Of a stretch of DNA of 64,000 bases, positions 1-64,000 are shown one piece after another (positions within the stretch are counted from its first letter, which is position 1; every line of letters begins with the position of its first letter). The notes below the pieces were generated by a model that was not told where the DNA came from, made no database searches, and was given only the letters and a program-made list of their open reading frames with translations. Position numbers and translations under genes: made by a program. This DNA comes from Flavobacterium crocinum (lineage in GTDB: Bacteria; Bacteroidota; Bacteroidia; Flavobacteriales; Flavobacteriaceae): the NCBI RefSeq assembly GCF_003122385.1, contig NZ_CP029255.1, positions 1 to 64,000 on the forward strand, in the 5' to 3' direction.

Positions 1-1428
1 ATGACTAAAACTGCTCAATCGGTATGGGAAAACTGTTTGTCCTTTATTAAGGATAATATTCAAGACCAAGCATATAAAACTTGGTTCGAACCAATCAAAT
101 CAGTTGAGCTAACCGACAACGCATTATACATTCAAGTTCCAAGTAAATTTTTCTACGAATGGCTCGAAGAGCATTACGTAAAATTATTGAAAGTTGCGCT
201 TACCAAAGAACTGGGAAAAAACGCAAAGTTACTCTATAAAATTAAAATGGAGAACACTTATGGAAATAAACAGCCGTTTACCGAGCAGCTGCCAAGTTCC
301 AACAGAGTTCCGATGAAACCGCAAGAAGTTGATGCTCCGTTTAAAAATTTAAATCCTGAATTAAAAAATCCTTTTGTAATTCCTGGAATCAGAAATTTAA
401 AAATTGAGTCTCAGTTAAATCCAAACTATAGTTTTGATAATTTCCTTGAAGGAGATTCCAACCGTTTGGCTCGTTCTGCGGGTATGGCTGTTGCCAACAA
501 ACCTGGAGGAACTTCATTTAACCCTTTATTGATTTTTGGAGGAGTTGGTTTAGGAAAAACACACTTAGCGCATGCTATAGGCGTAGAAGTAAAAGATAAA
601 TATCCGGAAAAGACCGTTTTATATATTTCTGCTGAGATTTTTACACAACAATATATTGATTCTGTAAAAAAGAACAATCGTAATGATTTCATTCACTTTT
701 ACCAATTAATTGACGTTTTAATTATTGACGATGTTCAGTTCTTATCTGGAAAATCCGGAACTCAGGATGTATTTTTCCACATTTTCAACTATTTACACCA
801 AAACGGAAAACAAGTAATCTTAACTTCAGACAAAGCTCCTGTTGACATGCAGGATATTGAACAAAGATTATTATCTCGTTTTAAATGGGGATTATCTGCG
901 GAATTACATCAGCCTGATTACGAAACCCGTATTTCAATCTTAAAAAACATCTTATATCGCGATGGTGTTGAAATGCCGGAAGATATTTTAGAATATGTAG
1001 CTCGTAACATCAAAAGCAATGTTAGAGAACTTGAAGGTGCCATTATTTCATTAATTGCCCAATCTTCTTTCAATAAAAAAGAAGTGACAATTGAATTAGC
1101 GAAAAGTGTTGTAGAGAAATTTGTTAAAAATGTAAAAAGAGAAATCTCTATCGATTATATTCAAAAAATCGTTTCAGATTATTTCCAGTTAGACATTGAA
1201 ACACTTCAATCGAAAACAAGAAAAAGGCACGTGGTACAGGCGAGACAATTAGCTATGTTTTTTGCTAAAAAATTCACTAAGGCTTCGTTAGCCAATATTG
1301 GTTCACAAATTGGAGACCGTGATCACGCAACTGTTCTTCACGCTTGTAAAACAGTCGATAACTTAGTTTCTACAGACAAACAATTTAAAAAGTTCGTAGA
1401 AGACATTAATAAAAAACTAACGCTTTAA
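1..1428 (+). CDS. dnaA: Chromosomal replication initiator protein DnaA
   Basis: DnaA binds DnaA boxes at the origin, melts the DNA in its ATP form and helps load the DnaB helicase. The 475-residue protein shows the full family layout: an N-terminal helicase-interaction domain (about 1-80), a variable linker, an AAA+ ATPase with Walker A GGVGLGKT near residues 180-187 and Walker B LIIDDVQF near 240, and the C-terminal DNA-binding domain with the signature DRDHATVLHA near 440-450. The ATG is the first base of the window, so the upstream promoter and any DnaA boxes cannot be seen. A phosphatase gene follows after 8 bp and is probably co-transcribed. Identification is secure. Confidence 0.99.
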   Translation: MTKTAQSVWENCLSFIKDNIQDQAYKTWFEPIKSVELTDNALYIQVPSKFFYEWLEEHYVKLLKVALTKELGKNAKLLYKIKMENTYGNKQPFTEQLPSSNRVPMKPQEVDAPFKNLNPELKNPFVIPGIRNLKIESQLNPNYSFDNFLEGDSNRLARSAGMAVANKPGGTSFNPLLIFGGVGLGKTHLAHAIGVEVKDKYPEKTVLYISAEIFTQQYIDSVKKNNRNDFIHFYQLIDVLIIDDVQFLSGKSGTQDVFFHIFNYLHQNGKQVILTSDKAPVDMQDIEQRLLSRFKWGLSAELHQPDYETRISILKNILYRDGVEMPEDILEYVARNIKSNVRELEGAIISLIAQSSFNKKEVTIELAKSVVEKFVKNVKREISIDYIQKIVSDYFQLDIETLQSKTRKRHVVQARQLAMFFAKKFTKASLANIGSQIGDRDHATVLHACKTVDNLVSTDKQFKKFVEDINKKLTL

Positions 1429-1436
1429 GACGTACC

Positions 1437-1904
1437 ATGCCTGTAAAAATCTTAATGGTTTGTTTAGGGAATATCTGCAGATCTCCTTTAGCAGAAGGAA
1501 TTTTAGCTTCTAAATTACCTAAAGATAAATTCTTTGTCGATTCGGCAGGAACAGGTTCGTGGCATGTTGGCCATTGTCCGGATAAACGTTCGATAGAAGT
1601 TGCCCGAAAAAATGGCATCAACATTAGCGAACAAAAAGGAAGGCAGATAAAAACCAGTGATTTTGACGAGTTTGATTACATCTATGTAATGGATAATTCC
1701 AACTTTAACGATGTAAGCCATTTGGCAAAAAGACCTGAACATAAAAATAAAATTCATTTGATTTTAAATGAATTATTTCCAGACGAAAATGTAGATGTTC
1801 CCGATCCTTATTTTGGCGCTACAAACGGTTTTGAAAATGTTTATCAAATGCTTGACGAAGTAACCGATATCATTGCGGATAAACTAATCAAAAAACACGT
1901 ATAA
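1437..1904 (+). CDS. Low-molecular-weight protein-tyrosine phosphatase
   Basis: This is a small cytoplasmic phosphatase of the LMW-PTP family, which dephosphorylates phosphotyrosine through a cysteinyl-phosphate intermediate. The 155 residues carry the N-terminal P-loop CLGNICRS, with Cys9 as the expected nucleophile and Arg15 as the phosphate-binding residue. The general-acid motif DPYF has its Asp at residue 123. Length and motif spacing are normal for the family. Arsenate reductases of this fold are an alternative, but the DP acid loop favours a phosphatase. The gene starts 8 bp after dnaA in the same direction. Its physiological substrate is unknown; no tyrosine kinase gene is visible nearby. 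Confidence 0.93.
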   Translation: MPVKILMVCLGNICRSPLAEGILASKLPKDKFFVDSAGTGSWHVGHCPDKRSIEVARKNGINISEQKGRQIKTSDFDEFDYIYVMDNSNFNDVSHLAKRPEHKNKIHLILNELFPDENVDVPDPYFGATNGFENVYQMLDEVTDIIADKLIKKHV

Positions 1905-1965
1905 CTTCAATTCAATTGTTTCTAAAATAGAAATGATTGAATTTTTTAATTTTAATCCAATACAC

Positions 1966-2679
1966 ATGAAACTTCTAGGAAAACTATATTTAATTCCAAC
2001 TACAATGGGCGAAAGCGATCCGATGGACGTTCTACCACAAACTGTAAGAAGAACTATAGAAGTTATTGACCATTATATTGTTGAAAACGACAAAACGGCC
2101 CGAAAATCAATAAAAGCAGTTTATCCTGAAAAAAAGCAATCCGAATTGGTGCTTTTTACTCTTAATAAACGTACTGAACCCAGCGAACATTTAGATTTCA
2201 TCAAACCTTTATTAGAAGGCAAAAACATGGGTTTAATGAGTGAAGCAGGCTGTCCGGGCGTTGCCGATCCCGGCGCTGTAATTGTAAAATTGGCACACGA
2301 AAAAGGAATTCAGGTGGTGCCTTTGGTTGGCCCTTCTTCTATTTTATTGGCTATGATGGCTTCCGGAATGAACGGGCAAAGTTTCACTTTTAATGGTTAT
2401 TTACCAATTGATAAAGACGAAAAAAAATCGGCTTTGAGACATTTTGAAAGATTGTCTCAGGATAAAAACCAATCTCAAATTTTTATTGAAACTCCCTATA
2501 GAAATAATAAGTTGATTGAAGATCTTTTACAGATTTTAAATCCATCCACACATTTATGTATTGCTACAGATATTACACTACCAACTGAATTTATTAAAAC
2601 AATGAAGGTTTCAGATTGGAAGAAATTGAAAATCGATATTGACAAACGTCCTACGATTTTTATTATTCATAAAATGTAA
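1966..2679 (+). CDS. SAM-dependent methyltransferase, RsmI-like (tetrapyrrole methylase fold)
   Basis: The protein has the tetrapyrrole methylase fold used by RsmI, which 2'-O-methylates 16S rRNA C1402. Recognisable blocks are the N-terminal GKLYLIPTTMGE, the central SEAGCPGVADPG loop and VVPLVGPSS, which together form the S-adenosylmethionine site. The N-terminal block differs from classical RsmI (which has an IGNLxD element), so the substrate may differ. I place the start at the ATG at 1966, which gives 237 residues beginning next to the conserved core. An in-frame ATG at 1933 would add 11 residues with no family similarity. It lies in the same direction as the phosphatase and the following TonB-like gene. 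Confidence 0.85.
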   Translation: MKLLGKLYLIPTTMGESDPMDVLPQTVRRTIEVIDHYIVENDKTARKSIKAVYPEKKQSELVLFTLNKRTEPSEHLDFIKPLLEGKNMGLMSEAGCPGVADPGAVIVKLAHEKGIQVVPLVGPSSILLAMMASGMNGQSFTFNGYLPIDKDEKKSALRHFERLSQDKNQSQIFIETPYRNNKLIEDLLQILNPSTHLCIATDITLPTEFIKTMKVSDWKKLKIDIDKRPTIFIIHKM

Positions 2680-2702
2680 ACTAACATTCAAATCTAGCAA
2701 TC

Positions 2703-3161
2703 ATGAAAAAGTTTTTAATTCTGATTTTAATTTGTCTTGCTCAAAATGTATTTTCTCAATCTAAAAAAGAACAGAAAACTCCAGATAATTTAAGAGATAA
2801 TTTAGAAAATTACAAAAGTGAGGAAGTTATTATTGATGAAAATCAGATCTACAATACTGCCGGACTAGAGATTCTTCCTTTTTTTCCCGGAGGAAAAGAT
2901 GCCTTTGATCGTTTTATAAAAGAAAATTATAAAAATCCAGAAAATTCGAAAATAAAAGGAAAAGTATACCTAAATTTTATAATTGAAAAAGATGGTTCAT
3001 TAAGTGATATTAAAGTATTAAGAGATATTGGTTTTGACACTGGAGCTGAAGCAATTCGTGTTTTAAAAATGTCCCCTAAATGGAGTCCTGGAAAACAATA
3101 CAACAAAGCCGTTAGAGTTCTTTTTTCTGCGCCTATTTATGTAAATAGTTCTACAAAATAA
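2703..3161 (+). CDS. Secreted TonB-C domain protein (energy-transducer type)
   Basis: This 152-residue protein has an N-terminal signal segment (MKKFLILILICLAQNVFSQ). Its C-terminal half resembles the TonB C-terminal domain, with FPGGKDAFDRF, the GKVYLNFIIEKDGS strand and LKMSPKWSPGKQ. That domain normally contacts TonB-dependent receptors. There is no proline-rich periplasmic spacer and no long membrane anchor, so it is more likely a free periplasmic TonB-C protein than a complete TonB. Such stand-alone proteins are common in Bacteroidota and their role is unclear. It follows the methylase gene by 23 bp. Confidence 0.82.
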   Translation: MKKFLILILICLAQNVFSQSKKEQKTPDNLRDNLENYKSEEVIIDENQIYNTAGLEILPFFPGGKDAFDRFIKENYKNPENSKIKGKVYLNFIIEKDGSLSDIKVLRDIGFDTGAEAIRVLKMSPKWSPGKQYNKAVRVLFSAPIYVNSSTK

Positions 3162-3195
3162 TTACTCCCAAGTTTCCCCTTAATCAAACTTCATC

Positions 3196-4323
3196 ATGAG
3201 TAAACTCCCAAACGTAACCACAAGCATTTTCACGGTAATGTCAAAAATGGCAGCCGAATATAATGCCATAAATCTTTCTCAGGGATTTCCAAATTTTCCT
3301 GTTGATGAAAGATTAACAGATATTGTTGCAAGATTAGCGAAGGAAAACGTACACCAATATACACCAATGGCAGGATATCCTCCATTGATGAACAAAATTG
3401 CAAAACTGACTCAGGATTCTTATAACAGAACCATAAATCCAGAAACAGAGCTTTTGATAACTGCTGGTGCCACACAGGGAATTTTTACTACGATTCTGGC
3501 TTTAGTAAAAGAAAATGATGAAGTAATTATTCTCGATCCAAGTTATGATTCTTATGAATCTCCTGTTTTACTTTGCAAAGCAAAACCTGTTCGAGTGGCA
3601 TTAAATGATGATTATACTCCAAATTGGGAAAGAATAGAAAAAGCTTGTTCAGAGAAAAGCCGAATGATTATCATCAATAATCCGCACAATCCAACGGGAA
3701 AAATATTAACGGAAGCTGATTTTCTCGAATTAGAAAAAATCCTTTGCAAATATCCAGAAATCATCGTTTTGTCTGATGAAGTTTACGAATACATCACTTT
3801 TGAAGAAAAACATATTTCAGCACACATCAAAAGTTTTCTTTTAGACCGTTGTGTAACCGTTTCCTCATTTGGAAAATCATTTCATATCACAGGCTGGAAA
3901 ATTGGTTATACCATTGCTCCTGAATATTTAATGAAAGAAATTAAGAAAGTACACCAATTTTTAGTTTTCAGTGTCAACAGCATTTCACAGTTTGCTATTA
4001 ATGAATATTTAGATGTTGTTGATGTAAATCTGCTGGGAAAATTCTATCAGGAAAAAAGAGATTATTTCCAGAAACTGCTTCAAACCAGTAGATTTGAATT
4101 AAAACCCTGCGAAGGAACTTACTTTCAGGTTGCTTCTTATGCCAATATTTCTGAAGACGACGACGTAACTTTCTGTAAAAACCTGATTATCAATAATGGC
4201 GTTGCCGCTATTCCGATTTCTACTTTTTATTCCGATCATAAAGACCAGAAATTAATCCGTTTTTGCTTTGCTAAAGATGACTTCACTTTAGAGTCAGCAG
4301 CAAAAAAATTATGCGAAATATAA
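3196..4323 (+). CDS. Methionine aminotransferase-like PLP enzyme (class I/II)
   Basis: This fold-type I aminotransferase has 375 residues. It shows the N-terminal NLSQGFPNFP block typical of the kynurenine/glutamine/methionine aminotransferase subgroup, the substrate and cofactor motif NNPHNPTGK, and the PLP lysine in SSFGKSFHITGWK. The nearest functional match by motif is methionine aminotransferase (YbdL-like), which may act in methionine salvage by transaminating ketomethiobutyrate. The exact amino donor cannot be read from the sequence. It starts 34 bp after the TonB-like gene and has no obvious promoter of its own. Confidence 0.88.
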   Translation: MSKLPNVTTSIFTVMSKMAAEYNAINLSQGFPNFPVDERLTDIVARLAKENVHQYTPMAGYPPLMNKIAKLTQDSYNRTINPETELLITAGATQGIFTTILALVKENDEVIILDPSYDSYESPVLLCKAKPVRVALNDDYTPNWERIEKACSEKSRMIIINNPHNPTGKILTEADFLELEKILCKYPEIIVLSDEVYEYITFEEKHISAHIKSFLLDRCVTVSSFGKSFHITGWKIGYTIAPEYLMKEIKKVHQFLVFSVNSISQFAINEYLDVVDVNLLGKFYQEKRDYFQKLLQTSRFELKPCEGTYFQVASYANISEDDDVTFCKNLIINNGVAAIPISTFYSDHKDQKLIRFCFAKDDFTLESAAKKLCEI

Positions 4324-4399
4324 AATTTATCGAAATTTTATAACATTATTATGCGTGCATCCTATTTTATTTAACTAATATTGCAAAAAAAGAAAAAGT

Positions 4400-5281
4400 A
4401 TGAGCTATACAGATAAAATGTTGCGTGATGATGCTTTAAAAGGCAAAGTCATTGTCGTTACAGGCGGCGGAAGCGGTTTAGGCAAAGCTATGACCAAATA
4501 TTTTCTCGAATTAGGAGCTCAGGTAGCGATAACTTCCAGAGATTTGGAGAAGTTAAAAACCACAGCTGCCGAACTTGAAAGTCAGACTGGAGGTAAATGT
4601 TTGCCGCTACAATGTGATGTTCGTCATTACGAAGAAGTAGAAAATATGCTTCAGGAGACTTTAAAAGTTTTTGGCAAAGTTGATGTTCTTTTAAACAATG
4701 CGGCAGGAAATTTTATTTCGCCAACCGAAAGATTATCTGCAAATGCATTTGATACTGTTATTGATATCGTATTGAAAGGTTCTAAAAACTGTACACTTGC
4801 TTTTGGAAAACACTGGATCGACACCAAACAAACTTCGGCAACGATTTTAAATATAGTTACAACTTATGCCTGGACTGGATCTGCTTACGTAGTTCCTAGT
4901 GCAACGGCAAAAGCGGGAGTTCTGGCCATGACAAGAAGTCTGGCGGTAGAATGGGCAAAATATGGAATTCGTTCTAACGCGATTGCACCGGGACCATTCC
5001 CAACAAAAGGAGCCTGGGACAGATTATTGCCCGGAGATCTTTCAGAGAAATTCGATATGGCTAAAAAAGTGCCATTAAAAAGAGTTGGAGACCATCAGGA
5101 ATTAGCCAATTTGGCTGCTTACCTAGTTTCAGATTTTTCATCTTACATCAACGGAGACGTAATTACCATTGATGGAGGAGAATGGCTGAAAGGTGCTGGA
5201 CAATTCAATTTATTAGAAGCAATTCCGGAAGAACTTTGGGATCAGCTTGAAATGATGATTAAAGCAAAAAAGAATAAATAA
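4400..5281 (+). CDS. SDR family oxidoreductase, 2,4-dienoyl-CoA reductase-like
   Basis: This 293-residue short-chain dehydrogenase has the Rossmann motif TGGGSGLGKA near residues 21-30 and NNAAGNF near 100. In place of the usual catalytic YxxxK it has SATAK, so the tyrosine is a serine, while the lysine and the following LAVEWAKYGIRSN block are kept. The peroxisomal/bacterial 2,4-dienoyl-CoA reductase branch also lacks this tyrosine and shares the APGPFPTKG-like element. The likely role is reduction of dienoyl-CoA intermediates during unsaturated fatty acid oxidation. The assignment rests on motifs only. A clear terminator follows at 5336. Confidence 0.82.
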   Translation: MSYTDKMLRDDALKGKVIVVTGGGSGLGKAMTKYFLELGAQVAITSRDLEKLKTTAAELESQTGGKCLPLQCDVRHYEEVENMLQETLKVFGKVDVLLNNAAGNFISPTERLSANAFDTVIDIVLKGSKNCTLAFGKHWIDTKQTSATILNIVTTYAWTGSAYVVPSATAKAGVLAMTRSLAVEWAKYGIRSNAIAPGPFPTKGAWDRLLPGDLSEKFDMAKKVPLKRVGDHQELANLAAYLVSDFSSYINGDVITIDGGEWLKGAGQFNLLEAIPEELWDQLEMMIKAKKNK

Positions 5282-5335
5282 TTACAAGTGCTTACTAAAT
5301 TCAGAATATTTTTTTAAAACTATACTGATTGCACG

Positions 5336-5367
5336 AAATCCCGAAGGTTTACTTTCGGGATTTTTTT
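5336..5367 (+). terminator. Rho-independent terminator after the SDR gene
   Basis: A perfect stem of AAATCCCGAA (5336-5345) and TTCGGGATTT (5354-5363) with an 8-base loop runs into a T tract. It ends the SDR transcription unit. Confidence 0.9.
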
Positions 5368-5500
5368 ATGCTTTTTAACCATATAAGTGATATAAGTTCA
5401 ATGAAGTAAAAAAATGTTTAAAAATCTGATTGCTTAAATTTACTTCCATTACTTATATGGTTTAAAATAAACAATATGTTTAGCAATTCAGTTAAATTAT

Positions 5501-5508
5501 TATTTTTG
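5501..5508 (+). promoter_or_regulatory. Putative -7 promoter element of udk
   Basis: TATTTTTG matches the Bacteroidota -7 consensus TAnnTTTG and lies 28 bp before the udk ATG. The -33 region has only a weak match (TTTA near 5480). Confidence 0.55.
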
Positions 5509-5535
5509 CGTAACAAATAATCAAACAAAAATTTT

Positions 5536-6144
5536 ATGCTCATTATTGGAATTGCAGGAGGAACTGGAAGTGGAAAAACGACAGTAGTACACCAAATCAT
5601 GAATGAATTACCACATACAGAAGTTGGCGTAATTTCTCAGGATTCTTACTATAAAGAAACAACTAACTTGTCTTTTGACGAAAGAGCATTAATCAATTTT
5701 GATCATCCTCGTGCAATCGATTTTGATTTGTTGGTAAATCATCTTAAAGCTTTAAAGGCAGGAGAAACTATTGACCAACCTGTTTATTCTTTTGTACAGC
5801 ACAACAGAACAGACGATACGGTTTCAACTCATCCAAGAAAAGTAATGATTGTGGAAGGAATTTTAATTCTAACCAATCCGGAATTACGTGATATGTTCGA
5901 CATCAAAATTTTTGTTCACGCAGATTCTGATGAAAGATTAATTCGTCGTTTAAAAAGAGATATTTCAGAACGCGGACGTGATATTGATGAAGTTTTAAAC
6001 CGTTACCAAACAACCTTAAAGCCTATGCACGAGCAATTTATCGAACCATCTAAAGCTTTTGCAGATATCATTATTCCGAATGACAAATACAATACCGTAG
6101 CAATTGATGTCGTTCGTGCTGTAATTAATCAGCGAATTTCATAA
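5536..6144 (+). CDS. udk: Uridine kinase
   Basis: This enzyme phosphorylates uridine and cytidine to UMP and CMP in pyrimidine salvage. The 202-residue protein has the P-loop GGTGSGKTT near residues 6-14, the acceptor region SQDSYYK, the FDHPRAIDFD nucleoside-binding block, and EGILIL followed by RLIRRLKRDISERGR, which forms the lid. Length and order of motifs are normal for the family. The gene lies behind a terminator and has a -7 promoter match. A DivIC-like gene follows after 148 bp, a spacer that holds a dispersed repeat. Confidence 0.95.
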   Translation: MLIIGIAGGTGSGKTTVVHQIMNELPHTEVGVISQDSYYKETTNLSFDERALINFDHPRAIDFDLLVNHLKALKAGETIDQPVYSFVQHNRTDDTVSTHPRKVMIVEGILILTNPELRDMFDIKIFVHADSDERLIRRLKRDISERGRDIDEVLNRYQTTLKPMHEQFIEPSKAFADIIIPNDKYNTVAIDVVRAVINQRIS

Positions 6145-6174
6145 TTTTTATTGTAAATTTAAACCATAATAATT

Positions 6175-6254
6175 AGGAGCTATTTCCCGCTATTCGTTTC
6201 AATCTTTTGTGCCGAACCCCGGCACAAAAGGATTTCCACTACTATCGGGGCTAG
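6175..6254 (+). repeat. Dispersed hairpin repeat, copy A1
   Basis: An 80-bp element runs from AGGAGC through TTTCCCGCTAT to ATCGGGGCTA. At its centre is a perfect 11-bp stem, CTTTTGTGCCG (6204-6214) and CGGCACAAAAG (6220-6230), around the loop AACCC. A divergent copy in inverted orientation lies at 26637-26718. It sits between udk and the DivIC-like gene and creates a false in-frame extension of the latter. Confidence 0.85.
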
Positions 6255-6292
6255 AAAAGACCAATCATATTCAAAAGAAATATTCGTTTAAA

Positions 6293-6625
6293 ATGAAATT
6301 CAAAAATCCATACAAAGACAAAAAATGGTTCAAATACCTGGGCAACAAATACGTTTGGGTCTTGCTCTTTTTTGTCGTTTGGATGTTATTTCTAGACAAT
6401 TACTCTTATTTTGATCATCGTTTCCTGGATGAACAAATACATGAACTTGAGGATAATAAAAAGTATTATCAGGAGGAAATCAAAAAAGATCAGGAACAGA
6501 TCAAACAATTAAAAAATCCGGAACAAATTGAGAAATACGCGCGCGAAAAGTATTTCATGAAAAAAGACAGCGAAGATATTTATATCATTCAATTTGAAGG
6601 AGACACAATTCAAGAAAAAGAATAA
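6293..6625 (+). CDS. Septum formation initiator, DivIC/FtsB family
   Basis: This 110-residue bitopic membrane protein belongs to the cell division DivIC/FtsB family, which joins the FtsL/FtsQ complex. It has a basic cytoplasmic tail (MKFKNPYKDKKWF), one membrane segment near residues 18-37 (VWVLLFFVVWMLFL), a charged coiled coil, and the conserved end EKYAREKYFMKK. I use the ATG at 6293. An upstream in-frame ATG at 6209 lies inside a dispersed repeat and would add 28 residues derived from it. mutA begins 14 bp downstream, so the two may share a transcript. Confidence 0.9.
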   Translation: MKFKNPYKDKKWFKYLGNKYVWVLLFFVVWMLFLDNYSYFDHRFLDEQIHELEDNKKYYQEEIKKDQEQIKQLKNPEQIEKYAREKYFMKKDSEDIYIIQFEGDTIQEKE

Positions 6626-6639
6626 TCAAAAAAACTATA

Positions 6640-8004
6640 ATGGCCACTAACCTATTCGACGATTTTAATCCGATTTCATCCAAACAATGGAAACAAAAAA
6701 TTCAGTTTGAATTAGATGGAGCCGATTACAACCAGACTGTTATCTGGAATTCTCCCGAAGACATTCAGGTAAAACCATTTTATCACAGCGACGAATTTTC
6801 GAAAGCTGCCACTGTAAATACAAAAGCTGCTGATTTTAAAATCTGCCAGAATATCTTTGTTTTTGATGTTGATAAATCTATAGAAAGAGCTTTAAATACC
6901 TTAGAAAGAGGTGCAGAAAGTCTACGTTTTACCATTCAAAATGATAAAATTGATGTTCAAAAACTATTGGAAAATCTTCCTTTAGAAAACAAAATGGTTT
7001 ACTTTCATTTAAGCTTTATTTCAATCGATTTCGTAAAATTATTAGATACCATTTCAATCCAGAAAAAAGCCTTCTTTTACTGTAATTTTGATCCAATCGG
7101 ACAATTAGCAAGAGAAGGAAATTGGTTTACAACTTCAGAAAAAAATAATTTTGAAACTTTAGATTTACTTTTTAAAAATACAACTAACTTAAATCTCTTA
7201 AGTGTTGATTTAGGTTTATATCAAAATTCTGGTGCCAATATTACGCAACAAATAGCTTACAGTCTAGCGCATGCAAACGAATATTTAAATCGTTATTCAG
7301 ATTTTACAAAACCAATTGTTTTTCAAATTTCGGTTGGAAGCAATTATTTCTTTGAAATTGCAAAACTTCGTGCGCTTAGAATGTTATTTGATTTAATTGC
7401 TGGAGAGTATAATTCCAATATTAAATGTCATTTTTTGGTTACACCAACAAAACGCAATAAAACAATTTACGATTATAACGTCAACATGCTTCGAACTACA
7501 ACCGAATGTATGTCGGCAATTTTAGGCGGTGCAGATGCTATTGCTAATCTTCCTTACGATGCTTTATACCATAAAGACAACGAATTTGGAGATCGCATCG
7601 CTAGAAATCAGCTTTTGATTTTAAAACATGAAAGCTATTTTGATAAAGTAAACAATCCTGCTGACGGAAGTTATTATATCGAAAGTTTAACGATGCAATT
7701 AGCTGAAAAAAGCTTGACTTTATTTAAAGATATTGAAGCCAATGGAGGTTTCTTAAAACTTTTAAACGACGGCACAATCAAAAAGAAAATTCAGGAAAGC
7801 GCCAATAAAGAACAAGAATTATTCGATTCTAAAAAAGAAATTCTTTTAGGAACCAATAAATATCCAAACAAAGAAGACCGAATGAAGCATGATTTGGAAT
7901 TGTTTCCTTTCGTAAAAATAAAACCAAGAAAAACATTAATTATACCAATTATCGAGAAAAGATTGGCAGAGAAAATGGAGCAGGAAAGATTGGAACAAGA
8001 ATAA
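6640..8004 (+). CDS. mutA: Methylmalonyl-CoA mutase small subunit
   Basis: This is the non-catalytic partner of the adenosylcobalamin-dependent mutase that interconverts succinyl-CoA and (R)-methylmalonyl-CoA in the propionate pathway. The 454 residues cover the TIM-barrel part only. Conserved pieces include LFDDFNPISSKQWK at the start, GGADAIANLPYD, and NPADGSYYIESLT. No C-terminal B12-binding domain is present and the DxHxxG motif is absent, so the protein is shorter than small subunits of about 600 residues; I believe this short form is usual in flavobacteria. The large subunit lies 563 bp downstream, with a toxin-antitoxin pair between them. Confidence 0.93.
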   Translation: MATNLFDDFNPISSKQWKQKIQFELDGADYNQTVIWNSPEDIQVKPFYHSDEFSKAATVNTKAADFKICQNIFVFDVDKSIERALNTLERGAESLRFTIQNDKIDVQKLLENLPLENKMVYFHLSFISIDFVKLLDTISIQKKAFFYCNFDPIGQLAREGNWFTTSEKNNFETLDLLFKNTTNLNLLSVDLGLYQNSGANITQQIAYSLAHANEYLNRYSDFTKPIVFQISVGSNYFFEIAKLRALRMLFDLIAGEYNSNIKCHFLVTPTKRNKTIYDYNVNMLRTTTECMSAILGGADAIANLPYDALYHKDNEFGDRIARNQLLILKHESYFDKVNNPADGSYYIESLTMQLAEKSLTLFKDIEANGGFLKLLNDGTIKKKIQESANKEQELFDSKKEILLGTNKYPNKEDRMKHDLELFPFVKIKPRKTLIIPIIEKRLAEKMEQERLEQE

Positions 8005-8035
8005 AACTTAACTTTAGGCAGTAAAAAAAATAATT

Positions 8036-8272
8036 ATGGAAGCAATTAGACAAATCATATCGGTTAAAAATCATTCTGTTACAATCAAATTACCTGAAGA
8101 TTTTCTAGCAGATCAAGTAGAAGTGATTATTTTACCTGTTCAGAATAAAGAATATCAAGTACCACAGTGGCAGATTGATCAGGTCAGAGAAAGAACTGAA
8201 AACTATTTAAAGAATCCTAAAAATGTTACTGATATTGATGATTTTTTAAAAGAAATTGAAGATGAATTATAA
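8036..8272 (+). CDS. Antitoxin-like protein of a type II module
   Basis: This 78-residue acidic protein lies 31 bp behind mutA. The first half has a short beta-rich segment (SVKNHSVTIKLPEDF) that could form a swapped-hairpin DNA-binding domain. The second half is helical and charged (DIDDFLKEIEDEL), as expected for a toxin-neutralising tail. Its stop overlaps the start of a RelE/ParE-like gene. The antitoxin role is inferred from size, composition and this overlap, because I cannot name its family with certainty. Confidence 0.72.
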   Translation: MEAIRQIISVKNHSVTIKLPEDFLADQVEVIILPVQNKEYQVPQWQIDQVRERTENYLKNPKNVTDIDDFLKEIEDEL

Positions 8273-8552
8273 AATAGTTATTCTTGAAAAGGCTAAACTA
8301 GACTATAAAGAATCACTATTTTGGTGTAAAAACATCCATCCAAAATTAGCAATTAGATTTAACGATTCTTTCAAAAAAAGTATTGCTATAATTAAAAACA
8401 ATCCTTTTTTGTTTCAAGTAAAGTACGATAATATTAGAATTATATTCTTTAAAACTTTTCCATACGCTATACATTATTCTATTTATGAAAATTCAGTCGT
8501 AATAAAATCTATTTTTCATACATCAAGAAATAGCGATTTGAACCTATTTTAA
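8262..8552 (+). CDS. RelE/ParE-family toxin
   Basis: This 96-residue basic protein has the RelE/ParE outline: an N-terminal strand (YKIVILEKAK), two helices with LAIRFNDSF, a central strand with RIIFFKTFPYAIHYS, and a closing VVIKSIFHTSRN. The RelE/ParE fold either cleaves mRNA on the ribosome or poisons gyrase; which applies here cannot be decided. I use the ATG at 8262, which overlaps the antitoxin gene by 11 bp. A TTG at 8256 is possible. It is unusual for such a pair to sit between the two subunit genes of a metabolic enzyme. Confidence 0.82.
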   Translation: MNYKIVILEKAKLDYKESLFWCKNIHPKLAIRFNDSFKKSIAIIKNNPFLFQVKYDNIRIIFFKTFPYAIHYSIYENSVVIKSIFHTSRNSDLNLF

Positions 8553-8567
8553 ATAACAAAATTTAAA

Positions 8568-10706
8568 TTGAGAAAAGACCTTAAACATATAAAGTTAGAA
8601 GTTAAAAGTGAGAAGTTAAACGAACTGACGCATAACTCAGAACCTATAACTCAAAACTTCACCACTGCCGAAGGAATCGAAATCAAAAAAAACTATTCTG
8701 AAAAAGATATAGAAGAATTAGATTTTTTGGATTTCGGAGCTGGTTTTGCACCAAATTTACGCGGACCGTATGCTACAATGTATGTAAGACGTCCGTGGAC
8801 TATCCGTCAGTATGCAGGATTTTCGACTGCAGAAGAAAGTAATGCTTTTTACAGAAAAAATTTAGCAGCGGGACAAAAAGGACTTTCCATTGCTTTTGAT
8901 TTACCAACACACCGCGGTTACGATTCTGACCACGAAAGAGTAGTTGGCGATGTTGGAAAAGCTGGAGTTGCTATAGATTCTGTTGAAGATATGAAAATAC
9001 TTTTCGATCAGATTCCGCTTGACGAAATGTCTGTATCGATGACTATGAATGGAGCCGTTTTACCTATTATGGCTTTTTATATTGTCGCCGCAGAAGAACA
9101 AGGTGTTAGTCCAGAAAAATTAGCTGGAACAATTCAAAACGATATTTTAAAGGAGTTTATGGTTAGGAATACGTATATCTATCCGCCAACTCCTTCAATG
9201 AAAATAATCGCCGATATTTTTGAATTTACAAGCAAGAAAATGCCAAAGTTCAATTCGATTTCTATTTCCGGATATCATATGCAGGAAGCTGGAGCTACGG
9301 CAGATATTGAGTTAGCTTATACTCTAGCTGATGGTTTAGAATACATTAGAACGGGATTATCTACGGGAATGACCATTGATGAATTTGCTCCTCGCCTGTC
9401 TTTCTTTTGGGCGATTGGTATGAATCATTTTATGGAAATTGCCAAAATGAGAGCCGGTCGTATGATTTGGGCAAAACTATTAACGCAGTTCAATCCGAAA
9501 AGTGATAAATCTTTGGCTTTAAGAACACATTGCCAAACCAGCGGATGGAGTTTAACCGAACAAGATCCTTTTAATAACGTAGCCAGAACTTGTATTGAAG
9601 CTACAGCTGCTGTTTTTGGAGGAACACAATCTCTTCATACCAATGCATTAGACGAAGCTATTGCGCTTCCAACAGATTTCTCAGCGAGAATTGCCCGTAA
9701 TACACAAATCTATCTTCAGGAAGAAACTAAAATTACTAAAACCGTTGATCCTTGGGCTGGAAGTTATTATGTTGAAAGTTTAACCAATGAAATAGTTGAA
9801 AAAACCTGGAGACTAATCGAAGAAGTTGAAGAACTAGGCGGAATGACTAAAGCAATTGAAGCTGGAATTCCAAAACTTCGAATCGAAGAAGCTGCCGCAC
9901 GAAAACAGGCAAGAATTGACAGCGAGCAAGATATTATTGTCGGCGTAAACAAATACCGTTTAGAAAAAGAAGATCCTTTAGATATTCTGGACGTAGACAA
10001 TCAATCAGTTCGCAGACAGCAGATAGAACGTCTGGAAGAAATAAAACGAACGCGAGATTCTGAAAAAGTAAATCATTCACTGGAAAAATTAATCCTTTGT
10101 GCACAAACGGGAGAAGGCAATTTATTAGAAAATGCTATTGAAGCCGCTAGAAACAGAGCAACATTAGGCGAAATCAGTAATGCATTGGAAACTGTTTTTG
10201 GTCGTTTCAAAGCGCAAATTAAATCTTTTAGCGGTGTGTATAGTGCAGCAATAAAAAATGACGAGAATTTTGAAAAAGCAAAACAACTGGCAGACGTTTT
10301 TGCGAAACAAGAAGGAAGACGTCCCAGAATTATGATTGCCAAAATGGGACAAGACGGTCACGATCGCGGTGCAAAAGTAGTCGCTACGGGTTATGCCGAT
10401 GTAGGTTTTGATGTAGATATTGGTCCATTATTCCAAACTCCGGCAGAAGCAGCTAAACAAGCTGTTGAAAATGACGTGCACATTTTAGGCGTTTCATCTT
10501 TGGCTGCCGGCCATAAAACATTAGTTCCTCAGGTTATAGAAGAATTAAAAAAACACGGACGAGAAGATATAATGGTAATTGTTGGAGGAGTTATTCCGTC
10601 ACAGGACTATCAATTCTTATTTGATGCAGGCGCTTCGGCCGTTTTTGGTCCGGGAACTAAAATCAGCGAAGCTGCAATTAAAATCTTAGAAGCCTTAATA
10701 GATTAA
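8568..10706 (+). CDS. scpA: Methylmalonyl-CoA mutase large subunit
   Basis: This is the catalytic subunit of adenosylcobalamin-dependent methylmalonyl-CoA mutase (also called mutB). The barrel includes [20 protein letters not shown] and [17 protein letters not shown]. The C-terminal B12-binding domain has the DGHDRG motif with the cobalt-ligating His near residue 598, followed by the GGVIPSQDY region. No ATG occurs before the conserved core, so translation probably begins at the TTG at 8568, giving 712 residues. Residues about 9-34 are encoded by DNA that resembles the degenerate word repeats seen in spacers elsewhere in this window. The gene ends at a strong bidirectional terminator. Confidence 0.95.
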
Positions 10707-10710
10707 AAAT

Positions 10711-10743
10711 AAAATCCCTTTTTAAAAAAGGGATTTTATTTTT
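10711..10743. terminator. Bidirectional terminator between scpA and the lysozyme-like gene
   Basis: AAAATCCCTTTTT and AAAAAGGGATTTT form a long stem with a T run on both sides. It serves two convergent genes. Confidence 0.88.
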
Positions 10744-10747
10744 TCAT

Positions 10748-11389
10748 TTAGTCGTTAACTGTTGCGTTATTATCTGCTTCTATAAAAGACAAATCATAAC
10801 CTGCAAAATCTCTCATATAGCTTTTCAAAGAAGTTCCGAACGCATCTCTAAAATGTCTGCCTCCATTATTCCTGAAAAAATTCTTTACAGAACCCGCACC
10901 GCCTAAATGCGCTGCAGCTAAAATTCCAGATTCGGTAATTTCGATACCATTGATAATTTTACCTTCGTACTTTTTGATTTCGTAGCGTAAAATCCATTTG
11001 TTTTTAGCTAACAAAGTAAGAAAAGCTTTTTCTTGTAGAGCAGGATCTTTTAAAAAGGCTTTGTTATCATTAATTCCAATTGCTCTTAAAGCTTTAGAAC
11101 CAAATTGATATTTACCCATATAACCAAGAGTGTTTACTAGTCTGTACTGCCCTTGTGATTCTTTAAAAGCAACTGCTTCTTTAAATCCTATTAGACGATT
11201 TCCTGTGAATGGGACGTTGGTGATTTTTGGATAATCCCCTTTTTCTTTTGATGGAAAAATGTATTCTGATCCATCTGTTTTTTCAATTAAAAACCAAGGT
11301 TTGGTTTCGTGGTTTGAGGGAATAAATCCCAAACTTAAAAATGTAATAATAACGACTAAACTCGCATAAAAATACCATTTCTTTATCAT
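10748..11389 (-). CDS. Lysozyme-like (transglycosylase-fold) exported protein
   Basis: This 213-residue protein has an N-terminal hydrophobic segment (about residues 5-22), so it is exported or membrane-anchored. The core shows the lysozyme-like arrangement FKESQGQYRLVN followed by GYMGKYQFGSKAL, in which the Glu of KESQG is the expected catalytic acid, and a later block GILAAAHLGGAG typical of lytic transglycosylase folds. It probably cleaves peptidoglycan in the periplasm, though substrate cleavage is inferred. The gene converges on scpA. A -7 promoter match lies about 50 bp upstream of its start. Confidence 0.75.
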   Translation of the reverse strand: MIKKWYFYASLVVIITFLSLGFIPSNHETKPWFLIEKTDGSEYIFPSKEKGDYPKITNVPFTGNRLIGFKEAVAFKESQGQYRLVNTLGYMGKYQFGSKALRAIGINDNKAFLKDPALQEKAFLTLLAKNKWILRYEIKKYEGKIINGIEITESGILAAAHLGGAGSVKNFFRNNGGRHFRDAFGTSLKSYMRDFAGYDLSFIEADNNATVND

Positions 11390-11438
11390 AAATTGTTTTT
11401 CTTCAAAACGCTGTCACCCTCTTGAAATTTCTACGGTG

Positions 11439-11446
11439 CAAAGATA
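11439..11446 (-). promoter_or_regulatory. Putative -7 element of the lysozyme-like gene
   Basis: On the minus strand this reads TATCTTTG, an exact TAnnTTTG match, 50 bp upstream of the start codon. No -33 TTG is seen at the expected distance. Confidence 0.5.
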
Positions 11447-11812
11447 AGACATTTTCAAAATATGCTATAAACCAGTACTTTACCATTTTAGACACAAAAA
11501 CAGAATTCGCTTTAATCCCAACTATAATAATGGATTCCAAAAGATTTTGACAATGATTTTTCGCATCAAAAAAGCGAAAATTAAGGGCAAAAAAAATTGA
11601 ATTTTATACTAATTTTAAGCAAAAAAGCTTAAAAAGAAAGAAATAGATTACAATATATTGATCTATTTTTATGCAAATCCTGAAAACTCATTTTTGAATT
11701 TTATAAATTTCGTCGTTAAAAAATGGTTATTTTATTATTACGCTAAATTAAAAAACAGTCAAAATCGTAATTTCATAAAATTTTAGATCAAGCTCTTTTT
11801 TTGACCAAAAAA
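11447..11812. other. Non-coding spacer, AT-rich
   Basis: This stretch of about 370 bp has no supported gene. It contains two small hairpins: TTTTCGC with GCGAAAA near 11560-11582, and AAATAGAT with ATCTATTT at 11641-11668 followed by T residues. No known RNA family was recognised. Confidence 0.6.
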
Positions 11813-11849
11813 AGGAACAAAAAAACCGAAGCAAACTGAGCTTCGGTTT
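11813..11849 (-). terminator. Terminator of mltG
   Basis: AAACCGAAGC (11823-11832) and GCTTCGGTTT (11840-11849) form a 10-bp stem with a 7-base loop. In the minus direction it is followed by a T run, 23 bp after the mltG stop. Confidence 0.9.
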
Positions 11850-11872
11850 CTGTATTTTTTTTATCAGTAAAA

Positions 11873-12913
11873 TTATCTGGTCACTCCCTGACTAGCGATC
11901 CAGTCAGAATATTTTTTTGCATTTACATTATGCTCTGCCAATGTTGCCGCAAATTCATGATATCCGAAACGATCTACACTTGCACAGAAATAGATGTAAT
12001 CGTTCTTTTCCGGATTCAAAACCGCTTCCAAAGCTGTAATATCTGGCATCGCAATTGGTCCTGGTGGAAGTCCTTTGTTTAGATAAGTATTATATGGAGA
12101 TTTCATTACCAAGTCGTTATAAAAAACTCTTTTAATAACCTGATCAAAATTATTGTCTCGAAGTTTCAGAGCATAAATCACAGTTGGATCTGCTTGTAAA
12201 GGCATTTCTAAACGTAAACGGTTTAAGTAAACACCGGCAATACGAGGTCTTTCGTCTTTCTTAACCGATTCTTTGTGAACAATTGAAGCTAATATCGTAG
12301 CCTGAACCGGAGTTAATCCTTGTGCTTTTGCTTTTGCTATTCTTTCATCTGTCCAAAAGTTGTGATATTCTTTTATCATTTTATCACGGAACTTTTCCGC
12401 AGAGGTATTCCAATAAATCTCATATGTATTTGGAATAAACATGGCAAAAACATTTTCTTCATTAAAGCCGTTTGATGCTAAAAAAGTAGAATCTTTTATT
12501 GCTTTTAATAAAGATAAACTGTCTGCTTCTATTTCAGAACCAATTCTTCCGGCAAAATTCTCTAAACGTTCCTGGTTGTTAAATACCAATTTTACAGGAA
12601 CATTAGAACGCATTGCTCTTACTAAGTCAATATTATTCATGCCCTTCTTCAAAAGAAAACGACCCGATTTTACATTTTGTGGATAATCTCTTTTTTCGGC
12701 CACTAGCTCAAAATCGTCAAAGTTTTTGACATAAGGAGTCAATATCTTTTTAACATCAGCATAACTAGCGTCAGTTGGCACGTACAAGTACAATTCTTGT
12801 TTCTCGAATTTAGTATTAGAACTAAAAATTTTACTGATTAAAATAAAACCATAAATCAATAAAACTGAAATTATGGCTACAGCACTTATCGTGATAATTT
12901 TTTTTAGACTCAA
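11873..12913 (-). CDS. mltG: Endolytic transglycosylase MltG
   Basis: MltG cleaves nascent glycan strands in peptidoglycan and is thought to terminate their polymerisation. The 346-residue protein has one N-terminal membrane segment (residues about 7-29) and the YceG domain. It carries the conserved ASIVHKES element with its catalytic Glu, then RPRIAGVYLNRL and LQADPTVIYAL, and later PYNTYLNKGLPPGPI. The length is typical. A GNAT acetyltransferase gene lies 16 bp upstream in the same direction, so the two probably form one unit ending at the terminator at 11813. Confidence 0.95.
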   Translation of the reverse strand: MSLKKIITISAVAIISVLLIYGFILISKIFSSNTKFEKQELYLYVPTDASYADVKKILTPYVKNFDDFELVAEKRDYPQNVKSGRFLLKKGMNNIDLVRAMRSNVPVKLVFNNQERLENFAGRIGSEIEADSLSLLKAIKDSTFLASNGFNEENVFAMFIPNTYEIYWNTSAEKFRDKMIKEYHNFWTDERIAKAKAQGLTPVQATILASIVHKESVKKDERPRIAGVYLNRLRLEMPLQADPTVIYALKLRDNNFDQVIKRVFYNDLVMKSPYNTYLNKGLPPGPIAMPDITALEAVLNPEKNDYIYFCASVDRFGYHEFAATLAEHNVNAKKYSDWIASQGVTR

Positions 12914-12929
12914 AGCTTAAAATTTAAAT

Positions 12930-13457
12930 TTATTTATTAATTAGTTGAAAAATGGCTTCATCCTGATATTGATTATGAAGCAAAATCCAGTCTTTTTTTA
13001 TTCCGATTTTCTCAAAACCAAATTTAGTAAAAAGTGCGATACTTGCTACATTTTCTACTCCTATATTTGCATACAGCTGATGAAGGTTTAAATTGTAAAA
13101 AGCGTATTTTATTAAAAGTTCTAAAGCCTCAGAACCAATATTTTGTCTTTTATTTTCTTCTTTCTGAATTACAATACCAATGCCTGCCCTGTTATTTCGC
13201 GGATCAAAATCAAATAAATCAATCAATCCGAGAGCCGGAAAATCTTCATCCTGACAGATAGCTAAACGAAGTTGTTTTGCTTCATAAATATCCTGATGTG
13301 CGTTTTCTAAATACTGTTTAATTAAAAAACGACTATACGGAGTTTGTGTATTGCTTACTTCCCAAATTTTCTGATCATTTTCGATTGCATAAATAAACTC
13401 CAGATCTTCTGGTTCAAGAGCCCGCAAATAAATCGATTCTCCTTTTAATGTTATCAT
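12930..13457 (-). CDS. GNAT family N-acetyltransferase
   Basis: This 175-residue cytoplasmic protein has the RimJ/RimL-type GNAT layout. It has an N-terminal LRALEPEDLEFIY block, a central strand followed by GIVIQKEENKRQNIGSEAL (the acetyl-CoA pyrophosphate loop region), and a C-terminal NLHQLYANIGVENVASIALFTKFGFE. Members acetylate protein N-termini, antibiotics or metabolites; the acceptor here is unknown. It is probably the first gene of a pair with mltG. Confidence 0.88.
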   Translation of the reverse strand: MITLKGESIYLRALEPEDLEFIYAIENDQKIWEVSNTQTPYSRFLIKQYLENAHQDIYEAKQLRLAICQDEDFPALGLIDLFDFDPRNNRAGIGIVIQKEENKRQNIGSEALELLIKYAFYNLNLHQLYANIGVENVASIALFTKFGFEKIGIKKDWILLHNQYQDEAIFQLINK

Positions 13458-13782
13458 TTATATTATTTGATTTTATTTGTTCATTCCTGATAAATTAGCC
13501 ATAAATGACTCTTTAATAATTATAAATATTCAATCACATTTGCGAAATACTACAATCATAAAAACAACAATATTCTTAATTTATTACAAATTCCATTATT
13601 AATTATAAAATTACAGCTACATTTTCCTGCACTTTAAAATACAAAAATACAAACTATTAATTAAGGAAATGTTAATCATTGTTAAAGAGCGTTAAACCGT
13701 TTTCCCAAATAATTTTTTGAAGTAATTTTACGTTAAATAAAACATGAACATAAATTCTAATAACTTAATTACATATTTTAAT
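13458..13782. other. Divergent intergenic region (GNAT / DegP-like)
   Basis: This AT-rich spacer separates two divergent genes and must hold both promoters. Near 13724-13731 there is TAATTTTA, one mismatch from the -7 consensus, which may serve the protease gene. The ATG at 13744 would extend the protease by 13 residues that precede its signal segment. No RNA gene was recognised. Confidence 0.5.
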
Positions 13783-15183
13783 ATGAAAAGATTTTCAGCC
13801 TTATTTATAGTGTCATTATTGAGTGGTGCTATTACTCTTGGTGCTTACAAGTTATTATTTGAAAGCAACAATTCTTTTTTTGGAAAAGGAAATTCTGTTG
13901 TAACTCTTGCCCCAAACTCTTATGGAAAAAATGTTGGTTTAGGAGCTGAAACAGTCGATTTTACCGAAGCCGCAGACAAAACAATCCATACCGTTGTTCA
14001 CGTTAAAAATGTTTCCAGAAGAACTGTAAGTAACCCGATGCTTGAATTTTTCTACGGTTACGGCGGACAACAACAACAAGAACAAGTAGGAACCGGTTCT
14101 GGCGTTATTATTTCTGAAGACGGTTATATCGTTACGAACAATCACGTAATTAAAGACGCTACAGAAATCGAAATTACTTTAAACAACAAAAAATCATACA
14201 AAGCAAAATTAATTGGTACCGACTCTAAAATGGATATTGCTTTGTTGAAAATAAATGCAGATGAAAAACTTCCTTACACTGCTTTCGCTAATTCTGATAG
14301 TGTAAAAGTTGGGGAATGGGTTTTAGCAGTTGGTAATCCATACAACTTAACGTCGACTGTAACTGCAGGAATTGTTTCGGCGAAAGCCAGAAATTTAGAT
14401 CAAAGTGGTATTCAGTCATTTATACAAACCGATGCTGCGGTAAATCCGGGAAATAGCGGTGGAGCGTTAGTCAATGCTAGAGGAGAATTAATTGGTATTA
14501 ATACTATGATTTCTTCTATGACAGGTTCCTATGTAGGTTATTCTTTTGCAGTTCCTTCTAATATTGCCAGAAAAATTATTGAAGATATAATGGAGTACGG
14601 AAATGTTCAAAGAGGTATTTTAGGTGTTGAAGGTGGCGAATTGAATGCTACAGCTTCGAAAGAATTAGGTGTAACTGAAACACAAGGTTTTTACATTAAT
14701 AGAGTTTCTAAAAATTCGGGTGCAGAAAAAGCTGGTTTAGGCAAAGGAGATATTATTATAAAACTGGATGATCAGAATATTTCAACCTACGCAGATTTAT
14801 CAGGTTACATCAATACAAAACGTCCTAATGATGTTGTAAAAGTGACTTACATTAAAGACGGAAAAACGAAAACAGTTCCGGTAACTTTAAGTAAAAATGA
14901 GTTTTACAGCGCCGAATTTAAAGGAATTGAATTAGAAAACATTGATGCCGCTGATAAGAAAAAATTCAGAATTGATTATGGTGTAAAAATCAAAAACATT
15001 ACGAATGAAAACTTGATGCAATATCAAAATGAATTACAAGGAAATATTATTCTGAGTATTGATAATGTAAAAGCAACAAATGTTGAAACTGTTTCTAAAC
15101 TTTTAAGTAAAAAAGATGAAGGACAAAGTGTGCGAATCGAAATGATTAATAGAAACGGAGAGATTTTCAGAATTATTATTTAA
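13783..15183 (+). CDS. DegP/HtrA-type periplasmic serine protease
   Basis: This is a trypsin-like protease and chaperone of envelope quality control. With the start at 13783 it has 466 residues: a signal or anchor segment (MKRFSALFIVSLLSGAITLG), a protease domain with catalytic triad His121 (TNNHVIKDA), Asp151 (KMDIALLK) and Ser225 (NPGNSGGAL), then a first PDZ domain (about 280-375) and a second, weaker PDZ domain at the C-terminus. An upstream ATG at 13744 is possible but adds residues before the signal segment. The gene stands alone between a divergent promoter region and a terminator. Confidence 0.94.
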   Translation: MKRFSALFIVSLLSGAITLGAYKLLFESNNSFFGKGNSVVTLAPNSYGKNVGLGAETVDFTEAADKTIHTVVHVKNVSRRTVSNPMLEFFYGYGGQQQQEQVGTGSGVIISEDGYIVTNNHVIKDATEIEITLNNKKSYKAKLIGTDSKMDIALLKINADEKLPYTAFANSDSVKVGEWVLAVGNPYNLTSTVTAGIVSAKARNLDQSGIQSFIQTDAAVNPGNSGGALVNARGELIGINTMISSMTGSYVGYSFAVPSNIARKIIEDIMEYGNVQRGILGVEGGELNATASKELGVTETQGFYINRVSKNSGAEKAGLGKGDIIIKLDDQNISTYADLSGYINTKRPNDVVKVTYIKDGKTKTVPVTLSKNEFYSAEFKGIELENIDAADKKKFRIDYGVKIKNITNENLMQYQNELQGNIILSIDNVKATNVETVSKLLSKKDEGQSVRIEMINRNGEIFRIII

Positions 15184-15232
15184 TCCCAATTTCCTGTCTC
15201 ATAAAAATTAAATTGAGATTGTAACTCAAAAC

Positions 15233-15268
15233 AAAAAGCCATCTTAAGAAAATTAAGGTGGCTTTTTC
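15233..15268 (+). terminator. Terminator of the DegP-like protease gene
   Basis: AAAAGCCATCTTAA and TTAAGGTGGCTTTT form a 14-bp stem with one G-T pair and a GAAAA loop, followed by T residues. Confidence 0.9.
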
Positions 15269-15317
15269 ATTTTCAAAAATAAATGCTAAAATAGTTTACG
15301 AAATCGATTGAAATAGA

Positions 15318-15325
15318 TACTTTTG
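15318..15325 (+). promoter_or_regulatory. -7 promoter element of the GAPDH gene
   Basis: TACTTTTG is an exact TAnnTTTG match, 50 bp upstream of the start codon. It is the only such site in the spacer. Confidence 0.65.
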
Positions 15326-15374
15326 CGCCAAATTATAAAATAAGTGAGCGTTTTATTATTTCAATTTAATAATT

Positions 15375-16823
15375 ATGAACAATAAATCTTTGTACCAAAA
15401 AGAGGTATCCTTACAAGTCGACCGAAGAAGAGCTGGTGTCGAATTAATTAAAATCATAAGCGATTTGTGGTATGACAAATCAATAGAAATGGTTTTATTT
15501 AAAAATCAATTACTGGATAAAAATGTCAGTGATATTATCAACCTTCATCAATACGCAGGTGAATTTGTTGGTAAACCAATCACCATATTTGACTCTGTAG
15601 AAATTGCCAGAGTCGTTGCTTCTTTAGATTTGCCACCTGCCAAAATAGATCTTGGGAAATTAACATACGAATATGGTCTGGAAGATGAAAAATATCCTGA
15701 TGCAAGGTATTTTGTTATCGATAAATTAAAAAAAGCAAAATCATCAAAAGAGATCCATCCAAAAGATGTTATTCTATACGGTTTTGGAAGAATCGGACGT
15801 TTACTGGCAAGAGAGTTAATGTCTAAAACCGGAAAAGGAAATCAATTACGACTCAGAGCCATTGTAACAAGAGATAAAAATGACGCATCAAGTTTAGAGA
15901 AAAGAGCTTCTCTTTTACGTTATGATTCTATTCATGGTGATTTTCATGGATCTGTAATTGCTGATTCTAAAAATAATGCCTTAATAATCAACGGAACTAC
16001 AGTTCATATTATAACCGCAAATGCACCTGAAGAAATAGATTATACCCAATACGAAATTAACGATGCTTTATTAATTGACAATACAGGAGCTTATACAACA
16101 GAAGAAGCTTTAAAAAGACATTTAAAATCTAACGGAGTAGAAAAAGTTTTATTGACAGCTCCGGGAAAAGGAGTTCCAAATATTGTTTATGGAGTAAATC
16201 AAAACGAGTACAATCCTGACGAAATTGATATTTTTTCAGCTGCATCCTGTACTACAAATGCGATTACACCCGTTTTAAAAGTAATTGAAGATACACTTGG
16301 AGTTACAAAAGGACATTTAGAAACCATTCATTCTTATACAAATGATCAGAACTTGGTTGATAATATGCATAAAAAGTACCGCCGTGGAAGAGCTGCAGCT
16401 TTAAATATGGTCATTACAGAAACAGGTGCGGGAAGTGCAGTAGCAAAAGCATTACCTTCATTAGAAGGAAAATTAACTTCAAATGCTATTCGAGTTCCAG
16501 TTCCAAACGGGTCATTAGTTGTTTTAAACTTAGAAGTAAAAAAAGCAACATCAATTGCCGGAATTAATAAAATTATGAAGAAATATGCTCTGGAAGGAGA
16601 ACTGGTAGAGCAAATCAAATATTCTTTAAACAATGAATTAGTTTCATCTGACATTATAGGAACTTCTGCTCCTGCAATTTATGACAGTAATGCTACAATT
16701 GTTTCAAAAGACGGAAAAAACATTGTACTTTATATATGGTATGACAACGAATTCGGTTATAGTCATCAGGTAATTCGTCTTGCAAAATATATTGCCAAAG
16801 TAAGACGTTATACTTATTATTAA
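15375..16823 (+). CDS. gap: Glyceraldehyde-3-phosphate dehydrogenase, long form
   Basis: This enzyme oxidises glyceraldehyde 3-phosphate with NAD(P) and phosphate in glycolysis. The Rossmann motif YGFGRIGRLLARE lies near residue 135, and the catalytic cysteine is Cys292 in SAASCTTNAI; the SYTND and NEFGYSHQ elements are present. The protein has 482 residues, about 140 more than the usual 335, and all the excess lies before the NAD-binding domain as a helical extension beginning MNNKSLYQKEVSLQVDRR. Long forms of this kind occur in Bacteroidota; the function of the extension is unknown to me. It stands alone with its own promoter and terminator. Confidence 0.95.
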   Translation: MNNKSLYQKEVSLQVDRRRAGVELIKIISDLWYDKSIEMVLFKNQLLDKNVSDIINLHQYAGEFVGKPITIFDSVEIARVVASLDLPPAKIDLGKLTYEYGLEDEKYPDARYFVIDKLKKAKSSKEIHPKDVILYGFGRIGRLLARELMSKTGKGNQLRLRAIVTRDKNDASSLEKRASLLRYDSIHGDFHGSVIADSKNNALIINGTTVHIITANAPEEIDYTQYEINDALLIDNTGAYTTEEALKRHLKSNGVEKVLLTAPGKGVPNIVYGVNQNEYNPDEIDIFSAASCTTNAITPVLKVIEDTLGVTKGHLETIHSYTNDQNLVDNMHKKYRRGRAAALNMVITETGAGSAVAKALPSLEGKLTSNAIRVPVPNGSLVVLNLEVKKATSIAGINKIMKKYALEGELVEQIKYSLNNELVSSDIIGTSAPAIYDSNATIVSKDGKNIVLYIWYDNEFGYSHQVIRLAKYIAKVRRYTYY

Positions 16824-16848
16824 TTCAACTAAACTAACTTTATCTGAA

Positions 16849-16876
16849 AACCATCAAGACTACTTGGTGGTTTTTT
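16849..16876 (+). terminator. Terminator of the GAPDH gene
   Basis: AACCATCAAG (16849-16858) and CTTGGTGGTT (16863-16872) pair around the loop ACTA and are followed by T residues. It may also act for the convergent lrp-like gene. Confidence 0.88.
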
Positions 16877-16882
16877 ATGATT

Positions 16883-17341
16883 TTAAATTGGTAAAACAGT
16901 AGTACTTTTTACTTCAGAAATTACAAAAACAGTATTAATTAAAGAAACCTCCGGCAAAACGGATAATTTTTTTTGATGAAAATGATGATAGCTTTCCATA
17001 TCAGGAATTATAATTTTCAGCATATAATCAAAGTTTCCCGAAACATAATTACACTCCACAACCTCTGGCAGATTCAAAATCGACTGATTAAAACCTTCAG
17101 ACGTATCGTAAGTCTGTTTTGTTAAAGTAACCTGACAATAAACAGTAAGATTATTTCCTAGTTTTTTCTTATCCAGAAGGGTAACATATCTCTCTATAAT
17201 TCCATCTTTTTCAAGACGTTTTACTCGATCATGAACAGGAGTCAAAGACAAGTTTATTTTGTTTGCAATATCTTTTAAAGTGTAGTGCGCATCTTCCTGT
17301 AAAAGACGTAGGATTTTTTTGTCAATTTCATCTAAAGCCAT
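16883..17341 (-). CDS. Lrp/AsnC family transcriptional regulator
   Basis: This 152-residue regulator has an N-terminal helix-turn-helix (LDEIDKKILRLLQEDAHYTLK, then NKINLSLTPVHDRVKRLEKDG) and a C-terminal RAM ligand-binding domain of about 80 residues. Lrp/AsnC proteins form octamers that sense amino acids. It is transcribed divergently from the alanine dehydrogenase gene, with 200 bp between the starts. By analogy with alanine-sensing Lrp-like regulators of ald, I infer that it controls ald; the ligand is not shown by the sequence. Confidence 0.92.
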   Translation of the reverse strand: MALDEIDKKILRLLQEDAHYTLKDIANKINLSLTPVHDRVKRLEKDGIIERYVTLLDKKKLGNNLTVYCQVTLTKQTYDTSEGFNQSILNLPEVVECNYVSGNFDYMLKIIIPDMESYHHFHQKKLSVLPEVSLINTVFVISEVKSTTVLPI

Positions 17342-17497
17342 AACGAAAACGTTTTATTTAAAACAGTTAGATTCAGTCATTTTTTCTTTTTGAAGAATAT
17401 TTTAGGAACTCAAAAAGAATATTTTTCTGTAAAAGTAAAAAATAAAATAATATTTTCTTATTTATCAAGCATTAAACCATAATTTCTTCTCTATCTG

Positions 17498-17505
17498 TAG
17501 ATTTG
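17498..17505 (+). promoter_or_regulatory. -7 promoter element of ald
   Basis: TAGATTTG matches TAnnTTTG exactly, 36 bp before the ald ATG, in the divergent spacer where an Lrp-like operator is expected. Confidence 0.6.
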
Positions 17506-17541
17506 TAAAAACAATTTCAACAAAACAAAAAATATAACAAA

Positions 17542-18660
17542 ATGATAATAGGTGTTCCAAAAGAAATAAAAAATAATGAGAACAGAGTTGCTTTAACTCC
17601 TGCAGGTGTATCAGAAATGAAAAAACATGGACATACAGTTTATGTTCAAGCAACTGCTGGTTTAGGAAGCGGTTTTGCTGATGAAGAATATGCTGAAGCT
17701 GGTGCAGTAGTTTTACCAACTATTGAAGATGTTTATGCAATTGCAGAAATGATTATTAAAGTAAAAGAACCAATTGCTTCTGAATATCCACTAATCAAAA
17801 AAGATCAATTATTATTTACATACTTCCACTTTGCATCTTCTGAAGAATTAACTCATGCAATGCTAGAAAAAGGAGCTGTTTGTTTAGCTTATGAAACTGT
17901 TGAAAAAACAGACAGAAGTTTACCTTTATTAGTTCCAATGTCTGAAGTTGCAGGTCGTATGGCAATTCAGCAAGGAGCAAAATACCTTGAAAAACCATTA
18001 AAAGGAAGAGGAATTCTTTTAGGTGGTGTTCCAGGTGTTCCGCCAGCTAAAGTATTAGTTTTAGGTGGAGGAATCGTAGGTACTCAGGCTGCAAAAATGG
18101 CTGCAGGTTTAGGAGCTCAGGTTACTATCATGGATTTAAGTTTGCCACGTTTACGTCAATTAGATGATATTATGCCTGCAAACGTAAATACAGAAATGTC
18201 TAACCATTATAATATTACAAGAGCAATTAAAGATGCTGACCTAATTGTTGGAGCGGTTTTAATTCCAGGAGCAAAAGCACCTCACTTAATTACTCGTGAT
18301 ATGCTTAAATTAATGCGCCCGGGAACTGTAGTTGTTGACGTAGCTGTTGATCAGGGAGGATGTATCGAAACTTGTACTCCAACAACTCACGAAAACCCAA
18401 CTTTCATTATTGATGATATCGTTCATTACTGTGTAGCTAATATGCCGGGAGCTGTTCCTTACACTTCTACATTAGCTTTAACAAATGCAACTTTACCTTA
18501 TGCTGTACAATTGGCAAACAAAGGATGGGAGAAAGCATGTGCTGAAAATGAAGAATTGAAAAAAGGATTAAACGTTGCTAACGGAAAAATCCTTTACAAA
18601 GGAGTTGCTGAAGCTTGGAATCTTCCATTTAACGAAGAAATAGCATTAGCAAACGCATAG
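17542..18660 (+). CDS. ald: Alanine dehydrogenase
   Basis: This enzyme reversibly deaminates L-alanine to pyruvate and ammonia with NAD. The 372 residues start with the family signature MIIGVPKEIKNNENRVALTP. They include the catalytic-site region FTYFHFASS, the NAD-binding LVLGGGIVGTQAAKMAAGLGA near residues 170-190, and the VDVAVDQGGCIETC block. The length is standard. The divergent Lrp/AsnC gene suggests amino-acid-responsive control. A terminator follows at 18697. Confidence 0.97.
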   Translation: MIIGVPKEIKNNENRVALTPAGVSEMKKHGHTVYVQATAGLGSGFADEEYAEAGAVVLPTIEDVYAIAEMIIKVKEPIASEYPLIKKDQLLFTYFHFASSEELTHAMLEKGAVCLAYETVEKTDRSLPLLVPMSEVAGRMAIQQGAKYLEKPLKGRGILLGGVPGVPPAKVLVLGGGIVGTQAAKMAAGLGAQVTIMDLSLPRLRQLDDIMPANVNTEMSNHYNITRAIKDADLIVGAVLIPGAKAPHLITRDMLKLMRPGTVVVDVAVDQGGCIETCTPTTHENPTFIIDDIVHYCVANMPGAVPYTSTLALTNATLPYAVQLANKGWEKACAENEELKKGLNVANGKILYKGVAEAWNLPFNEEIALANA

Positions 18661-18696
18661 TGCTACTACTAAAATAAGTGCTTATAAATCACTACT

Positions 18697-18729
18697 AAAA
18701 GGCTTTTCAGTTAAGGAAAGCCTTTTTTT
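18697..18729 (+). terminator. Terminator of ald
   Basis: AAAAGGCTTT pairs with GGAAAGCCTTTT and is followed by a T run. Confidence 0.85.
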
Positions 18730-18735
18730 GGATAT

Positions 18736-18765
18736 AAAAAAACCTGTTCTTAAAAGAACAGGTTT
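18736..18765 (-). terminator. Terminator of the PafA-like phosphatase gene
   Basis: AAACCTGTTCT (18740-18750) and AGAACAGGTTT (18755-18765) form a perfect 11-bp stem with a TAAA loop. In the minus direction it is followed by T residues, just after the phosphatase stop. Confidence 0.9.
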
Positions 18766-18784
18766 ATAAAATATATTTAAAACA

Positions 18785-20404
18785 TTACTTTTTCGTATCT
18801 AAAACTTCCTGCATTACTTTTGCTTCAGTTCCGTTAGGAAAAGTAACTTTTATTTTCTGAGCAATTGTTGGAGCAATTTCTGTAATTCCTTTTTTATCAT
18901 AAGACTCACCTTTCTTAATTCCCCAACCATAAAAGATTGCTGGAACATGAGTATCATAACTCCAAATTGTGCCATGAGATGTTCCTGTAGCGGTATATTC
19001 AATATCCCCAGGTCTATCCACAATTACTAAATCACCATTTTGCGTAACATCATATCCTTTAGCTACAAAATTTAAAGCATAATCATTTCCTGCATTAGCC
19101 AAAATCTCTTCCTCTGTATAAACTCTTTTAACTTGAGGTTGAGAAATTAAAAAATCTTTGAAAGCTTTTTTAACTTGCGCTAATTCTAAGCCTTTATCTT
19201 TAATAATTTGTTTATTAAAGAAAAGATTGAAATTCGAGTAATTTTGAATTAAATCTACTCCAAAAGTCTTAACTGAAAAATCCTGTAAACTTTTCTTAAC
19301 CTCTTTAGAAGGATAATTATCTACATTATATTTACGATCTTTTAAGTAAATTACATTTTCTGCTCCAGCATGATCAGCTGTTAAGAATAATAAATAATTT
19401 CCTTTACCAACTGTTTTATCTAAATATGCTAAAAAGTCAGCTATAGTTTCATCTAATCTTAAATAAGTATCCTGCAATTCCATAGATCTTGGACCAAGTA
19501 AATGACCAACATAATCCGTTGAAGAAAAACTAACTGTTAAAAAGTCAGTGATATTGTCCTTACCTAATTCTTCCTTTTCAATAGCTCTTTTAGCAAATTC
19601 TGCCAAAAGATCATTACCAAAAGGAGTTGCACGAATTACACCGGCATCATTCTTCTCGTACATCGATTTTAAATCATACGGAAAAACCGGAGCAGCACTT
19701 CCGTACAATTTACCTTCATAAGGATTATTATCCGGAAGACTTTCATTATAAACCGAAGCTGGTTTATACAAATCCCAGCCTTTATTTATATATTTAAGAT
19801 AGTTTTTTTCATTATTAAATTCATTTACCCATTCTGGTAATTTTTCACCATAAAAAGTACTCGAAATAAACGATCCCGTTTTACTGTACCAAAAAGCCCA
19901 ATTAGCAAAATGTCCTGCTGGTAAAATTGCACCACGATCTTTTAAACTCATTCCGATTACTTTTCCATTAAAGTTAGTTGCCATACGAACTTCATCTGTA
20001 ATCGTAGTACTTTGAAGATTTTTAGGAGACATTGCCCCTTCCTCTGCTGTTCCGTCACCTACTGTCTTCACACCAGCGTCATCCGTACAATACATTTCTT
20101 TACCTAACGATCTGCTGAACCACTCATTACCCACAATTCCGTGAGTAGCAGGAGTTGTACCAGTATATATAGAAGCATGCCCCGGTGCAGTATAAGTTGG
20201 CATATAATTGTAATGCATATTTTGGAATACAAATCCATTATTCATTAACTTCTTAAAACCATTTGGGGAAAAATCATCTGAAAAACGATATAAATATTCC
20301 ATTTTCATTTGATCTACAACTATACCTACAACTAATTTGGGACGTTGTTGTGCACTCAAATTTGTAATAACAAAAAGTGCAAACAGTAAAATACTTTTCT
20401 TCAT
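18785..20404 (-). CDS. pafA: PafA-type alkaline phosphatase, exported
   Basis: This 539-residue enzyme has a signal peptide (MKKSILLFALFVITNLSAQ) and the alkaline phosphatase superfamily fold. The active site matches the flavobacterial phosphate-irrepressible phosphatase PafA. The nucleophile is Thr72 in TYTAPGHAS, with Asn93 in IVGNEW and Lys155/Arg157 in LKDRG, and the spacing between them (21, 83 and 85 residues) equals that of the characterised PafA (T79, N100, K162, R164). Zinc-ligand motifs VVDQM and TADHAG are present. It should release phosphate from organic monoesters in the periplasm. The gene stands alone between a -7 promoter match at 20426 and a terminator. Confidence 0.92.
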   Translation of the reverse strand: MKKSILLFALFVITNLSAQQRPKLVVGIVVDQMKMEYLYRFSDDFSPNGFKKLMNNGFVFQNMHYNYMPTYTAPGHASIYTGTTPATHGIVGNEWFSRSLGKEMYCTDDAGVKTVGDGTAEEGAMSPKNLQSTTITDEVRMATNFNGKVIGMSLKDRGAILPAGHFANWAFWYSKTGSFISSTFYGEKLPEWVNEFNNEKNYLKYINKGWDLYKPASVYNESLPDNNPYEGKLYGSAAPVFPYDLKSMYEKNDAGVIRATPFGNDLLAEFAKRAIEKEELGKDNITDFLTVSFSSTDYVGHLLGPRSMELQDTYLRLDETIADFLAYLDKTVGKGNYLLFLTADHAGAENVIYLKDRKYNVDNYPSKEVKKSLQDFSVKTFGVDLIQNYSNFNLFFNKQIIKDKGLELAQVKKAFKDFLISQPQVKRVYTEEEILANAGNDYALNFVAKGYDVTQNGDLVIVDRPGDIEYTATGTSHGTIWSYDTHVPAIFYGWGIKKGESYDKKGITEIAPTIAQKIKVTFPNGTEAKVMQEVLDTKK

Positions 20405-20425
20405 GTTTAATCAATAATTTAAACA

Positions 20426-20433
20426 CAAAAATA
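20426..20433 (-). promoter_or_regulatory. Putative -7 element of pafA
   Basis: The minus strand reads TATTTTTG, 22 bp upstream of the pafA start. No clear -33 TTG is visible. Confidence 0.5.
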
Positions 20434-20534
20434 CTCATTCAGATTCTAAAATTCTAAAGTATTAATACCTAAGACAGACAATTGACTATAATTTAACAGA
20501 AACTGAATAAAAGAAACTTTAAGGTAAACATTTA

Positions 20535-20632
20535 TGGCGTTTCCCTCCGGGTCGGGCTGTCCGCTGTATCTTTTGCTTTTTAAAGAAAAAAGCAAAAGGA
20601 TGCCGCTCCCATCCCTAACGCAATCGTACTTT
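20535..20632 (+). repeat. Dispersed hairpin repeat, copy B1
   Basis: The element runs from GGCGTTTCCCTCCGGGTCGG through TGTCCGCTGTATC to ATCCCTAACGC. Its centre is a stem, CTTTTGCTTTTT and AAAAAGCAAAAG. A copy with a longer loop lies at 47651-47816. The core (GCT.TCCGCT, ATCTTTTG, CAAAAGGAT) is shared with the A repeats. It fills most of the spacer between pafA and the rRNA terminator. Confidence 0.82.
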
Positions 20633-20679
20633 AAGAACGATTTTAGGCTTCTTTATAAAAAACCAAAAGTGCTGCAAAA

Positions 20680-20712
20680 CAAAAAATCCTCATCAAAAAC
20701 ATGATGAGGATT
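20680..20712 (-). terminator. Terminator of the rRNA operon
   Basis: AATCCTCATCA (20685-20695) and TGATGAGGATT (20702-20712) form an 11-bp stem. In the minus direction it is followed by T residues, immediately after 5S. Confidence 0.9.
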
Positions 20713-20720
20713 CTTAAAAG

Positions 20721-20830
20721 AAAGGCGACGACATACTCTCCCACAAAACTGCAGTACCATCTGCGCAGGCGGGCTTAACTTCTCTGTTCGGGATGGGAAG
20801 AGGTGAGCCCCGCCGCAATAACCACCTTAA
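20721..20830 (-). rRNA. rrf: 5S ribosomal RNA
   Basis: The minus strand contains the 5S core CCCATCCCGAACAGAGAAGTTAAGCC-type sequence (given here only by its key parts CCGAAC and GAAGTTAAGCCC) within a span of about 110 bases that begins AAGGTGGTTATTGCG and ends near GGCGACG on the plus strand. It is the last gene of the operon, about 180 bp after 23S. The exact ends are estimated to within a few bases. Confidence 0.95.
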
Positions 20831-21012
20831 GGTTATTGGTTATTGGTTTGTTGTTTATAGTTTCTCGTTTTAAACGCTTGACTCATAACATATAACCTTT
20901 AACCTTCCGCGGTGCGGACAATATTTTAACATACTGAGATAAAGAAACAAATAAGTTTTATTAAGTTTAAGAAAGTTTCCTCCCTCCCTGGTCTGGGACC
21001 AGAGAGGGAAAA

Positions 21013-23897
<2,885 letters not shown>

Positions 23898-24033
23898 TAC
23901 CAATCTTGTTACTTAAAACAAGACCGTTTTTTTTTTGTTTTTGTTACTTATAACAAAAACGCTTTCTACTTTCTTATTATTTTCTTATCTCAATATGTCA
24001 ATGAACTTTTATCTACTCCTTGGAGCAAATCAG

Positions 24034-24107
24034 TGGAGAATAACGGAGTCGAACCGTTGACCTCCTGCGTGCAAGGCAGGCGCTCTAGCCAGCTGAGCTA
24101 ATCCCCC
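24034..24107 (-). tRNA. tRNA-Ala (TGC)
   Basis: This 74-base cloverleaf on the minus strand begins GGGGGATTAGCTCAGCTGG and has the anticodon loop CTTGCAC (anticodon TGC), the T-arm GGTTCGACTCC, and the acceptor end ATTCTCC plus discriminator A. CCA is not encoded. It lies in the 16S-23S spacer downstream of tRNA-Ile, the usual order. Confidence 0.96.
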
Positions 24108-24199
24108 ATTTCTTTAGTGATGAGTTATTAGTTATGAGTTATGAATTATTGCTCATAAGGTCTCAACCCCTAAAATTTCCTTTTAATTAAGTCAAATAG

Positions 24200-24273
24200 T
24201 AGTCCCGGGCAGACTCGAACTGCCGACCCCTACATTATCAGTGTAGTACTCTAACCAGCTGAGCTACGAGACT
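24200..24273 (-). tRNA. tRNA-Ile (GAT)
   Basis: This 74-base cloverleaf on the minus strand begins AGTCTCGTAGCTCAGCTGG and has the anticodon loop CTGATAA (anticodon GAT), the T-arm CAGTTCGAGTCTG and the acceptor end CGGGACT plus A. It is the first tRNA in the 16S-23S spacer. Confidence 0.96.
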
Positions 24274-24399
24274 CTGTTTTACTTAATTGTTTATCATTTT
24301 TTAAATCAACAGCAAGAGTAATACAATCTAAAATTCCAAACCTGTAGAGTGGCATCTTGTTTCCCATTCGTGCCCTGAGGCTAACAAAATGGGCTCTAG

Positions 24400-25912
<1,513 letters not shown>

Positions 25913-26080
25913 TATATTTTAATATTATATAGTCGATGCCTTATTCCAGTCGGTTTGTCTCGAATCTCTCGATTCTATTACTCTTATTCTATTTTGTCTC
26001 GTCTTGTGACGAGACGGCTGTCAATTCAATATGTCTACGAACGTAATTTTGTTTCCTTCGCTTGTTTCTCAAAGCGGGTG
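25913..26080 (-). other. 16S leader region of the rRNA operon
   Basis: About 170 bp separate the nearest rRNA promoter from the 16S 5' end. The stretch is expected to be transcribed as precursor leader. No protein gene is supported here. Confidence 0.6.
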
Positions 26081-26111
26081 CAAAACTAGAAATTCTTTTT
26101 GTTTCCTGCAA
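26081..26111 (-). promoter_or_regulatory. rRNA promoter P1 (nearest 16S)
   Basis: On the minus strand: -33 TTG (26109-26111), a 20-bp spacer, -7 TAGTTTTG (26081-26088), then CACCCGC. It fits the Bacteroidota consensus TTTG-N17..23-TAnnTTTG. Confidence 0.85.
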
Positions 26112-26204
26112 GAAAAATTTAAAAAAAATTGAAACTTTTTTTTCGTCTCAGTTTTTCAACCTTTCCTCCCAATCCCTCAATGAACTTCCCGTATTTGCGG
26201 GGTG

Positions 26205-26235
26205 CAAATGTAAAAGCATTTTTCAAATCTCACAA
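26205..26235 (-). promoter_or_regulatory. rRNA promoter P2
   Basis: On the minus strand: -33 CTTG (TTG at 26233-26235), a 20-bp spacer, -7 TACATTTG (26205-26212), then CACCCCGC. It lies 124 bp upstream of P1. Confidence 0.85.
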
Positions 26236-26325
26236 GCTTTTCCGAATCTTTTTTTTGAAAATCTCTTCTCTTTTGATCCTTGTTTCCTGTCAGTATTTCT
26301 GTGAACGTTTTCGCTGTTGCGGGTG

Positions 26326-26355
26326 CAAAAGTAGCACCTTTTTCCGCTTTCGCAA
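26326..26355 (-). promoter_or_regulatory. rRNA promoter P3 (most distal)
   Basis: On the minus strand: -33 CTTG (TTG at 26353-26355), a 19-bp spacer, -7 TACTTTTG (26326-26333), then CACCCGC. It lies 121 bp upstream of P2. Confidence 0.85.
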
Positions 26356-26482
26356 GCTTTTTCTTGATGTTTTTTCAATTTTTTTTTGCCCTTTTTCTTA
26401 ACTTGCTGGTAACGGCTTGTTTACATCTTGAAGTTTTTTCTTCTCCTGTGGGGTTTTTCCTTGTTTTGCCGTTCTTTGGTCT

Positions 26483-26563
26483 GTTTTGCCGCGAAGGCAC
26501 CAAGACACAAAGCTTTCTTTTACGCTGTTTTTAATCTCGAAAAGACGCTGAGACGCTGAGTTT
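26483..26563. repeat. Degenerate intergenic repeat (GCCGCGAAGGCACCAAG type)
   Basis: The stretch contains GCCGCGAAGGCACCAAGACA and then GACGCTGAGACGCTGAG with its internal direct repeat. Similar words occur in spacers of many unrelated bacteria, to my knowledge. It is non-coding and lies upstream of the rRNA promoters. Confidence 0.5.
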
Positions 26564-26636
26564 TTTCCTTTCTGCTTCCTTATTCCTTCCCAAAACACAC
26601 TTCTTTGCTCGGAATTTCTTCTGAAAACCTATCCCA

Positions 26637-26718
26637 TAGCCCCGATAGAAGCGGAAATCCTTTTTGTGGTGGGGTTCACCATAAAAAGATTGCAGCGGAT
26701 AGCGGGAAATTGCTCCTC
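26637..26718 (-). repeat. Dispersed hairpin repeat, copy A2
   Basis: Read on the minus strand this copy runs from AGGAGCAATTTCCCGCTATC through AACCCC to ATCGGGGCTA. It matches copy A1 at 6175-6254 across its length. The central stem is less perfect (CTTTTTATGGTG with CACCACAAAAAG). Confidence 0.83.
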
Positions 26719-26728
26719 AAAATTTAAA

Positions 26729-26787
26729 TCCCAAATCCTGAAACTCCAAACTCCAAACTCCAAATTCCAAATTCCAAATTCCAATTT
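26729..26787. repeat. Short tandem words (CTCCAAA / TTCCAAA)
   Basis: About eight successive 7-8 base units of the type CTCCAAA or TTCCAAA. It is non-coding. Similar words recur near 52137-52225 and 47611-47625. Confidence 0.7.
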
Positions 26788-26833
26788 ACAATCTCTTAAA
26801 TCTCATCTGTCTTTCATGTCCTTTATACGCATT

Positions 26834-26853
26834 AGACGCACTGCGGTGCGTCT
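26834..26853. repeat. GC-rich inverted repeat
   Basis: AGACGCAC and GTGCGTCT form a perfect 8-bp stem around TGCG within an otherwise AT-rich spacer. There is no T run, so a terminator role is unlikely. Confidence 0.6.
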
Positions 26854-27004
26854 CTACCGAAAATTGGAATTACACCATTATATATATAATAAACAAAACC
26901 GACAGGTTTTGAAAATCTGGCGGCTTGTAGGAATGAAATCCACTTCATTTCTAAGCCACACAATAAGTATCTTATATATTAAAGCAATCTTATACATATA
27001 TATA

Positions 27005-27035
27005 TTGTATGTATTTTAGTAATCACTTATATTTG
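27005..27035 (+). promoter_or_regulatory. Promoter of the thrS-infC-rpmI-rplT operon
   Basis: -33 TTG (27005-27007), a 20-bp spacer and -7 TATATTTG (27028-27035) lie 19 bp before the thrS start codon. Confidence 0.75.
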
Positions 27036-27054
27036 CATCACAAAATTATAAACA

Positions 27055-29001
27055 ATGATCAAGATTACTTTACCCGATGGGTCAATTAGAGAGTTCGCTT
27101 CGGGCGTAACACCAATGGAGGTCGCTAAAAACATTAGCGAAGGTTTTGCAAGAAATGTTATTTCTGCATCTTTTAATGGTACAACTATTGAAACCGAGAC
27201 TCCATTAACGACCGACGGTAATCTTATTTTATATACTTGGAATGATGCTGAAGGCAAAAAAGCTTTCTGGCACTCGACTTCGCACGTAATGGCTCAGGCT
27301 CTTGAGGAATTGTACCCAGGAATTAAATTAACTCTTGGACCTGCAATTGCAAATGGTTTCTATTATGATGTGGATTTTGAAGACCAAAAGATTTCTGAGG
27401 CTGATTTTAAAAAGATCGAAGACCGTATTCTTGAAATCTCAAGAGGAAAATATGATTTTAAAATGCGTCCGGTAAGTAAAGCCGAAGCATTAGAAATGTA
27501 CAAAGACAACGTTTACAAAACAGAATTGATTTCTAACCTTGAAGACGGAACTATTACTTTTTGCGATCACGCCACTTTTACTGATTTATGCCGTGGAGGC
27601 CATATTCCGAATACCGGAATCATTAAAGCTGTAAAAATCATGAGTGTTGCCGGTGCTTACTGGAGAGGTGATGAGAAAAACAAACAGTTAACTCGTGTTT
27701 ACGGAACTTCTTTCCCGAAACAAAAAGATTTAACTGAGTATCTTGAACTTCTTGAAGAAGCAAAACGTCGTGATCACCGTAAACTCGGAAAAGAACTTGA
27801 ATTGTTCGCTTTTTCTCAGAAAGTTGGTCAGGGTTTACCTTTATGGCTACCTAAAGGGGCTGCATTAAGAGACCGTCTAGAGCAATTCTTAAAGAGAGCT
27901 CAAAAGAAAGCCGGATACGAGCAAGTAGTTAGCCCACATATTGGTCAGAAAGAACTTTATGTTACTTCTGGTCATTATGCAAAATATGGTGCTGACAGCT
28001 TCCAACCAATACATACTCCAGCAGAAGGCGAAGAGTTTTTATTGAAACCAATGAACTGCCCTCACCACTGTGAGATCTATAATGTAAGACCATGGTCATA
28101 CAAAGATTTACCTAAGCGTTATGCTGAATTTGGTACTGTGTACAGATATGAACAGTCTGGAGAATTACATGGTTTAACTCGCGTTAGAGGGTTTACTCAG
28201 GATGACGCTCATATTTTCTGTACTCCGGAACAACTGGATGAAGAGTTCAAAAAAGTAATTGACCTTGTATTATATGTATTTGGTTCGTTAGGTTTTGAAA
28301 ACTTTACTGCTCAGATTTCTTTGAGAGATCAAGAAAACAGAGATAAATATATTGGTACTGATGAAAATTGGGAAAAAGCCGAAAATGCTATCATCAATGC
28401 AGCAAAAGACAAAGGTCTTAATACTGTTGTAGAATATGGTGAAGCAGCATTTTACGGACCAAAACTCGATTTCATGGTAAAAGATGCACTAGGAAGACAA
28501 TGGCAATTAGGAACAATTCAGGTAGATTACAACTTACCTGAGCGTTTTGAACTGACTTACAAAGGCGCTGATAATGAATTACATCGCCCTGTAATGATCC
28601 ACAGAGCACCTTTTGGATCTATGGAACGTTTTATAGCAATTTTACTAGAGCATACAGCAGGAAATTTCCCACTTTGGCTAATGCCTGAACAGGCTATTAT
28701 CTTGTCTTTGAGCGAGAAATACGAAAATTATGCTAAAAAAGTTTTAGATTTGCTAGAAAATCACGAAATTCGCGCCCTAATTGACAATCGAAACGAAACA
28801 ATTGGCAAGAAAATTAGAGATGCAGAAATGCAAAAAATTCCATTTATGCTGATTGTTGGTGAGGAAGAAGAGAAAAATGGTACAATCTCTATTCGTCGTC
28901 ACGGACAAGAAGGAAAAGGTAATATTACCGTTTCTATCGAAGAATTTGCTTCGATTGTAGATGAAGAAATAAAAAAGACATTAAAAGTATTTACAGTTTA
29001 A
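27055..29001 (+). CDS. thrS: Threonine--tRNA ligase
   Basis: This enzyme charges tRNA-Thr. The 648 residues have the full domain order: an N-terminal TGS domain (about 1-62), an editing domain with [11 protein letters not shown] and the later GGHIPNTG, a class II catalytic core with the zinc-site Cys in [10 protein letters not shown], motif 2 near [15 protein letters not shown] and motif 3 near [11 protein letters not shown], and a C-terminal anticodon-binding domain. Length is standard. It heads the conserved thrS-infC-rpmI-rplT operon; infC begins 16 bp after its stop. No T-box or other leader is evident in the short 5' region. Confidence 0.98.
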
Positions 29002-29017
29002 CTTAAATTAGAAAGTC

Positions 29018-29572
29018 ATAGCAATAAGAAGCAACAGAGGTTTTCAACCTCGAGTAGAAAAAAAAGATGCACACAGAATAAACAATCTTATTCGTGTTCC
29101 GGAAGTACGTCTTGTAGGTGAAAATATTGAGCCTGGCGTTTTTAAAATCGCAGACGCGTTACGTTTAGCTGACCAATTTGAATTGGATTTAGTTGAGATT
29201 TCGCCAAACGCCGAGCCGCCGGTTTGTAAAATAATGGATTACAAGAAATTTGTTTACGAACAAAAGAAAAGAGACAAAGCATTAAAAGCTAAATCTTCTC
29301 AAGTTGTTGTTAAAGAAATTAGATTTGGTCCTCAGACTGATGAGCATGATTATGAGTTTAAAAGAAAGAACGCTGAAAAATTCTTAAAAGAAGGAGCTAA
29401 ATTAAAAGCTTTCGTATTCTTTAAAGGTCGTTCTATTATTTACAAAGATCAAGGTCAAATTCTATTATTACGTCTTGCTCAGGATTTGGAAGAACACGGT
29501 AAAGTTGAAGCTATGCCTGTTTTGGAAGGAAAGAGAATGATTATGTTCATTGCTCCTAAGAAAAAGAAATAG
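29018..29572 (+). CDS. infC: Translation initiation factor IF-3, non-standard AUA start
   Basis: IF-3 binds the 30S subunit and rejects non-canonical start codons. The conserved N-terminal domain ([17 protein letters not shown], then [16 protein letters not shown]) is in frame with the C-terminal part and lies wholly upstream of the first usual start codon, a TTG at 29183 in the middle of the domain. Between the in-frame TAG at 29009 and this sequence, the only plausible initiators are ATA at 29018 and ATA at 29024. With 29018 the protein has 184 residues, the normal size. E. coli infC starts at AUU, which lets IF-3 repress itself; the same logic is inferred here. rpmI follows after 98 bp. 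Confidence 0.93.
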
Positions 29573-29670
29573 TATTCAGTTTACAGTTTTGAGTATTCAG
29601 TAAGAACTTGAAACCTTAAACTTGAAACAATAAAATAAGTAAGTAAGAATAAATTAAAACACTAGGAAAA

Positions 29671-29868
29671 ATGCCTAAAATGAAAACAAAATCTAGCGCT
29701 AAGAAACGTTTTAAAGTTACTGGCTCTGGAAAGATTAAAAGAAAGCATGCTTTTAAAAGTCACATCTTGACTAAAAAATCTAAAAAACGTAAATTAGCTT
29801 TGACTCACTCAGCGCTAGTTCACTCAACAGATATGAAAAGCATTAAACAACAATTAAGAATTATCTAA
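29671..29868 (+). CDS. rpmI: 50S ribosomal protein L35
   Basis: This 65-residue, strongly basic protein starts [20 protein letters not shown] and contains [19 protein letters not shown], the family signature. It is the third gene of the conserved operon with thrS, infC and rplT. A possible regulatory hairpin lies downstream, before rplT. Confidence 0.98.
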
Positions 29869-29988
29869 TTATTGTAAAATGTAAAATGTATAATGTAAAA
29901 TTGTCCTTGACATTGTTACAATATACCTTAATACAATATACAACATAAAGAATTCTTTAGGTTAAAAAAATATTTATATAACCTTGGA

Positions 29989-30032
29989 GTATGGCTTTAA
30001 GTTCCTTTGATTCAATTCAGGACGCCTGCTAC
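29989..30032 (+). promoter_or_regulatory. Candidate L20-type regulatory hairpin upstream of rplT
   Basis: The 181-bp rpmI-rplT spacer contains a stem built from GTA/TAC, GGC/GCC and GTTCCT/AGGAC (one bulged T), with a 5'-side bulge TTTAA and a 12-base loop. In other bacteria L20 represses its operon by binding RNA that imitates its 23S site. The position fits that role, but this is inference from fold and location only. Confidence 0.35.
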
Positions 30033-30049
30033 AAAAACACATTAAAATT

Positions 30050-30394
30050 ATGCCAAGATCGGTAAATTCAGTTGCTAAAAGAGCAAGAAGAAAAAAAATA
30101 ATGAAGCAAGCCAAAGGTTTCTTTGGAAGACGTAAAAACGTTTGGACAGTTGCTAAGAATGCAGTAGAGAAAGCGATGAGCTACGCTTACCGCGATAGAA
30201 AACAAAACAAAAGAAATTTCCGTTCATTATGGATTCAACGTATCAACGCTGGAGCTAGATTAGAAGGAATGTCTTATTCTCAATTCATGGGGAAAGTTAA
30301 AGCTAACGGAATCGAATTGAACCGTAAAGTTCTTGCAGATTTAGCTATGAACCACCCAGAAGCTTTCAAAGCTATTCTTAATAAAGTAAAGTAA
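30050..30394 (+). CDS. rplT: 50S ribosomal protein L20
   Basis: This 114-residue basic protein starts [20 protein letters not shown] and has the conserved [22 protein letters not shown] and [20 protein letters not shown] blocks. It is needed for early 50S assembly. It is the last gene of the thrS operon, followed by a strong terminator. The unusually long spacer before it holds a candidate autoregulatory hairpin. Confidence 0.98.
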
Positions 30395-30438
30395 AACGTT
30401 TTATAAACTCAATTTAAGATTACTTACTTATTATAAAA

Positions 30439-30470
30439 AAACCATCCCGTCTAAACGGGATGGTTTTTTG
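30439..30470 (+). terminator. Terminator of the thrS-rplT operon
   Basis: AAACCATCCCGT (30439-30450) and ACGGGATGGTTT (30455-30466) form a perfect 12-bp stem with a 4-base loop and a T run. Confidence 0.93.
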
Positions 30471-30549
30471 TTTTTATAACTATCTGTAAATCTCTTTAGA
30501 TTTATATTTAAATTAAAAAAAGTAAATTTACGGCAACAAAAAATTTCAA

Positions 30550-31122
30550 ATGCACGACGCAATTCTCAACCATATTCAAAAATTTATTCATCTTGGACCT
30601 TCAGAAATTGATTTATTAGAATCCTGTTTAAGCATTTCACAAATCAAAAGAAAAGATCATGTTTTGCAGGAAGGACAAATCTGCAATACAATGTATTTTG
30701 TTGTAAAAGGCTGCATGCGTCAATATATTATTAACCCAAAAGGAACAGAACAAACTCTTCAATTTGGTGTCGAAAATTGGTGGATTACTGATTATCTAAG
30801 TTATCATAATCATACTCCTTCACATTTTTACATTCAGGCTGTTGAAACAACAGAAGTAATTGCAATTGAAAAATCTGTTTTAGAGTCTATACTGATTCAA
30901 ATTCCAAATCTTGAAAAATACTTTCGTATCGTTGCTCAGAAGGCATTTGGCGCGGCTCAAATGCGAATTAAGTTTTTGTTTACCATGTCGGCTGAAGAAC
31001 GATACAATCATTTTAAAAACCAACAACCTGACTTTGTTCAGCGCGTTCCTCAATATATGCTTGCCTCCTATTTAGATTTCTCTGCTGAATTTATGAGTAA
31101 AATAAGAGCCGGAAAAGTGTAA
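30550..31122 (+). CDS. Crp/Fnr family transcriptional regulator
   Basis: This 190-residue protein has an N-terminal cyclic-nucleotide-binding-like beta barrel (VLQEGQICNTMYFVVKGCMR near residues 38-57) and ends in a short helix-turn-helix, VPQYMLASYLDFSAEFMSKIR. No Fnr-type cysteine cluster is seen, and the canonical cAMP-binding residues are not obvious, so the ligand is unknown. Many Bacteroidota members of this type lie next to the gene they control. Here an AhpD-like gene follows after 79 bp in the same direction. Confidence 0.88.
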   Translation: MHDAILNHIQKFIHLGPSEIDLLESCLSISQIKRKDHVLQEGQICNTMYFVVKGCMRQYIINPKGTEQTLQFGVENWWITDYLSYHNHTPSHFYIQAVETTEVIAIEKSVLESILIQIPNLEKYFRIVAQKAFGAAQMRIKFLFTMSAEERYNHFKNQQPDFVQRVPQYMLASYLDFSAEFMSKIRAGKV

Positions 31123-31201
31123 AATGTTTTTCTTGAAGTAGTTCAAGTTTTTAAGAGTATTGATTACTGACCTTTGTAATGAACTTTTAAAACATATAAA
31201 A

Positions 31202-31636
31202 ATGAAATCAAGAATTGTTATCCCGAATGTTGCCCCTGAAGCGTATCAAGCTTTAATGAATTTAGAAAAATATATTTCTACAACTTCATTAACTCCCGTT
31301 CACAAAGAATTAATTAAAATCCGTGCTTCGCAAATTAACGGCTGTGCATTTTGTATCAACATGCATACTGCTGATGCAAGAAAACATGGCATTTCTGAAC
31401 AAAGAATTTACTTAACAAGCGCTTGGCGTGAAGCTGATGTTTATACTGAAGAAGAAAAAGCAATCTTAGCTTTAACAGAACAAGTAACTTTAATTGGTAA
31501 TCATGTTTCTGATGAAGTTTATGAAAATGCAGCTCAATTATTTGATGAAAAATACCTTGCCGAAATACTTTTAGCAATCATTACAATTAACTCCTGGAAC
31601 AGATTAGCTATTACTACCGGAATGCGCGCATCATAA
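31202..31636 (+). CDS. Carboxymuconolactone decarboxylase / AhpD-like protein
   Basis: This 144-residue protein has the AhpD core, with the redox CxxC and following histidine in NGCAFCINMHTADARKHG near residues 43-60. Proteins of this type act as alkylhydroperoxidases or related thiol peroxidases. The short single-domain length and high helical content fit. I use the ATG at 31202 rather than a TTG at 31160. The Crp/Fnr-like gene just upstream may regulate it. A terminator follows. Confidence 0.88.
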   Translation: MKSRIVIPNVAPEAYQALMNLEKYISTTSLTPVHKELIKIRASQINGCAFCINMHTADARKHGISEQRIYLTSAWREADVYTEEEKAILALTEQVTLIGNHVSDEVYENAAQLFDEKYLAEILLAIITINSWNRLAITTGMRAS

Positions 31637-31671
31637 TTTATAAAGAGAATATTTACAAGCTATTACTGCTC

Positions 31672-31699
31672 AAAAGCCCTTATGAATAAAGGGCTTTTT
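31672..31699 (+). terminator. Terminator of the AhpD-like gene
   Basis: AAAAGCCCTT (31672-31681) and AAGGGCTTTT (31689-31698) pair around a 7-base loop and run into T residues. Confidence 0.88.
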
Positions 31700-31791
31700 G
31701 TATTTAATTAAAAATCAGAACCCAAAAAAACGCACAATGAAAATATTTTAAAATACCGTATTTATACTCTTTCAGGATTTTCAGAAATATA

Positions 31792-31799
31792 TATTTTTG
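31792..31799 (+). promoter_or_regulatory. Putative -7 element only 4 bp before the TPR kinase start
   Basis: TATTTTTG matches TAnnTTTG exactly but ends at 31799, with the ATG at 31804. If used, the mRNA would be leaderless or begin inside the gene. No -33 TTG is evident. Confidence 0.4.
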
Positions 31800-31803
31800 G
31801 CGC

Positions 31804-33528
31804 ATGATACCAAAAAGAATACCATTTTCACTATATATAATTCTAATTTTTATAGTTTTTTTTGCCTGTCAAAACACAAAAAAAAATACGGCGAAAATTA
31901 CAAATGATAAGGTCAAAATAGAAAAGATAATACATTCAGCTGATTTATTCTACAAGAATAAAAAGTTAGATAGCGCATTTTATTTTTACAATAAAGCGAG
32001 AACAAAATGCAATCCTAATGAAGATGTAAAAAGTTACATTTATTGTATGTATTACATGGCCGAAATTCAACAAGCTTATCAAGATTTTATTGGAAGCAAT
32101 AAGACAGCTGCAGAAACAATCCCTTACTTAAATAAAATAAAAGAACCTAATTATGTATGGAACATCTATAGTGTTTTAGGAAGAAATCATTTTTACACAT
32201 ATGATTATCCAACTGCTATGTATTATTATTCTAAAGCATTTACCCTTCAGACTGATAAGATTAACAAACTTGAGGCAAAAAATAATATTGCAGTTATTTA
32301 TCTAAAACAGCAAGAATTTAGCAAAGCGCTTTCTATTTTCCATTCATTAAGCAATGAAAAACTTGTTCAGCAAAATCCCCAAAATTATTCTAAAATACTG
32401 GATTATATAGGCTACTGCTATTTCAAACTTAATTCTCCTAAAGCTTTGTCGTTTTTTGAGAAGAGCATAAAAATAAAGTCACAGCAAAATGACACTAATG
32501 GTTTAGGCAAAACGTACTACAATCTTTGTGAATATTATCAAAATCAAAATGCTGATCTAGCAATGAAGTATGCAAAATTAAGCTATAAAAATTATACTTT
32601 ATCCGGAAACACCGATGATAGCTTACTTGCTTTACAATTCATTATAGAAAATAATAGCTCGCACATTGAATCTAAAAAAAATGCGCTTATTTATATAAAT
32701 ATATCAGACAGCATTTATATGGAAAGGCAAAAAGCTAAAAATCAGCTTGCAAAAATCAAATATGACTCTAAAAATGAAAAAGAGGAAAATTTAAAATTAA
32801 GCGCTCAAAAAATTAAACACGAGCTTCAATTAGCCAAACAAGAAAGCAGAAATATTGCTTTTTACATCATAATTATCGTAGCGTCTTGCCTAATTGTCTT
32901 TCTTTATTTTTTTCTAACAGTAAGAGCAAATCGTCAAAAAATCGAAGCTACTTACAAAAGTGAAACTAGAATTTCAAAGAAATTACATGATGAACTTGCT
33001 AATGATATTTACCATGTACTTGCATTTGCAGAGAACAGAAATCTTTCTTCAGAAGAAAACAGGAATCATTTATTAAAACGATTAGAAGATATTTATTCAC
33101 GAACAACAAATATTTCGAAGGATAATAATCTAGCAACAAGTTTTCAAAATTTTAGCACTTCTTTCAAAGAGATGATTTCTAGTTTTAATACCCCTCAAAT
33201 TAATCTTTTAATAAATGGCTTGGATTGTATTTGTTGGAGCGAAATTGATAAAGACAAAAAAACAGTGGTTTATCGTTCAGTACAGGAATTGCTTGTAAAC
33301 ATGAAAAAACACAGTGATGCAAGCCTTGTCGCAATAACTTTTAAGGAGTTAGACAATTTCATAATCCTAAATTATATTGATAATGGGAAAGGAACTGACA
33401 AAAATAAAATGGTTTTAAAAAATGGTTTACACAATATCGAGAATCGAATTTATTCTATTAAAGGCGGAATTGAAATTTATTCAGATTTAGGAGAAGGTTT
33501 TAAAGTACAAATTAAATTCCCTGTATAA
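31804..33528 (+). CDS. TPR-containing sensor histidine kinase (lipobox N-terminus)
   Basis: This 574-residue kinase begins with a hydrophobic segment ending in a lipobox-like FFAC (Cys22). It continues with a periplasmic region of about 300 residues with TPR-like repeats and a coiled coil, one membrane segment near residues 355-378, and a cytoplasmic HisKA_3-type kinase. The phosphoacceptor is His395 in SKKLHDELAND. The ATPase domain keeps the N-box Asn499 (QELLVNMKKHS), DNGKG and NGLHNIENR. It is thus predicted to be active. The next gene, a paralog lacking these residues, starts on the last base of its stop codon (TAATG), so the two are translationally coupled. Confidence 0.9.
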   Translation: MIPKRIPFSLYIILIFIVFFACQNTKKNTAKITNDKVKIEKIIHSADLFYKNKKLDSAFYFYNKARTKCNPNEDVKSYIYCMYYMAEIQQAYQDFIGSNKTAAETIPYLNKIKEPNYVWNIYSVLGRNHFYTYDYPTAMYYYSKAFTLQTDKINKLEAKNNIAVIYLKQQEFSKALSIFHSLSNEKLVQQNPQNYSKILDYIGYCYFKLNSPKALSFFEKSIKIKSQQNDTNGLGKTYYNLCEYYQNQNADLAMKYAKLSYKNYTLSGNTDDSLLALQFIIENNSSHIESKKNALIYINISDSIYMERQKAKNQLAKIKYDSKNEKEENLKLSAQKIKHELQLAKQESRNIAFYIIIIVASCLIVFLYFFLTVRANRQKIEATYKSETRISKKLHDELANDIYHVLAFAENRNLSSEENRNHLLKRLEDIYSRTTNISKDNNLATSFQNFSTSFKEMISSFNTPQINLLINGLDCICWSEIDKDKKTVVYRSVQELLVNMKKHSDASLVAITFKELDNFIILNYIDNGKGTDKNKMVLKNGLHNIENRIYSIKGGIEIYSDLGEGFKVQIKFPV

Positions 33529-35315
33529 TGTCAAAAAAAATACGCAACCTTTTCCACAAAAAAATCATCTTTTTCTGCCTGTTAACTTGCGGAGTAATTC
33601 TAGCTGTTTATTTTTCTCTGAAATTTTCGGCTCCTAAAAAACTACCCTTAAGTTATAGCAAAAGCGATCCCTTACCAGAAATAAAACAAACACTGAAAAA
33701 GGCACATGCTTTTTGGGACAATGAAAGAAGTGACAGTGCTTATTTTTATTTTAATAAAACTCGATTATTATGTGAACCAAAAGAGAATTATGCCGACTAT
33801 TATGTGGAATCGCTAAACTATATTGCAGAGATCTTACAAAGACATGGCGATTATAATGAAGTTGAAACTACACTCGTAAAAGCTTTTCCATACTTAGACA
33901 AGACAACTAATGTGAAGTATGCTGTTAATGCTTATACATTTATGGCGTATAATTATCATTCTACTTTCGACTATGAAAAAGCACTATATTATCATAAAAA
34001 AGCATTAAAAAAGGCCTTCTCTACATTTAGAAAATCACGTATAATATCTGAAATTGCCTTTATTTACATGGAACAAGGAAGATATCAGGAGGCTATAGAC
34101 CTACTAGAACCGATAGCCTGGCTGAATATCGAGGACAAAATTACTCCTTCAAATACAGCTTTTCAACGTACCGCTAAATTATATAATTTGGGGCTTTCCT
34201 ACCTCTATCTTGGTGGTCATAAGCAAGAAGCTTTTGATTGCTTTAATGAAAGTCTAAAAGTAGCTCTTACTTTAAATGATGACTACGAACTAATTACCTG
34301 TTATTATGCTTTTTATAAATATTACAAAAAATATAATAATCCTGAGCTCAAAAAAATTAATATAGAGAAAGCTTATTATTATGCCAAAAAGTCAAATTCT
34401 AAATCCTACGAAATTAGTATGTTAGGCTATTTAATTGAGGCCGACAATGCTGCAAACTCTAAAAATCATTTCAAAGCTTACAGTAGAATGCTTGATAGTC
34501 TTACTGTTAGTAGAAAAAAAGCAAAAAATCAGTTCGCAGATATTATATATAATTCACAGAAGGATAAGGGCGAAAACTTAGAACTTAAAAATCTTAAGGT
34601 CGAAAACGAGCTAAAACTTCAAAGACAAAAAAACAGAAGTTATATCTCTTATGTAGTAATCTCTTTTAGTTTATTCATATTACTTTTTTTAATATACCAT
34701 ATCACTTCTAAAAGTAAACGGGAAAAAAATGATGCGATTTTTAAAAGCGAAATGAGAATATCAAATCAACTGGATAATGAACTTAACTTAAATATATTTC
34801 AAACTTTATTATTTGTTCAGAATAATGATTTAGAAAACAAAGAAAATAAGGAAATGCTTCTTAATAATTTGAATATTATTTACTCTAAAACCAGGAATAT
34901 ATCAAGAGAAAACAGCAAAATCCCAACAGATGAAAGATACCTGACTGTTTTAAAAGAAATGATTTCAGAATACAAAACTGAAAATGTAAATATCATATTA
35001 AATGGCTTTGATACTATATCCTGGAATTCAATTGACAAAAACAAAAAAATAATACTGTACAGAATTTTACAAGAATTATTATTCAACATGAAAAAATCTG
35101 ATAGCTCAAGTCTGGTAAGTATAATTGTAAAAGAAACAGGCAAAAAAATAGCAATTCAATACACTGACAATAGTAGTGAAATCAATTCAGAAAATAATAT
35201 TTTAGAAAAAAGACTACAAAATGTGGAAAACCGTATTAAAACAATAAAAGGAACTCTTAATTTTGATACAGCGTTAGAAAAAGCGTTTAAAATAAATTTC
35301 TCATTTCCTATATAA
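33528..35315 (+). CDS. TPR-containing pseudo-histidine kinase (paralog of the preceding gene)
   Basis: This 595-residue protein has the same layout as its upstream neighbour: an N-terminal membrane segment (about 12-33), a TPR-rich periplasmic region, a coiled coil (KAKNQFADIIYNSQKDKGENLE), a membrane segment near 373-392 and a kinase-like end. The phosphoacceptor position is Asp416 (SNQLDNELN against SKKLHDELA). The N-box Asn520 is kept, but the ATP-binding glycines are lost: DNGKG became DNSSE and NGLHN became KRLQN. It is therefore predicted to be unable to phosphorylate itself. A role as a regulatory partner of the active kinase is inferred. A response regulator follows after 9 bp. Confidence 0.88.
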   Translation: MSKKIRNLFHKKIIFFCLLTCGVILAVYFSLKFSAPKKLPLSYSKSDPLPEIKQTLKKAHAFWDNERSDSAYFYFNKTRLLCEPKENYADYYVESLNYIAEILQRHGDYNEVETTLVKAFPYLDKTTNVKYAVNAYTFMAYNYHSTFDYEKALYYHKKALKKAFSTFRKSRIISEIAFIYMEQGRYQEAIDLLEPIAWLNIEDKITPSNTAFQRTAKLYNLGLSYLYLGGHKQEAFDCFNESLKVALTLNDDYELITCYYAFYKYYKKYNNPELKKINIEKAYYYAKKSNSKSYEISMLGYLIEADNAANSKNHFKAYSRMLDSLTVSRKKAKNQFADIIYNSQKDKGENLELKNLKVENELKLQRQKNRSYISYVVISFSLFILLFLIYHITSKSKREKNDAIFKSEMRISNQLDNELNLNIFQTLLFVQNNDLENKENKEMLLNNLNIIYSKTRNISRENSKIPTDERYLTVLKEMISEYKTENVNIILNGFDTISWNSIDKNKKIILYRILQELLFNMKKSDSSSLVSIIVKETGKKIAIQYTDNSSEINSENNILEKRLQNVENRIKTIKGTLNFDTALEKAFKINFSFPI

Positions 35316-35324
35316 GATAACATT

Positions 35325-35993
35325 ATGTTTAAGAAAGTTTTAGTTGCCGAAGATTTAGATAGTATCAGTATTGCAGTTGTTCAAGTGCTGGAAGATTTGC
35401 AAGTTCCTGTAATTGATCATGTAAAATACTGTGATGAAGCTTTACTCAAAATAAAAAAAGCTTTACTGGAAAAAGAGCCATATGATTTATTAATTAGCGA
35501 TTTGTCTTTTAAATCAGATCATAGAAAAGCAATATTAAACAGCGGAGATGAGTTAATTGAAGCTGCTAATAAAGTTCAGCCTACATTAAAGAAAATCGTG
35601 TTTTCTATTGAAGATAAAAGCTACAGAATCAAATCTCTTTTTAACGATCTGGGAATAAGCGCCTATGTTTCTAAAGGAAGAAACAGTATCGCTGAACTAA
35701 AAAATGCTATTGTAAGCACCTACAACAACGAAGAAAAAATTGTTTCTTCTGATTTATCATTTAGTTTTAATGATAAAGCTTTGATTGAAATTGAGTCTTA
35801 TGATATCTCAATACTAAAACTTCTTTCACAAGGATATATTCTAGAAAGTATCTCAAAAGAATTTAAAGATTTGGCAATTACTCCAAATGGAACCAGCAGT
35901 ATTGAAAAAAGAATTAACAAATTGAAAATCTACTTTAAAGCAAATAATAATGTACATCTTATAGCGATTGCTAAAGATTTTGGATTAGTTTAA
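35325..35993 (+). CDS. Response regulator with divergent C-terminal HTH
   Basis: The 222-residue protein has a receiver domain with an intact acidic pocket (AEDLD, Glu9/Asp10), phosphoacceptor Asp59 in LLISDLSF, a Ser in IVFSIED and the conserved Lys in YVSKGR. The C-terminal region (about 155-222) resembles a LuxR/NarL helix-turn-helix (LKLLSQGYILESISKEF, then SIEKRINKLKIYF) but is divergent. It is the third gene of the kinase/pseudokinase cassette, 9 bp after the pseudokinase, and is the likely phosphoryl acceptor. Its targets are unknown. Confidence 0.88.
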   Translation: MFKKVLVAEDLDSISIAVVQVLEDLQVPVIDHVKYCDEALLKIKKALLEKEPYDLLISDLSFKSDHRKAILNSGDELIEAANKVQPTLKKIVFSIEDKSYRIKSLFNDLGISAYVSKGRNSIAELKNAIVSTYNNEEKIVSSDLSFSFNDKALIEIESYDISILKLLSQGYILESISKEFKDLAITPNGTSSIEKRINKLKIYFKANNNVHLIAIAKDFGLV

Positions 35994-36044
35994 AATATGT
36001 AAACTTTTTACAAAATCACGTAAGAATTGAAGCTTTAGTAATTT

Positions 36045-36052
36045 TAAATTTG
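36045..36052 (+). promoter_or_regulatory. Putative -7 element before the small membrane protein gene
   Basis: TAAATTTG matches TAnnTTTG, 18 bp before the ATG at 36071. A TTG at 36027-36029 gives a spacer of 15 bp, shorter than usual. Confidence 0.4.
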
Positions 36053-36070
36053 CTAACCCCAACCTACTAA

Positions 36071-36304
36071 ATGAAACCAAAAAACAAAACGATTACTTTT
36101 TTTGAAAAAATTAATACAACTCAAAATAAAATCATCATGAAAACCATGTTTCTTTGTCTATTTTTATCGATAAGCTTTGCTTATGTATCTGAAAAAACCG
36201 GCTGGCTGGAAATCGACTGGAAAATAATTTTTATTCCTGCACTGCTTGTTTTACAAATTATAATTATTGGAACCGCTTTGAAAAACAGATATAAAAAACA
36301 TTAA
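36071..36304 (+). CDS. Small two-helix membrane protein, unknown function
   Basis: This 77-residue protein has two predicted membrane segments (about residues 23-39, MKTMFLCLFLSISFAYV, and 51-68, IIFIPALLVLQIIIIGTAL) and a basic C-terminal tail. I do not recognise a family. An ATG at 36137 inside the first helix is a possible alternative start. It lies 77 bp behind the response regulator gene and 69 bp before a secreted nuclease gene, in the same direction. Confidence 0.6.
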   Translation: MKPKNKTITFFEKINTTQNKIIMKTMFLCLFLSISFAYVSEKTGWLEIDWKIIFIPALLVLQIIIIGTALKNRYKKH

Positions 36305-36346
36305 TAATTTCTAAGACAGGTTTATTCAAATTATAGGAATTACCTA

Positions 36347-36354
36347 TATATTTG
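36347..36354 (+). promoter_or_regulatory. Putative -7 element of the secreted nuclease gene
   Basis: TATATTTG matches TAnnTTTG exactly, 19 bp before the ATG at 36374. No clear -33 TTG. Confidence 0.45.
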
Positions 36355-36373
36355 GATTTCATTTATTTTTTAC

Positions 36374-37177
36374 ATGAAAAGCATTCTAAGCCCTGTCCTA
36401 CTATTATTTACACTTTTATCTTTTGCTCAGACCAAAGTTTTATCGTGGAATCTTCAAAATTTTGGAAAATCTAAATCGGATACTGAATTAAATTATATTG
36501 CAAAAAAAATTTCTGTCTACGATATAATTGCCATTCAGGAAGTGGTTGCAGGGTATGGTGGCGCACAAACTGTTGCTAAACTGGCTTTATTCCTTAACCA
36601 AAGAGGAAATAAATGGGAATATACTATCAGTGATCCAACCACCGGCAGCAGTTACAAAACAGAACGTTATGCTTTTTTATGGAAAACAAGTAAAATCAAA
36701 TTAAAAGCTAAACCCTGGCTGGAACAAAAATACAGTTTGGAAATTGACAGAGAGCCTTATTTTGCAACGTTCGAAATCAATAAAAAAACAATTACGCTTG
36801 TCAATTTTCACGCTATAACGAAAAAAAAACAGCCTGAAACAGAAATAAAATACTTTAAATTTCTGCCAGGCGAATATCCAAATTTAAATTTAGTCTTTTT
36901 AGGTGATTTTAATTGTCCTGAAAAACATACAGTTTTCAATCCTCTCAAAAAAACAGGTTATAATTCGGTTCTAAAAAACCAGAAAACAACCCTTAAACAA
37001 AAATGCAAGAACAACATTTGTCTTGCATCAGAATTTGACAATATATTTTATCATACTTCTCACGTAAAAACAATCAATTCAGGAGTTATCAAGTTTTACG
37101 AAGACTTTGATTCGCTTTTAAATGCAAGAAAAGTTTCCGATCATATTCCGATATGGTTTGAATTTTCTCTAAACTAA
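36374..37177 (+). CDS. Secreted endonuclease/exonuclease/phosphatase family protein (DNase I-like)
   Basis: This 267-residue protein has a signal peptide (MKSILSPVLLLFTLLSFAQ) and the DNase I-like fold. Motifs appear in order: SWNLQNFG, the metal-binding Glu in AIQEVV, NFHA, the LGDFNCPEK element with catalytic Asp and Asn, and the C-terminal SDHIPI with its essential His. It probably hydrolyses phosphodiesters outside the cytoplasm, most likely DNA. Sphingomyelinase-like activity is possible within the superfamily but less likely given the nuclease-type NLQNFG start. It converges on the next gene with only 3 bp between them. Confidence 0.88.
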   Translation: MKSILSPVLLLFTLLSFAQTKVLSWNLQNFGKSKSDTELNYIAKKISVYDIIAIQEVVAGYGGAQTVAKLALFLNQRGNKWEYTISDPTTGSSYKTERYAFLWKTSKIKLKAKPWLEQKYSLEIDREPYFATFEINKKTITLVNFHAITKKKQPETEIKYFKFLPGEYPNLNLVFLGDFNCPEKHTVFNPLKKTGYNSVLKNQKTTLKQKCKNNICLASEFDNIFYHTSHVKTINSGVIKFYEDFDSLLNARKVSDHIPIWFEFSLN

Positions 37178-37180
37178 AAA

Positions 37181-38440
37181 CTAAGTTTTAAGCTTCTTTT
37201 TTCTTGCTGCGGGAAATAAAACATTATTCAGGATTAACCTGTATCCCGGAGAATTTGGATGCAAATCCAAAACCGTAGGCGGATCTCCTACCTGATGTTG
37301 ATAATCTTCAGGATCATGTCCTCCAAAAAAGGTAAACATTCCTTTTCCTTTTTCTCCGTGTATGTATCTTGATTCTCCATTTAACTCACAAGTTCCCATA
37401 ATCAAGACATTTGATTTTATTAATGAAGTATCAAAAGAAGTCGTTTGTCCCATAAAACCTTTTACCAATTGCGTATGATTCTGACAAAGCATACTTGGAA
37501 TAGGATCCCATTTTGCAGAAAATTCCATTAGAGTAAAATAATCTTTCTCCATAACAATTCTTCTTTTTGTAGTCATATCAATATCCGAAAACTCATAAAC
37601 TTCTGGTTTTCTTTCTAAAGTGAAATTTTTAAAGGCAAAAGAATTGTTATAATTTAATTTGGACTGATAATTGGATTCACTTGGATCTCCGTCAAACATA
37701 GCTTCGCAAATATCAACTCCATCAGCTGCTAGTGCAATATCAAAACTATCTGTTGCAGAACACATGGCAAACATAAATCCGCCACCGACAACAAAATCTC
37801 TGATTTTTTTTGCAACTGCACCTTTTTCCGTAGATACTTTATCGTATCCTAATTTAGCTGCCAAAGCTTCGGCATCTCTTTTTTGATCAATATACCAGGG
37901 AGTATTTTTATAAGCAGCATAAAATTTTCCATATTGCCCGGTAAAATCCTCATGATGCAAATGAAGCCAGTCATACATTAAGAGCTGATCGCTTAAAACT
38001 TCTTCATCGTAAATTGGAGTAAAAGGAATTTCAGCATATGTTAATACTAGCGTCACGGCATCATCCCAGGGCTGTTTCCCTTTAGGAGTATATACTGCAA
38101 TTTTTGGTGCTTTTTCCAAAATAACTGACTCCATATTTTGTGAAGGACTAGAAATTTCATTTAAAATCGAAGCTTCTTCAGTATCTGAAATAACTTCAAA
38201 ACTCACTCCTCTAATTTTACATTCTTTTCTAATCTCTTCAGCATCAGGAAGCAAAAAAGATCCTCCGCGATAATTTAAAAGCCAGCTTGCTTTATAATCT
38301 CTGCTCAGACACCAATAGGTTATACCATAAGCTTTTAAATGATTTTGCTGAGTAGATTCGTCCATCGGAAGTAAAATAAACGATGCACGAACATTGAAAG
38401 TAATTAATAGTATAAAAATGTAGAATAAACTCTTATTCAT
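37181..38440 (-). CDS. Exported protein of the family commonly labelled asparagine synthetase B
   Basis: This 419-residue protein has a signal segment (MNKSLFYIFILLITFNVRA). Homologs in Bacteroidota are, to my knowledge, often annotated as asparagine synthetase B. I see no N-terminal catalytic Cys2 and no PP-loop ATP motif, so that name is not supported. The middle shows GGGFMFAMCSATDSFDIAL, a nucleophile-elbow-like Cys as in class I amidotransferase folds. Later blocks are LMGTCELNG-type (IMGTCELNGESRYIHG) and FFGGHDPEDYQHQ. It is likely a periplasmic protein of unknown activity. No operon partner is seen. Confidence 0.7.
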   Translation of the reverse strand: MNKSLFYIFILLITFNVRASFILLPMDESTQQNHLKAYGITYWCLSRDYKASWLLNYRGGSFLLPDAEEIRKECKIRGVSFEVISDTEEASILNEISSPSQNMESVILEKAPKIAVYTPKGKQPWDDAVTLVLTYAEIPFTPIYDEEVLSDQLLMYDWLHLHHEDFTGQYGKFYAAYKNTPWYIDQKRDAEALAAKLGYDKVSTEKGAVAKKIRDFVVGGGFMFAMCSATDSFDIALAADGVDICEAMFDGDPSESNYQSKLNYNNSFAFKNFTLERKPEVYEFSDIDMTTKRRIVMEKDYFTLMEFSAKWDPIPSMLCQNHTQLVKGFMGQTTSFDTSLIKSNVLIMGTCELNGESRYIHGEKGKGMFTFFGGHDPEDYQHQVGDPPTVLDLHPNSPGYRLILNNVLFPAARKKKLKT

Positions 38441-38606
38441 CCGAAAATTATTTTAGTAAAGATATAAAGGAAGACTTAAAAAAAAGAATGAAGCCCATTT
38501 TTTATGGCCTAATGGAATGTTAAATATAAAAACAAGTATAAATACCTGATTTGCAATATTTATAAAAAAGGGTAAAAACCCCTATAGTACGCTAAAATAA
38601 TCTATC
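38441..38606. other. Spacer with small palindrome upstream of the smORF promoter
   Basis: This AT-rich spacer contains GGGTAAAAACCC at 38570-38581, a 12-bp palindrome just upstream of the expected -33 position of the promoter whose -7 box is at 38607. Nothing else was recognised. Confidence 0.4.
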
Positions 38607-38614
38607 TACATTTG
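38607..38614 (+). promoter_or_regulatory. -7 promoter element of the 41-residue ORF
   Basis: TACATTTG is an exact TAnnTTTG match 43 bp before the ATG at 38658. The -33 TTG is absent, which is compatible with an activator-dependent promoter. Confidence 0.5.
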
Positions 38615-38657
38615 CTATCCCAGATCATCAAACTAATCAATGTAAAAACAAACAACC

Positions 38658-38783
38658 ATGAAGTTTAATGATAGTAATAATCAAGAAAAGGGTATGAATA
38701 TAATTCAAAAAATAGGTTTATGTGTTTTAGTGATAACAATTATATTGTATTACGTATTGTCTATTCAGTTTTTGACGGCGTAA
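38658..38783 (+). CDS. 41-residue single-pass membrane peptide, unknown
   Basis: This short frame encodes MKFNDSNNQEKGMNIIQKIG followed by one membrane helix (LCVLVITIILYYVLSIQFLTA). The hydrophilic N-terminus with a C-terminal helix suggests a tail-anchored small protein. A -7 promoter match lies 43 bp upstream. The stop is 7 bp from the stop of the convergent response regulator gene. Support is moderate: codon use is normal, the promoter box is present, and no competing gene covers this stretch. No family was recognised. Confidence 0.55.
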   Translation: MKFNDSNNQEKGMNIIQKIGLCVLVITIILYYVLSIQFLTA

Positions 38784-38790
38784 TTTCAAT

Positions 38791-39456
38791 TTAGATTGTT
38801 AAAACGGCTAAATCATTTTGGATAGCATACACAACTAAACCAGCAATATTTCGCGATTCTGTTTTAAGCAGTAGATTATTCCTGTGCCCTTCAATAGTCC
38901 TCGGGCTTAAGAAAAGATGTTCCGCAATTTCTGCAGTTGTCTTTTGCTGGCAGATTAATTGAAGTATTTCGACCTCACGAGGTGAAAGAAAATTAGTCTC
39001 CAGCCCACCTTTCGTATTTTTGGGAGAAACAATGGTTTCCTGAATTGTTTTTAAAACACTTTCATTATAGTAGAAACCTTTAGAAGCAACCTCATTGATA
39101 GTAAGAATTAAATCTTTAGGAGTAGTATTTTTGATCAAATAAGCCACAGCTCCAACCTGAATCATATTAGCTATAAATGATTTAGTATCATAACTTGTCA
39201 GGGCAATTATCTTAATATCAGGATATGATTTTCGAATAATTTTTGTGGCTTCGACACCATTTAAAACCGGCATCTTTAAATCCATCACAATGATGTCTGG
39301 TTTAATTTCGTTTTTATCTAACTGAGAAATAAGTTCATCTCCGTTTGAGGCTTCAAAAATAATTTCGATATTTTCTTCCCTCTGCAATAAAAAAGAAATT
39401 CCTTTCCGAAACAAAATTTCATCATCGACTAAGGCAATTTTTATAGCAGCATTCAT
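38791..39456 (-). CDS. NarL/LuxR-family response regulator
   Basis: This 221-residue regulator has a receiver domain with Asp11/Asp12 (LVDDE), phosphoacceptor Asp59 in VMDLKMP, and the conserved Thr and Lys in ALTSYD and YLIKNT. It also has a C-terminal LuxR-type helix-turn-helix (LSPREVEILQLICQQKTTAEIA, given here by its ends, and LFLSPRTIEGHRNNL). I use the ATG at 39456; a further upstream start would add 21 unrelated residues. The cognate kinase gene lies 115 bp upstream in the same direction. It probably works as a DNA-binding dimer after phosphorylation. Confidence 0.93.
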   Translation of the reverse strand: MNAAIKIALVDDEILFRKGISFLLQREENIEIIFEASNGDELISQLDKNEIKPDIIVMDLKMPVLNGVEATKIIRKSYPDIKIIALTSYDTKSFIANMIQVGAVAYLIKNTTPKDLILTINEVASKGFYYNESVLKTIQETIVSPKNTKGGLETNFLSPREVEILQLICQQKTTAEIAEHLFLSPRTIEGHRNNLLLKTESRNIAGLVVYAIQNDLAVLTI

Positions 39457-39571
39457 CTTATTTGATTTTGGTCGTTTAATTTGGTCTGCCGAATTTACGA
39501 AATATGATTCATAAAACACTAAGTTCCCTTATTTTATTGACTAAAAACCTTGTTAAGATGAATAAATTATC

Positions 39572-40363
39572 TTAAAAAGTAAAATTCACAATGATTCCGT
39601 TATTAATTTCTGAGGTAATTTTTACTGTTCCTTCTAAAAATGATATACGGCTGTCAATATTTTTCATTCCCAAACCTTTTTGATTTTTATCACTTTTACT
39701 GTCAAAACCAATTCCGTTGTCTTCATAGTCACAAATATTAATACCTTCTTTACAAGTAAAAGCAATCCAAATTTCTGTGGCTTTTCCGTGACGAAGTGAA
39801 TTATTCATTAGCTCCTGCAAAATTCTAAAAACATGCAAATGCCGATCGATATCATTATCATCAAAATCAATCTCGTTTTTGTAGTGAGTTTTTACAGATT
39901 TACTACTTTCAAATTCTTCGCATAATTCTTCAATTGCAGCGTTTAGTCCAAATTTTTCAAAAACCGGTGGTAATAAATTATGAGCAATTTTTCTGGAATT
40001 GTCTAATGCCTTAGTAGTTAAAGCAATTATATTTTCTGTAATTTCTGTAGTTTCAGCTTCCGTAAGATTTGGAGCTGTAAGCAGATGACTGTTTAATGAA
40101 ACAATATTTAATTTTGAACTAATATCATCATGAAGATCCTGCGCAATTCTTTTACGTTCTTCTTCCTGAGTAATAATAATAGCATGTAATTGCTCTTTTT
40201 GATACTGAAGCACCAAATCTTTTTTCTCCAATTCTTTCTGAATAATTTTTTTTCTTGAATAGTAAAAGAATATAATTAATGCGACAGCAACAATTATAAA
40301 AAATAAAGAGATATACAATATAATAGCAACTAACTCTTTATCAGGAACGGAATAGGTATTCAT
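39572..40363 (-). CDS. HisKA_3-type sensor histidine kinase
   Basis: This 263-residue kinase has one N-terminal membrane helix (about 11-35), a short coiled coil and the NarX/DesK-type dimerisation motif EEERKRIAQDLHDDISSKLN with phosphoacceptor His78. The ATPase domain has the N-box LQELMNNSLRHGKA, DNGIGFD and GLGMKNIDSRI. No periplasmic sensor domain is present, so the input probably comes from a partner, plausibly the seven-helix protein encoded 30 bp upstream. The response regulator gene follows in the same direction. Confidence 0.93.
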   Translation of the reverse strand: MNTYSVPDKELVAIILYISLFFIIVAVALIIFFYYSRKKIIQKELEKKDLVLQYQKEQLHAIIITQEEERKRIAQDLHDDISSKLNIVSLNSHLLTAPNLTEAETTEITENIIALTTKALDNSRKIAHNLLPPVFEKFGLNAAIEELCEEFESSKSVKTHYKNEIDFDDNDIDRHLHVFRILQELMNNSLRHGKATEIWIAFTCKEGINICDYEDNGIGFDSKSDKNQKGLGMKNIDSRISFLEGTVKITSEINNGIIVNFTF

Positions 40364-40393
40364 ATCTTTTTACTTATATAACACAATTACAAT

Positions 40394-41029
40394 CTAAACT
40401 TGTAAACTTCTTTTTGGAGAAAAACTGACTTTCCATTCATATAAAATAAAAAGATAGTAGACTACATTTAAAAATGCATTAACCATCCAGCTTATATATT
40501 TTACATCACTATTCAACGTTGACGTAAGATTCCCTATAATAAACAATACCGTACTGGAAAGCAAATAAATAATAATCCCCATACTTGCATAGTAGTAGGT
40601 TTTATTTTCTGTAAGCATATTATAGAAATGAATCAAAGCAAAGACAACAATCAGCAAAGATGTCAATGTAATTTCAAATAAATTAAATTTCAGGAACTCT
40701 TTCGGAGTATTTACAAACTGTATTGTTAATACAGCCAAAGCTAAAACAAGGCTGATTTTAACAAATTTCTTCTGGACATTGATTTTTGAAATGGAATAAT
40801 AAAACAATCCCAATAGTATCATTTGGCCAATAAAAAAAATGTTTACCAAAAACAAGTTATTCATATTAAGATACCACAATGTTTCCATCGAAATTTGCAT
40901 TAAAAATGCAAAAGCCAGATAACAAACAAAAAAAACATTAGCTTTTTCCTTTCGGAAAAAGCTAAATGAGTATAATATTAGATTAATTAATAAAATCAAA
41001 TAACCTGAATATATTAAAAAATCATCCAT
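40394..41029 (-). CDS. Seven-helix integral membrane protein, possible sensor
   Basis: This 211-residue protein has about seven predicted membrane segments (near residues 5-24, 32-52, 58-80, 90-108, 118-138, 146-168 and 178-198) and a short basic tail. I do not recognise a named family. Its place in an operon directly before a kinase that lacks a sensor domain suggests that it is the membrane sensing component; this is inference. A 116-residue soluble protein gene lies 15 bp upstream. Confidence 0.72.
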   Translation of the reverse strand: MDDFLIYSGYLILLINLILYSFSFFRKEKANVFFVCYLAFAFLMQISMETLWYLNMNNLFLVNIFFIGQMILLGLFYYSISKINVQKKFVKISLVLALAVLTIQFVNTPKEFLKFNLFEITLTSLLIVVFALIHFYNMLTENKTYYYASMGIIIYLLSSTVLFIIGNLTSTLNSDVKYISWMVNAFLNVVYYLFILYEWKVSFSPKRSLQV

Positions 41030-41044
41030 TCTTAACCCGTTTAA

Positions 41045-41395
41045 TTAATATGGAGGACTAGGGCGTGAACCATCATAAACAACATCACCACCCTCTACTT
41101 TACTTTCAGCTCCTTCATAGGTTCCGTAAACATCTACATACTTACCTGTTTCCGGATCATATTTAGCGCCAACAAAAAGTAACGTTTTTTCATTATCGTC
41201 GTTAATACCAATATAGGCACGAACAGCTTCGGTACCGAGCTTTAAAACCAGCTCTAAACTCTCTCTTGGGATTAAATAAGATTTAACTTTTTTCTCACGG
41301 TCTTCGACTGTAGTATCATCGTCGTACTTTTTCTCCCATTCTTTGGCAGTAGCTAATGGGACTCTGATAGGACCAGGAAATTTTTCTTCATTCAT
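41045..41395 (-). CDS. Hypothetical soluble protein, first gene of the two-component operon
   Basis: This 116-residue, charged protein has no signal peptide or membrane segment. It begins MNEEKFPGPIRVPLATAKEW, has a mixed alpha/beta middle (ESLELVLKLGTEAVRAYIGI) and ends in a Gly/Pro-rich tail. I do not recognise it. It is followed after 15 bp by the seven-helix protein, then by the kinase and response regulator, so it may be a cytoplasmic part or a product of the same signalling unit. Confidence 0.65.
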   Translation of the reverse strand: MNEEKFPGPIRVPLATAKEWEKKYDDDTTVEDREKKVKSYLIPRESLELVLKLGTEAVRAYIGINDDNEKTLLFVGAKYDPETGKYVDVYGTYEGAESKVEGGDVVYDGSRPSPPY

Positions 41396-41501
41396 AATTC
41401 TAATTAGTTATTGGTTAATAAATTTTAAAAAAATAAATAGTTTCTTAATGGTCTGGCTAAACTACTGATTTAAATTAGAAAAGTAACATCCAAACATAAA
41501 A

Positions 41502-41525
41502 AAAAGCCTTAAAAACAAGGCTTTT
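41502..41525 (-). terminator. Terminator of dnaB
   Basis: AAAAGCCTT and AAGGCTTTT pair around a 6-base loop. In the minus direction it is followed by T residues, 10 bp after the dnaB stop. Confidence 0.85.
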
Positions 41526-41534
41526 TACATTTTA

Positions 41535-43079
41535 TTAAAATGGAACATCACTATCATCGTCGTCATCGTTCAAATTGCTTCCAAAGGCTTCATTGGCTGA
41601 AGGCAGATTACTGGTAACAAACGGACTATCATCATGATTCATTTTTGAAGGTAAATCATCATAGCTACCCGAAAATTCATCAAGATTATCAAACTTTCCT
41701 AAGTGTCCTAAAAATTTCAAACGAATATTTTCAATACCACCATTACGGTGTTTTGCGATCATAATTTCGGCCTGACCAGCAGTTGGGGAAGCCTCTTCAT
41801 CATCCCATTCCTCAATTTTGTAATATTCTGGTCGGTATAAAAACGAAACGATATCGGCATCCTGCTCAATCGCTCCAGATTCACGAAGATCCGAAAGCAA
41901 AGGACGCTTACTGGAACCACGCGTCTCAACAGCACGAGATAACTGAGAAAGTGCAATAACCGGAACGTTAAGCTCTTTTGCCAAAGCTTTTAAGTTTCGG
42001 GAAATTGTAGAAATTTCCTGCTCACGATTTCCTCCTCCTTTAGCATTTCCTCCTGCAGTCATCAACTGCAAATAATCAATAATGATAATTTTAATACCAT
42101 GCTGCGACGCTAAACGACGACATTTTGCTCTTAAATCGAAAATAGAAAGTGAGGGAGTATCATCAATAAACAAAGGTGCTTTCTCTAAATCTTTTACTTT
42201 AGTACTCAACATGGTCCATTCATGCGGCTCCAATTTTCCTGTACGCAATTTTTCTGACGACAATCCTGTTTCAGAAGAAATAAGCCTCGTAATTAACTGA
42301 ACAGATGCCATCTCCAGAGAGAACAAAGCCACCCCGTGTCCATATTGAATGGCGATATTTCTGGCCATTGAAAGTACGAATGCTGTTTTTCCCATCGCTG
42401 GTCTCGCCGCGATAATAATTAAATCACTCGGCTGCCATCCTGATGTTAACTTATCCAGATTATGAAAACCAGTTTCTACACCACTTAATCCTTCTTTTTT
42501 AGAAATCTCTTCAATTTTCTTTTTAGCTTGTAAAACTAAACTCTGTGCGGTTTCGGAGCTACGCTTGATATTTCCTTGTGTAACTTCGTATAATTTAGAT
42601 TCCGCCTGATCCAATAAATCAAAAACGTCTGCACTTTCATCATAAGATGCTTCAATAATTTCTGAAGAAATTCTAATCAAACTTCTTTGAATAAATTTTT
42701 GAAGAATGATACGCGAGTGAAATTCGATGTGCGCCGAAGAAGCAATTTTCTGCGTAAGCTGAATCAAATAAAAATCTCCACCTGCCAAATCCAACTTTCC
42801 GTTTTTCTTTAACTGAGTGGAAACAGTTAAAATATCAATTGGCTGCGTTTCGGTAAAAAGTTGTAAAATCGCTTCAAAAATATGTTTGTGCGCGTCTTTG
42901 TAAAAAGCTTCTGCCTGCAAAATATCAATTACGTCATCTACCCCTTTTTTATCAATCATCATCGCGCCAAGCACAGCCTCCTCCAAATCAAGAGCTTGCG
43001 GTGGCAACTTTCCTTTTTCTAAGTTGATAATTGTGGTTTTGTCGACCTTAACGGGGTTTAAATTTTTGAAATTTTCCAT
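41535..43079 (-). CDS. dnaB: Replicative DNA helicase
   Basis: DnaB is the hexameric helicase that unwinds the replication fork. The 514 residues show an N-terminal helical domain (ALDLEEAVLGAMMIDKKG), a linker, and a RecA-like ATPase with Walker A AARPAMGKTAF near residues 230-240, the ALFSLEMAS block, Walker B KIIIIDYLQLM, and an arginine-finger region KHRNGG. An acidic tail (DDDDDSDVPF) ends the protein. Length is slightly above the usual 450-480 because of this tail and the N-terminus. No intein is present. It lies downstream of accA but is separated from it by a terminator. Confidence 0.97.
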   Translation of the reverse strand: MENFKNLNPVKVDKTTIINLEKGKLPPQALDLEEAVLGAMMIDKKGVDDVIDILQAEAFYKDAHKHIFEAILQLFTETQPIDILTVSTQLKKNGKLDLAGGDFYLIQLTQKIASSAHIEFHSRIILQKFIQRSLIRISSEIIEASYDESADVFDLLDQAESKLYEVTQGNIKRSSETAQSLVLQAKKKIEEISKKEGLSGVETGFHNLDKLTSGWQPSDLIIIAARPAMGKTAFVLSMARNIAIQYGHGVALFSLEMASVQLITRLISSETGLSSEKLRTGKLEPHEWTMLSTKVKDLEKAPLFIDDTPSLSIFDLRAKCRRLASQHGIKIIIIDYLQLMTAGGNAKGGGNREQEISTISRNLKALAKELNVPVIALSQLSRAVETRGSSKRPLLSDLRESGAIEQDADIVSFLYRPEYYKIEEWDDEEASPTAGQAEIMIAKHRNGGIENIRLKFLGHLGKFDNLDEFSGSYDDLPSKMNHDDSPFVTSNLPSANEAFGSNLNDDDDDSDVPF

Positions 43080-43172
43080 ATAGCGAAAGTAGCAAAATTT
43101 AAAAAAAATCTGCTATCGAGTTATAACTAATAATTGTTTATAAATAATTCTGATTTGTTCATAACCAAAAAA

Positions 43173-43200
43173 AAATCCGAAACTGTAAGGCTTCGGATTT
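43173..43200 (-). terminator. Terminator of accA
   Basis: AAATCCGAA (43173-43181) and TTCGGATTT (43192-43200) form a 9-bp stem. In the minus direction it is followed by T residues, 19 bp after the accA stop. Confidence 0.88.
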
Positions 43201-43218
43201 TAAGTCTTTTTTATGAAT

Positions 43219-44172
43219 TTACTCTTTATACTCGCCCATATTACTGTATTTGTCCATTCTTTGGGCAATTAAGTCGGCTGTTGATAAGTCTTTCAATTCA
43301 TTATATCCTTTAGTGATGTATTCTGCTACTGTTTTAAAAGTAGTTTCTCTGTCATAGTGCGCTCCGCCTAGTGGTTCTGGAATTACATCATCTACTAATT
43401 TTTGTTTTTTCATGTCAGAAGAAGTCAATTTTAAAGCTTCAGCTGCACGCTCTTTGTATTCCCAGCTTTTCCATAAAATAGAAGAGCAGGATTCCGGAGA
43501 AATTACAGAATACCAAGTGTTTTCTAACATATAAACTCGGTCTCCAACACCAATTCCCAAAGCTCCACCTGAAGCACCTTCGCCAACAATAATGGTAATG
43601 ATTGGCACCTGAAGACGAACCATTTCAAAAATATTTCTTGCAATAGCTTCTCCCTGCCCTCTTTCTTCAGCTTCAAGCCCAGGATATGCACCCGGAGTAT
43701 CTACTAAAGTTAAAACCGGGATTCCGAATTTCTCTGCCATTTTCATCAAACGCAAAGCTTTACGGTATCCTTCTGGATTTGCCATACCAAAATTTCGGTA
43801 CTGACGTGTTTTTGTATTAAAACCTTTTTGCTGTCCGATAATCATAAACGACTGTCCGTTTATTTTTCCAAGGCCGCCAACCATTGCTTTATCATCTTTA
43901 AAACCTCTGTCTCCATGAAGTTCCAAAAACGTGTCACCACAAATAGCTTTAATATAATCTAAAGTATAAGGTCTGTTTGGGTGCCTTGACAATTGTACGC
44001 GCTGCCAAGCCGTGAGGTTTTTGTATATATCTTTCTTCGTTTCTTCTAATTTCTTGGTAATTTCTTTGCACGTTGGGGTCACGTCAACGTCAGATTCTTT
44101 TCCAATAATAACGCACTTTTCTAGCTGTTCTTCAAGTTCTTTAATTGGAAGCTCAAAATCTAAATATTCCAT
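43219..44172 (-). CDS. accA: Acetyl-CoA carboxylase carboxyltransferase subunit alpha
   Basis: With AccD this subunit transfers carboxyl from biotin to acetyl-CoA, the first step of fatty acid synthesis. The 317 residues have the usual N-terminal helical segment ([15 protein letters not shown]), then [18 protein letters not shown], the acyl-CoA-binding [20 protein letters not shown] and [15 protein letters not shown]. Length is normal. It is monocistronic, with a -7 promoter box at 44205 and a terminator. The beta subunit gene is not in the window. Confidence 0.97.
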
Positions 44173-44204
44173 GGATTTTTGAATTTTGTTTGTAAATCGA
44201 ACCG

Positions 44205-44212
44205 CAAATATA
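44205..44212 (-). promoter_or_regulatory. Putative -7 element of accA
   Basis: The minus strand reads TATATTTG, 33 bp upstream of the accA start codon. Confidence 0.55.
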
Positions 44213-44284
44213 AAAATATTATATCATTGGCGAAGTTAATTGTTATTTAAAGTATAAAAATGCATTTTAAAAATAAGGAAACTA

Positions 44285-45175
44285 TTACAAGTTTTCTTTC
44301 TTCTTTTGATAGTGCTTAAAAACACCATTCAGGATAACTGTTATGATAATTATAACGGCTCCAATATAAAATTCAACACTCATTTTTTCTTTTCCGCCTA
44401 ATATAAAATAAGCCAAAACTATCCCGTAAACAGGCTCTAAATTAGTAGTTAACATTACTGTATATGGCGTTAGTCTCTGCATTACTTTTACCGACGCTGT
44501 AAACGCATAAGCAGTGCAAACAGACGACAAAACTAGTAGTAAAATCCAGTTATTCAAAGACATTGTAAAGAAATCTGCTGTAAATTTTCCTTCAAATAAA
44601 AAATAAACTGAGATAAAAAATACTCCCGCTCCAAATTCATAAAAAGTAATTACTGAAGGCTCATGATCTGAAATCAGCTTTCCATTCATTAATGTAAACA
44701 AAACTCCTAAAATGATTGCAGCCAAAGCATAATACACTCCTGTGAGGTATTTTATTTCCACCTGAAGAATTAGCCCCAAGCCTGCAATAATTACAAGACC
44801 AAAAAGAACTTCGTACCACAAGACTTTACGCCCGTAAAACAATGGTTCCAGTAAAGAGGCAAAAAAAGCACCTAATGAAAAAATGGAAAGCGTTATAGAT
44901 ACATTAGAAACATGAATGGCTTTAAAAAAGAAAATCCAGTGTAATGCAATTAATAATCCAACAAAAATCAGTTTGAAAAATTCTTTTATGGGAACCTGAA
45001 AAGATTGTTTTTTATAAGCAATAAAACCTCCTAAAAAAATCATGGCAATAAGCATTCTAAACCAAACCAGATTATTGGCATCAATAGTTATTAAAGCGCC
45101 TAAAATGGCTGTAAAACCCCAGATAAAAACAATTAAGTGAAGATTTAAATAACTTTTTAAATTATCGTTTCGCAT
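44285..45175 (-). CDS. EamA/DMT-family transporter
   Basis: This 296-residue protein has ten predicted membrane helices in two EamA repeats, with typical elements such as FIWGFTAILGALI near the start and LTTNLEPVYGIVLAYFILG near residue 260. Drug/metabolite transporters of this family export amino acids or other small molecules; the substrate is unknown. I use the ATG at 45175, which overlaps the upstream lptG-like gene by 14 bp; an ATG at 45211 would place extra residues inside that gene. The overlap suggests co-transcription. Confidence 0.88.
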   Translation of the reverse strand: MRNDNLKSYLNLHLIVFIWGFTAILGALITIDANNLVWFRMLIAMIFLGGFIAYKKQSFQVPIKEFFKLIFVGLLIALHWIFFFKAIHVSNVSITLSIFSLGAFFASLLEPLFYGRKVLWYEVLFGLVIIAGLGLILQVEIKYLTGVYYALAAIILGVLFTLMNGKLISDHEPSVITFYEFGAGVFFISVYFLFEGKFTADFFTMSLNNWILLLVLSSVCTAYAFTASVKVMQRLTPYTVMLTTNLEPVYGIVLAYFILGGKEKMSVEFYIGAVIIIITVILNGVFKHYQKKKENL

Positions 45176-46250
45176 TACGTAATAGGTAAACTGCCAGAAT
45201 TCCGAAAACAATATTCGGGAACCAAACAGCTAATAAAGGTGAGAAAGTAGATTTTTCGGCAAGTGTACCAAAAATTTTATCAAAGAAAACAAATGAAAAG
45301 GCAATCGCAATTCCAATGGCAAGGTTCATTCCCATACCGCCTCTACGTTTCATTGAAGAAACAGATACAGCAATAATAGTTAAAATAAAGGCTGAAACCG
45401 GTATGCTGTATTTTTTATAAAGAACAACCAAATAGGTATTTATATTTCCAGAACCTCTTTTTCTTTCTTTTTCAATAAAATCATACAATTTACCCAAAGT
45501 CAGCGTTTCCGCGATATAAACAACAGGCGTCAAATCGGCAAGTTCAAACTTAAAGGCTACGTTTTTCTCAGGAGATTTTTCAATTACATCATTCAAATCT
45601 CCCAGTGTTCTTTTGGTATAATCGTATAAAATATAGATTTTTTTCTTCGGATCCCATTTTATACGGCTTGCAGTAATTTTATAAGTAAGTTTTTCTTTTT
45701 CAAAATGCTCTAAAGTAAAATTAAAAGCGGTTTTTGATTCTTCATTAAAACTATTTACAAAAATAAAATCGTGATCGTTAATTTGTCGGTAAACATTGGT
45801 ATTCTCGCCCCGCATGAGTTCCTTACCATTTCCTTTTAAATAAGTATATCTAAAATTGTTATAACCTTCACTTGCTGCCGGAACAATGAAAAACCCCATT
45901 AACAAAACAAAAACCGAAACAATAGTAGCGCCTATAATATATGGTCGCAAAAATCGCGTAAAAGAAATTCCCGAGCTTAAAATCGCAATAATTTCTGTGT
46001 TATTTGCCAATTTTGAAGTAAACCAAATAACCGAAAGGAAAAGAAATATTGGAAAAAGGGAATTAATAAAATAGATTGTAAAATTGTAATAATAGAACGC
46101 AATATCCATAAACGGAATCTTGTTTTCGAGCATTTTATTTACTTTTTCAGAAACATCAATTACGATTCCGATTGGTGCAAATAAAAGCAACATCACAGAG
46201 AAAGTTCCCAGATATCTTTTTAAGATGTATTTATCTATTATTGTCAGCAT
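45162..46250 (-). CDS. LptF/LptG-family permease (lipopolysaccharide export)
   Basis: This 362-residue inner-membrane protein belongs to the YjgP/YjgQ family, which forms the permease of the Lpt complex that moves LPS to the outer membrane. It starts with the family signature MLTIIDKYILKRYLGTF and has three helices before and three after a periplasmic beta-rich domain of about 150 residues; the last helices include GGMGMNLAIGIAIAFSF. F and G cannot be told apart by motif alone. It lies between tgt and the EamA transporter gene on the same strand. Confidence 0.92.
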   Translation of the reverse strand: MLTIIDKYILKRYLGTFSVMLLLFAPIGIVIDVSEKVNKMLENKIPFMDIAFYYYNFTIYFINSLFPIFLFLSVIWFTSKLANNTEIIAILSSGISFTRFLRPYIIGATIVSVFVLLMGFFIVPAASEGYNNFRYTYLKGNGKELMRGENTNVYRQINDHDFIFVNSFNEESKTAFNFTLEHFEKEKLTYKITASRIKWDPKKKIYILYDYTKRTLGDLNDVIEKSPEKNVAFKFELADLTPVVYIAETLTLGKLYDFIEKERKRGSGNINTYLVVLYKKYSIPVSAFILTIIAVSVSSMKRRGGMGMNLAIGIAIAFSFVFFDKIFGTLAEKSTFSPLLAVWFPNIVFGILAVYLLRNAKR

Positions 46251-46255
46251 AGATT

Positions 46256-46346
46256 TTTTGTTTCAAATTTAAAAGTTTCAGGTTTCACGTTTCAAGTTTC
46301 AGGTTCTTATTGGCAACCCGAAACTTGGAACTAAAAAAACTTGAAA
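46256..46346. repeat. Degenerate word repeat (GAAACTTGAAAC type)
   Basis: The spacer between tgt and the lptG-like gene consists largely of variants of GTTTCA(A/G)GTTTCA and its complement GAAACTTG. Similar words occur at 29580-29630. It is non-coding. Confidence 0.7.
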
Positions 46347-46352
46347 CTTTTT

Positions 46353-47483
46353 TTAAAGTCTTTGGCTCATGTTTTTCACCATCATTTCTTTCCATGGTCT
46401 GAAATCTCCGGCTAAGATATGTTTTCTTGCTTCACGAACCAACCACATATAGAATCCAAGATTATGAATTGTTGCAATCTGTTTTCCTAAATATTCATTG
46501 GCAGCAAATAAGTGGCGTAAATACGCTTTTGTATATTCTGTATCCACAAAAGTATGTCCCATTTCATCAATTGGAGAAAAATCGGCTTCCCACTTTTTAT
46601 TTTTGATGTTGATTGTTCCATTTGCTGTAAACAGCATACCATTTCTCGCATTACGTGTTGGCATAACGCAATCGAACATATCAATTCCTAATGCAATATT
46701 TTCAAGAATATTTATAGGAGTTCCAACCCCCATTAAATAACGAGGTTTATCTTCAGGAAGAATTTCACAAACTACTTCAGTCATTGCATACATTTCTTCT
46801 GCAGGTTCTCCCACAGAAAGTCCACCGATCGCATTTCCCTGCTGACCAGCATTAGCAATATATTCAGCCGACTGACGACGCAAATCTTTATAAGTACTTC
46901 CCTGAACAATTGGAAAGAACGTTTGTTCGTAACCGTATTTATAAGGCACTTTTTCTAAATGATTAATACAACGATCCAGCCAACGGTGCGTCATATGCAT
47001 AGAACGCTGTGCATAACGGTAATCACACGGGTAAGGCGTACATTCATCAAAAGCCATAATAATATCGGCTCCAATAGTACGCTGGATTTCCATTACGTTT
47101 TCAGGAGTAAAAAAGTGGTAAGAACCATCAATATGAGATTTAAACTTCACTCCTTCTTCCTTAATTTTTCTGTTTGAAGAAAGAGAATACACCTGATATC
47201 CTCCTGAATCGGTCAAAATATTACGATCCCAGTTCATGAATTTATGCAATCCACCCGCTTTTTCTAAAATTTCAGTTTGCGGACGTAAATATAAATGATA
47301 GGTATTTCCTAGAATAATATCCGGATTTATTTCTTCTTTAAGCTCACGTTGATGCACCCCTTTTACAGATGCAACTGTTCCAACCGGCATAAAAATAGGC
47401 GTTTCAATTACGCCGTGATCAGTAGTTATACTCCCCGCTCTTGCTTTAGACTGCGGATCTTTTTGTAATAAATCGAACTTCAT
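46353..47483 (-). CDS. tgt: tRNA-guanine transglycosylase (queuine tRNA-ribosyltransferase)
   Basis: Tgt exchanges guanine 34 for preQ1 in tRNAs with GUN anticodons. The 376 residues include LTDSGGYQVYSL and AFDECTPYP, plus the nucleophile region MFDCVMPTRNARNG. The usual zinc site (CxCxxC before AYLHHL in the E. coli enzyme) is not kept: the aligned segment reads GHTFVDTEYTKAYLRHL, so the three cysteines are Gly, Thr and Asp, while the later His in TIHNL remains. I believe this is shared by other Bacteroidota enzymes. The gene has its own promoter at 47504-47537. Confidence 0.94.
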   Translation of the reverse strand: MKFDLLQKDPQSKARAGSITTDHGVIETPIFMPVGTVASVKGVHQRELKEEINPDIILGNTYHLYLRPQTEILEKAGGLHKFMNWDRNILTDSGGYQVYSLSSNRKIKEEGVKFKSHIDGSYHFFTPENVMEIQRTIGADIIMAFDECTPYPCDYRYAQRSMHMTHRWLDRCINHLEKVPYKYGYEQTFFPIVQGSTYKDLRRQSAEYIANAGQQGNAIGGLSVGEPAEEMYAMTEVVCEILPEDKPRYLMGVGTPINILENIALGIDMFDCVMPTRNARNGMLFTANGTINIKNKKWEADFSPIDEMGHTFVDTEYTKAYLRHLFAANEYLGKQIATIHNLGFYMWLVREARKHILAGDFRPWKEMMVKNMSQRL

Positions 47484-47503
47484 TTGTTTCTTTTTTCAGT
47501 CGG

Positions 47504-47537
47504 CAAAGATAAGTTAATTTCAGGGAAATTTTATCAA
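47504..47537 (-). promoter_or_regulatory. Promoter of tgt
   Basis: On the minus strand: -33 TTG (47535-47537), a 23-bp spacer and -7 TATCTTTG (47504-47511), 20 bp upstream of the tgt start. Confidence 0.6.
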
Positions 47538-47932
47538 TTGGAAAATTTGTCAATTAGAAAATTAGCTAATGTTTTCTTAATGTTTCATTTTTGCTATAAG
47601 ACACTATATTTTGGAATTTGGATTTTCACTTATAAGATTAAATTTATTTGGGCGTTTCCTAAAGGCCGGGCTATTCGCTATATCTTTTGCTTTACTGCGT
47701 TTAATCTCTAATTAAGACGTTTTTCGTGTCGCAAAAGGATATCGCTTCAAACATAGTTCACTGAACTCCAATAAAAAATAAAATATTGTGAAGTAATCCC
47801 TAACGCCAACATTTATCAAGAAGGTTTCTCAACAAAAAGAATGTAAAAGCTGCAACAATCTAATTATTAAAGTATAACAAACTCATTTATTTCTTTTGTA
47901 ATTTTAGTATTCAACTAAAAACTTTAGAAATC
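47538..47932. other. Intergenic region tgt / acidic protein gene
   Basis: Nearly 400 bp without a supported gene. A TTTGGAATTTGGATTTTC word lies near 47610-47627, and repeat copy B2 fills 47651-47816. The remaining 115 bp before 47933 should hold the promoter of the next gene; no exact -7 box was found there. Confidence 0.55.
47651..47816 (+). repeat. Dispersed hairpin repeat, copy B2 with an enlarged loop
   Basis: It begins GGGCGTTTCCTAAAGGCCGG, continues GCTATTCGCTATATCTTTTG, and after an insertion in the loop returns with CAAAAGGATATCGCTTC. A second insertion of about 50 bp follows before TAATCCCTAACGCC. It corresponds to copy B1 at 20535-20632. Confidence 0.8.
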
Positions 47933-48235
47933 ATGATAAACTCAGAAGATAAACTGGATCAAATCAAGGATGATCAAATTGAAAAAAATCTTGAAAACAT
48001 GGATTATCCGGCAAATGAAGATATTTACAATCAAGAAGAAAGATTAGAAGACATTGATCCACAAGACATTTCTGGTGAAAGAATAGTCAACAATGACAAT
48101 CACGAATGGAAACAAAACAGTGATAAGCTGGGGAATGATTTAGATGTACCGGGCGCTGAATTAGACGATCAACAGGAAGATATTGGTTCTGAAGACGAAG
48201 AGAACAATTATTACAGCGAAAGCGACACGAGCTAA
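47933..48235 (+). CDS. Hypothetical acidic protein
   Basis: This 100-residue protein is highly acidic and hydrophilic (rich in Asp, Glu, Asn and Gln), with no signal peptide or membrane segment, and is probably disordered. It begins MINSEDKLDQIKDDQIEKNL and ends in a Glu/Ser-rich tail. I do not recognise the family. It stands alone between a repeat-filled spacer and the transketolase operon. A protein-coding role is supported by the intact frame and normal codon use. Confidence 0.7.
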   Translation: MINSEDKLDQIKDDQIEKNLENMDYPANEDIYNQEERLEDIDPQDISGERIVNNDNHEWKQNSDKLGNDLDVPGAELDDQQEDIGSEDEENNYYSESDTS

Positions 48236-48269
48236 AAAAGTTCGCACCTCATCAATTTCTACATTTTTA

Positions 48270-48333
48270 TTGCCATAGATTACACAGATTTAATAGATTT
48301 TAAAATCATTACAATCCGTTTAATCTGTGGCAA
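48270..48333. repeat. Imperfect palindromic repeat
   Basis: The left arm TTGCCATAGATTACACAGATT and right arm AATCCGTTTAATCTGTGGCAA are near-complementary (given by position, 48270-48290 and 48313-48333), enclosing GATTTTAAAATC. It has the size and form of a dispersed non-autonomous element. Confidence 0.65.
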
Positions 48334-48432
48334 AATTTTATCTCGTATTATCAATTTCTTGAATTTTTACCAATTTAGCAGAAAAAAGAACAAAAAAATT
48401 TAACAATTGGAACCAACTAAAGCAGAAAATCA

Positions 48433-48464
48433 TTTGTCTCCCCACAAAATATCCGTTACTTTTG
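48433..48464 (+). promoter_or_regulatory. Consensus promoter of the transketolase operon
   Basis: -33 TTTG (48433-48436), a 20-bp spacer and -7 TACTTTTG (48457-48464) match the Bacteroidota consensus exactly, 26 bp before the start codon. Confidence 0.8.
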
Positions 48465-48490
48465 CTTCAGTTTAAAATTTTACATATAAA

Positions 48491-49339
48491 ATGAAGCCTA
48501 ACACACAACAATTAAGCGATTTAACGATCCAAGTAAGAAGAGATATTCTTAGAATGGTACATGCTGTAAACTCTGGACACCCAGGTGGTTCATTAGGTTG
48601 TACTGAATTTTTGGTAACACTATATCAAAATATAATGGACCGCAAAGAAGGTTTTGATATGGACGGAATTGGAGAAGATTTATTCTTTCTTTCCAACGGA
48701 CATATCTCACCAGTATTCTATAGCGTATTAGCAAGAAGCGGTTATTTTCCGGTATCAGAATTAGCGACATTCAGATTATTAGACTCTCGCTTACAAGGAC
48801 ACCCAACAACTCATGAAGGTTTACCTGGAGTTCGTATTGCGTCTGGTTCATTAGGACAAGGTTTATCTGTAGCTCTTGGAGCAGCGCAAGCTAAAAAATT
48901 AAACAAAGACAATCATATCGTTTATAGTTTACACGGAGACGGAGAATTACAGGAAGGTCAAAACTGGGAAGCTATTATGTATGCTTCTGCTAAAAAAGTA
49001 GACAACATTATTGCAACTGTTGACCTTAACGGTAAACAAATTGACGGAACAACAGACGAAGTTCTTCCAATGGGAAGTCTTCGTGCAAAATTTGAAGCTT
49101 TTGGCTGGGATGTTTTAGATATTGAAGAAGGAAATAATATTGACGCTATTCTTGCTGGTTTAACAGATGCTAAATCACGAACAGGAAAAGGAAAACCAGT
49201 TTGCATCTTATTACATACAGAAATGGGTAACGGTGTAGATTTCATGATGCACACTCATGCTTGGCACGGTAAAGCACCAAACAACGATCAATTAGCTAGT
49301 GCTTTAGCTCAAAACATTTCAACTTTAGCAGACTATTAA
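48491..49339 (+). CDS. Transketolase, N-terminal subunit
   Basis: Transketolase moves two-carbon units between sugar phosphates in the pentose phosphate pathway using thiamine diphosphate. This 282-residue protein is the ThDP pyrophosphate-binding half, with NSGHPGGSLG near residue 29, HGDGELQEGQNWEA (the GDG motif) near 149 and VDLNGKQIDG. The other half is encoded by the next gene, 79 bp downstream. Splitting into two subunits is known from archaea and several bacteria. A consensus promoter precedes the gene. Confidence 0.95.
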   Translation: MKPNTQQLSDLTIQVRRDILRMVHAVNSGHPGGSLGCTEFLVTLYQNIMDRKEGFDMDGIGEDLFFLSNGHISPVFYSVLARSGYFPVSELATFRLLDSRLQGHPTTHEGLPGVRIASGSLGQGLSVALGAAQAKKLNKDNHIVYSLHGDGELQEGQNWEAIMYASAKKVDNIIATVDLNGKQIDGTTDEVLPMGSLRAKFEAFGWDVLDIEEGNNIDAILAGLTDAKSRTGKGKPVCILLHTEMGNGVDFMMHTHAWHGKAPNNDQLASALAQNISTLADY

Positions 49340-49418
49340 AAAAGTGTTCAGTCTCAGTATATAGTTTTCAGTTTAGAAACTAAAACTACCAGAGACCCAA
49401 CATCTCAAAAGAAATAAA

Positions 49419-50372
49419 ATGAAAAAATACGAAAATACAGGAAGTAAAGATACTCGTTCCGGTTTTGGAGCGGGAATGACTGAACTAGGTCAAAAAAATG
49501 AAAATGTTGTAGCATTATGTGCTGACTTAATTGGATCATTAAAATTTGATGAATTCAAAAAGAATCATCCAGAACGTTTTTTCCAAATCGGAATCGCTGA
49601 AGCTAACATGATCGGAATCGCTGCTGGTTTAACAATTGGAGGAAAAATTCCTTTTACAGGAACTTTCGCTAACTTCTCTACAGGAAGAGTTTACGATCAA
49701 ATTCGTCAATCTGTTGCTTACTCTGACAAAAATGTTAAAATCTGTGCTTCTCACGCTGGTTTAACTTTAGGAGAAGACGGTGCAACTCACCAAATCTTAG
49801 AAGACATTGGATTAATGAAAATGTTACCAGGGATGACTGTAATCAATACTTGCGATTACAACCAGACTAAAGCAGCGACAATTGCATTAGCAGATCACCA
49901 CGGTCCTGCTTATTTACGTTTTGGTCGTCCGGTTGTGGCTAACTTTACTCCTGCTGACGAACCTTTCGTAATTGGAAAAGCAGTTATGTTAAACGAAGGA
50001 ACCGACGTTACTATTATTGCAACTGGACACTTAGTTTGGGAAGCTCTTATTGCTGCTGAAGCTTTAGAAGCAAAAGGAATTTCTGCTGAAGTAATCAACA
50101 TCCACACTATTAAACCACTTGACGAAGAAGCTATTCTTAAATCGGTTGCTAAAACAAAATGTGTAGTTACTGCAGAAGAGCACAACTACCTTGGTGGTCT
50201 TGGAGAAAGTGTTTCAGGTGTATTAGCTTTAAACAATCCGGCTCCACAAGAATTTGTAGCTGTAAAAGATAGTTTTGGTGAATCTGGAACTCCGGAGCAA
50301 TTAATGGAAAAATACAAATTGAACAATCAGGCAATTGTTGAAGCTGTAGAAAGAGTTATTAAAAGAAAATAA
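49419..50372 (+). CDS. Transketolase, C-terminal subunit
   Basis: This 317-residue protein provides the pyrimidine-binding and C-terminal domains of split transketolase. It shows TRSGFGAGMTELGQ at the start, the catalytic Glu region QIGIAEANMIGIAAGL, SHAGLTLGEDGATHQ, and the C-terminal VTAEEHNYLGGLGESV. With the upstream subunit it should form a heterotetramer. The spacer between the two genes is a run of degenerate CAGTTT-like words. A terminator follows at 50399. Confidence 0.95.
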   Translation: MKKYENTGSKDTRSGFGAGMTELGQKNENVVALCADLIGSLKFDEFKKNHPERFFQIGIAEANMIGIAAGLTIGGKIPFTGTFANFSTGRVYDQIRQSVAYSDKNVKICASHAGLTLGEDGATHQILEDIGLMKMLPGMTVINTCDYNQTKAATIALADHHGPAYLRFGRPVVANFTPADEPFVIGKAVMLNEGTDVTIIATGHLVWEALIAAEALEAKGISAEVINIHTIKPLDEEAILKSVAKTKCVVTAEEHNYLGGLGESVSGVLALNNPAPQEFVAVKDSFGESGTPEQLMEKYKLNNQAIVEAVERVIKRK

Positions 50373-50398
50373 TTTTTAGATTTTCTTACTTTATAAAA

Positions 50399-50430
50399 AA
50401 CCCTCGAAATATTAATTTCGAGGGTTTTCT
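50399..50430 (+). terminator. Terminator of the transketolase operon
   Basis: AACCCTCGAAAT (50399-50410) and ATTTCGAGGGTT (50415-50426) form a perfect 12-bp stem with the loop ATTA and a T-rich tail. Confidence 0.93.
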
Positions 50431-50497
50431 TTTTCCCCTTTACACAACAAACAACTTCAAAAGACAAGGATAAAATTAAATCTCTTATTTACACATA

Positions 50498-50533
50498 AAA
50501 AAACCTCGAAAATAACTTTTTCGAGGTTTTTAA
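50498..50533 (-). terminator. Terminator of the FKBP lipoprotein gene
   Basis: AAACCTCGAAAA (50501-50512) and TTTTCGAGGTTT (50518-50529) form a 12-bp stem with a 5-base loop and T runs on both sides, so it may act in both directions. Confidence 0.88.
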
Positions 50534-50553
50534 TTTTATATCACAATTTTTTA

Positions 50554-51651
50554 TTACTTAATAGCGTGATGATCTTTATCTACATGAAGTCTTAATCTTC
50601 CTAATCTTCCCGGAGTAGTATAATCAATTGTTCCATCTGGCAAAACTGCCGGAATGCCCCATGTTTCACTTTCATCTACATTTGGCGTATCAGGATTGTC
50701 CGGAATTGGGTCAAATGGATAATATTTACTAATTCCCGTAACCGGAGCATCTGTTGGTTTTGTAATCTCAAATCGTGTAGTATAACCATCACCATCATCA
50801 TCAAAATCAAGAAAATCAGGAATTCCATCCTTATCGGTATCATCAATTAATTCTGGTGGCATATTAGGAAATCTCACTTTATCTCTATGATCATACACAT
50901 AACCGTCTCCGTTTACATCTTCCAGATACGTTGGCACACCATCACCAACTATAACATTTGACGAACCATTAAAAGTATATTCACTATCAGCTCGTCTTAA
51001 TCCAAACAATTTAAAACTAAAAACCAATGGAGAATAGGCCGGTATATTCGACTGAGTATTTGCATAATACCCCAATCCTGAAGGCAAAAACATTACTCCT
51101 GCCCCATAATCGCTATAACTAACTGTTCCATCTGTAGAGGACACACTACGAATTCCTGTTTTAAACTTCGGCATAATTTCTCCCCATCCATCAATAATAC
51201 CCTGATAAACATCTAAACTGAAATCACGTCCTAATCCATAAGAATTATCAAACTCGGTCCCATTAAGAAGATTTCCTTTATAAGCTACATTAATATTATC
51301 AAAGTTACATGGAGCTTCGCCTGCACCTTCTTTTAATATCAAATAATAGACTTTATAATTAACGTCACGGTTATATACATCTCTGTGCTGTAAAGGATAC
51401 GTCTGCTGATCCCAAATAGAAACTTGTGTAGCAGGATCTGTAATTTTCTCAAATGTTATATCAAAATCTGCCGAAACACTTTTAATGTAATTATTCTTTA
51501 AATATTTCTCAATCGAATCATTATCTGCTTTATACTGTTCTGCATAATCTCTTACAGGCGTAACCTCTATATCATCATCACCTTTTTTACTACAAGAAAT
51601 GATAGCCAGACCTGCCAGTAATAAAACAAAATAATATTTAAATTTATTCAT
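50554..51651 (-). CDS. FKBP-type peptidyl-prolyl isomerase lipoprotein with calcium-binding repeats
   Basis: This 365-residue lipoprotein has a signal peptide ending in the lipobox IISC (Cys20). An FKBP-like isomerase domain follows (about 95-215), with VAYKGNLLNGTEFDNSYG and an IDGWGEIMPKFKTG block. After it comes a stretch of Asp-rich, thrombospondin type 3-like repeats (DVNGDGYVYD, DTDKDGIPDFLDFDDDGDG) expected to bind calcium. It probably assists folding of envelope proteins and resembles gliding-type FKBP lipoproteins only in the isomerase part. The joining of FKBP to calcium repeats is uncommon. It is divergent from the S4-domain gene. Confidence 0.85.
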   Translation of the reverse strand: MNKFKYYFVLLLAGLAIISCSKKGDDDIEVTPVRDYAEQYKADNDSIEKYLKNNYIKSVSADFDITFEKITDPATQVSIWDQQTYPLQHRDVYNRDVNYKVYYLILKEGAGEAPCNFDNINVAYKGNLLNGTEFDNSYGLGRDFSLDVYQGIIDGWGEIMPKFKTGIRSVSSTDGTVSYSDYGAGVMFLPSGLGYYANTQSNIPAYSPLVFSFKLFGLRRADSEYTFNGSSNVIVGDGVPTYLEDVNGDGYVYDHRDKVRFPNMPPELIDDTDKDGIPDFLDFDDDGDGYTTRFEITKPTDAPVTGISKYYPFDPIPDNPDTPNVDESETWGIPAVLPDGTIDYTTPGRLGRLRLHVDKDHHAIK

Positions 51652-51730
51652 TATTATGATTTTTTTAGGTGCGCAAGATACAATATTGATTTATTTTTGT
51701 AAAGAATTTAACTTGGATTTTAGAAAAATT

Positions 51731-52123
51731 ATGAGAGTAGATAAATACTTATGGTGCGTTCGTTATTATAAAACCAGAAACATGGTTACTGAAGCCTGTA
51801 AAAAGAACCATATTACTGTAAACGGACAAGTTGCAAAACCGTCCAAAGAAGTTTTCCCTACTGACCGAATTACCTTCAGAAAAGATCAGATTACACAAAT
51901 AATAACAGTATTGGATATTCCCGAAAATCGTGTTGGTGCAAAACTGGTGGATATTTATCGCAAAAACGAAACACCACCGGAAGCCTACGCACATTTAGAA
52001 CTTCTGAAGCTATCAAAAGAACATTATCGAAAAAGCGGAACGGGAAGACCAACTAAAAAAGATCGTAGAGATATCGATGATTACGGAGATGAAGTCTTCA
52101 ATGAGGATGAAGACGAAATTTAA
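51731..52123 (+). CDS. S4-domain RNA-binding protein (Hsp15-like)
   Basis: This 130-residue protein has the S4 RNA-binding fold at its N-terminus (MRVDKYLWCVRYYKTRNM, then ACKKNHITVNGQVAKPS), as in Hsp15, which recycles stalled 50S subunits. The C-terminus is charged: a basic SGTGRPTKKDRRD and an acidic tail. I use the ATG at 51731, where family members start; an upstream ATG at 51656 would add 25 unrelated residues. A TATTTTTG box at 51692-51699 may be its -7 promoter element. Confidence 0.9.
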   Translation: MRVDKYLWCVRYYKTRNMVTEACKKNHITVNGQVAKPSKEVFPTDRITFRKDQITQIITVLDIPENRVGAKLVDIYRKNETPPEAYAHLELLKLSKEHYRKSGTGRPTKKDRRDIDDYGDEVFNEDEDEI

Positions 52124-52136
52124 AATTCCTTTTTTT

Positions 52137-52225
52137 TTATTCCAAATTCCAATTTTCCCAAACCCTAAATACAAACTCAAGATTGAACGAACTAAAAGCC
52201 AAATTTGGAATTTGGATTTTTAGTA
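52137..52225. repeat. Degenerate word repeat (AAATTCCAAATTCC type)
   Basis: Variants of TCCAAATTCCAA and the complement TTTGGAATTTGGA fill the spacer before the phosphoribosyltransferase gene. It is non-coding. Confidence 0.6.
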
Positions 52226-52265
52226 TTGGATTTTAAAATTTGTATTTTAGCAAAAAAATTAAACT

Positions 52266-52766
52266 ATGAGCAGTAATATCATCTTAACGAATCAGGAAGT
52301 CGAACATAAAATAAAACGTATCGCTTATCAAATCTACGAAACTTTTGTTGACGAAGAAGAAGTCGTTATTGCCGGTATTGCTTCTAACGGATATGTTTTT
52401 GCAGAAAAAATAGCTTCTGCTTTAAGTAGTATTTCTACCTTAAAAGTTTCCATTTGCGAAGTAAAAGTAAACAAACAGAATCCGCAGGATGTTATACAAA
52501 CTTCATTAAGCCCGGAAGAATATTCCAACAAAGGATTGGTTCTTGTGGATGATGTATTAAATTCCGGAACTACATTAATATATGCTGTTCGTCATTTCTT
52601 AGACGTTCCGCTTAAAAAATTCAAAACAGCAGTGCTTGTTGACAGAAACCATAAAAAATACCCTGTAAAGGCTGACTTTAAGGGCATTTCTCTTTCAACT
52701 TCATTATTAGAGCATGTTCAGGTTGTTTTCGACTCAGAAAACGGGAACTATGCTTCTTTAAGCTAA
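52266..52766 (+). CDS. Phosphoribosyltransferase family protein (PyrR-like)
   Basis: This 166-residue protein has the type I phosphoribosyltransferase fold with the PRPP-binding loop LVDDVLNSGTTL near residues 93-104, and GIASNGYVFAEKIA near 36. Size and motif resemble PyrR/uracil phosphoribosyltransferases, but no pyrimidine operon is nearby, so base specificity and a regulatory role are open. Its 3' end overlaps the 3' end of the convergent shikimate kinase gene by 9 bp. Confidence 0.85.
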   Translation: MSSNIILTNQEVEHKIKRIAYQIYETFVDEEEVVIAGIASNGYVFAEKIASALSSISTLKVSICEVKVNKQNPQDVIQTSLSPEEYSNKGLVLVDDVLNSGTTLIYAVRHFLDVPLKKFKTAVLVDRNHKKYPVKADFKGISLSTSLLEHVQVVFDSENGNYASLS

Positions 52767-53276
52767 AACTTGCAATATATCCTGAACCGTTTCTTCGACA
52801 GATCTATCGTCAACTACAACTTTATGTTTAGCCTGATTATAGTAAAAACTTCTGTCGAATAAATGTTTCGCGATAAATTCTCTCATTTCTTCTTCGTTCA
52901 TATTCGCGATTAAAGGACGTTTACTCTTATTATATACTAATCTATTATATAAAGTATCAATTGATGCCTTTAAATAGATCGAATCAACTTTTTCTCCTTT
53001 TAGCAATTCATGATTATTAGCATAACATGGAGTTCCTCCACCCAATCCAATAATATTATTTTCGTCAGATTGCAATAATTCGACAAATATTTCATGTTCT
53101 AATTTTCGAAAATAGATCTCTCCGTGCTTCTCAAAAATCTCATTTATGGACATTTTTGCTCTTTCTTCGATAATTTTATCCAAATCTAAGAACGGAATAT
53201 TTGTGATTTTTGACAAATTTTGGGCTATTGTCGACTTTCCGCAACCCATGTAACCTAACAATACTATTTTCTTCAT
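52758..53276 (-). CDS. aroK: Shikimate kinase
   Basis: This enzyme phosphorylates shikimate on the route to chorismate and aromatic amino acids. The 172-residue protein has the P-loop LLGYMGCGKST near residues 5-15, LDLDKIIEE with the shikimate-binding Asp, YFRKLE, and the IGLGGGTPCY motif. Length is standard. It is monocistronic and converges on the phosphoribosyltransferase gene with overlapping ends. Confidence 0.95.
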   Translation of the reverse strand: MKKIVLLGYMGCGKSTIAQNLSKITNIPFLDLDKIIEERAKMSINEIFEKHGEIYFRKLEHEIFVELLQSDENNIIGLGGGTPCYANNHELLKGEKVDSIYLKASIDTLYNRLVYNKSKRPLIANMNEEEMREFIAKHLFDRSFYYNQAKHKVVVDDRSVEETVQDILQVLA

Positions 53277-53347
53277 ACTAATAAAACCTTATAAACTAAG
53301 CAATTGGAAATTTTTCCAAAAAAAAGACAAATTTATAATAAAATTGC

Positions 53348-53379
53348 TTGCAAACTTCAAAATAAACTCCTTATATTTG
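53348..53379 (+). promoter_or_regulatory. Promoter of the first tRNA-Lys pair
   Basis: -33 TTG (53348-53350), a 21-bp spacer and -7 TATATTTG (53372-53379), followed by CACCCGC, the same initiation-region sequence as in the rRNA promoters. Confidence 0.8.
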
Positions 53380-53402
53380 CACCCGCATTCAAGAAATTAA
53401 AT

Positions 53403-53475
53403 GACTCGATAGCTCAGTCGGTAGAGCACATCACTTTTAATGATGGGGTCCTGGGTTCGAGCCCCAGTCGGGTCA
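53403..53475 (+). tRNA. tRNA-Lys (TTT), copy 1
   Basis: This 73-base cloverleaf begins GACTCGATAGCTCAGTCGG, has the anticodon loop CTTTTAA (anticodon TTT), the T-arm GGGTTCGAGCCCC and ends TCGGGTC plus A; CCA is not encoded. Two identical copies lie at 53516 and 53841. Confidence 0.97.
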
Positions 53476-53515
53476 CAAATTTTGTGATAAACAAATTAAA
53501 TTTCTTGAAAGCAAT

Positions 53516-53588
53516 GACTCGATAGCTCAGTCGGTAGAGCACATCACTTTTAATGATGGGGTCCTGGGTTCGAGCCCCAGTCGGGTCA
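53516..53588 (+). tRNA. tRNA-Lys (TTT), copy 2
   Basis: Identical over all 73 bases to copy 1 and 40 bp behind it. It is probably processed from the same transcript. A hairpin with a T run follows directly. Confidence 0.97.
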
Positions 53589-53590
53589 CA

Positions 53591-53625
53591 AAGGTCGGGT
53601 AATTTATTTTACTCGACCTTTTTTC
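53591..53625 (+). terminator. Terminator-like hairpin after tRNA-Lys copy 2
   Basis: AAGGTCGGGTAA pairs imperfectly with TTACTCGACCTT and is followed by TTTTTTC. tRNA-Leu lies just 7 bp beyond, so this may be only a partial terminator. Confidence 0.7.
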
Positions 53626-53631
53626 TTTTAA

Positions 53632-53714
53632 GGCCATGTGGAGAAACGGTAGACTCGCCATCTTGAGGGGGTGGTGCTCGTAAGGGCGTGAGGGTTCAAA
53701 TCCCTCCATGGTCA
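53632..53714 (+). tRNA. tRNA-Leu (GAG)
   Basis: This 83-base class II cloverleaf begins GGCCATGTGGAGAAACGG. The anticodon stem CCATC/GGTGG encloses TTGAGGG, giving anticodon GAG. There is a long variable arm (TGCTCGTAAGGGCG), a T-arm GGGTTCAAATCCC and the end CATGGTC plus A. No separate promoter is visible between it and the preceding hairpin. Confidence 0.95.
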
Positions 53715-53789
53715 CTAAAAAAACAAAGAGTCTATTTTACTGTAAAATAAGTCATTAGAAATTATTCAAAAAATCATTTCAAAAAAGAC

Positions 53790-53819
53790 TTGAAAAACTA
53801 AATAAAGTACTTATCTTTG
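53790..53819 (+). promoter_or_regulatory. Promoter of tRNA-Lys copy 3
   Basis: -33 TTG (53790-53792), a 19-bp spacer and -7 TATCTTTG (53812-53819), followed by CACCCTC. Confidence 0.8.
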
Positions 53820-53840
53820 CACCCTCATTGAAGAAATGAA

Positions 53841-53913
53841 GACTCGATAGCTCAGTCGGTAGAGCACATCACTTTTAATGATGGGGTCCTGGGTTCGAGC
53901 CCCAGTCGGGTCA
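53841..53913 (+). tRNA. tRNA-Lys (TTT), copy 3
   Basis: Identical over all 73 bases to copies 1 and 2 but with its own promoter and terminator, 127 bp after tRNA-Leu. Confidence 0.97.
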
Positions 53914-53916
53914 CAT

Positions 53917-53953
53917 AAAAGGTCAGGTAATTTATTTATCTGACCTTTTTTTA
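53917..53953 (+). terminator. Terminator of tRNA-Lys copy 3
   Basis: AAAAGGTCAGGTAA pairs with TATCTGACCTTTT and is followed by T residues. It resembles the hairpin after copy 2. Confidence 0.85.
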
Positions 53954-53967
53954 TTTTAGAACTGCCG

Positions 53968-54735
53968 TTAATAATTAATAACACATGTTAATCCTAATTC
54001 TTCCGGATTTAATTTAATAACAACAGCAGGATTCTCTATCATTTTTAATATAGACTCTTTCATATTACTTCCGGAAATAACCCCCAAATTATTGTCCAGT
54101 GCAATTTCTATAAATGTCAAAAACTCCTGAAGATAACCTTCAGAATCTGCATCCGTTGGAAACAAACTATCTTTATCCATCCATAAAAGCCTTAAATCCT
54201 CATTTGTAATCCAATTTATTATTCCGGAATTATACGGATAAACACTTCCATGTTCCTGATTAGTAATTCTTATAATAATTTCCTCCGCAACCGATTTTGG
54301 TTTTGCATTAACGCGTCCAGTAAAAATCCTTCGCCCCAAAATCAAATGTGGATTAAACCCCGCACATTCAGAAAAGACCAATAAGGGCAAAATTTCCGTC
54401 AAGTCATCAATCACTTTATAATTTTGTTTTTTAAACTTTTCTGCATCATGGTGCATTGCATGTAAAGCATCTAAATATTGTTCTCCTGGCTTTTTCTTTC
54501 TGGCTACGATAGCATACAAGTCTTTATGTATTTTAAAATCTTTGTCAAAAGAATGACAAAACTTCAAAATAGCTTCAATTCTTTCATCACTATTATTGTT
54601 GCTCCATAAAATACTATTTCCTAGTTTAGACTCAAAGTGTTTTTTCAACAACTCGCCTTTTCCTAATAAATCAGGAACAACTTTTCCGTAAAACGCCTTA
54701 TCATCAAAAAAATGCAACGTGTTCCAATCACCCAT
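53968..54735 (-). CDS. Hypothetical protein, unknown family
   Basis: This 255-residue protein has no signal peptide or membrane segment. It begins MGDWNTLHFFDDKAFYGKVV and has mixed alpha/beta content with a later motif VFSECAGFNPHLILGRR. I do not recognise a domain. It resembles in general character the single-domain immunity-type proteins of Bacteroidota, but no toxin gene lies beside it and I do not assign that role. It lies alone behind the tRNA cluster on the opposite strand. Confidence 0.7.
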   Translation of the reverse strand: MGDWNTLHFFDDKAFYGKVVPDLLGKGELLKKHFESKLGNSILWSNNNSDERIEAILKFCHSFDKDFKIHKDLYAIVARKKKPGEQYLDALHAMHHDAEKFKKQNYKVIDDLTEILPLLVFSECAGFNPHLILGRRIFTGRVNAKPKSVAEEIIIRITNQEHGSVYPYNSGIINWITNEDLRLLWMDKDSLFPTDADSEGYLQEFLTFIEIALDNNLGVISGSNMKESILKMIENPAVVIKLNPEELGLTCVINY

Positions 54736-55018
54736 TTTTGTTTTTTTTTCACTTACGAATGTATTAATAATTTAGTCTTACTCCTCTTTTCTATACAAAT
54801 GCAGATCATAATAAATGTTACTTTTTTAAAATCTAAAAGTAGTATTAAAAAAAATAACAGTAAAAAAATTACATTTTGACTAGGGGAACAAAACATTTTT
54901 TGACACTAACTAATGATGTAATTACTGAAATCTAACTTTTCATCTAAAACGCAGATTAAATCCAGAATACATTTTACGCATTTTATAAAACCAAAACCAA
55001 TATAAATCGCAATAAAAA
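54736..55018. other. Divergent spacer without recognised features
   Basis: About 280 bp of AT-rich DNA between two divergent genes. No exact TAnnTTTG box, hairpin or RNA gene was recognised. Confidence 0.5.
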
Positions 55019-55759
55019 ATGAAACAGTTTCAGTATTTTATCATTCTACAGCTTATTGTTTTTCTACTATTCTCCATTTCTTTAAAAGCTCAAATAATCA
55101 TTGATGCCAATCTAACTGAATGGGGTGATTACAAAAACATGCAATTTGACAAAGAAAATAAGCTTTACTACGCCTTCAAAAAAGACAATCAATTCTTGTA
55201 TTTCGCTATTTTAAAAAAAGACAATTCGTCCAAATTTTTAGGTGGTGGCGTTCAGTTATACTTTTCTCAAAAACAAAAAGATACTACTTCTCTACAAATC
55301 CTTTTTGCCAATAGCTTTAAAGATCCTGTTACTAATCAGAACCAGAGATACAATCACGATTATTTTACTGTAAAAAACTTAACTCCAAATTCCCATCAGC
55401 AACTAACAACAAATAATGAAACTGGTATTTTATTAGAATGGAACATTACCGACATTAAATATCTTGTAGTAAACGGAGATGTTTTAGACACAAAGGCCAC
55501 ACCTCCAGATCCAAATATTTTTAGTGCCGAGATTCAAATACCACTAGAACATCTTCAAAAATATAAAACAGACGAAACGATTAATTTTGGCATTGCATTG
55601 CGGGGAACAAGCTTCAGAATAAATCCCACACTTTTATTGCAAATGCGTAAAAGTACTATTAATAGTCAATATCCTTACAGTCAGGAATCCTTGGATAGAT
55701 TAATAGCCTCATCGTTTTTTGAAACAATAGATCTAAAATCGGTTCCTTTTGTCAATTAG
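55019..55759 (+). CDS. Secreted CBM9-like domain protein
   Basis: This 246-residue exported protein has a signal peptide (FLLFSISLKAQ end) and one beta-rich domain. The features IIIDANLTEWGDYKN, LYYAFKKDNQFLYFAI and a late AEIQIPLEHL match the carbohydrate-binding module 9-like fold found in secreted and periplasmic proteins. Sugar binding is not proved; many such domains bind other ligands. The large TonB-receptor-like gene begins about 30 bp downstream, so the two probably form one unit and may act on the same ligand at the outer membrane. Confidence 0.78.
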   Translation: MKQFQYFIILQLIVFLLFSISLKAQIIIDANLTEWGDYKNMQFDKENKLYYAFKKDNQFLYFAILKKDNSSKFLGGGVQLYFSQKQKDTTSLQILFANSFKDPVTNQNQRYNHDYFTVKNLTPNSHQQLTTNNETGILLEWNITDIKYLVVNGDVLDTKATPPDPNIFSAEIQIPLEHLQKYKTDETINFGIALRGTSFRINPTLLLQMRKSTINSQYPYSQESLDRLIASSFFETIDLKSVPFVN

Positions 55760-55789
55760 TCTTTGTGCAATCATTTATATAAAATACCC

Positions 55790-58576
55790 GTGATAATCGA
55801 TTTTCGTTCTGTTTTCAACACAAAACAATTTCATCTATTTTATTTCTTATTTTTTTTAAGCTTATTTTCTTTCAACACAAAAGCAATTGGTCAAACTGCT
55901 CCTGTGGCACTTCGTAATGTTACAGGTATAATACGTGATTCTTTAAACAAACCCGTAGCCGGCGCAGAAGTCCGATTGATTTCAGCTAAAGATACTTTGA
56001 AAGCCATCACAAACACTTACGGCTTTTATGGTTTTCCAAAAGTAAAATCAGCCGACTTTCTATTAAGCATAAAAGCTTTAGGGCATCATTCTTTTAATCG
56101 AAAATATTTTAATAACGACACTAAAACAGTAATCAATATTCCATCTATTCGACTAGGAATTCAGGAAGAACAATTAGAAACCGTAACTATCAAAAGATTA
56201 AAAGGTCCAACTATAAAAGGCGACACAACAGAATTTTGGGCAAAAGATTATATTGTTCGTGATTATGCCCGTCTTGAAGATTTATTAAAGCGAATGGAAG
56301 GTGTACGAATCGATCCCGACGGAAGCCTGTTTTACAACAACCAAATTGTAGCAAAAGCGCTTTTTAATGGAACCGAATATTTTTCCGGTTCAGTTAAAGA
56401 AGCCATAAAAGAATTGCCTGCCGATATTATAGAACGCATTCAGATCATCGATATGGACGAATCTGGTTTTAATGCAAAAAAAACAAAAACAGAGAATTCT
56501 ACAAAAGTACTTAACATTGTAACCAAACCCGACAAATCTGCCGGAAAAACGTATGATTTTACTACCGAGCAAGGCTCTCAGTCAAGAAGCCGGTTTATGG
56601 GAAAGTTGAAATCTATAGACCAGACAAATCAATTTTCAGCTAAATTGAATTATCAACAAGAGCCATTAGGAATCAGGTACACCCCCATCCCAGGTTCAAT
56701 TTCAGAACAAAACTTTGAAATTAGAAATAATTATAATTCTCCCGATTTCTCAAACGGACAGCTTAAAAAGCTGAATACTGGTCTAGGAAAAAGCCTTAAA
56801 ATCAAAAAACTTAAACTGTTTACAGAATTAAACTATGCCCAGACTCTGGATAAACATTCAAGACAAACTATTGGAGAAACCTACTACGAACAAGGTACTT
56901 TGCGAAAAAAAACAATGCAAGAATCTGACAGCAAAAATCACAATCTAAACTCTTTTACCACTTTCAATTTTTTGGGTGAAAAGCAAACTCTTATGGGAAA
57001 CCTGAGAATTGATGCAGATAAAAATGAATCAACTCAGTTAGGTCAGAATTTACAATCCGGAATTATAAATAACCTTGAAGATACTAATTCTAAAACAAAC
57101 TTAAAAAACTTAAAATATAGTCTATACAGTCAGTACACCCGAAACTTTACAAAAAAACTTGCTCTTTCATCTAACTTAATGAGTTCATACAACAACAGCA
57201 ATTCTAATGTTAATTCCCGTACGGCTATTTACAAAGACACACTAAACACAGTCACTGCAGACAGTATACTTCATCAACTGCAAAATTTAAAAACCACAAA
57301 TTTTTCCAGTGCCCTAAACAATTCCCTAAATTGGAATTACAACAAACAATTAAAATTTATAACCAGACTTGGCTTCACATCAAACCTAAATTTAAATGAA
57401 AACAAATCTTTTGTAAAGGAAAACGAAACAGTAAATTTTAATTCAACATTAAGTTTCTTTCAAAATGATGCAGCCTATTCTGTACCCGTTTCCTTTCAGA
57501 CAGAATACAGTCTGAAAAATGGCATTACATTTTCTCCAATATTTGGACTGACAAGCAAATGGCTTGATGGCGAAGTTGGATTAAGCAAAACTTCTATTAG
57601 CCGTTATGATTTATTACCTGAAACATCTTTCAAAATTAAATACACCTCAAAAATTGGAAATATAGAAGCTACCATAAGACAATTTTTCACTCAGCCAACG
57701 TTAATTTCGCTCAATCCAATTCCGAATTACAGAACCCCTTACAATATCAACATTGGAAATCCAGATTTAAAGAACTCAGAAAACTTGAGTTACTCATTTA
57801 TTTTCAGTAATTTTTTCAAAAAAATACAATTCAATGCATATATTAACTATTCTTATCTAACCACTAAAAATGGTATTGGTGTTATAACCGACTCTGAAAT
57901 AGATCCTGAAAAAAACACCTTTACCACTACCAATACCTACTCGAATATTGACGGGAAGAAATTAAATCTGCTTAATTTTAATTTCACTAAAATATTCTCA
58001 AAATTAAACCTCCAATTCAACGGAACATTTAAACAATCTGATAATCCCTATTTTCTGAATTCTGAATTAGCACTCCGAAAATCTCTTTCGCAACTTTGGG
58101 AAACTAATTTTATATTTAATCCTAAAGAATGGATGGAAATCAACGGAGGTTTATCCTATTCATCAGATACAGATCACAATACCGCATCGACCGCAAAAAC
58201 TTATAATCAGTTGTTTAATGCTACTACCACTTTAAAATTATTTTTAGGAGAAACCTGGAACATCAATCTTTATTTCCAGCAAAATCTGAACAAGACTTCA
58301 AATGTTGCCAATAAAATGTCTCCAACGATACTGAATATGAATATCGAGAAACGGATCTTCAAGCAGAAAAACGGTATAATAAGTTTGGTTGTAATGGATT
58401 TGGCGAGACAAAATTACCTGCTTAATTACAATAGTTTTGATAATGGATACCAACAGACCTTTACCAACAAAAACAGTAATTATTTTATTCTGCAGTTTTC
58501 TTGGAGACCCGAATTCTGGGGAAAAAGTAAATTTGATAAAGGAAATGGAAGAAACGGAAACGGCAGTTTTAAATAA
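55790..58576 (+). CDS. Outer-membrane beta-barrel protein with CarboxypepD_reg-like and plug-like domains
   Basis: This protein of about 928 residues begins with a signal peptide (YFLFFLSLFSFNTKAIGQ). It has a carboxypeptidase-regulatory-like domain (VTGIIRDSLNKPVAGAEVRL), a plug-like region (DYARLEDLLKRMEGVRIDPDG, given by its ends) and a long beta-barrel with many alternating strands ending in FSWRPEFWG. This is the layout of TonB-receptor-like outer-membrane proteins of the OMP_b-brl_3 type. No ATG precedes the signal segment; a GTG at 55790 or a TTG at 55763 are the possible starts and I chose the GTG. The substrate is unknown. Partner gene: the CBM9-like protein upstream. Confidence 0.83.
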   Translation: MIIDFRSVFNTKQFHLFYFLFFLSLFSFNTKAIGQTAPVALRNVTGIIRDSLNKPVAGAEVRLISAKDTLKAITNTYGFYGFPKVKSADFLLSIKALGHHSFNRKYFNNDTKTVINIPSIRLGIQEEQLETVTIKRLKGPTIKGDTTEFWAKDYIVRDYARLEDLLKRMEGVRIDPDGSLFYNNQIVAKALFNGTEYFSGSVKEAIKELPADIIERIQIIDMDESGFNAKKTKTENSTKVLNIVTKPDKSAGKTYDFTTEQGSQSRSRFMGKLKSIDQTNQFSAKLNYQQEPLGIRYTPIPGSISEQNFEIRNNYNSPDFSNGQLKKLNTGLGKSLKIKKLKLFTELNYAQTLDKHSRQTIGETYYEQGTLRKKTMQESDSKNHNLNSFTTFNFLGEKQTLMGNLRIDADKNESTQLGQNLQSGIINNLEDTNSKTNLKNLKYSLYSQYTRNFTKKLALSSNLMSSYNNSNSNVNSRTAIYKDTLNTVTADSILHQLQNLKTTNFSSALNNSLNWNYNKQLKFITRLGFTSNLNLNENKSFVKENETVNFNSTLSFFQNDAAYSVPVSFQTEYSLKNGITFSPIFGLTSKWLDGEVGLSKTSISRYDLLPETSFKIKYTSKIGNIEATIRQFFTQPTLISLNPIPNYRTPYNINIGNPDLKNSENLSYSFIFSNFFKKIQFNAYINYSYLTTKNGIGVITDSEIDPEKNTFTTTNTYSNIDGKKLNLLNFNFTKIFSKLNLQFNGTFKQSDNPYFLNSELALRKSLSQLWETNFIFNPKEWMEINGGLSYSSDTDHNTASTAKTYNQLFNATTTLKLFLGETWNINLYFQQNLNKTSNVANKMSPTILNMNIEKRIFKQKNGIISLVVMDLARQNYLLNYNSFDNGYQQTFTNKNSNYFILQFSWRPEFWGKSKFDKGNGRNGNGSFK

Positions 58577-58698
58577 ACAATGCTAAAAAAAAAAATTTGA
58601 TTCTCTAACTATTATTTAAAAAAGAAATTCTCCTACAAAATAAAAACTTTCCTAAATTCGTTTAGAAAATAATAAATCACTAATCCCAAATTAGTCCT

Positions 58699-59202
58699 AT
58701 GAAAAACCTACTATTATTGTCATCACTTCTGATGATGACGTGCTCCGTATGGGCACAATCTGCTACTGGCTATTTTGACAAAGCAATGAAAAAAGCTGAA
58801 GCCGGAAACACCAAAGGCGCTATAGCCGATTACACCAAAGCCATCAGCATGAATTCTAAATTTGTCGAAGCTTACCAAAACCGTGGTGTAGCCAAATACA
58901 AATTAAACGATTTGAAAGGTGCCGAAGCCGATTTCAGCAAAACCATCGAATTGGATAACATGAATGCCGATGCTTTCACAGGAAGAGCCAATGTGTATTA
59001 CAAATTGAAAAATTACAAAAACGCGATCGATGATTGTACCTCTTCTTTAGGTTTAAACCCGAAAGATTACATCGCTTACAATTTAAGAGGTTTGGCGTAT
59101 AATGAAAATGGCGACAAAAGAAACGCCTGCAAAGATTTCACTAAAGCAATCGAATTAGGAAGTCAAAGCGCCATAAAAAACAAAGCTAATTACTGCAAAT
59201 AA
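58699..59202 (+). CDS. Exported TPR-repeat protein
   Basis: This 167-residue protein has a signal peptide (MKNLLLLSSLLMMTCSVWAQ) followed by four tetratricopeptide-type repeats, for example AGNTKGAIADYTKAISMN and LKGAEADFSKTIELD. Such proteins act as periplasmic protein-protein interaction scaffolds. No partner is evident. Its GC content and codon use are slightly higher than those of the neighbours, by eye. A terminator follows at 59215. Confidence 0.88.
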   Translation: MKNLLLLSSLLMMTCSVWAQSATGYFDKAMKKAEAGNTKGAIADYTKAISMNSKFVEAYQNRGVAKYKLNDLKGAEADFSKTIELDNMNADAFTGRANVYYKLKNYKNAIDDCTSSLGLNPKDYIAYNLRGLAYNENGDKRNACKDFTKAIELGSQSAIKNKANYCK

Positions 59203-59214
59203 TTAAATATTAAA

Positions 59215-59250
59215 AAACAGCCTTCATAAACACACCTGAAGGCTGTTTCT
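59215..59250 (+). terminator. Terminator of the TPR protein gene
   Basis: AAACAGCCTTCA (59215-59226) and TGAAGGCTGTTT (59237-59248) form a perfect 12-bp stem with a 10-base loop and a T-rich tail. Confidence 0.9.
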
Positions 59251-59364
59251 GTTTTATTATCAAAGTAATAAATTTCTTAAGAAAAAAATACCTGATTTTA
59301 GGTAAAAAATATATTTTAAATACATAAACCTCTAATTCTCTATCTTTTTAATGTGGTTTTAAGG

Positions 59365-59392
59365 TTGTTTATTAGATTTTGTTTTACATTTG
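59365..59392 (+). promoter_or_regulatory. Promoter of the CarH-like regulator gene
   Basis: -33 TTG (59365-59367), a 17-bp spacer and -7 TACATTTG (59385-59392) lie 18 bp before the start codon. Confidence 0.65.
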
Positions 59393-59410
59393 TCGACCTA
59401 ATCGCGAAAA

Positions 59411-60310
59411 ATGATAAACAATATAAAAACTGTTTTCAGCATAAAAGATCTTGAGAACTTATCTGGAATTAAAGCGCACACCATACGCATCTGGGAAAAG
59501 AGATACAATATCCTTGAACCAATGCGAACGGATACTAACATACGATTTTATAATCTGCATAATTTACAGAAACTCTTAAACATCACGTTATTACACGAAT
59601 ATGGTTATAAGATTTCTAAAATAGCAACGTATCCGGAAGAAAAGATACCGCAATTGGTACGCGAAATCATTTCTAAGAAAAATTCACAGAATTACGCCAT
59701 TACTTCTTTCAAAATGGCGATGATGAATTTTGATCAGGAATTATTCTTCAATACATTCGATTGGCTTATTTCTGAAAAGACTTTCAAAGAAGTTTTTAAA
59801 GAACATTTTTTACCGCTGTTAAAAGAGCTTGGGTTGTTGTGGCAATCTGAAACCATCACACCTGCAAATGAACATTTTATGAGTCATTTGATCAAGCAGA
59901 AAATATTGATTTACACCGAAAGTCTTCAAATCAGAAAACCAACCAAAACCGATAGAATTTTTGTTTTATCGCTTCCACTAAATGAAATTCACCAAATCGG
60001 ATTATTGTATCTACAATATGAAATTCTTGACAGAGGCTATAAAACCATTTATTTGGGCGAAAGCATGCCAATTGAAAACCTTCAGGATTTAACGAGACAT
60101 TTTGAGAATATTACGTTTATTTCTTTCATGACCGTTCAGCCGGATCGAAGCGTAATCAATCAGTACGTAAAATCGATGGGACAGAAATTGTTGCAGAAAA
60201 ACAACGAAATCTGGCTTATGGGTAAAATGGTAGAACATATTGATCAAAATGGCTTATCAGAAAGAATCCGCATTTTTGATTCGATGGAAGAAACTATTAA
60301 CATGATCTAG
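59411..60310 (+). CDS. MerR-family regulator with B12-binding domain (CarH/LitR type)
   Basis: This 299-residue protein has an N-terminal MerR winged helix (FSIKDLENLSGIKAHTIRIWEKRY), a four-helix segment and a C-terminal cobalamin-binding Rossmann domain. Both signatures of the light-sensing CarH group are present: Wx9EH (Trp144 to Glu154-His155) and ExHxxG (Glu192-His194-Gly197, with His194 the expected lower cobalt ligand). CarH tetramers bound to adenosylcobalamin repress carotenoid genes in the dark and fall apart in light. The gene stands directly before crtI, crtB and crtZ, which strongly suggests the same function here. Confidence 0.92.
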   Translation: MINNIKTVFSIKDLENLSGIKAHTIRIWEKRYNILEPMRTDTNIRFYNLHNLQKLLNITLLHEYGYKISKIATYPEEKIPQLVREIISKKNSQNYAITSFKMAMMNFDQELFFNTFDWLISEKTFKEVFKEHFLPLLKELGLLWQSETITPANEHFMSHLIKQKILIYTESLQIRKPTKTDRIFVLSLPLNEIHQIGLLYLQYEILDRGYKTIYLGESMPIENLQDLTRHFENITFISFMTVQPDRSVINQYVKSMGQKLLQKNNEIWLMGKMVEHIDQNGLSERIRIFDSMEETINMI

Positions 60311-60315
60311 TTTTA

Positions 60316-60351
60316 TTTTGTTTAAAGTTTTTCTATATTTGTTAAACAAAT
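60316..60351 (+). promoter_or_regulatory. crtI promoter overlapped by a palindromic operator candidate
   Basis: A -7 box TATATTTG (60334-60341) is overlapped by the perfect palindrome ATTTGTTAAACAAAT (60337-60351), which runs into the crtI ATG at 60350. A related half-site TTTTGTTTAAA lies at 60316-60326. These fit the nnTnnACAnnn pattern reported for CarH operators when read on the proper strand. Binding is inferred. Confidence 0.55.
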
Positions 60352-61816
60352 GAGAAAAACAATCAAAATAATAGGATCTGGCTTTTCCTCCCTAGCCGCC
60401 GCTTGTTATCTTGCCCATCAAGGAAACAGCGTCACTATTTATGAAAAAAATCCAACGATTGGAGGACGTGCCCGTCAATTCAAAAAAGACGGTTTCACTT
60501 TTGATATGGGACCAAGCTGGTATTGGATGCCTGATGTTTTTGAACGTTTCTTTCGGGATTTTGACAAAAAACCTTCCGATTATTATGAACTAGTAAAACT
60601 CAATCCGGCTTATCGTGTTTATTTCGGCATAAATGATTTTATCAGCATTTATGACAATTTGGAAGAAATCAAATCTACTTTTGAAACTATCGAAAAAGGA
60701 AGCGGCCAAAAACTGGAAACCTTTATCAATCAAGCCAAAAGCAATTATGATATTGCTATAAAAGATTTGGTCTATCGACCGGGAGTTTCTCCATTGGAAT
60801 TAATTACAAAAGAAACTGCTTTAAAACTCAATCAGTTTTTAGGAAATGTCAGTGCGGATATTCGAAAGAAATTCAAAAATGAAAAACTAATTCAGATTTT
60901 GGAATTTCCAGTTTTATTTCTCGGAGCAAAACCAACTAAAACACCATCATTTTATAATTTTATGAATTACGCCGATTTCGGTCTTGGAACCTGGCATCCA
61001 AAAACGGGAATGTTTGATGTTATTCGCGGAATCGAAAAACTGGCTTTAGAACTTGGCGTAACCATTAAAACCAATTCTCCAATCGAAAAAATAATCGTTG
61101 AAGATAAAACCGCAACCGGAATTGTAATTAATGGAAAAATCCTTAAAGCAGATATTGTTTTAAGCGGAGCCGATTATCAGTATACCGAAACTTTGTTAGA
61201 AAAAGAACACCGCACTTATTCTGATAAATATTGGGAAAGCAGAATCTTTGCACCTTCTTCGCTCCTGTTTTTTATTGGTTTCAATAAAAAAATAGAAAAC
61301 ATTTCGCATCACGCCTTATTTTTCGATACCGATTTTGATCAGCATGCGATTGATATTTATGATCATCCAAAATGGCCAAATGAACCTTTGTTTTATGCCA
61401 ATTTTCCATCCAAAACAGATTTGACTTGTGCACCAGACGGAATGGAAACCGGTTTTTTCTTAATTCCGCTTGCACCTGGAATTGAAGATAATGAAGCACT
61501 AAGAGAAGAATATTTCGAAAAGATAATCACTCGTTTTGAACAACTTACGCAACAAGAAATTAGAAATAACATTATCTTTAAGGAATCGTTCTGTAAAAAT
61601 GACTTTGTAACCGATTATAACGCTTACAAAGGAAATGCTTACGGAATGGCCAATACTTTATTGCAAACGGCTTTTCTGCGACCGAAACTAAAAAGCAAAA
61701 AAGTTCGTAACTTATATTTTACAGGACAATTAACTGTTCCCGGCCCGGGTGTTCCACCTGCGTTAATTTCTGGAAAACTAGCCGCTGAATTAATTCAAAA
61801 ATCTTTAAGATCGTAA
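60350..61816 (+). CDS. crtI: Phytoene desaturase
   Basis: CrtI desaturates phytoene to lycopene. The 488-residue protein has the N-terminal FAD dinucleotide-binding motif (IIGSGFSSLAAACYLAHQG, then YEKNPTIGGRARQF), the DMGPSWYWMPDVF block, and the C-terminal GPGVPPALISGKLAAE motif shared by carotenoid desaturases. Length is normal. It starts 40 bp after the CarH-like gene and crtB follows after 4 bp, so crtI and crtB are translated from one transcript. The start codon overlaps an operator-like palindrome, implying a very short leader. Confidence 0.95.
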   Translation: MRKTIKIIGSGFSSLAAACYLAHQGNSVTIYEKNPTIGGRARQFKKDGFTFDMGPSWYWMPDVFERFFRDFDKKPSDYYELVKLNPAYRVYFGINDFISIYDNLEEIKSTFETIEKGSGQKLETFINQAKSNYDIAIKDLVYRPGVSPLELITKETALKLNQFLGNVSADIRKKFKNEKLIQILEFPVLFLGAKPTKTPSFYNFMNYADFGLGTWHPKTGMFDVIRGIEKLALELGVTIKTNSPIEKIIVEDKTATGIVINGKILKADIVLSGADYQYTETLLEKEHRTYSDKYWESRIFAPSSLLFFIGFNKKIENISHHALFFDTDFDQHAIDIYDHPKWPNEPLFYANFPSKTDLTCAPDGMETGFFLIPLAPGIEDNEALREEYFEKIITRFEQLTQQEIRNNIIFKESFCKNDFVTDYNAYKGNAYGMANTLLQTAFLRPKLKSKKVRNLYFTGQLTVPGPGVPPALISGKLAAELIQKSLRS

Positions 61817-61820
61817 AAAA

Positions 61821-62660
61821 ATGAAATCACTATTCGACGCCGTTTCTTTCAAATGCAGTAAGCTGGTTACCAAAAACTACAGCTCTTCATTTTCGATTGC
61901 CGTAAAAATTTTGTCACCAAGTATACGCGATGCCATTTACAGTATTTACGGATTTGTTCGCTTTGCTGACGAAATTGTAGACTCTTTTCACGATTATGAA
62001 AAAGAATACTTAATCGACGATTTCGAAAAAGAATACTACAAAGCAATGGAATTAGGAATCAGCCTAAACCCTATTTTAAATTCTTTTCAGCATACTGTAA
62101 AAGAATACAATATCACCGATGATCTCGTTCAGGCTTTTTTAAAAAGTATGAAACTTGATCTTATAAAATCAACTTACAACACCCAAACCGAATATGCCGA
62201 TTATATTTACGGTTCAGCAGATGTTGTGGGTCTAATGTGCTTAAAGGTTTTTGTTGCTGGAAAAGAGCATAAATACGAGCAATTGAAAGCAGAAGCCATG
62301 CGTTTAGGATCAGCTTTTCAGAAAGTGAATTTTTTGAGGGATTTAAAAGACGACAACACCATTTTAAACCGGACTTATTTTCCAGGCGTTAATCTTAACA
62401 ATTTCAATGAAGATTCAAAAACGCAAATCATCAAAGAAATAGAAGAAGATTTCCGCATTGCTTATCAGGGAATTGTAAAATTGCCTATCGAAGCCAAATT
62501 CGGAGTTTATACAGCTTATGTTTACTACAGAAAACTGCTCAAAAAACTTAAAAATACACCATCGCACGAAATTGGAAATGCGAGAATTAGAGTTTCTAAT
62601 TATACAAAAGCGGGACTTTTGGCACAGTCGTTTGTGACTTATAAGCTGAAGCTGGTGTAA
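61821..62660 (+). CDS. crtB: Phytoene synthase
   Basis: CrtB condenses two geranylgeranyl diphosphates to phytoene. The 279 residues carry both Asp-rich motifs of the squalene/phytoene synthase family: the first in RFADEIVDSF near residue 50 and the second in NFLRDLKDD near 170. The segment AMRLGSAFQKVNFLRD is typical. The gene is coupled to crtI by a 4-bp spacer. A palindromic repeat of about 100 bp separates it from crtZ. Confidence 0.95.
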   Translation: MKSLFDAVSFKCSKLVTKNYSSSFSIAVKILSPSIRDAIYSIYGFVRFADEIVDSFHDYEKEYLIDDFEKEYYKAMELGISLNPILNSFQHTVKEYNITDDLVQAFLKSMKLDLIKSTYNTQTEYADYIYGSADVVGLMCLKVFVAGKEHKYEQLKAEAMRLGSAFQKVNFLRDLKDDNTILNRTYFPGVNLNNFNEDSKTQIIKEIEEDFRIAYQGIVKLPIEAKFGVYTAYVYYRKLLKKLKNTPSHEIGNARIRVSNYTKAGLLAQSFVTYKLKLV

Positions 62661-62697
62661 TTAGATAACGGTTTATCGCAATCAATTAAGCCTACAG

Positions 62698-62803
62698 TTT
62701 GTCATCCTGAGGAACGAAGGATCCTCGCAAGTAGCTCGACAAAGATTGTCGATTTAGATTGTGGAGTTTCTCGCGAAGATTCTTCCTGCGTCAGAATGAC
62801 AAG
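62698..62803. repeat. Palindromic dispersed repeat between crtB and crtZ
   Basis: The left arm TTTGTCATCCTGAGGAACGA and the inverted right arm (TTGTCATTCTGACGCAGGAA read on the minus strand) extend about 30 bp each, with ATCCTCGC/ATCTTCGC inner parts and an internal CGACAAAGATTGTCG stem. The form is that of a non-autonomous palindromic element. It creates a false N-terminal extension of crtZ. Confidence 0.82.
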
Positions 62804-62902
62804 ATTGGGGAAATTAAAAAATCTTTTAGAGTCAATCTTTTATCATCTAAAGCAAAACTCAAAAGAAATAAAATCATAATTTTAATTTACAACATTTATA
62901 AA

Positions 62903-63343
62903 ATGATTTCTTTTTTAATCTTTATAGGCGTTTTTCTGTTTATGGAATGTGTTACCTGGCTTACGCACAAATACGTAATGCACGGTTTTATGTGGTATTT
63001 TCATGCCGATCACCATCAACCGAAATACGAGGATACATTTGAACGCAACGACATTTTCTTTGTCATTTTTGCCATTCCGAGTATTCTCCTGTTTTATTTT
63101 GGTGTTCAGGGCGGATTTAATTATTTGTTTTTCATTGCATGCGGTGTTACGCTTTATGGCGTTTGTTATTTTTTAATTCACGATGTTTTGATTCATCAGC
63201 GTTTTAAATGGTTTAAAAACACGAAAAACAAATACCTCATCGGACTGAGAAAAGCGCATAAAATACACCACAAACACCTTGGAAAAGAAAAAGGAGAATG
63301 TTTCGGAATGTTGTTTGTACCATTTAAGTATTATAAAATGTAA
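62903..63343 (+). CDS. crtZ: Beta-carotene hydroxylase
   Basis: CrtZ hydroxylates beta-carotene at C3 and C3' to give zeaxanthin. The 146-residue di-iron membrane protein begins MISFLIFIGVFLFME and has the histidine clusters HKYVMHGFMWYFHADHH and HDVLIHQRF plus KAHKIHHKHLG that ligate the irons. I use the ATG at 62903; an upstream TTG at 62759 would add 48 residues partly encoded by the palindromic repeat. Lycopene cyclase (crtY), needed between CrtI and CrtZ, is not in this window. Confidence 0.94.
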   Translation: MISFLIFIGVFLFMECVTWLTHKYVMHGFMWYFHADHHQPKYEDTFERNDIFFVIFAIPSILLFYFGVQGGFNYLFFIACGVTLYGVCYFLIHDVLIHQRFKWFKNTKNKYLIGLRKAHKIHHKHLGKEKGECFGMLFVPFKYYKM

Positions 63344-63374
63344 CTTGATTAGTAACATTTACAACAACTGATTT

Positions 63375-63884
63375 ATGAAACTATACAAAATAGCAACCGT
63401 TCAATATGTAAATGCCAGCGTTGAAGACTGCTGGGATTTTTTCTCCAGTCCAAAAAACCTGCAGACTATTACGCTTGATAATATGAATTTTGAAATTAAA
63501 GATTTTGACGAAAAGCGAATGTATCACGGACAAATTATAACTTATACTTTAAGACCGCTTTTAGGAATCAAAATTTCCTGGGTTACTGAAATCACTGCCT
63601 GTAAAGAAAACCAGTATTTTATCGATGTTCAGCGCTTTGGGCCATATAAATTATGGCATCACAAACACTTTTTTGAACGAACTCCAGACGGCGGAACCAA
63701 AATGACAGATATCGTTCATTATGCACTTCCTCTTGGAATTTTGGGACGTTTAATGAATAAATTAATTGTTAGAAATAAACTGAAAACCATTTTTGATTTC
63801 AGATACAACAAGATCGAAGAATTGTTCAATTCCAAATCACAACCCAAGATTATTCAAATTAACGCAGAGCAAAAGAGTATATAA
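63375..63884 (+). CDS. SRPBCC-fold (START-like) protein in the carotenoid cluster
   Basis: This 169-residue protein has no signal peptide. It shows the polyketide-cyclase/START-like fold: VQYVNASVEDCWDFFSSPKN, then a beta sheet containing ITYTLRPLLGIKISW and WHHKHFFERTPDGGTKMTD, and a C-terminal helix. Members bind hydrophobic ligands in a central cavity. Its position 31 bp after crtZ suggests it handles a carotenoid or membrane lipid; this is inference. I do not recognise a characterised close relative. Confidence 0.8.
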   Translation: MKLYKIATVQYVNASVEDCWDFFSSPKNLQTITLDNMNFEIKDFDEKRMYHGQIITYTLRPLLGIKISWVTEITACKENQYFIDVQRFGPYKLWHHKHFFERTPDGGTKMTDIVHYALPLGILGRLMNKLIVRNKLKTIFDFRYNKIEELFNSKSQPKIIQINAEQKSI

Positions 63885-63893
63885 ATTTTATTT

Positions 63894-63985
63894 TAAACAC
63901 ATAGAAACATAGTTTTCATTGCGCAGAAAAAGGCGTTTCACTTGCATAAAAGCACATAGCTATATCTTGAAACTATGTGTTAGAA
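63894..63985. repeat. Inverted-arm repeat at the window end
   Basis: Near-complementary arms AACACATAGAAACATAGTTT and AAACTATGTGTT lie about 60 bp apart, with CATAGC inside. No gene is visible from 63885 to 64000. Confidence 0.5.
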
Positions 63986-64000
63986 ACTAGTTTCTTTCTA

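Follow-up and report, generated by a model that had tools for sequence, protein, structure and literature searches.

The closest known system, judged by its description and as a comparison of how it works only, is probably FasBCA of Streptococcus pyogenes, for which two-hybrid evidence points to a heterodimer and a pseudokinase role has been suggested for one of the two partners (PMC12675982). DivL of Caulobacter is a kinase-like protein that is required for full CckA activity and is described as having no ATPase domain or phosphorylation residue of its own (PMC9491836). The same source reports that, in an evolved Corynebacterium glutamicum, a dead ChrS paralogue improves signalling from the intact HrrS to the response regulator ChrA; native ChrS and HrrS formed heterodimers in two-hybrid experiments, and no interaction is recorded there for a truncated form of ChrS (PMC9491836). 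Like FasBCA in the published account (PMC12675982), a locus in the window analysed here (the whole stretch of 64,000 nt from Flavobacterium crocinum) has a pair of neighbouring kinase-like genes together with a single response regulator (RR) gene. The literature covered, which took in few subscription papers and no bioRxiv preprints, contained no paper that we recognised as dealing with this locus, its dyad or its regulon.

Organisation of the locus

Three ORFs on the + strand specify HK1, HK2 and the RR. The features of the region are as follows.

31,804–33,528, + strand: HK1, TPR sensor histidine kinase with intact catalytic residues (574 aa; H395 codon at nt 32,986–32,988)
33,528–35,315, + strand: HK2, TPR histidine-kinase-like pseudokinase (595 aa; D416 codon, at the His position, nt 34,773–34,775)
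35,222–35,235, + strand: predicted operator dyad TGTGGAAAACCGTA inside the HK2 CDS, centred at −41.5 from the predicted RR start site
35,258–35,265, + strand: −7 box TAATTTTG (TAnnTTTG) within the HK2 gene, belonging to the predicted RR promoter; transcription is predicted to begin near nt 35,270
35,325–35,993, + strand: RR, NarL/RcsB-like, with an intact receiver and a divergent HTH (DUF5932) (222 aa)
36,009–36,052, + strand: degenerate element copy directly past the RR gene, TACAAAATCACGTA, 22 bp, TAAATTTG (sequence match)
36,071–36,304, + strand: gene for a 77-aa membrane protein, which follows the second element at many loci of Flavobacterium

The HK1 and HK2 genes overlap at TAATG and a gap of 9 bp separates HK2 from the RR gene (ORF coordinates). 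The two kinases are paralogous over 554 aligned columns (34% identity, E 8e-92). Pfam searches returned TPR and HATPase_c in both, HATPase_c being under the Pfam cut-off in each case, while the HisKA_3 model matched neither protein at E values up to 1; we take them to be of the HisKA_3/DesK type from their fold and LHDEL motif. In the residue alignment, HK1 keeps H395, N499, D526-N-G-K-G and G541. HK2 carries D416 in the His column and retains N520, but the glycines of G1 and G2 are gone, with DNSSE and KRLQN at the G-boxes. Judged by these residues, HK1 is the sole one of the two window kinases with the phosphoacceptor His, N, G1 and G2 of a catalytic enzyme. The predicted model of HK2 (mean pLDDT 81) has the order TM-TPR-TM-DHp-CA with the CA fold retained, and its DHp-CA part matches the DesK structure 3ehj (Foldseek, E 5e-6).

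The RR has the acidic pocket, Asp, Ser/Thr and Lys of a NarL/RcsB-type receiver: E9, D10, D59, S94 and K117 are kept in all 42 close homologues (alignment A3), and D10, D59, S94 and K117 are invariant in the more diverse alignment A5 (30 rows). Its C-terminus corresponds to DUF5932, a Pfam family that scored under the cut-off in the window protein and was matched in 21/30 relatives, and no GerE-type HTH was returned by Pfam. The RR profile matches the full-length structures of RcsB, VraR and NarL; a PDB search with a low-diversity RR alignment gave no match, and AlphaFold models the C-terminal end poorly (pLDDT 33–54). By these profile matches, the HTH appears to be a divergent NarL/LuxR-type end. 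The first-pass annotation had read the region in the same way, describing overlapping paralogous TPR kinase genes, a first kinase with His395, Asn499 and both glycine boxes, a second with Asp416, the N-box Asn and no G-box glycines, and an RR 9 bp further on with an intact receiver and an odd HTH, and all of these points are borne out.

Evolution of the tandem kinases

According to the kinase tree, one duplication within Flavobacterium gave rise to two kinase clades. H, N and G are kept in each of the 59 full-length first copies examined, and a count over 62 such copies gave none that has lost H or an ATP-box residue; the same holds for the single kinases (0/42). Among the 77 later copies (second or third in their loci; L077, a shorter match at a contig edge, is left out), H is lost in 38, an ATP-box residue in 34 and both in 14, so that 24 lack only H, 20 lack only ATP-box residues and 19 keep all tested residues. 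The tree shows 21 changes in the H state and 11 in the ATP-box state, of which supported branches force at least 17 and at least 10, respectively; no association between the two losses was detected across the kinase tree. The first-pass annotation had raised the idea that the H-to-D change and G-box loss are conserved across homologues. This did not hold, H and ATP-box residues having each been lost many times, and a conserved H-to-D switch was rejected because the residue at the His column of later copies may be H, Q, S, D, R, E, K or N.

Purifying selection is seen on the TPR, DHp and CA domains of later copies (dN/dS about 0.1). In pairs of last copies that have both lost ATP-box residues, the median dN/dS is 0.152 for TPR, 0.11 for DHp and 0.083 for the part of CA outside the promoter. 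The reading frame is open across the full length in 76/77 later copies; the decayed copy, G506, has internal stops, and three loci retain merely an HK2 remnant. HK2 is thus dispensable in some lineages. Random decay was the finding that the earlier annotation had named as one that would speak for a pseudogene; the selection data support HK2 as a retained pseudokinase.

HK2 might still be catalytic in trans. Copies without H could phosphorylate the His of HK1, those without ATP-box residues could receive phosphate from the HK1 CA domain, and those keeping the DxxxN motif could be phosphatases. The copies that have lost only one of the two functions fit such a scheme, and FasB and FasC have been proposed to split roles of this kind (PMC12675982). 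Both are, however, missing from 14 copies, among them the window copy and the decayed G506, and the two losses do not alternate on the tree, where informative pairs are few. Residues D+1 and N+5, which we assume to be those needed for phosphatase activity, are kept in only 6/38 H-lost copies. Complementation by HK2 would not be needed, because HK1 is intact at every locus seen, and catalysis in trans is considered unlikely. It is likewise improbable that HK2 works independently of HK1, whether by forming a homodimeric decoy or by serving as a receptor that sequesters the RR or a ligand: the predicted model does retain the fold, including DHp, but paralogy over the whole length and the low dN/dS of DHp are consistent with a shared dimer surface.

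The likeliest role of HK2 is that of a non-catalytic partner of HK1. After tandem duplication in Flavobacterium, HK2 would have lost catalysis while keeping the folds of its sensor, dimerisation and CA parts; its likeliest arrangement is with HK1, in a heterodimer or mixed oligomer, and it may tune the kinase/phosphatase balance of HK1, in either direction, through its own TPR input. The remnants, the decayed copy and the 19 later copies that appear catalytically intact count against this role. The dozens of kinase‒pseudokinase pairs, all in the same gene order and ranging from intact to doubly dead, form a rare natural series for the study of histidine pseudokinase function.

Putative promoter element and its distribution

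New here is a predicted promoter element at the 3' terminus of whichever kinase gene lies next to the RR gene. It consists of TTACGGnnnnCCGTAA, 22 bp and TAnnTTTG, with the dyad centred at −41.5. At spacer 22 it precedes 98/101 RR genes, and no element was found before these 101 genes at spacers of 16–21 or 23–28. A pattern with CGGAAAACCGTA gave 0 matches; the window site has TGG. The operator centre matches what is presumably a class II activator position near −41.5, and TAnnTTTG lies at −12 to −5 of the predicted start, as in a sigma-A promoter. The position of the −7 box for this reading follows PMC9723704 as far as it describes such promoters.

Synonymous sites are constrained where the promoter overlaps the gene (median dS 0.23 in last copies vs 0.94 in first copies): V566 is GTG in 100%, and R569 is CGT in 98%, of the last copies having that residue. 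The dyad and −7 box are also kept in the noncoding remnants L101, L126 and L132. Since this constraint occurs in last and not in first or middle copies, and the element persists in noncoding remnants, the QNVENRIKTI stretch of last copies is better read as a DNA element, and its reading as solely a protein interaction motif was rejected. The overprinted promoter would account for a conserved dead-kinase tail otherwise readable as protein function.

The element also allows HK2 to be viewed as a decaying duplicate, its idle protein tolerated since the 3' end of the gene is the RR promoter. Repeated loss of catalytic residues, the stops in G506 and remnants that hold only the dyad and −7 box agree with this, but at the remnant loci the promoter has equally outlived the protein, and the open frames and low dN/dS of all domains, including CA in ATP-box-lost copies, make an idle HK2 very unlikely. 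The first-pass annotation had proposed, by inference, a heterodimer and a fixed stoichiometry; as a separate promoter within HK2 seems to serve the RR gene, the kinase-to-RR ratio does not have to follow from the way the kinase genes overlap.

Many relatives carry an exact element copy directly past the RR gene, where the window copy is degenerate. Element matches number 7 in the F. crocinum genome (reversed-pattern controls, 0) and 6–16 in each of 12 tandem-kinase genomes (controls, 0–1), and their spacing is common to unrelated genes. Dyads with a single mismatch were about as common across the genome as expected by chance (26 and 34 vs 26 and 26 controls). In other genera, 24 RR-bearing genomes gave 67 matches and 15 controls, 38 of the matches lying within 4 kb of the RR gene and 29 elsewhere. 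A within-genus test was added because this co-occurrence rested mostly on the RR locus itself. The 15 genomes in which the RR was strongly matched contained 82 element matches (6 controls); counted by hand, some 50 of these lay over 4 kb away from the RR. The 17 genomes lacking a strong RR match contained 9 (6 controls). In this genus, enrichment of sites at a distance from the RR gene is confined to genomes that have the RR. Another regulator that binds the dyad and merely controls the RR gene would suit the excess at the RR locus in other genera, but it is quite unlikely given this within-genus pattern, the NarL/RcsB type of the RR and the second site directly past the RR gene in many loci.

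We favour, with some confidence, a three-protein signalling unit in which HK2 partners HK1 and the RR activates the dyad promoters. Phosphorylated RR would bind TTACGGnnnnCCGTAA centred at −41.5 and activate TAnnTTTG promoters. These would include the RR promoter concealed within the last kinase gene, the one that serves the downstream gene for the small membrane protein, and those of a regulon scattered over the genome. From the genes behind the sites, the RR itself and the small membrane protein are likely targets, as are envelope proteins; relatives add candidate anti-phage genes (6/26) with a possible defence role; the 43 proteins considered were picked by hand from 108 clusters and do not constitute an enrichment test. 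No defence gene is among the recognised targets in this strain. Starting from defence families gave a weak result, with the strict pattern at 2/12 Cap4-type loci (one already known, a looser pattern adding a third) and the element at 1/30 TIR loci. More tentatively, and with the balance of probability against it, the Flavobacteriaceae system may be an envelope-sensing controller of bacterial immunity, with an RR autoactivated from an operator‒promoter overprinted on a kinase gene, dead partner kinases evolved under selection, and, in some strains, Lamassu, TIR/Thoeris-like and PADLOC's PDC candidates switched on together with envelope proteins. With the predicted regulon, an anonymous sensor becomes a candidate whose control over envelope and defence genes can be tested.

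Comparison with described systems

The sensors of FasBCA are described as having six TM segments, in contrast to the TPR regions of HK1 and HK2, and in FasC, which is proposed to be the pseudokinase, His246 is required but the kinase domain is not (PMC12675982). HK2 of the window has lost both, with Asp in place of the phosphoacceptor His that a FasBCA-like pseudokinase would retain. FasBCA also belongs to a different phylum. DivL is of another architecture and is not known to be a tandem paralogue of CckA. Its likeness to HK2, on the published description, is that of a kinase-like protein serving another kinase, and the ChrS pseudokinase, unlike HK2, arose from a laboratory frameshift (PMC9491836). 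The HK2 DHp-CA model resembles DesK and the RR profile resembles RcsB, NarL and VraR, but the window system differs from DesK/DesR and from RcsB/NarL in its DUF5932 HTH, its periplasmic TPR input and its putative pseudokinase partner.

The tandem kinases and the spread of their loci

Two kinase-like genes followed by one response regulator had been claimed for this region, and the DNA of the window bears out the arrangement:

31804–33528, plus strand: HK1, a TPR sensor histidine kinase
33528–35315, plus strand: HK2, a paralogous kinase-like protein
35325–35993, plus strand: RR, a NarL/RcsB-like response regulator with a divergent HTH (DUF5932)

HK1 and HK2 are paralogous end to end (34% identity over 554 columns) and have a common domain order, consisting of an N-terminal membrane or lipid anchor, a TPR superhelix, a TM helix, a DHp hairpin and a CA domain. 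As the first-pass annotation stated, HK1 is intact (H395, N499 and both G boxes present) and HK2 has Asp in the His column, DNSSE and KRLQN for the G boxes, and N520 retained. HK2 as modelled by AlphaFold (73 sequences; mean pLDDT 81) preserves the CA fold and is ill-defined over a stretch at the ATP lid (553–555), and Foldseek matched its TPR part to LGN and its DHp-CA part to DesK. The anchor may differ between the two, being lipid in HK1 and a TM segment in HK2. By a crude pattern, a lipobox-like N-terminal motif occurs in 37 of 62 first copies versus 12 of 63 last copies (L064–L163 and the window).

HK2 was matched at E ≤ 1e-40 in 228 of 398 sampled Flavobacterium genomes, where at most three candidates were scored per genome and a match may be HK1 or a single kinase. 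One hundred stretches were fetched around hits: the genus search supplied 79, a family search 20 RR loci, and the own genome one. They were picked mostly by score, so that tandem arrays are over-represented. The kinase-bearing loci, 100 including the window, comprise 37 with a single kinase, 46 with two in tandem and 17 with three; no kinase was detected in the fetched stretch of L149. Among the 19 loci fetched from other genera, two adjacent kinases, both intact, occur only in L157, the remainder being single-kinase units apart from L149.

A complete rRNA operon (window 20720–25913, minus strand; 5S, 23S, tRNA-Ala, tRNA-Ile, 16S) lies about 6 kb upstream of the kinase genes, and its proximity probably explains why homologous loci are frequently found at contig ends. 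Flavo-1 RNA motifs (RF01705) stand on either side of it (26634–26713 and 20546–20624). A second, canonical two-component pair, a HisKA_3 kinase and a GerE-type regulator, is found nearby at 38791–40363 on the minus strand.

Residue loss, selection and decay

The residues H, N, D, G1 and G2 are retained in all 42 single kinases and in 62 of 63 first copies. The remaining one (L077) is a 208-aa fragment located at the edge of a contig and probably represents the end of a later copy. H is lost in 27/63 last (RR-proximal) copies and 11/17 middle copies, and an ATP-box residue (N, D or G of G1, or G of G2) in 28/63 and 6/17, respectively. In the kinase tree, 59 first copies and three single kinases form one clade and 77 later (middle and last) copies another, which indicates that nearly all tandem copies derive from one duplication. 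L100, L127 and L157 represent other duplications, with intact copies, and the first two may share one. When these three loci and the L077 fragment are excluded, H is missing from 38 of the 77 later copies and an ATP-box residue from 34; 14 have lost both (one of them a decayed copy in genome G506 with the G2 box missing) and 19 neither.

The first-pass annotation had asked whether the H-to-D change and G-box loss are conserved. H and ATP-box residues were each lost repeatedly: a tree that left out both the motif columns and the tail overlapping the promoter gave 21 state changes for H (17 or more on supported branches) and 11 for the ATP box (10 or more), as parsimony counts in which loss and regain are indistinguishable. 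No association between the two states was detected across the tree, where informative pairs are few. A set of 73 homologues selected from a protein search gave a similar picture, 20 being intact at the four residues tested.

Random decay of the second gene, the outcome named in advance as refuting a functional HK2, is at odds with its substitution pattern. Median dN/dS for TPR, DHp and CA before the promoter was 0.13, 0.086 and 0.094 in last copies (58 pairs) and 0.139, 0.095 and 0.109 in first copies (156 pairs), from a simple Nei-Gojobori count on pairs at ≥70% identity, which share ancestry and whose dS is often near 1. Last-copy pairs in which both members had lost an ATP-box residue (23 pairs; 23, 15 and 18 usable) gave 0.152, 0.11 and 0.083. 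Pairs of intact last copies (12 pairs) were lower still (0.084, 0.045 and 0.075), which may point to some relaxation of constraint once residues are lost. In favour of decay are the internal stops in one middle copy (G506) and three loci where HK2 is reduced to a remnant (L101, L126 and L132). HK2 is thus of use to the majority of the lineages seen, and a few can do without it. In L072 (9540–9804) a third kinase copy is left only as a 3' end with the predicted RR promoter.

A predicted promoter within HK2 and its relatives elsewhere

Six DHp-CA positions are nearly fixed in last copies and differ from first copies (463, 489, 564, 572, 579 and 591), and the latter four fall within the final 32 residues of HK2. 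Among last copies with the residue, V566 is always GTG and E567 always GAA, and N568 is AAC and R569 CGT in 98%, while these codons vary in first and middle copies. Median dS in the overlap is 0.23 in last copies, 0.94 in first copies and 0.665 in middle copies (only four pairs). The predicted element here, an operator dyad and -7 box, reads TGTGGAAAACCGTA, 22 bp, TAATTTTG in the window. It precedes 98 of 101 RR genes (the misses being L160, L161 and one of two in L158), including those with a single kinase or from another genus, and survives where HK2 is a noncoding remnant (L101, L126 and L132). Other spacers from 16 to 28 gave zero matches before the 101 genes, a constancy that may be inherited with the reading frame. 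Independent support for the spacing comes from sites at other genes. The fetched DNA contained 190 distinct sites, of which 55 were identified as RR promoters; with a pattern allowing five spacers, 185 of the 190 had the same length, and in 99% of the 185 a T that the pattern does not require stands three bases to the left of GG. Class II activators usually sit at -41.5. The flavobacterial -7 box TAnnTTTG is placed at -12 to -5 in PMC9723704, which would put the dyad centre at -41.5. The gene overlap had been taken to suggest fixed stoichiometry; it does not fix the kinase-to-RR ratio if RR has its own promoter.

The pattern matched seven times in the own genome (reversed control, 0) and at least once in each of 16 chosen Flavobacterium genomes, with 6 to 16 matches in each of 12 tandem-kinase genomes (controls 0 to 1) and 1, 5, 8 and 9 in the other four (controls 0, 0, 0 and 2). 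In a comparison of 32 chosen Flavobacterium genomes, the 15 that matched RR strongly (E below 1e-50) held 82 sites (control 6), about 50 of them more than 4 kb from RR by hand count, and the 17 with no or a weak match held nine (control 6); scattered putative sites therefore track RR inside the genus. In other genera, 24 genomes with a strong orthologue gave 67 matches (control 15), 38 within 4 kb of RR (in 23 of the 24 genomes) and 29 elsewhere, and the 32 where a match was weak or absent gave 16 (control 22), RR-lacking genomes being smaller on average. Outside Flavobacterium the element is mainly confined to the RR locus. The profile of RR, the candidate binder of the element, matches RcsB, VraR and NarL. 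The own genome also carries a paralogous unit (L123; G000:C1:5622924-5633059) of an intact TPR kinase and an RR (50% identical), with another intact kinase some 6 kb further along; dyads precede each kinase gene and also occur within the first.

Predicted targets and comparison with known systems

Besides RR, the gene most commonly found behind a site encodes a membrane protein of 76–84 aa right after RR; its cluster is reached from sites in 75 loci, sometimes via an intervening gene and often directly behind a second site. The window has a degenerate example:

36009–36052: degenerate site preceding the membrane-protein ORF at 36071

Other own-genome sites precede a paralogous RR, the lipoprotein-like gene that follows it, a gene encoding a nucleotide-sugar dehydrogenase (assigned by its sequence), an NlpE-like secreted protein and a stretch without an ORF; one inside a coding region may be chance. 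The ORF-less site (L227; G000:C1:4932455-4932495) has counterparts with similar spacer letters in relatives, at G619:C1:4954740 and G379:C31:377173, and such an operator-promoter could possibly specify a small RNA of the regulon.

Forty further sites from seven of the 16 genomes were fetched before their genes were seen, leaving out those adjoining the main RR or resembling earlier sites. Eleven lacked an ATG ORF of 40 aa within 300 bp, one had only a 44-aa ORF and two duplicated another target; the remaining 26 targets were scanned with PADLOC, and six matched at E below 1e-40.

PADLOC matches among predicted targets
L269, L272: LmuA
L270: PDC-S54
L278: PDC-M71A
L286: PDC-S71
L300: PDC-S66/ThsB

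None of 40 control proteins chosen from window ORFs, a lenient control as the region is core, reached that threshold (best 1.5e-18). Further sites among those fetched lie in front of genes for caspase, PLD-like, AAA_15 and HsdR_N proteins. Starting from defence families, the link is weak: of the 12 Cap4-type loci, the strict pattern marks two (including the known L272) and a looser pattern a third, and a site accompanies one of 30 TIR loci. We read RR as a putative regulator joined by accessory defence genes in some strains, and not as a general controller of defence.

HK1, the first in order, retains its catalytic residues, and HK2 is variable in catalysis and constant in fold; the simplest account would make HK2 a regulatory partner of HK1. 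No treatment of this locus or motif was recognised in the literature searched. FasC is proposed as a regulatory partner of FasB in Streptococcus pyogenes (PMC12675982) and ChrS is discussed as one of HrrS (PMC9491836), and HK2 can be likened to both in this role. Kinase-pseudokinase-RR units are already known in kind; new here are the recurrent residue loss tied to gene position, the predicted promoter overprinted on the kinase gene, and a predicted regulon.
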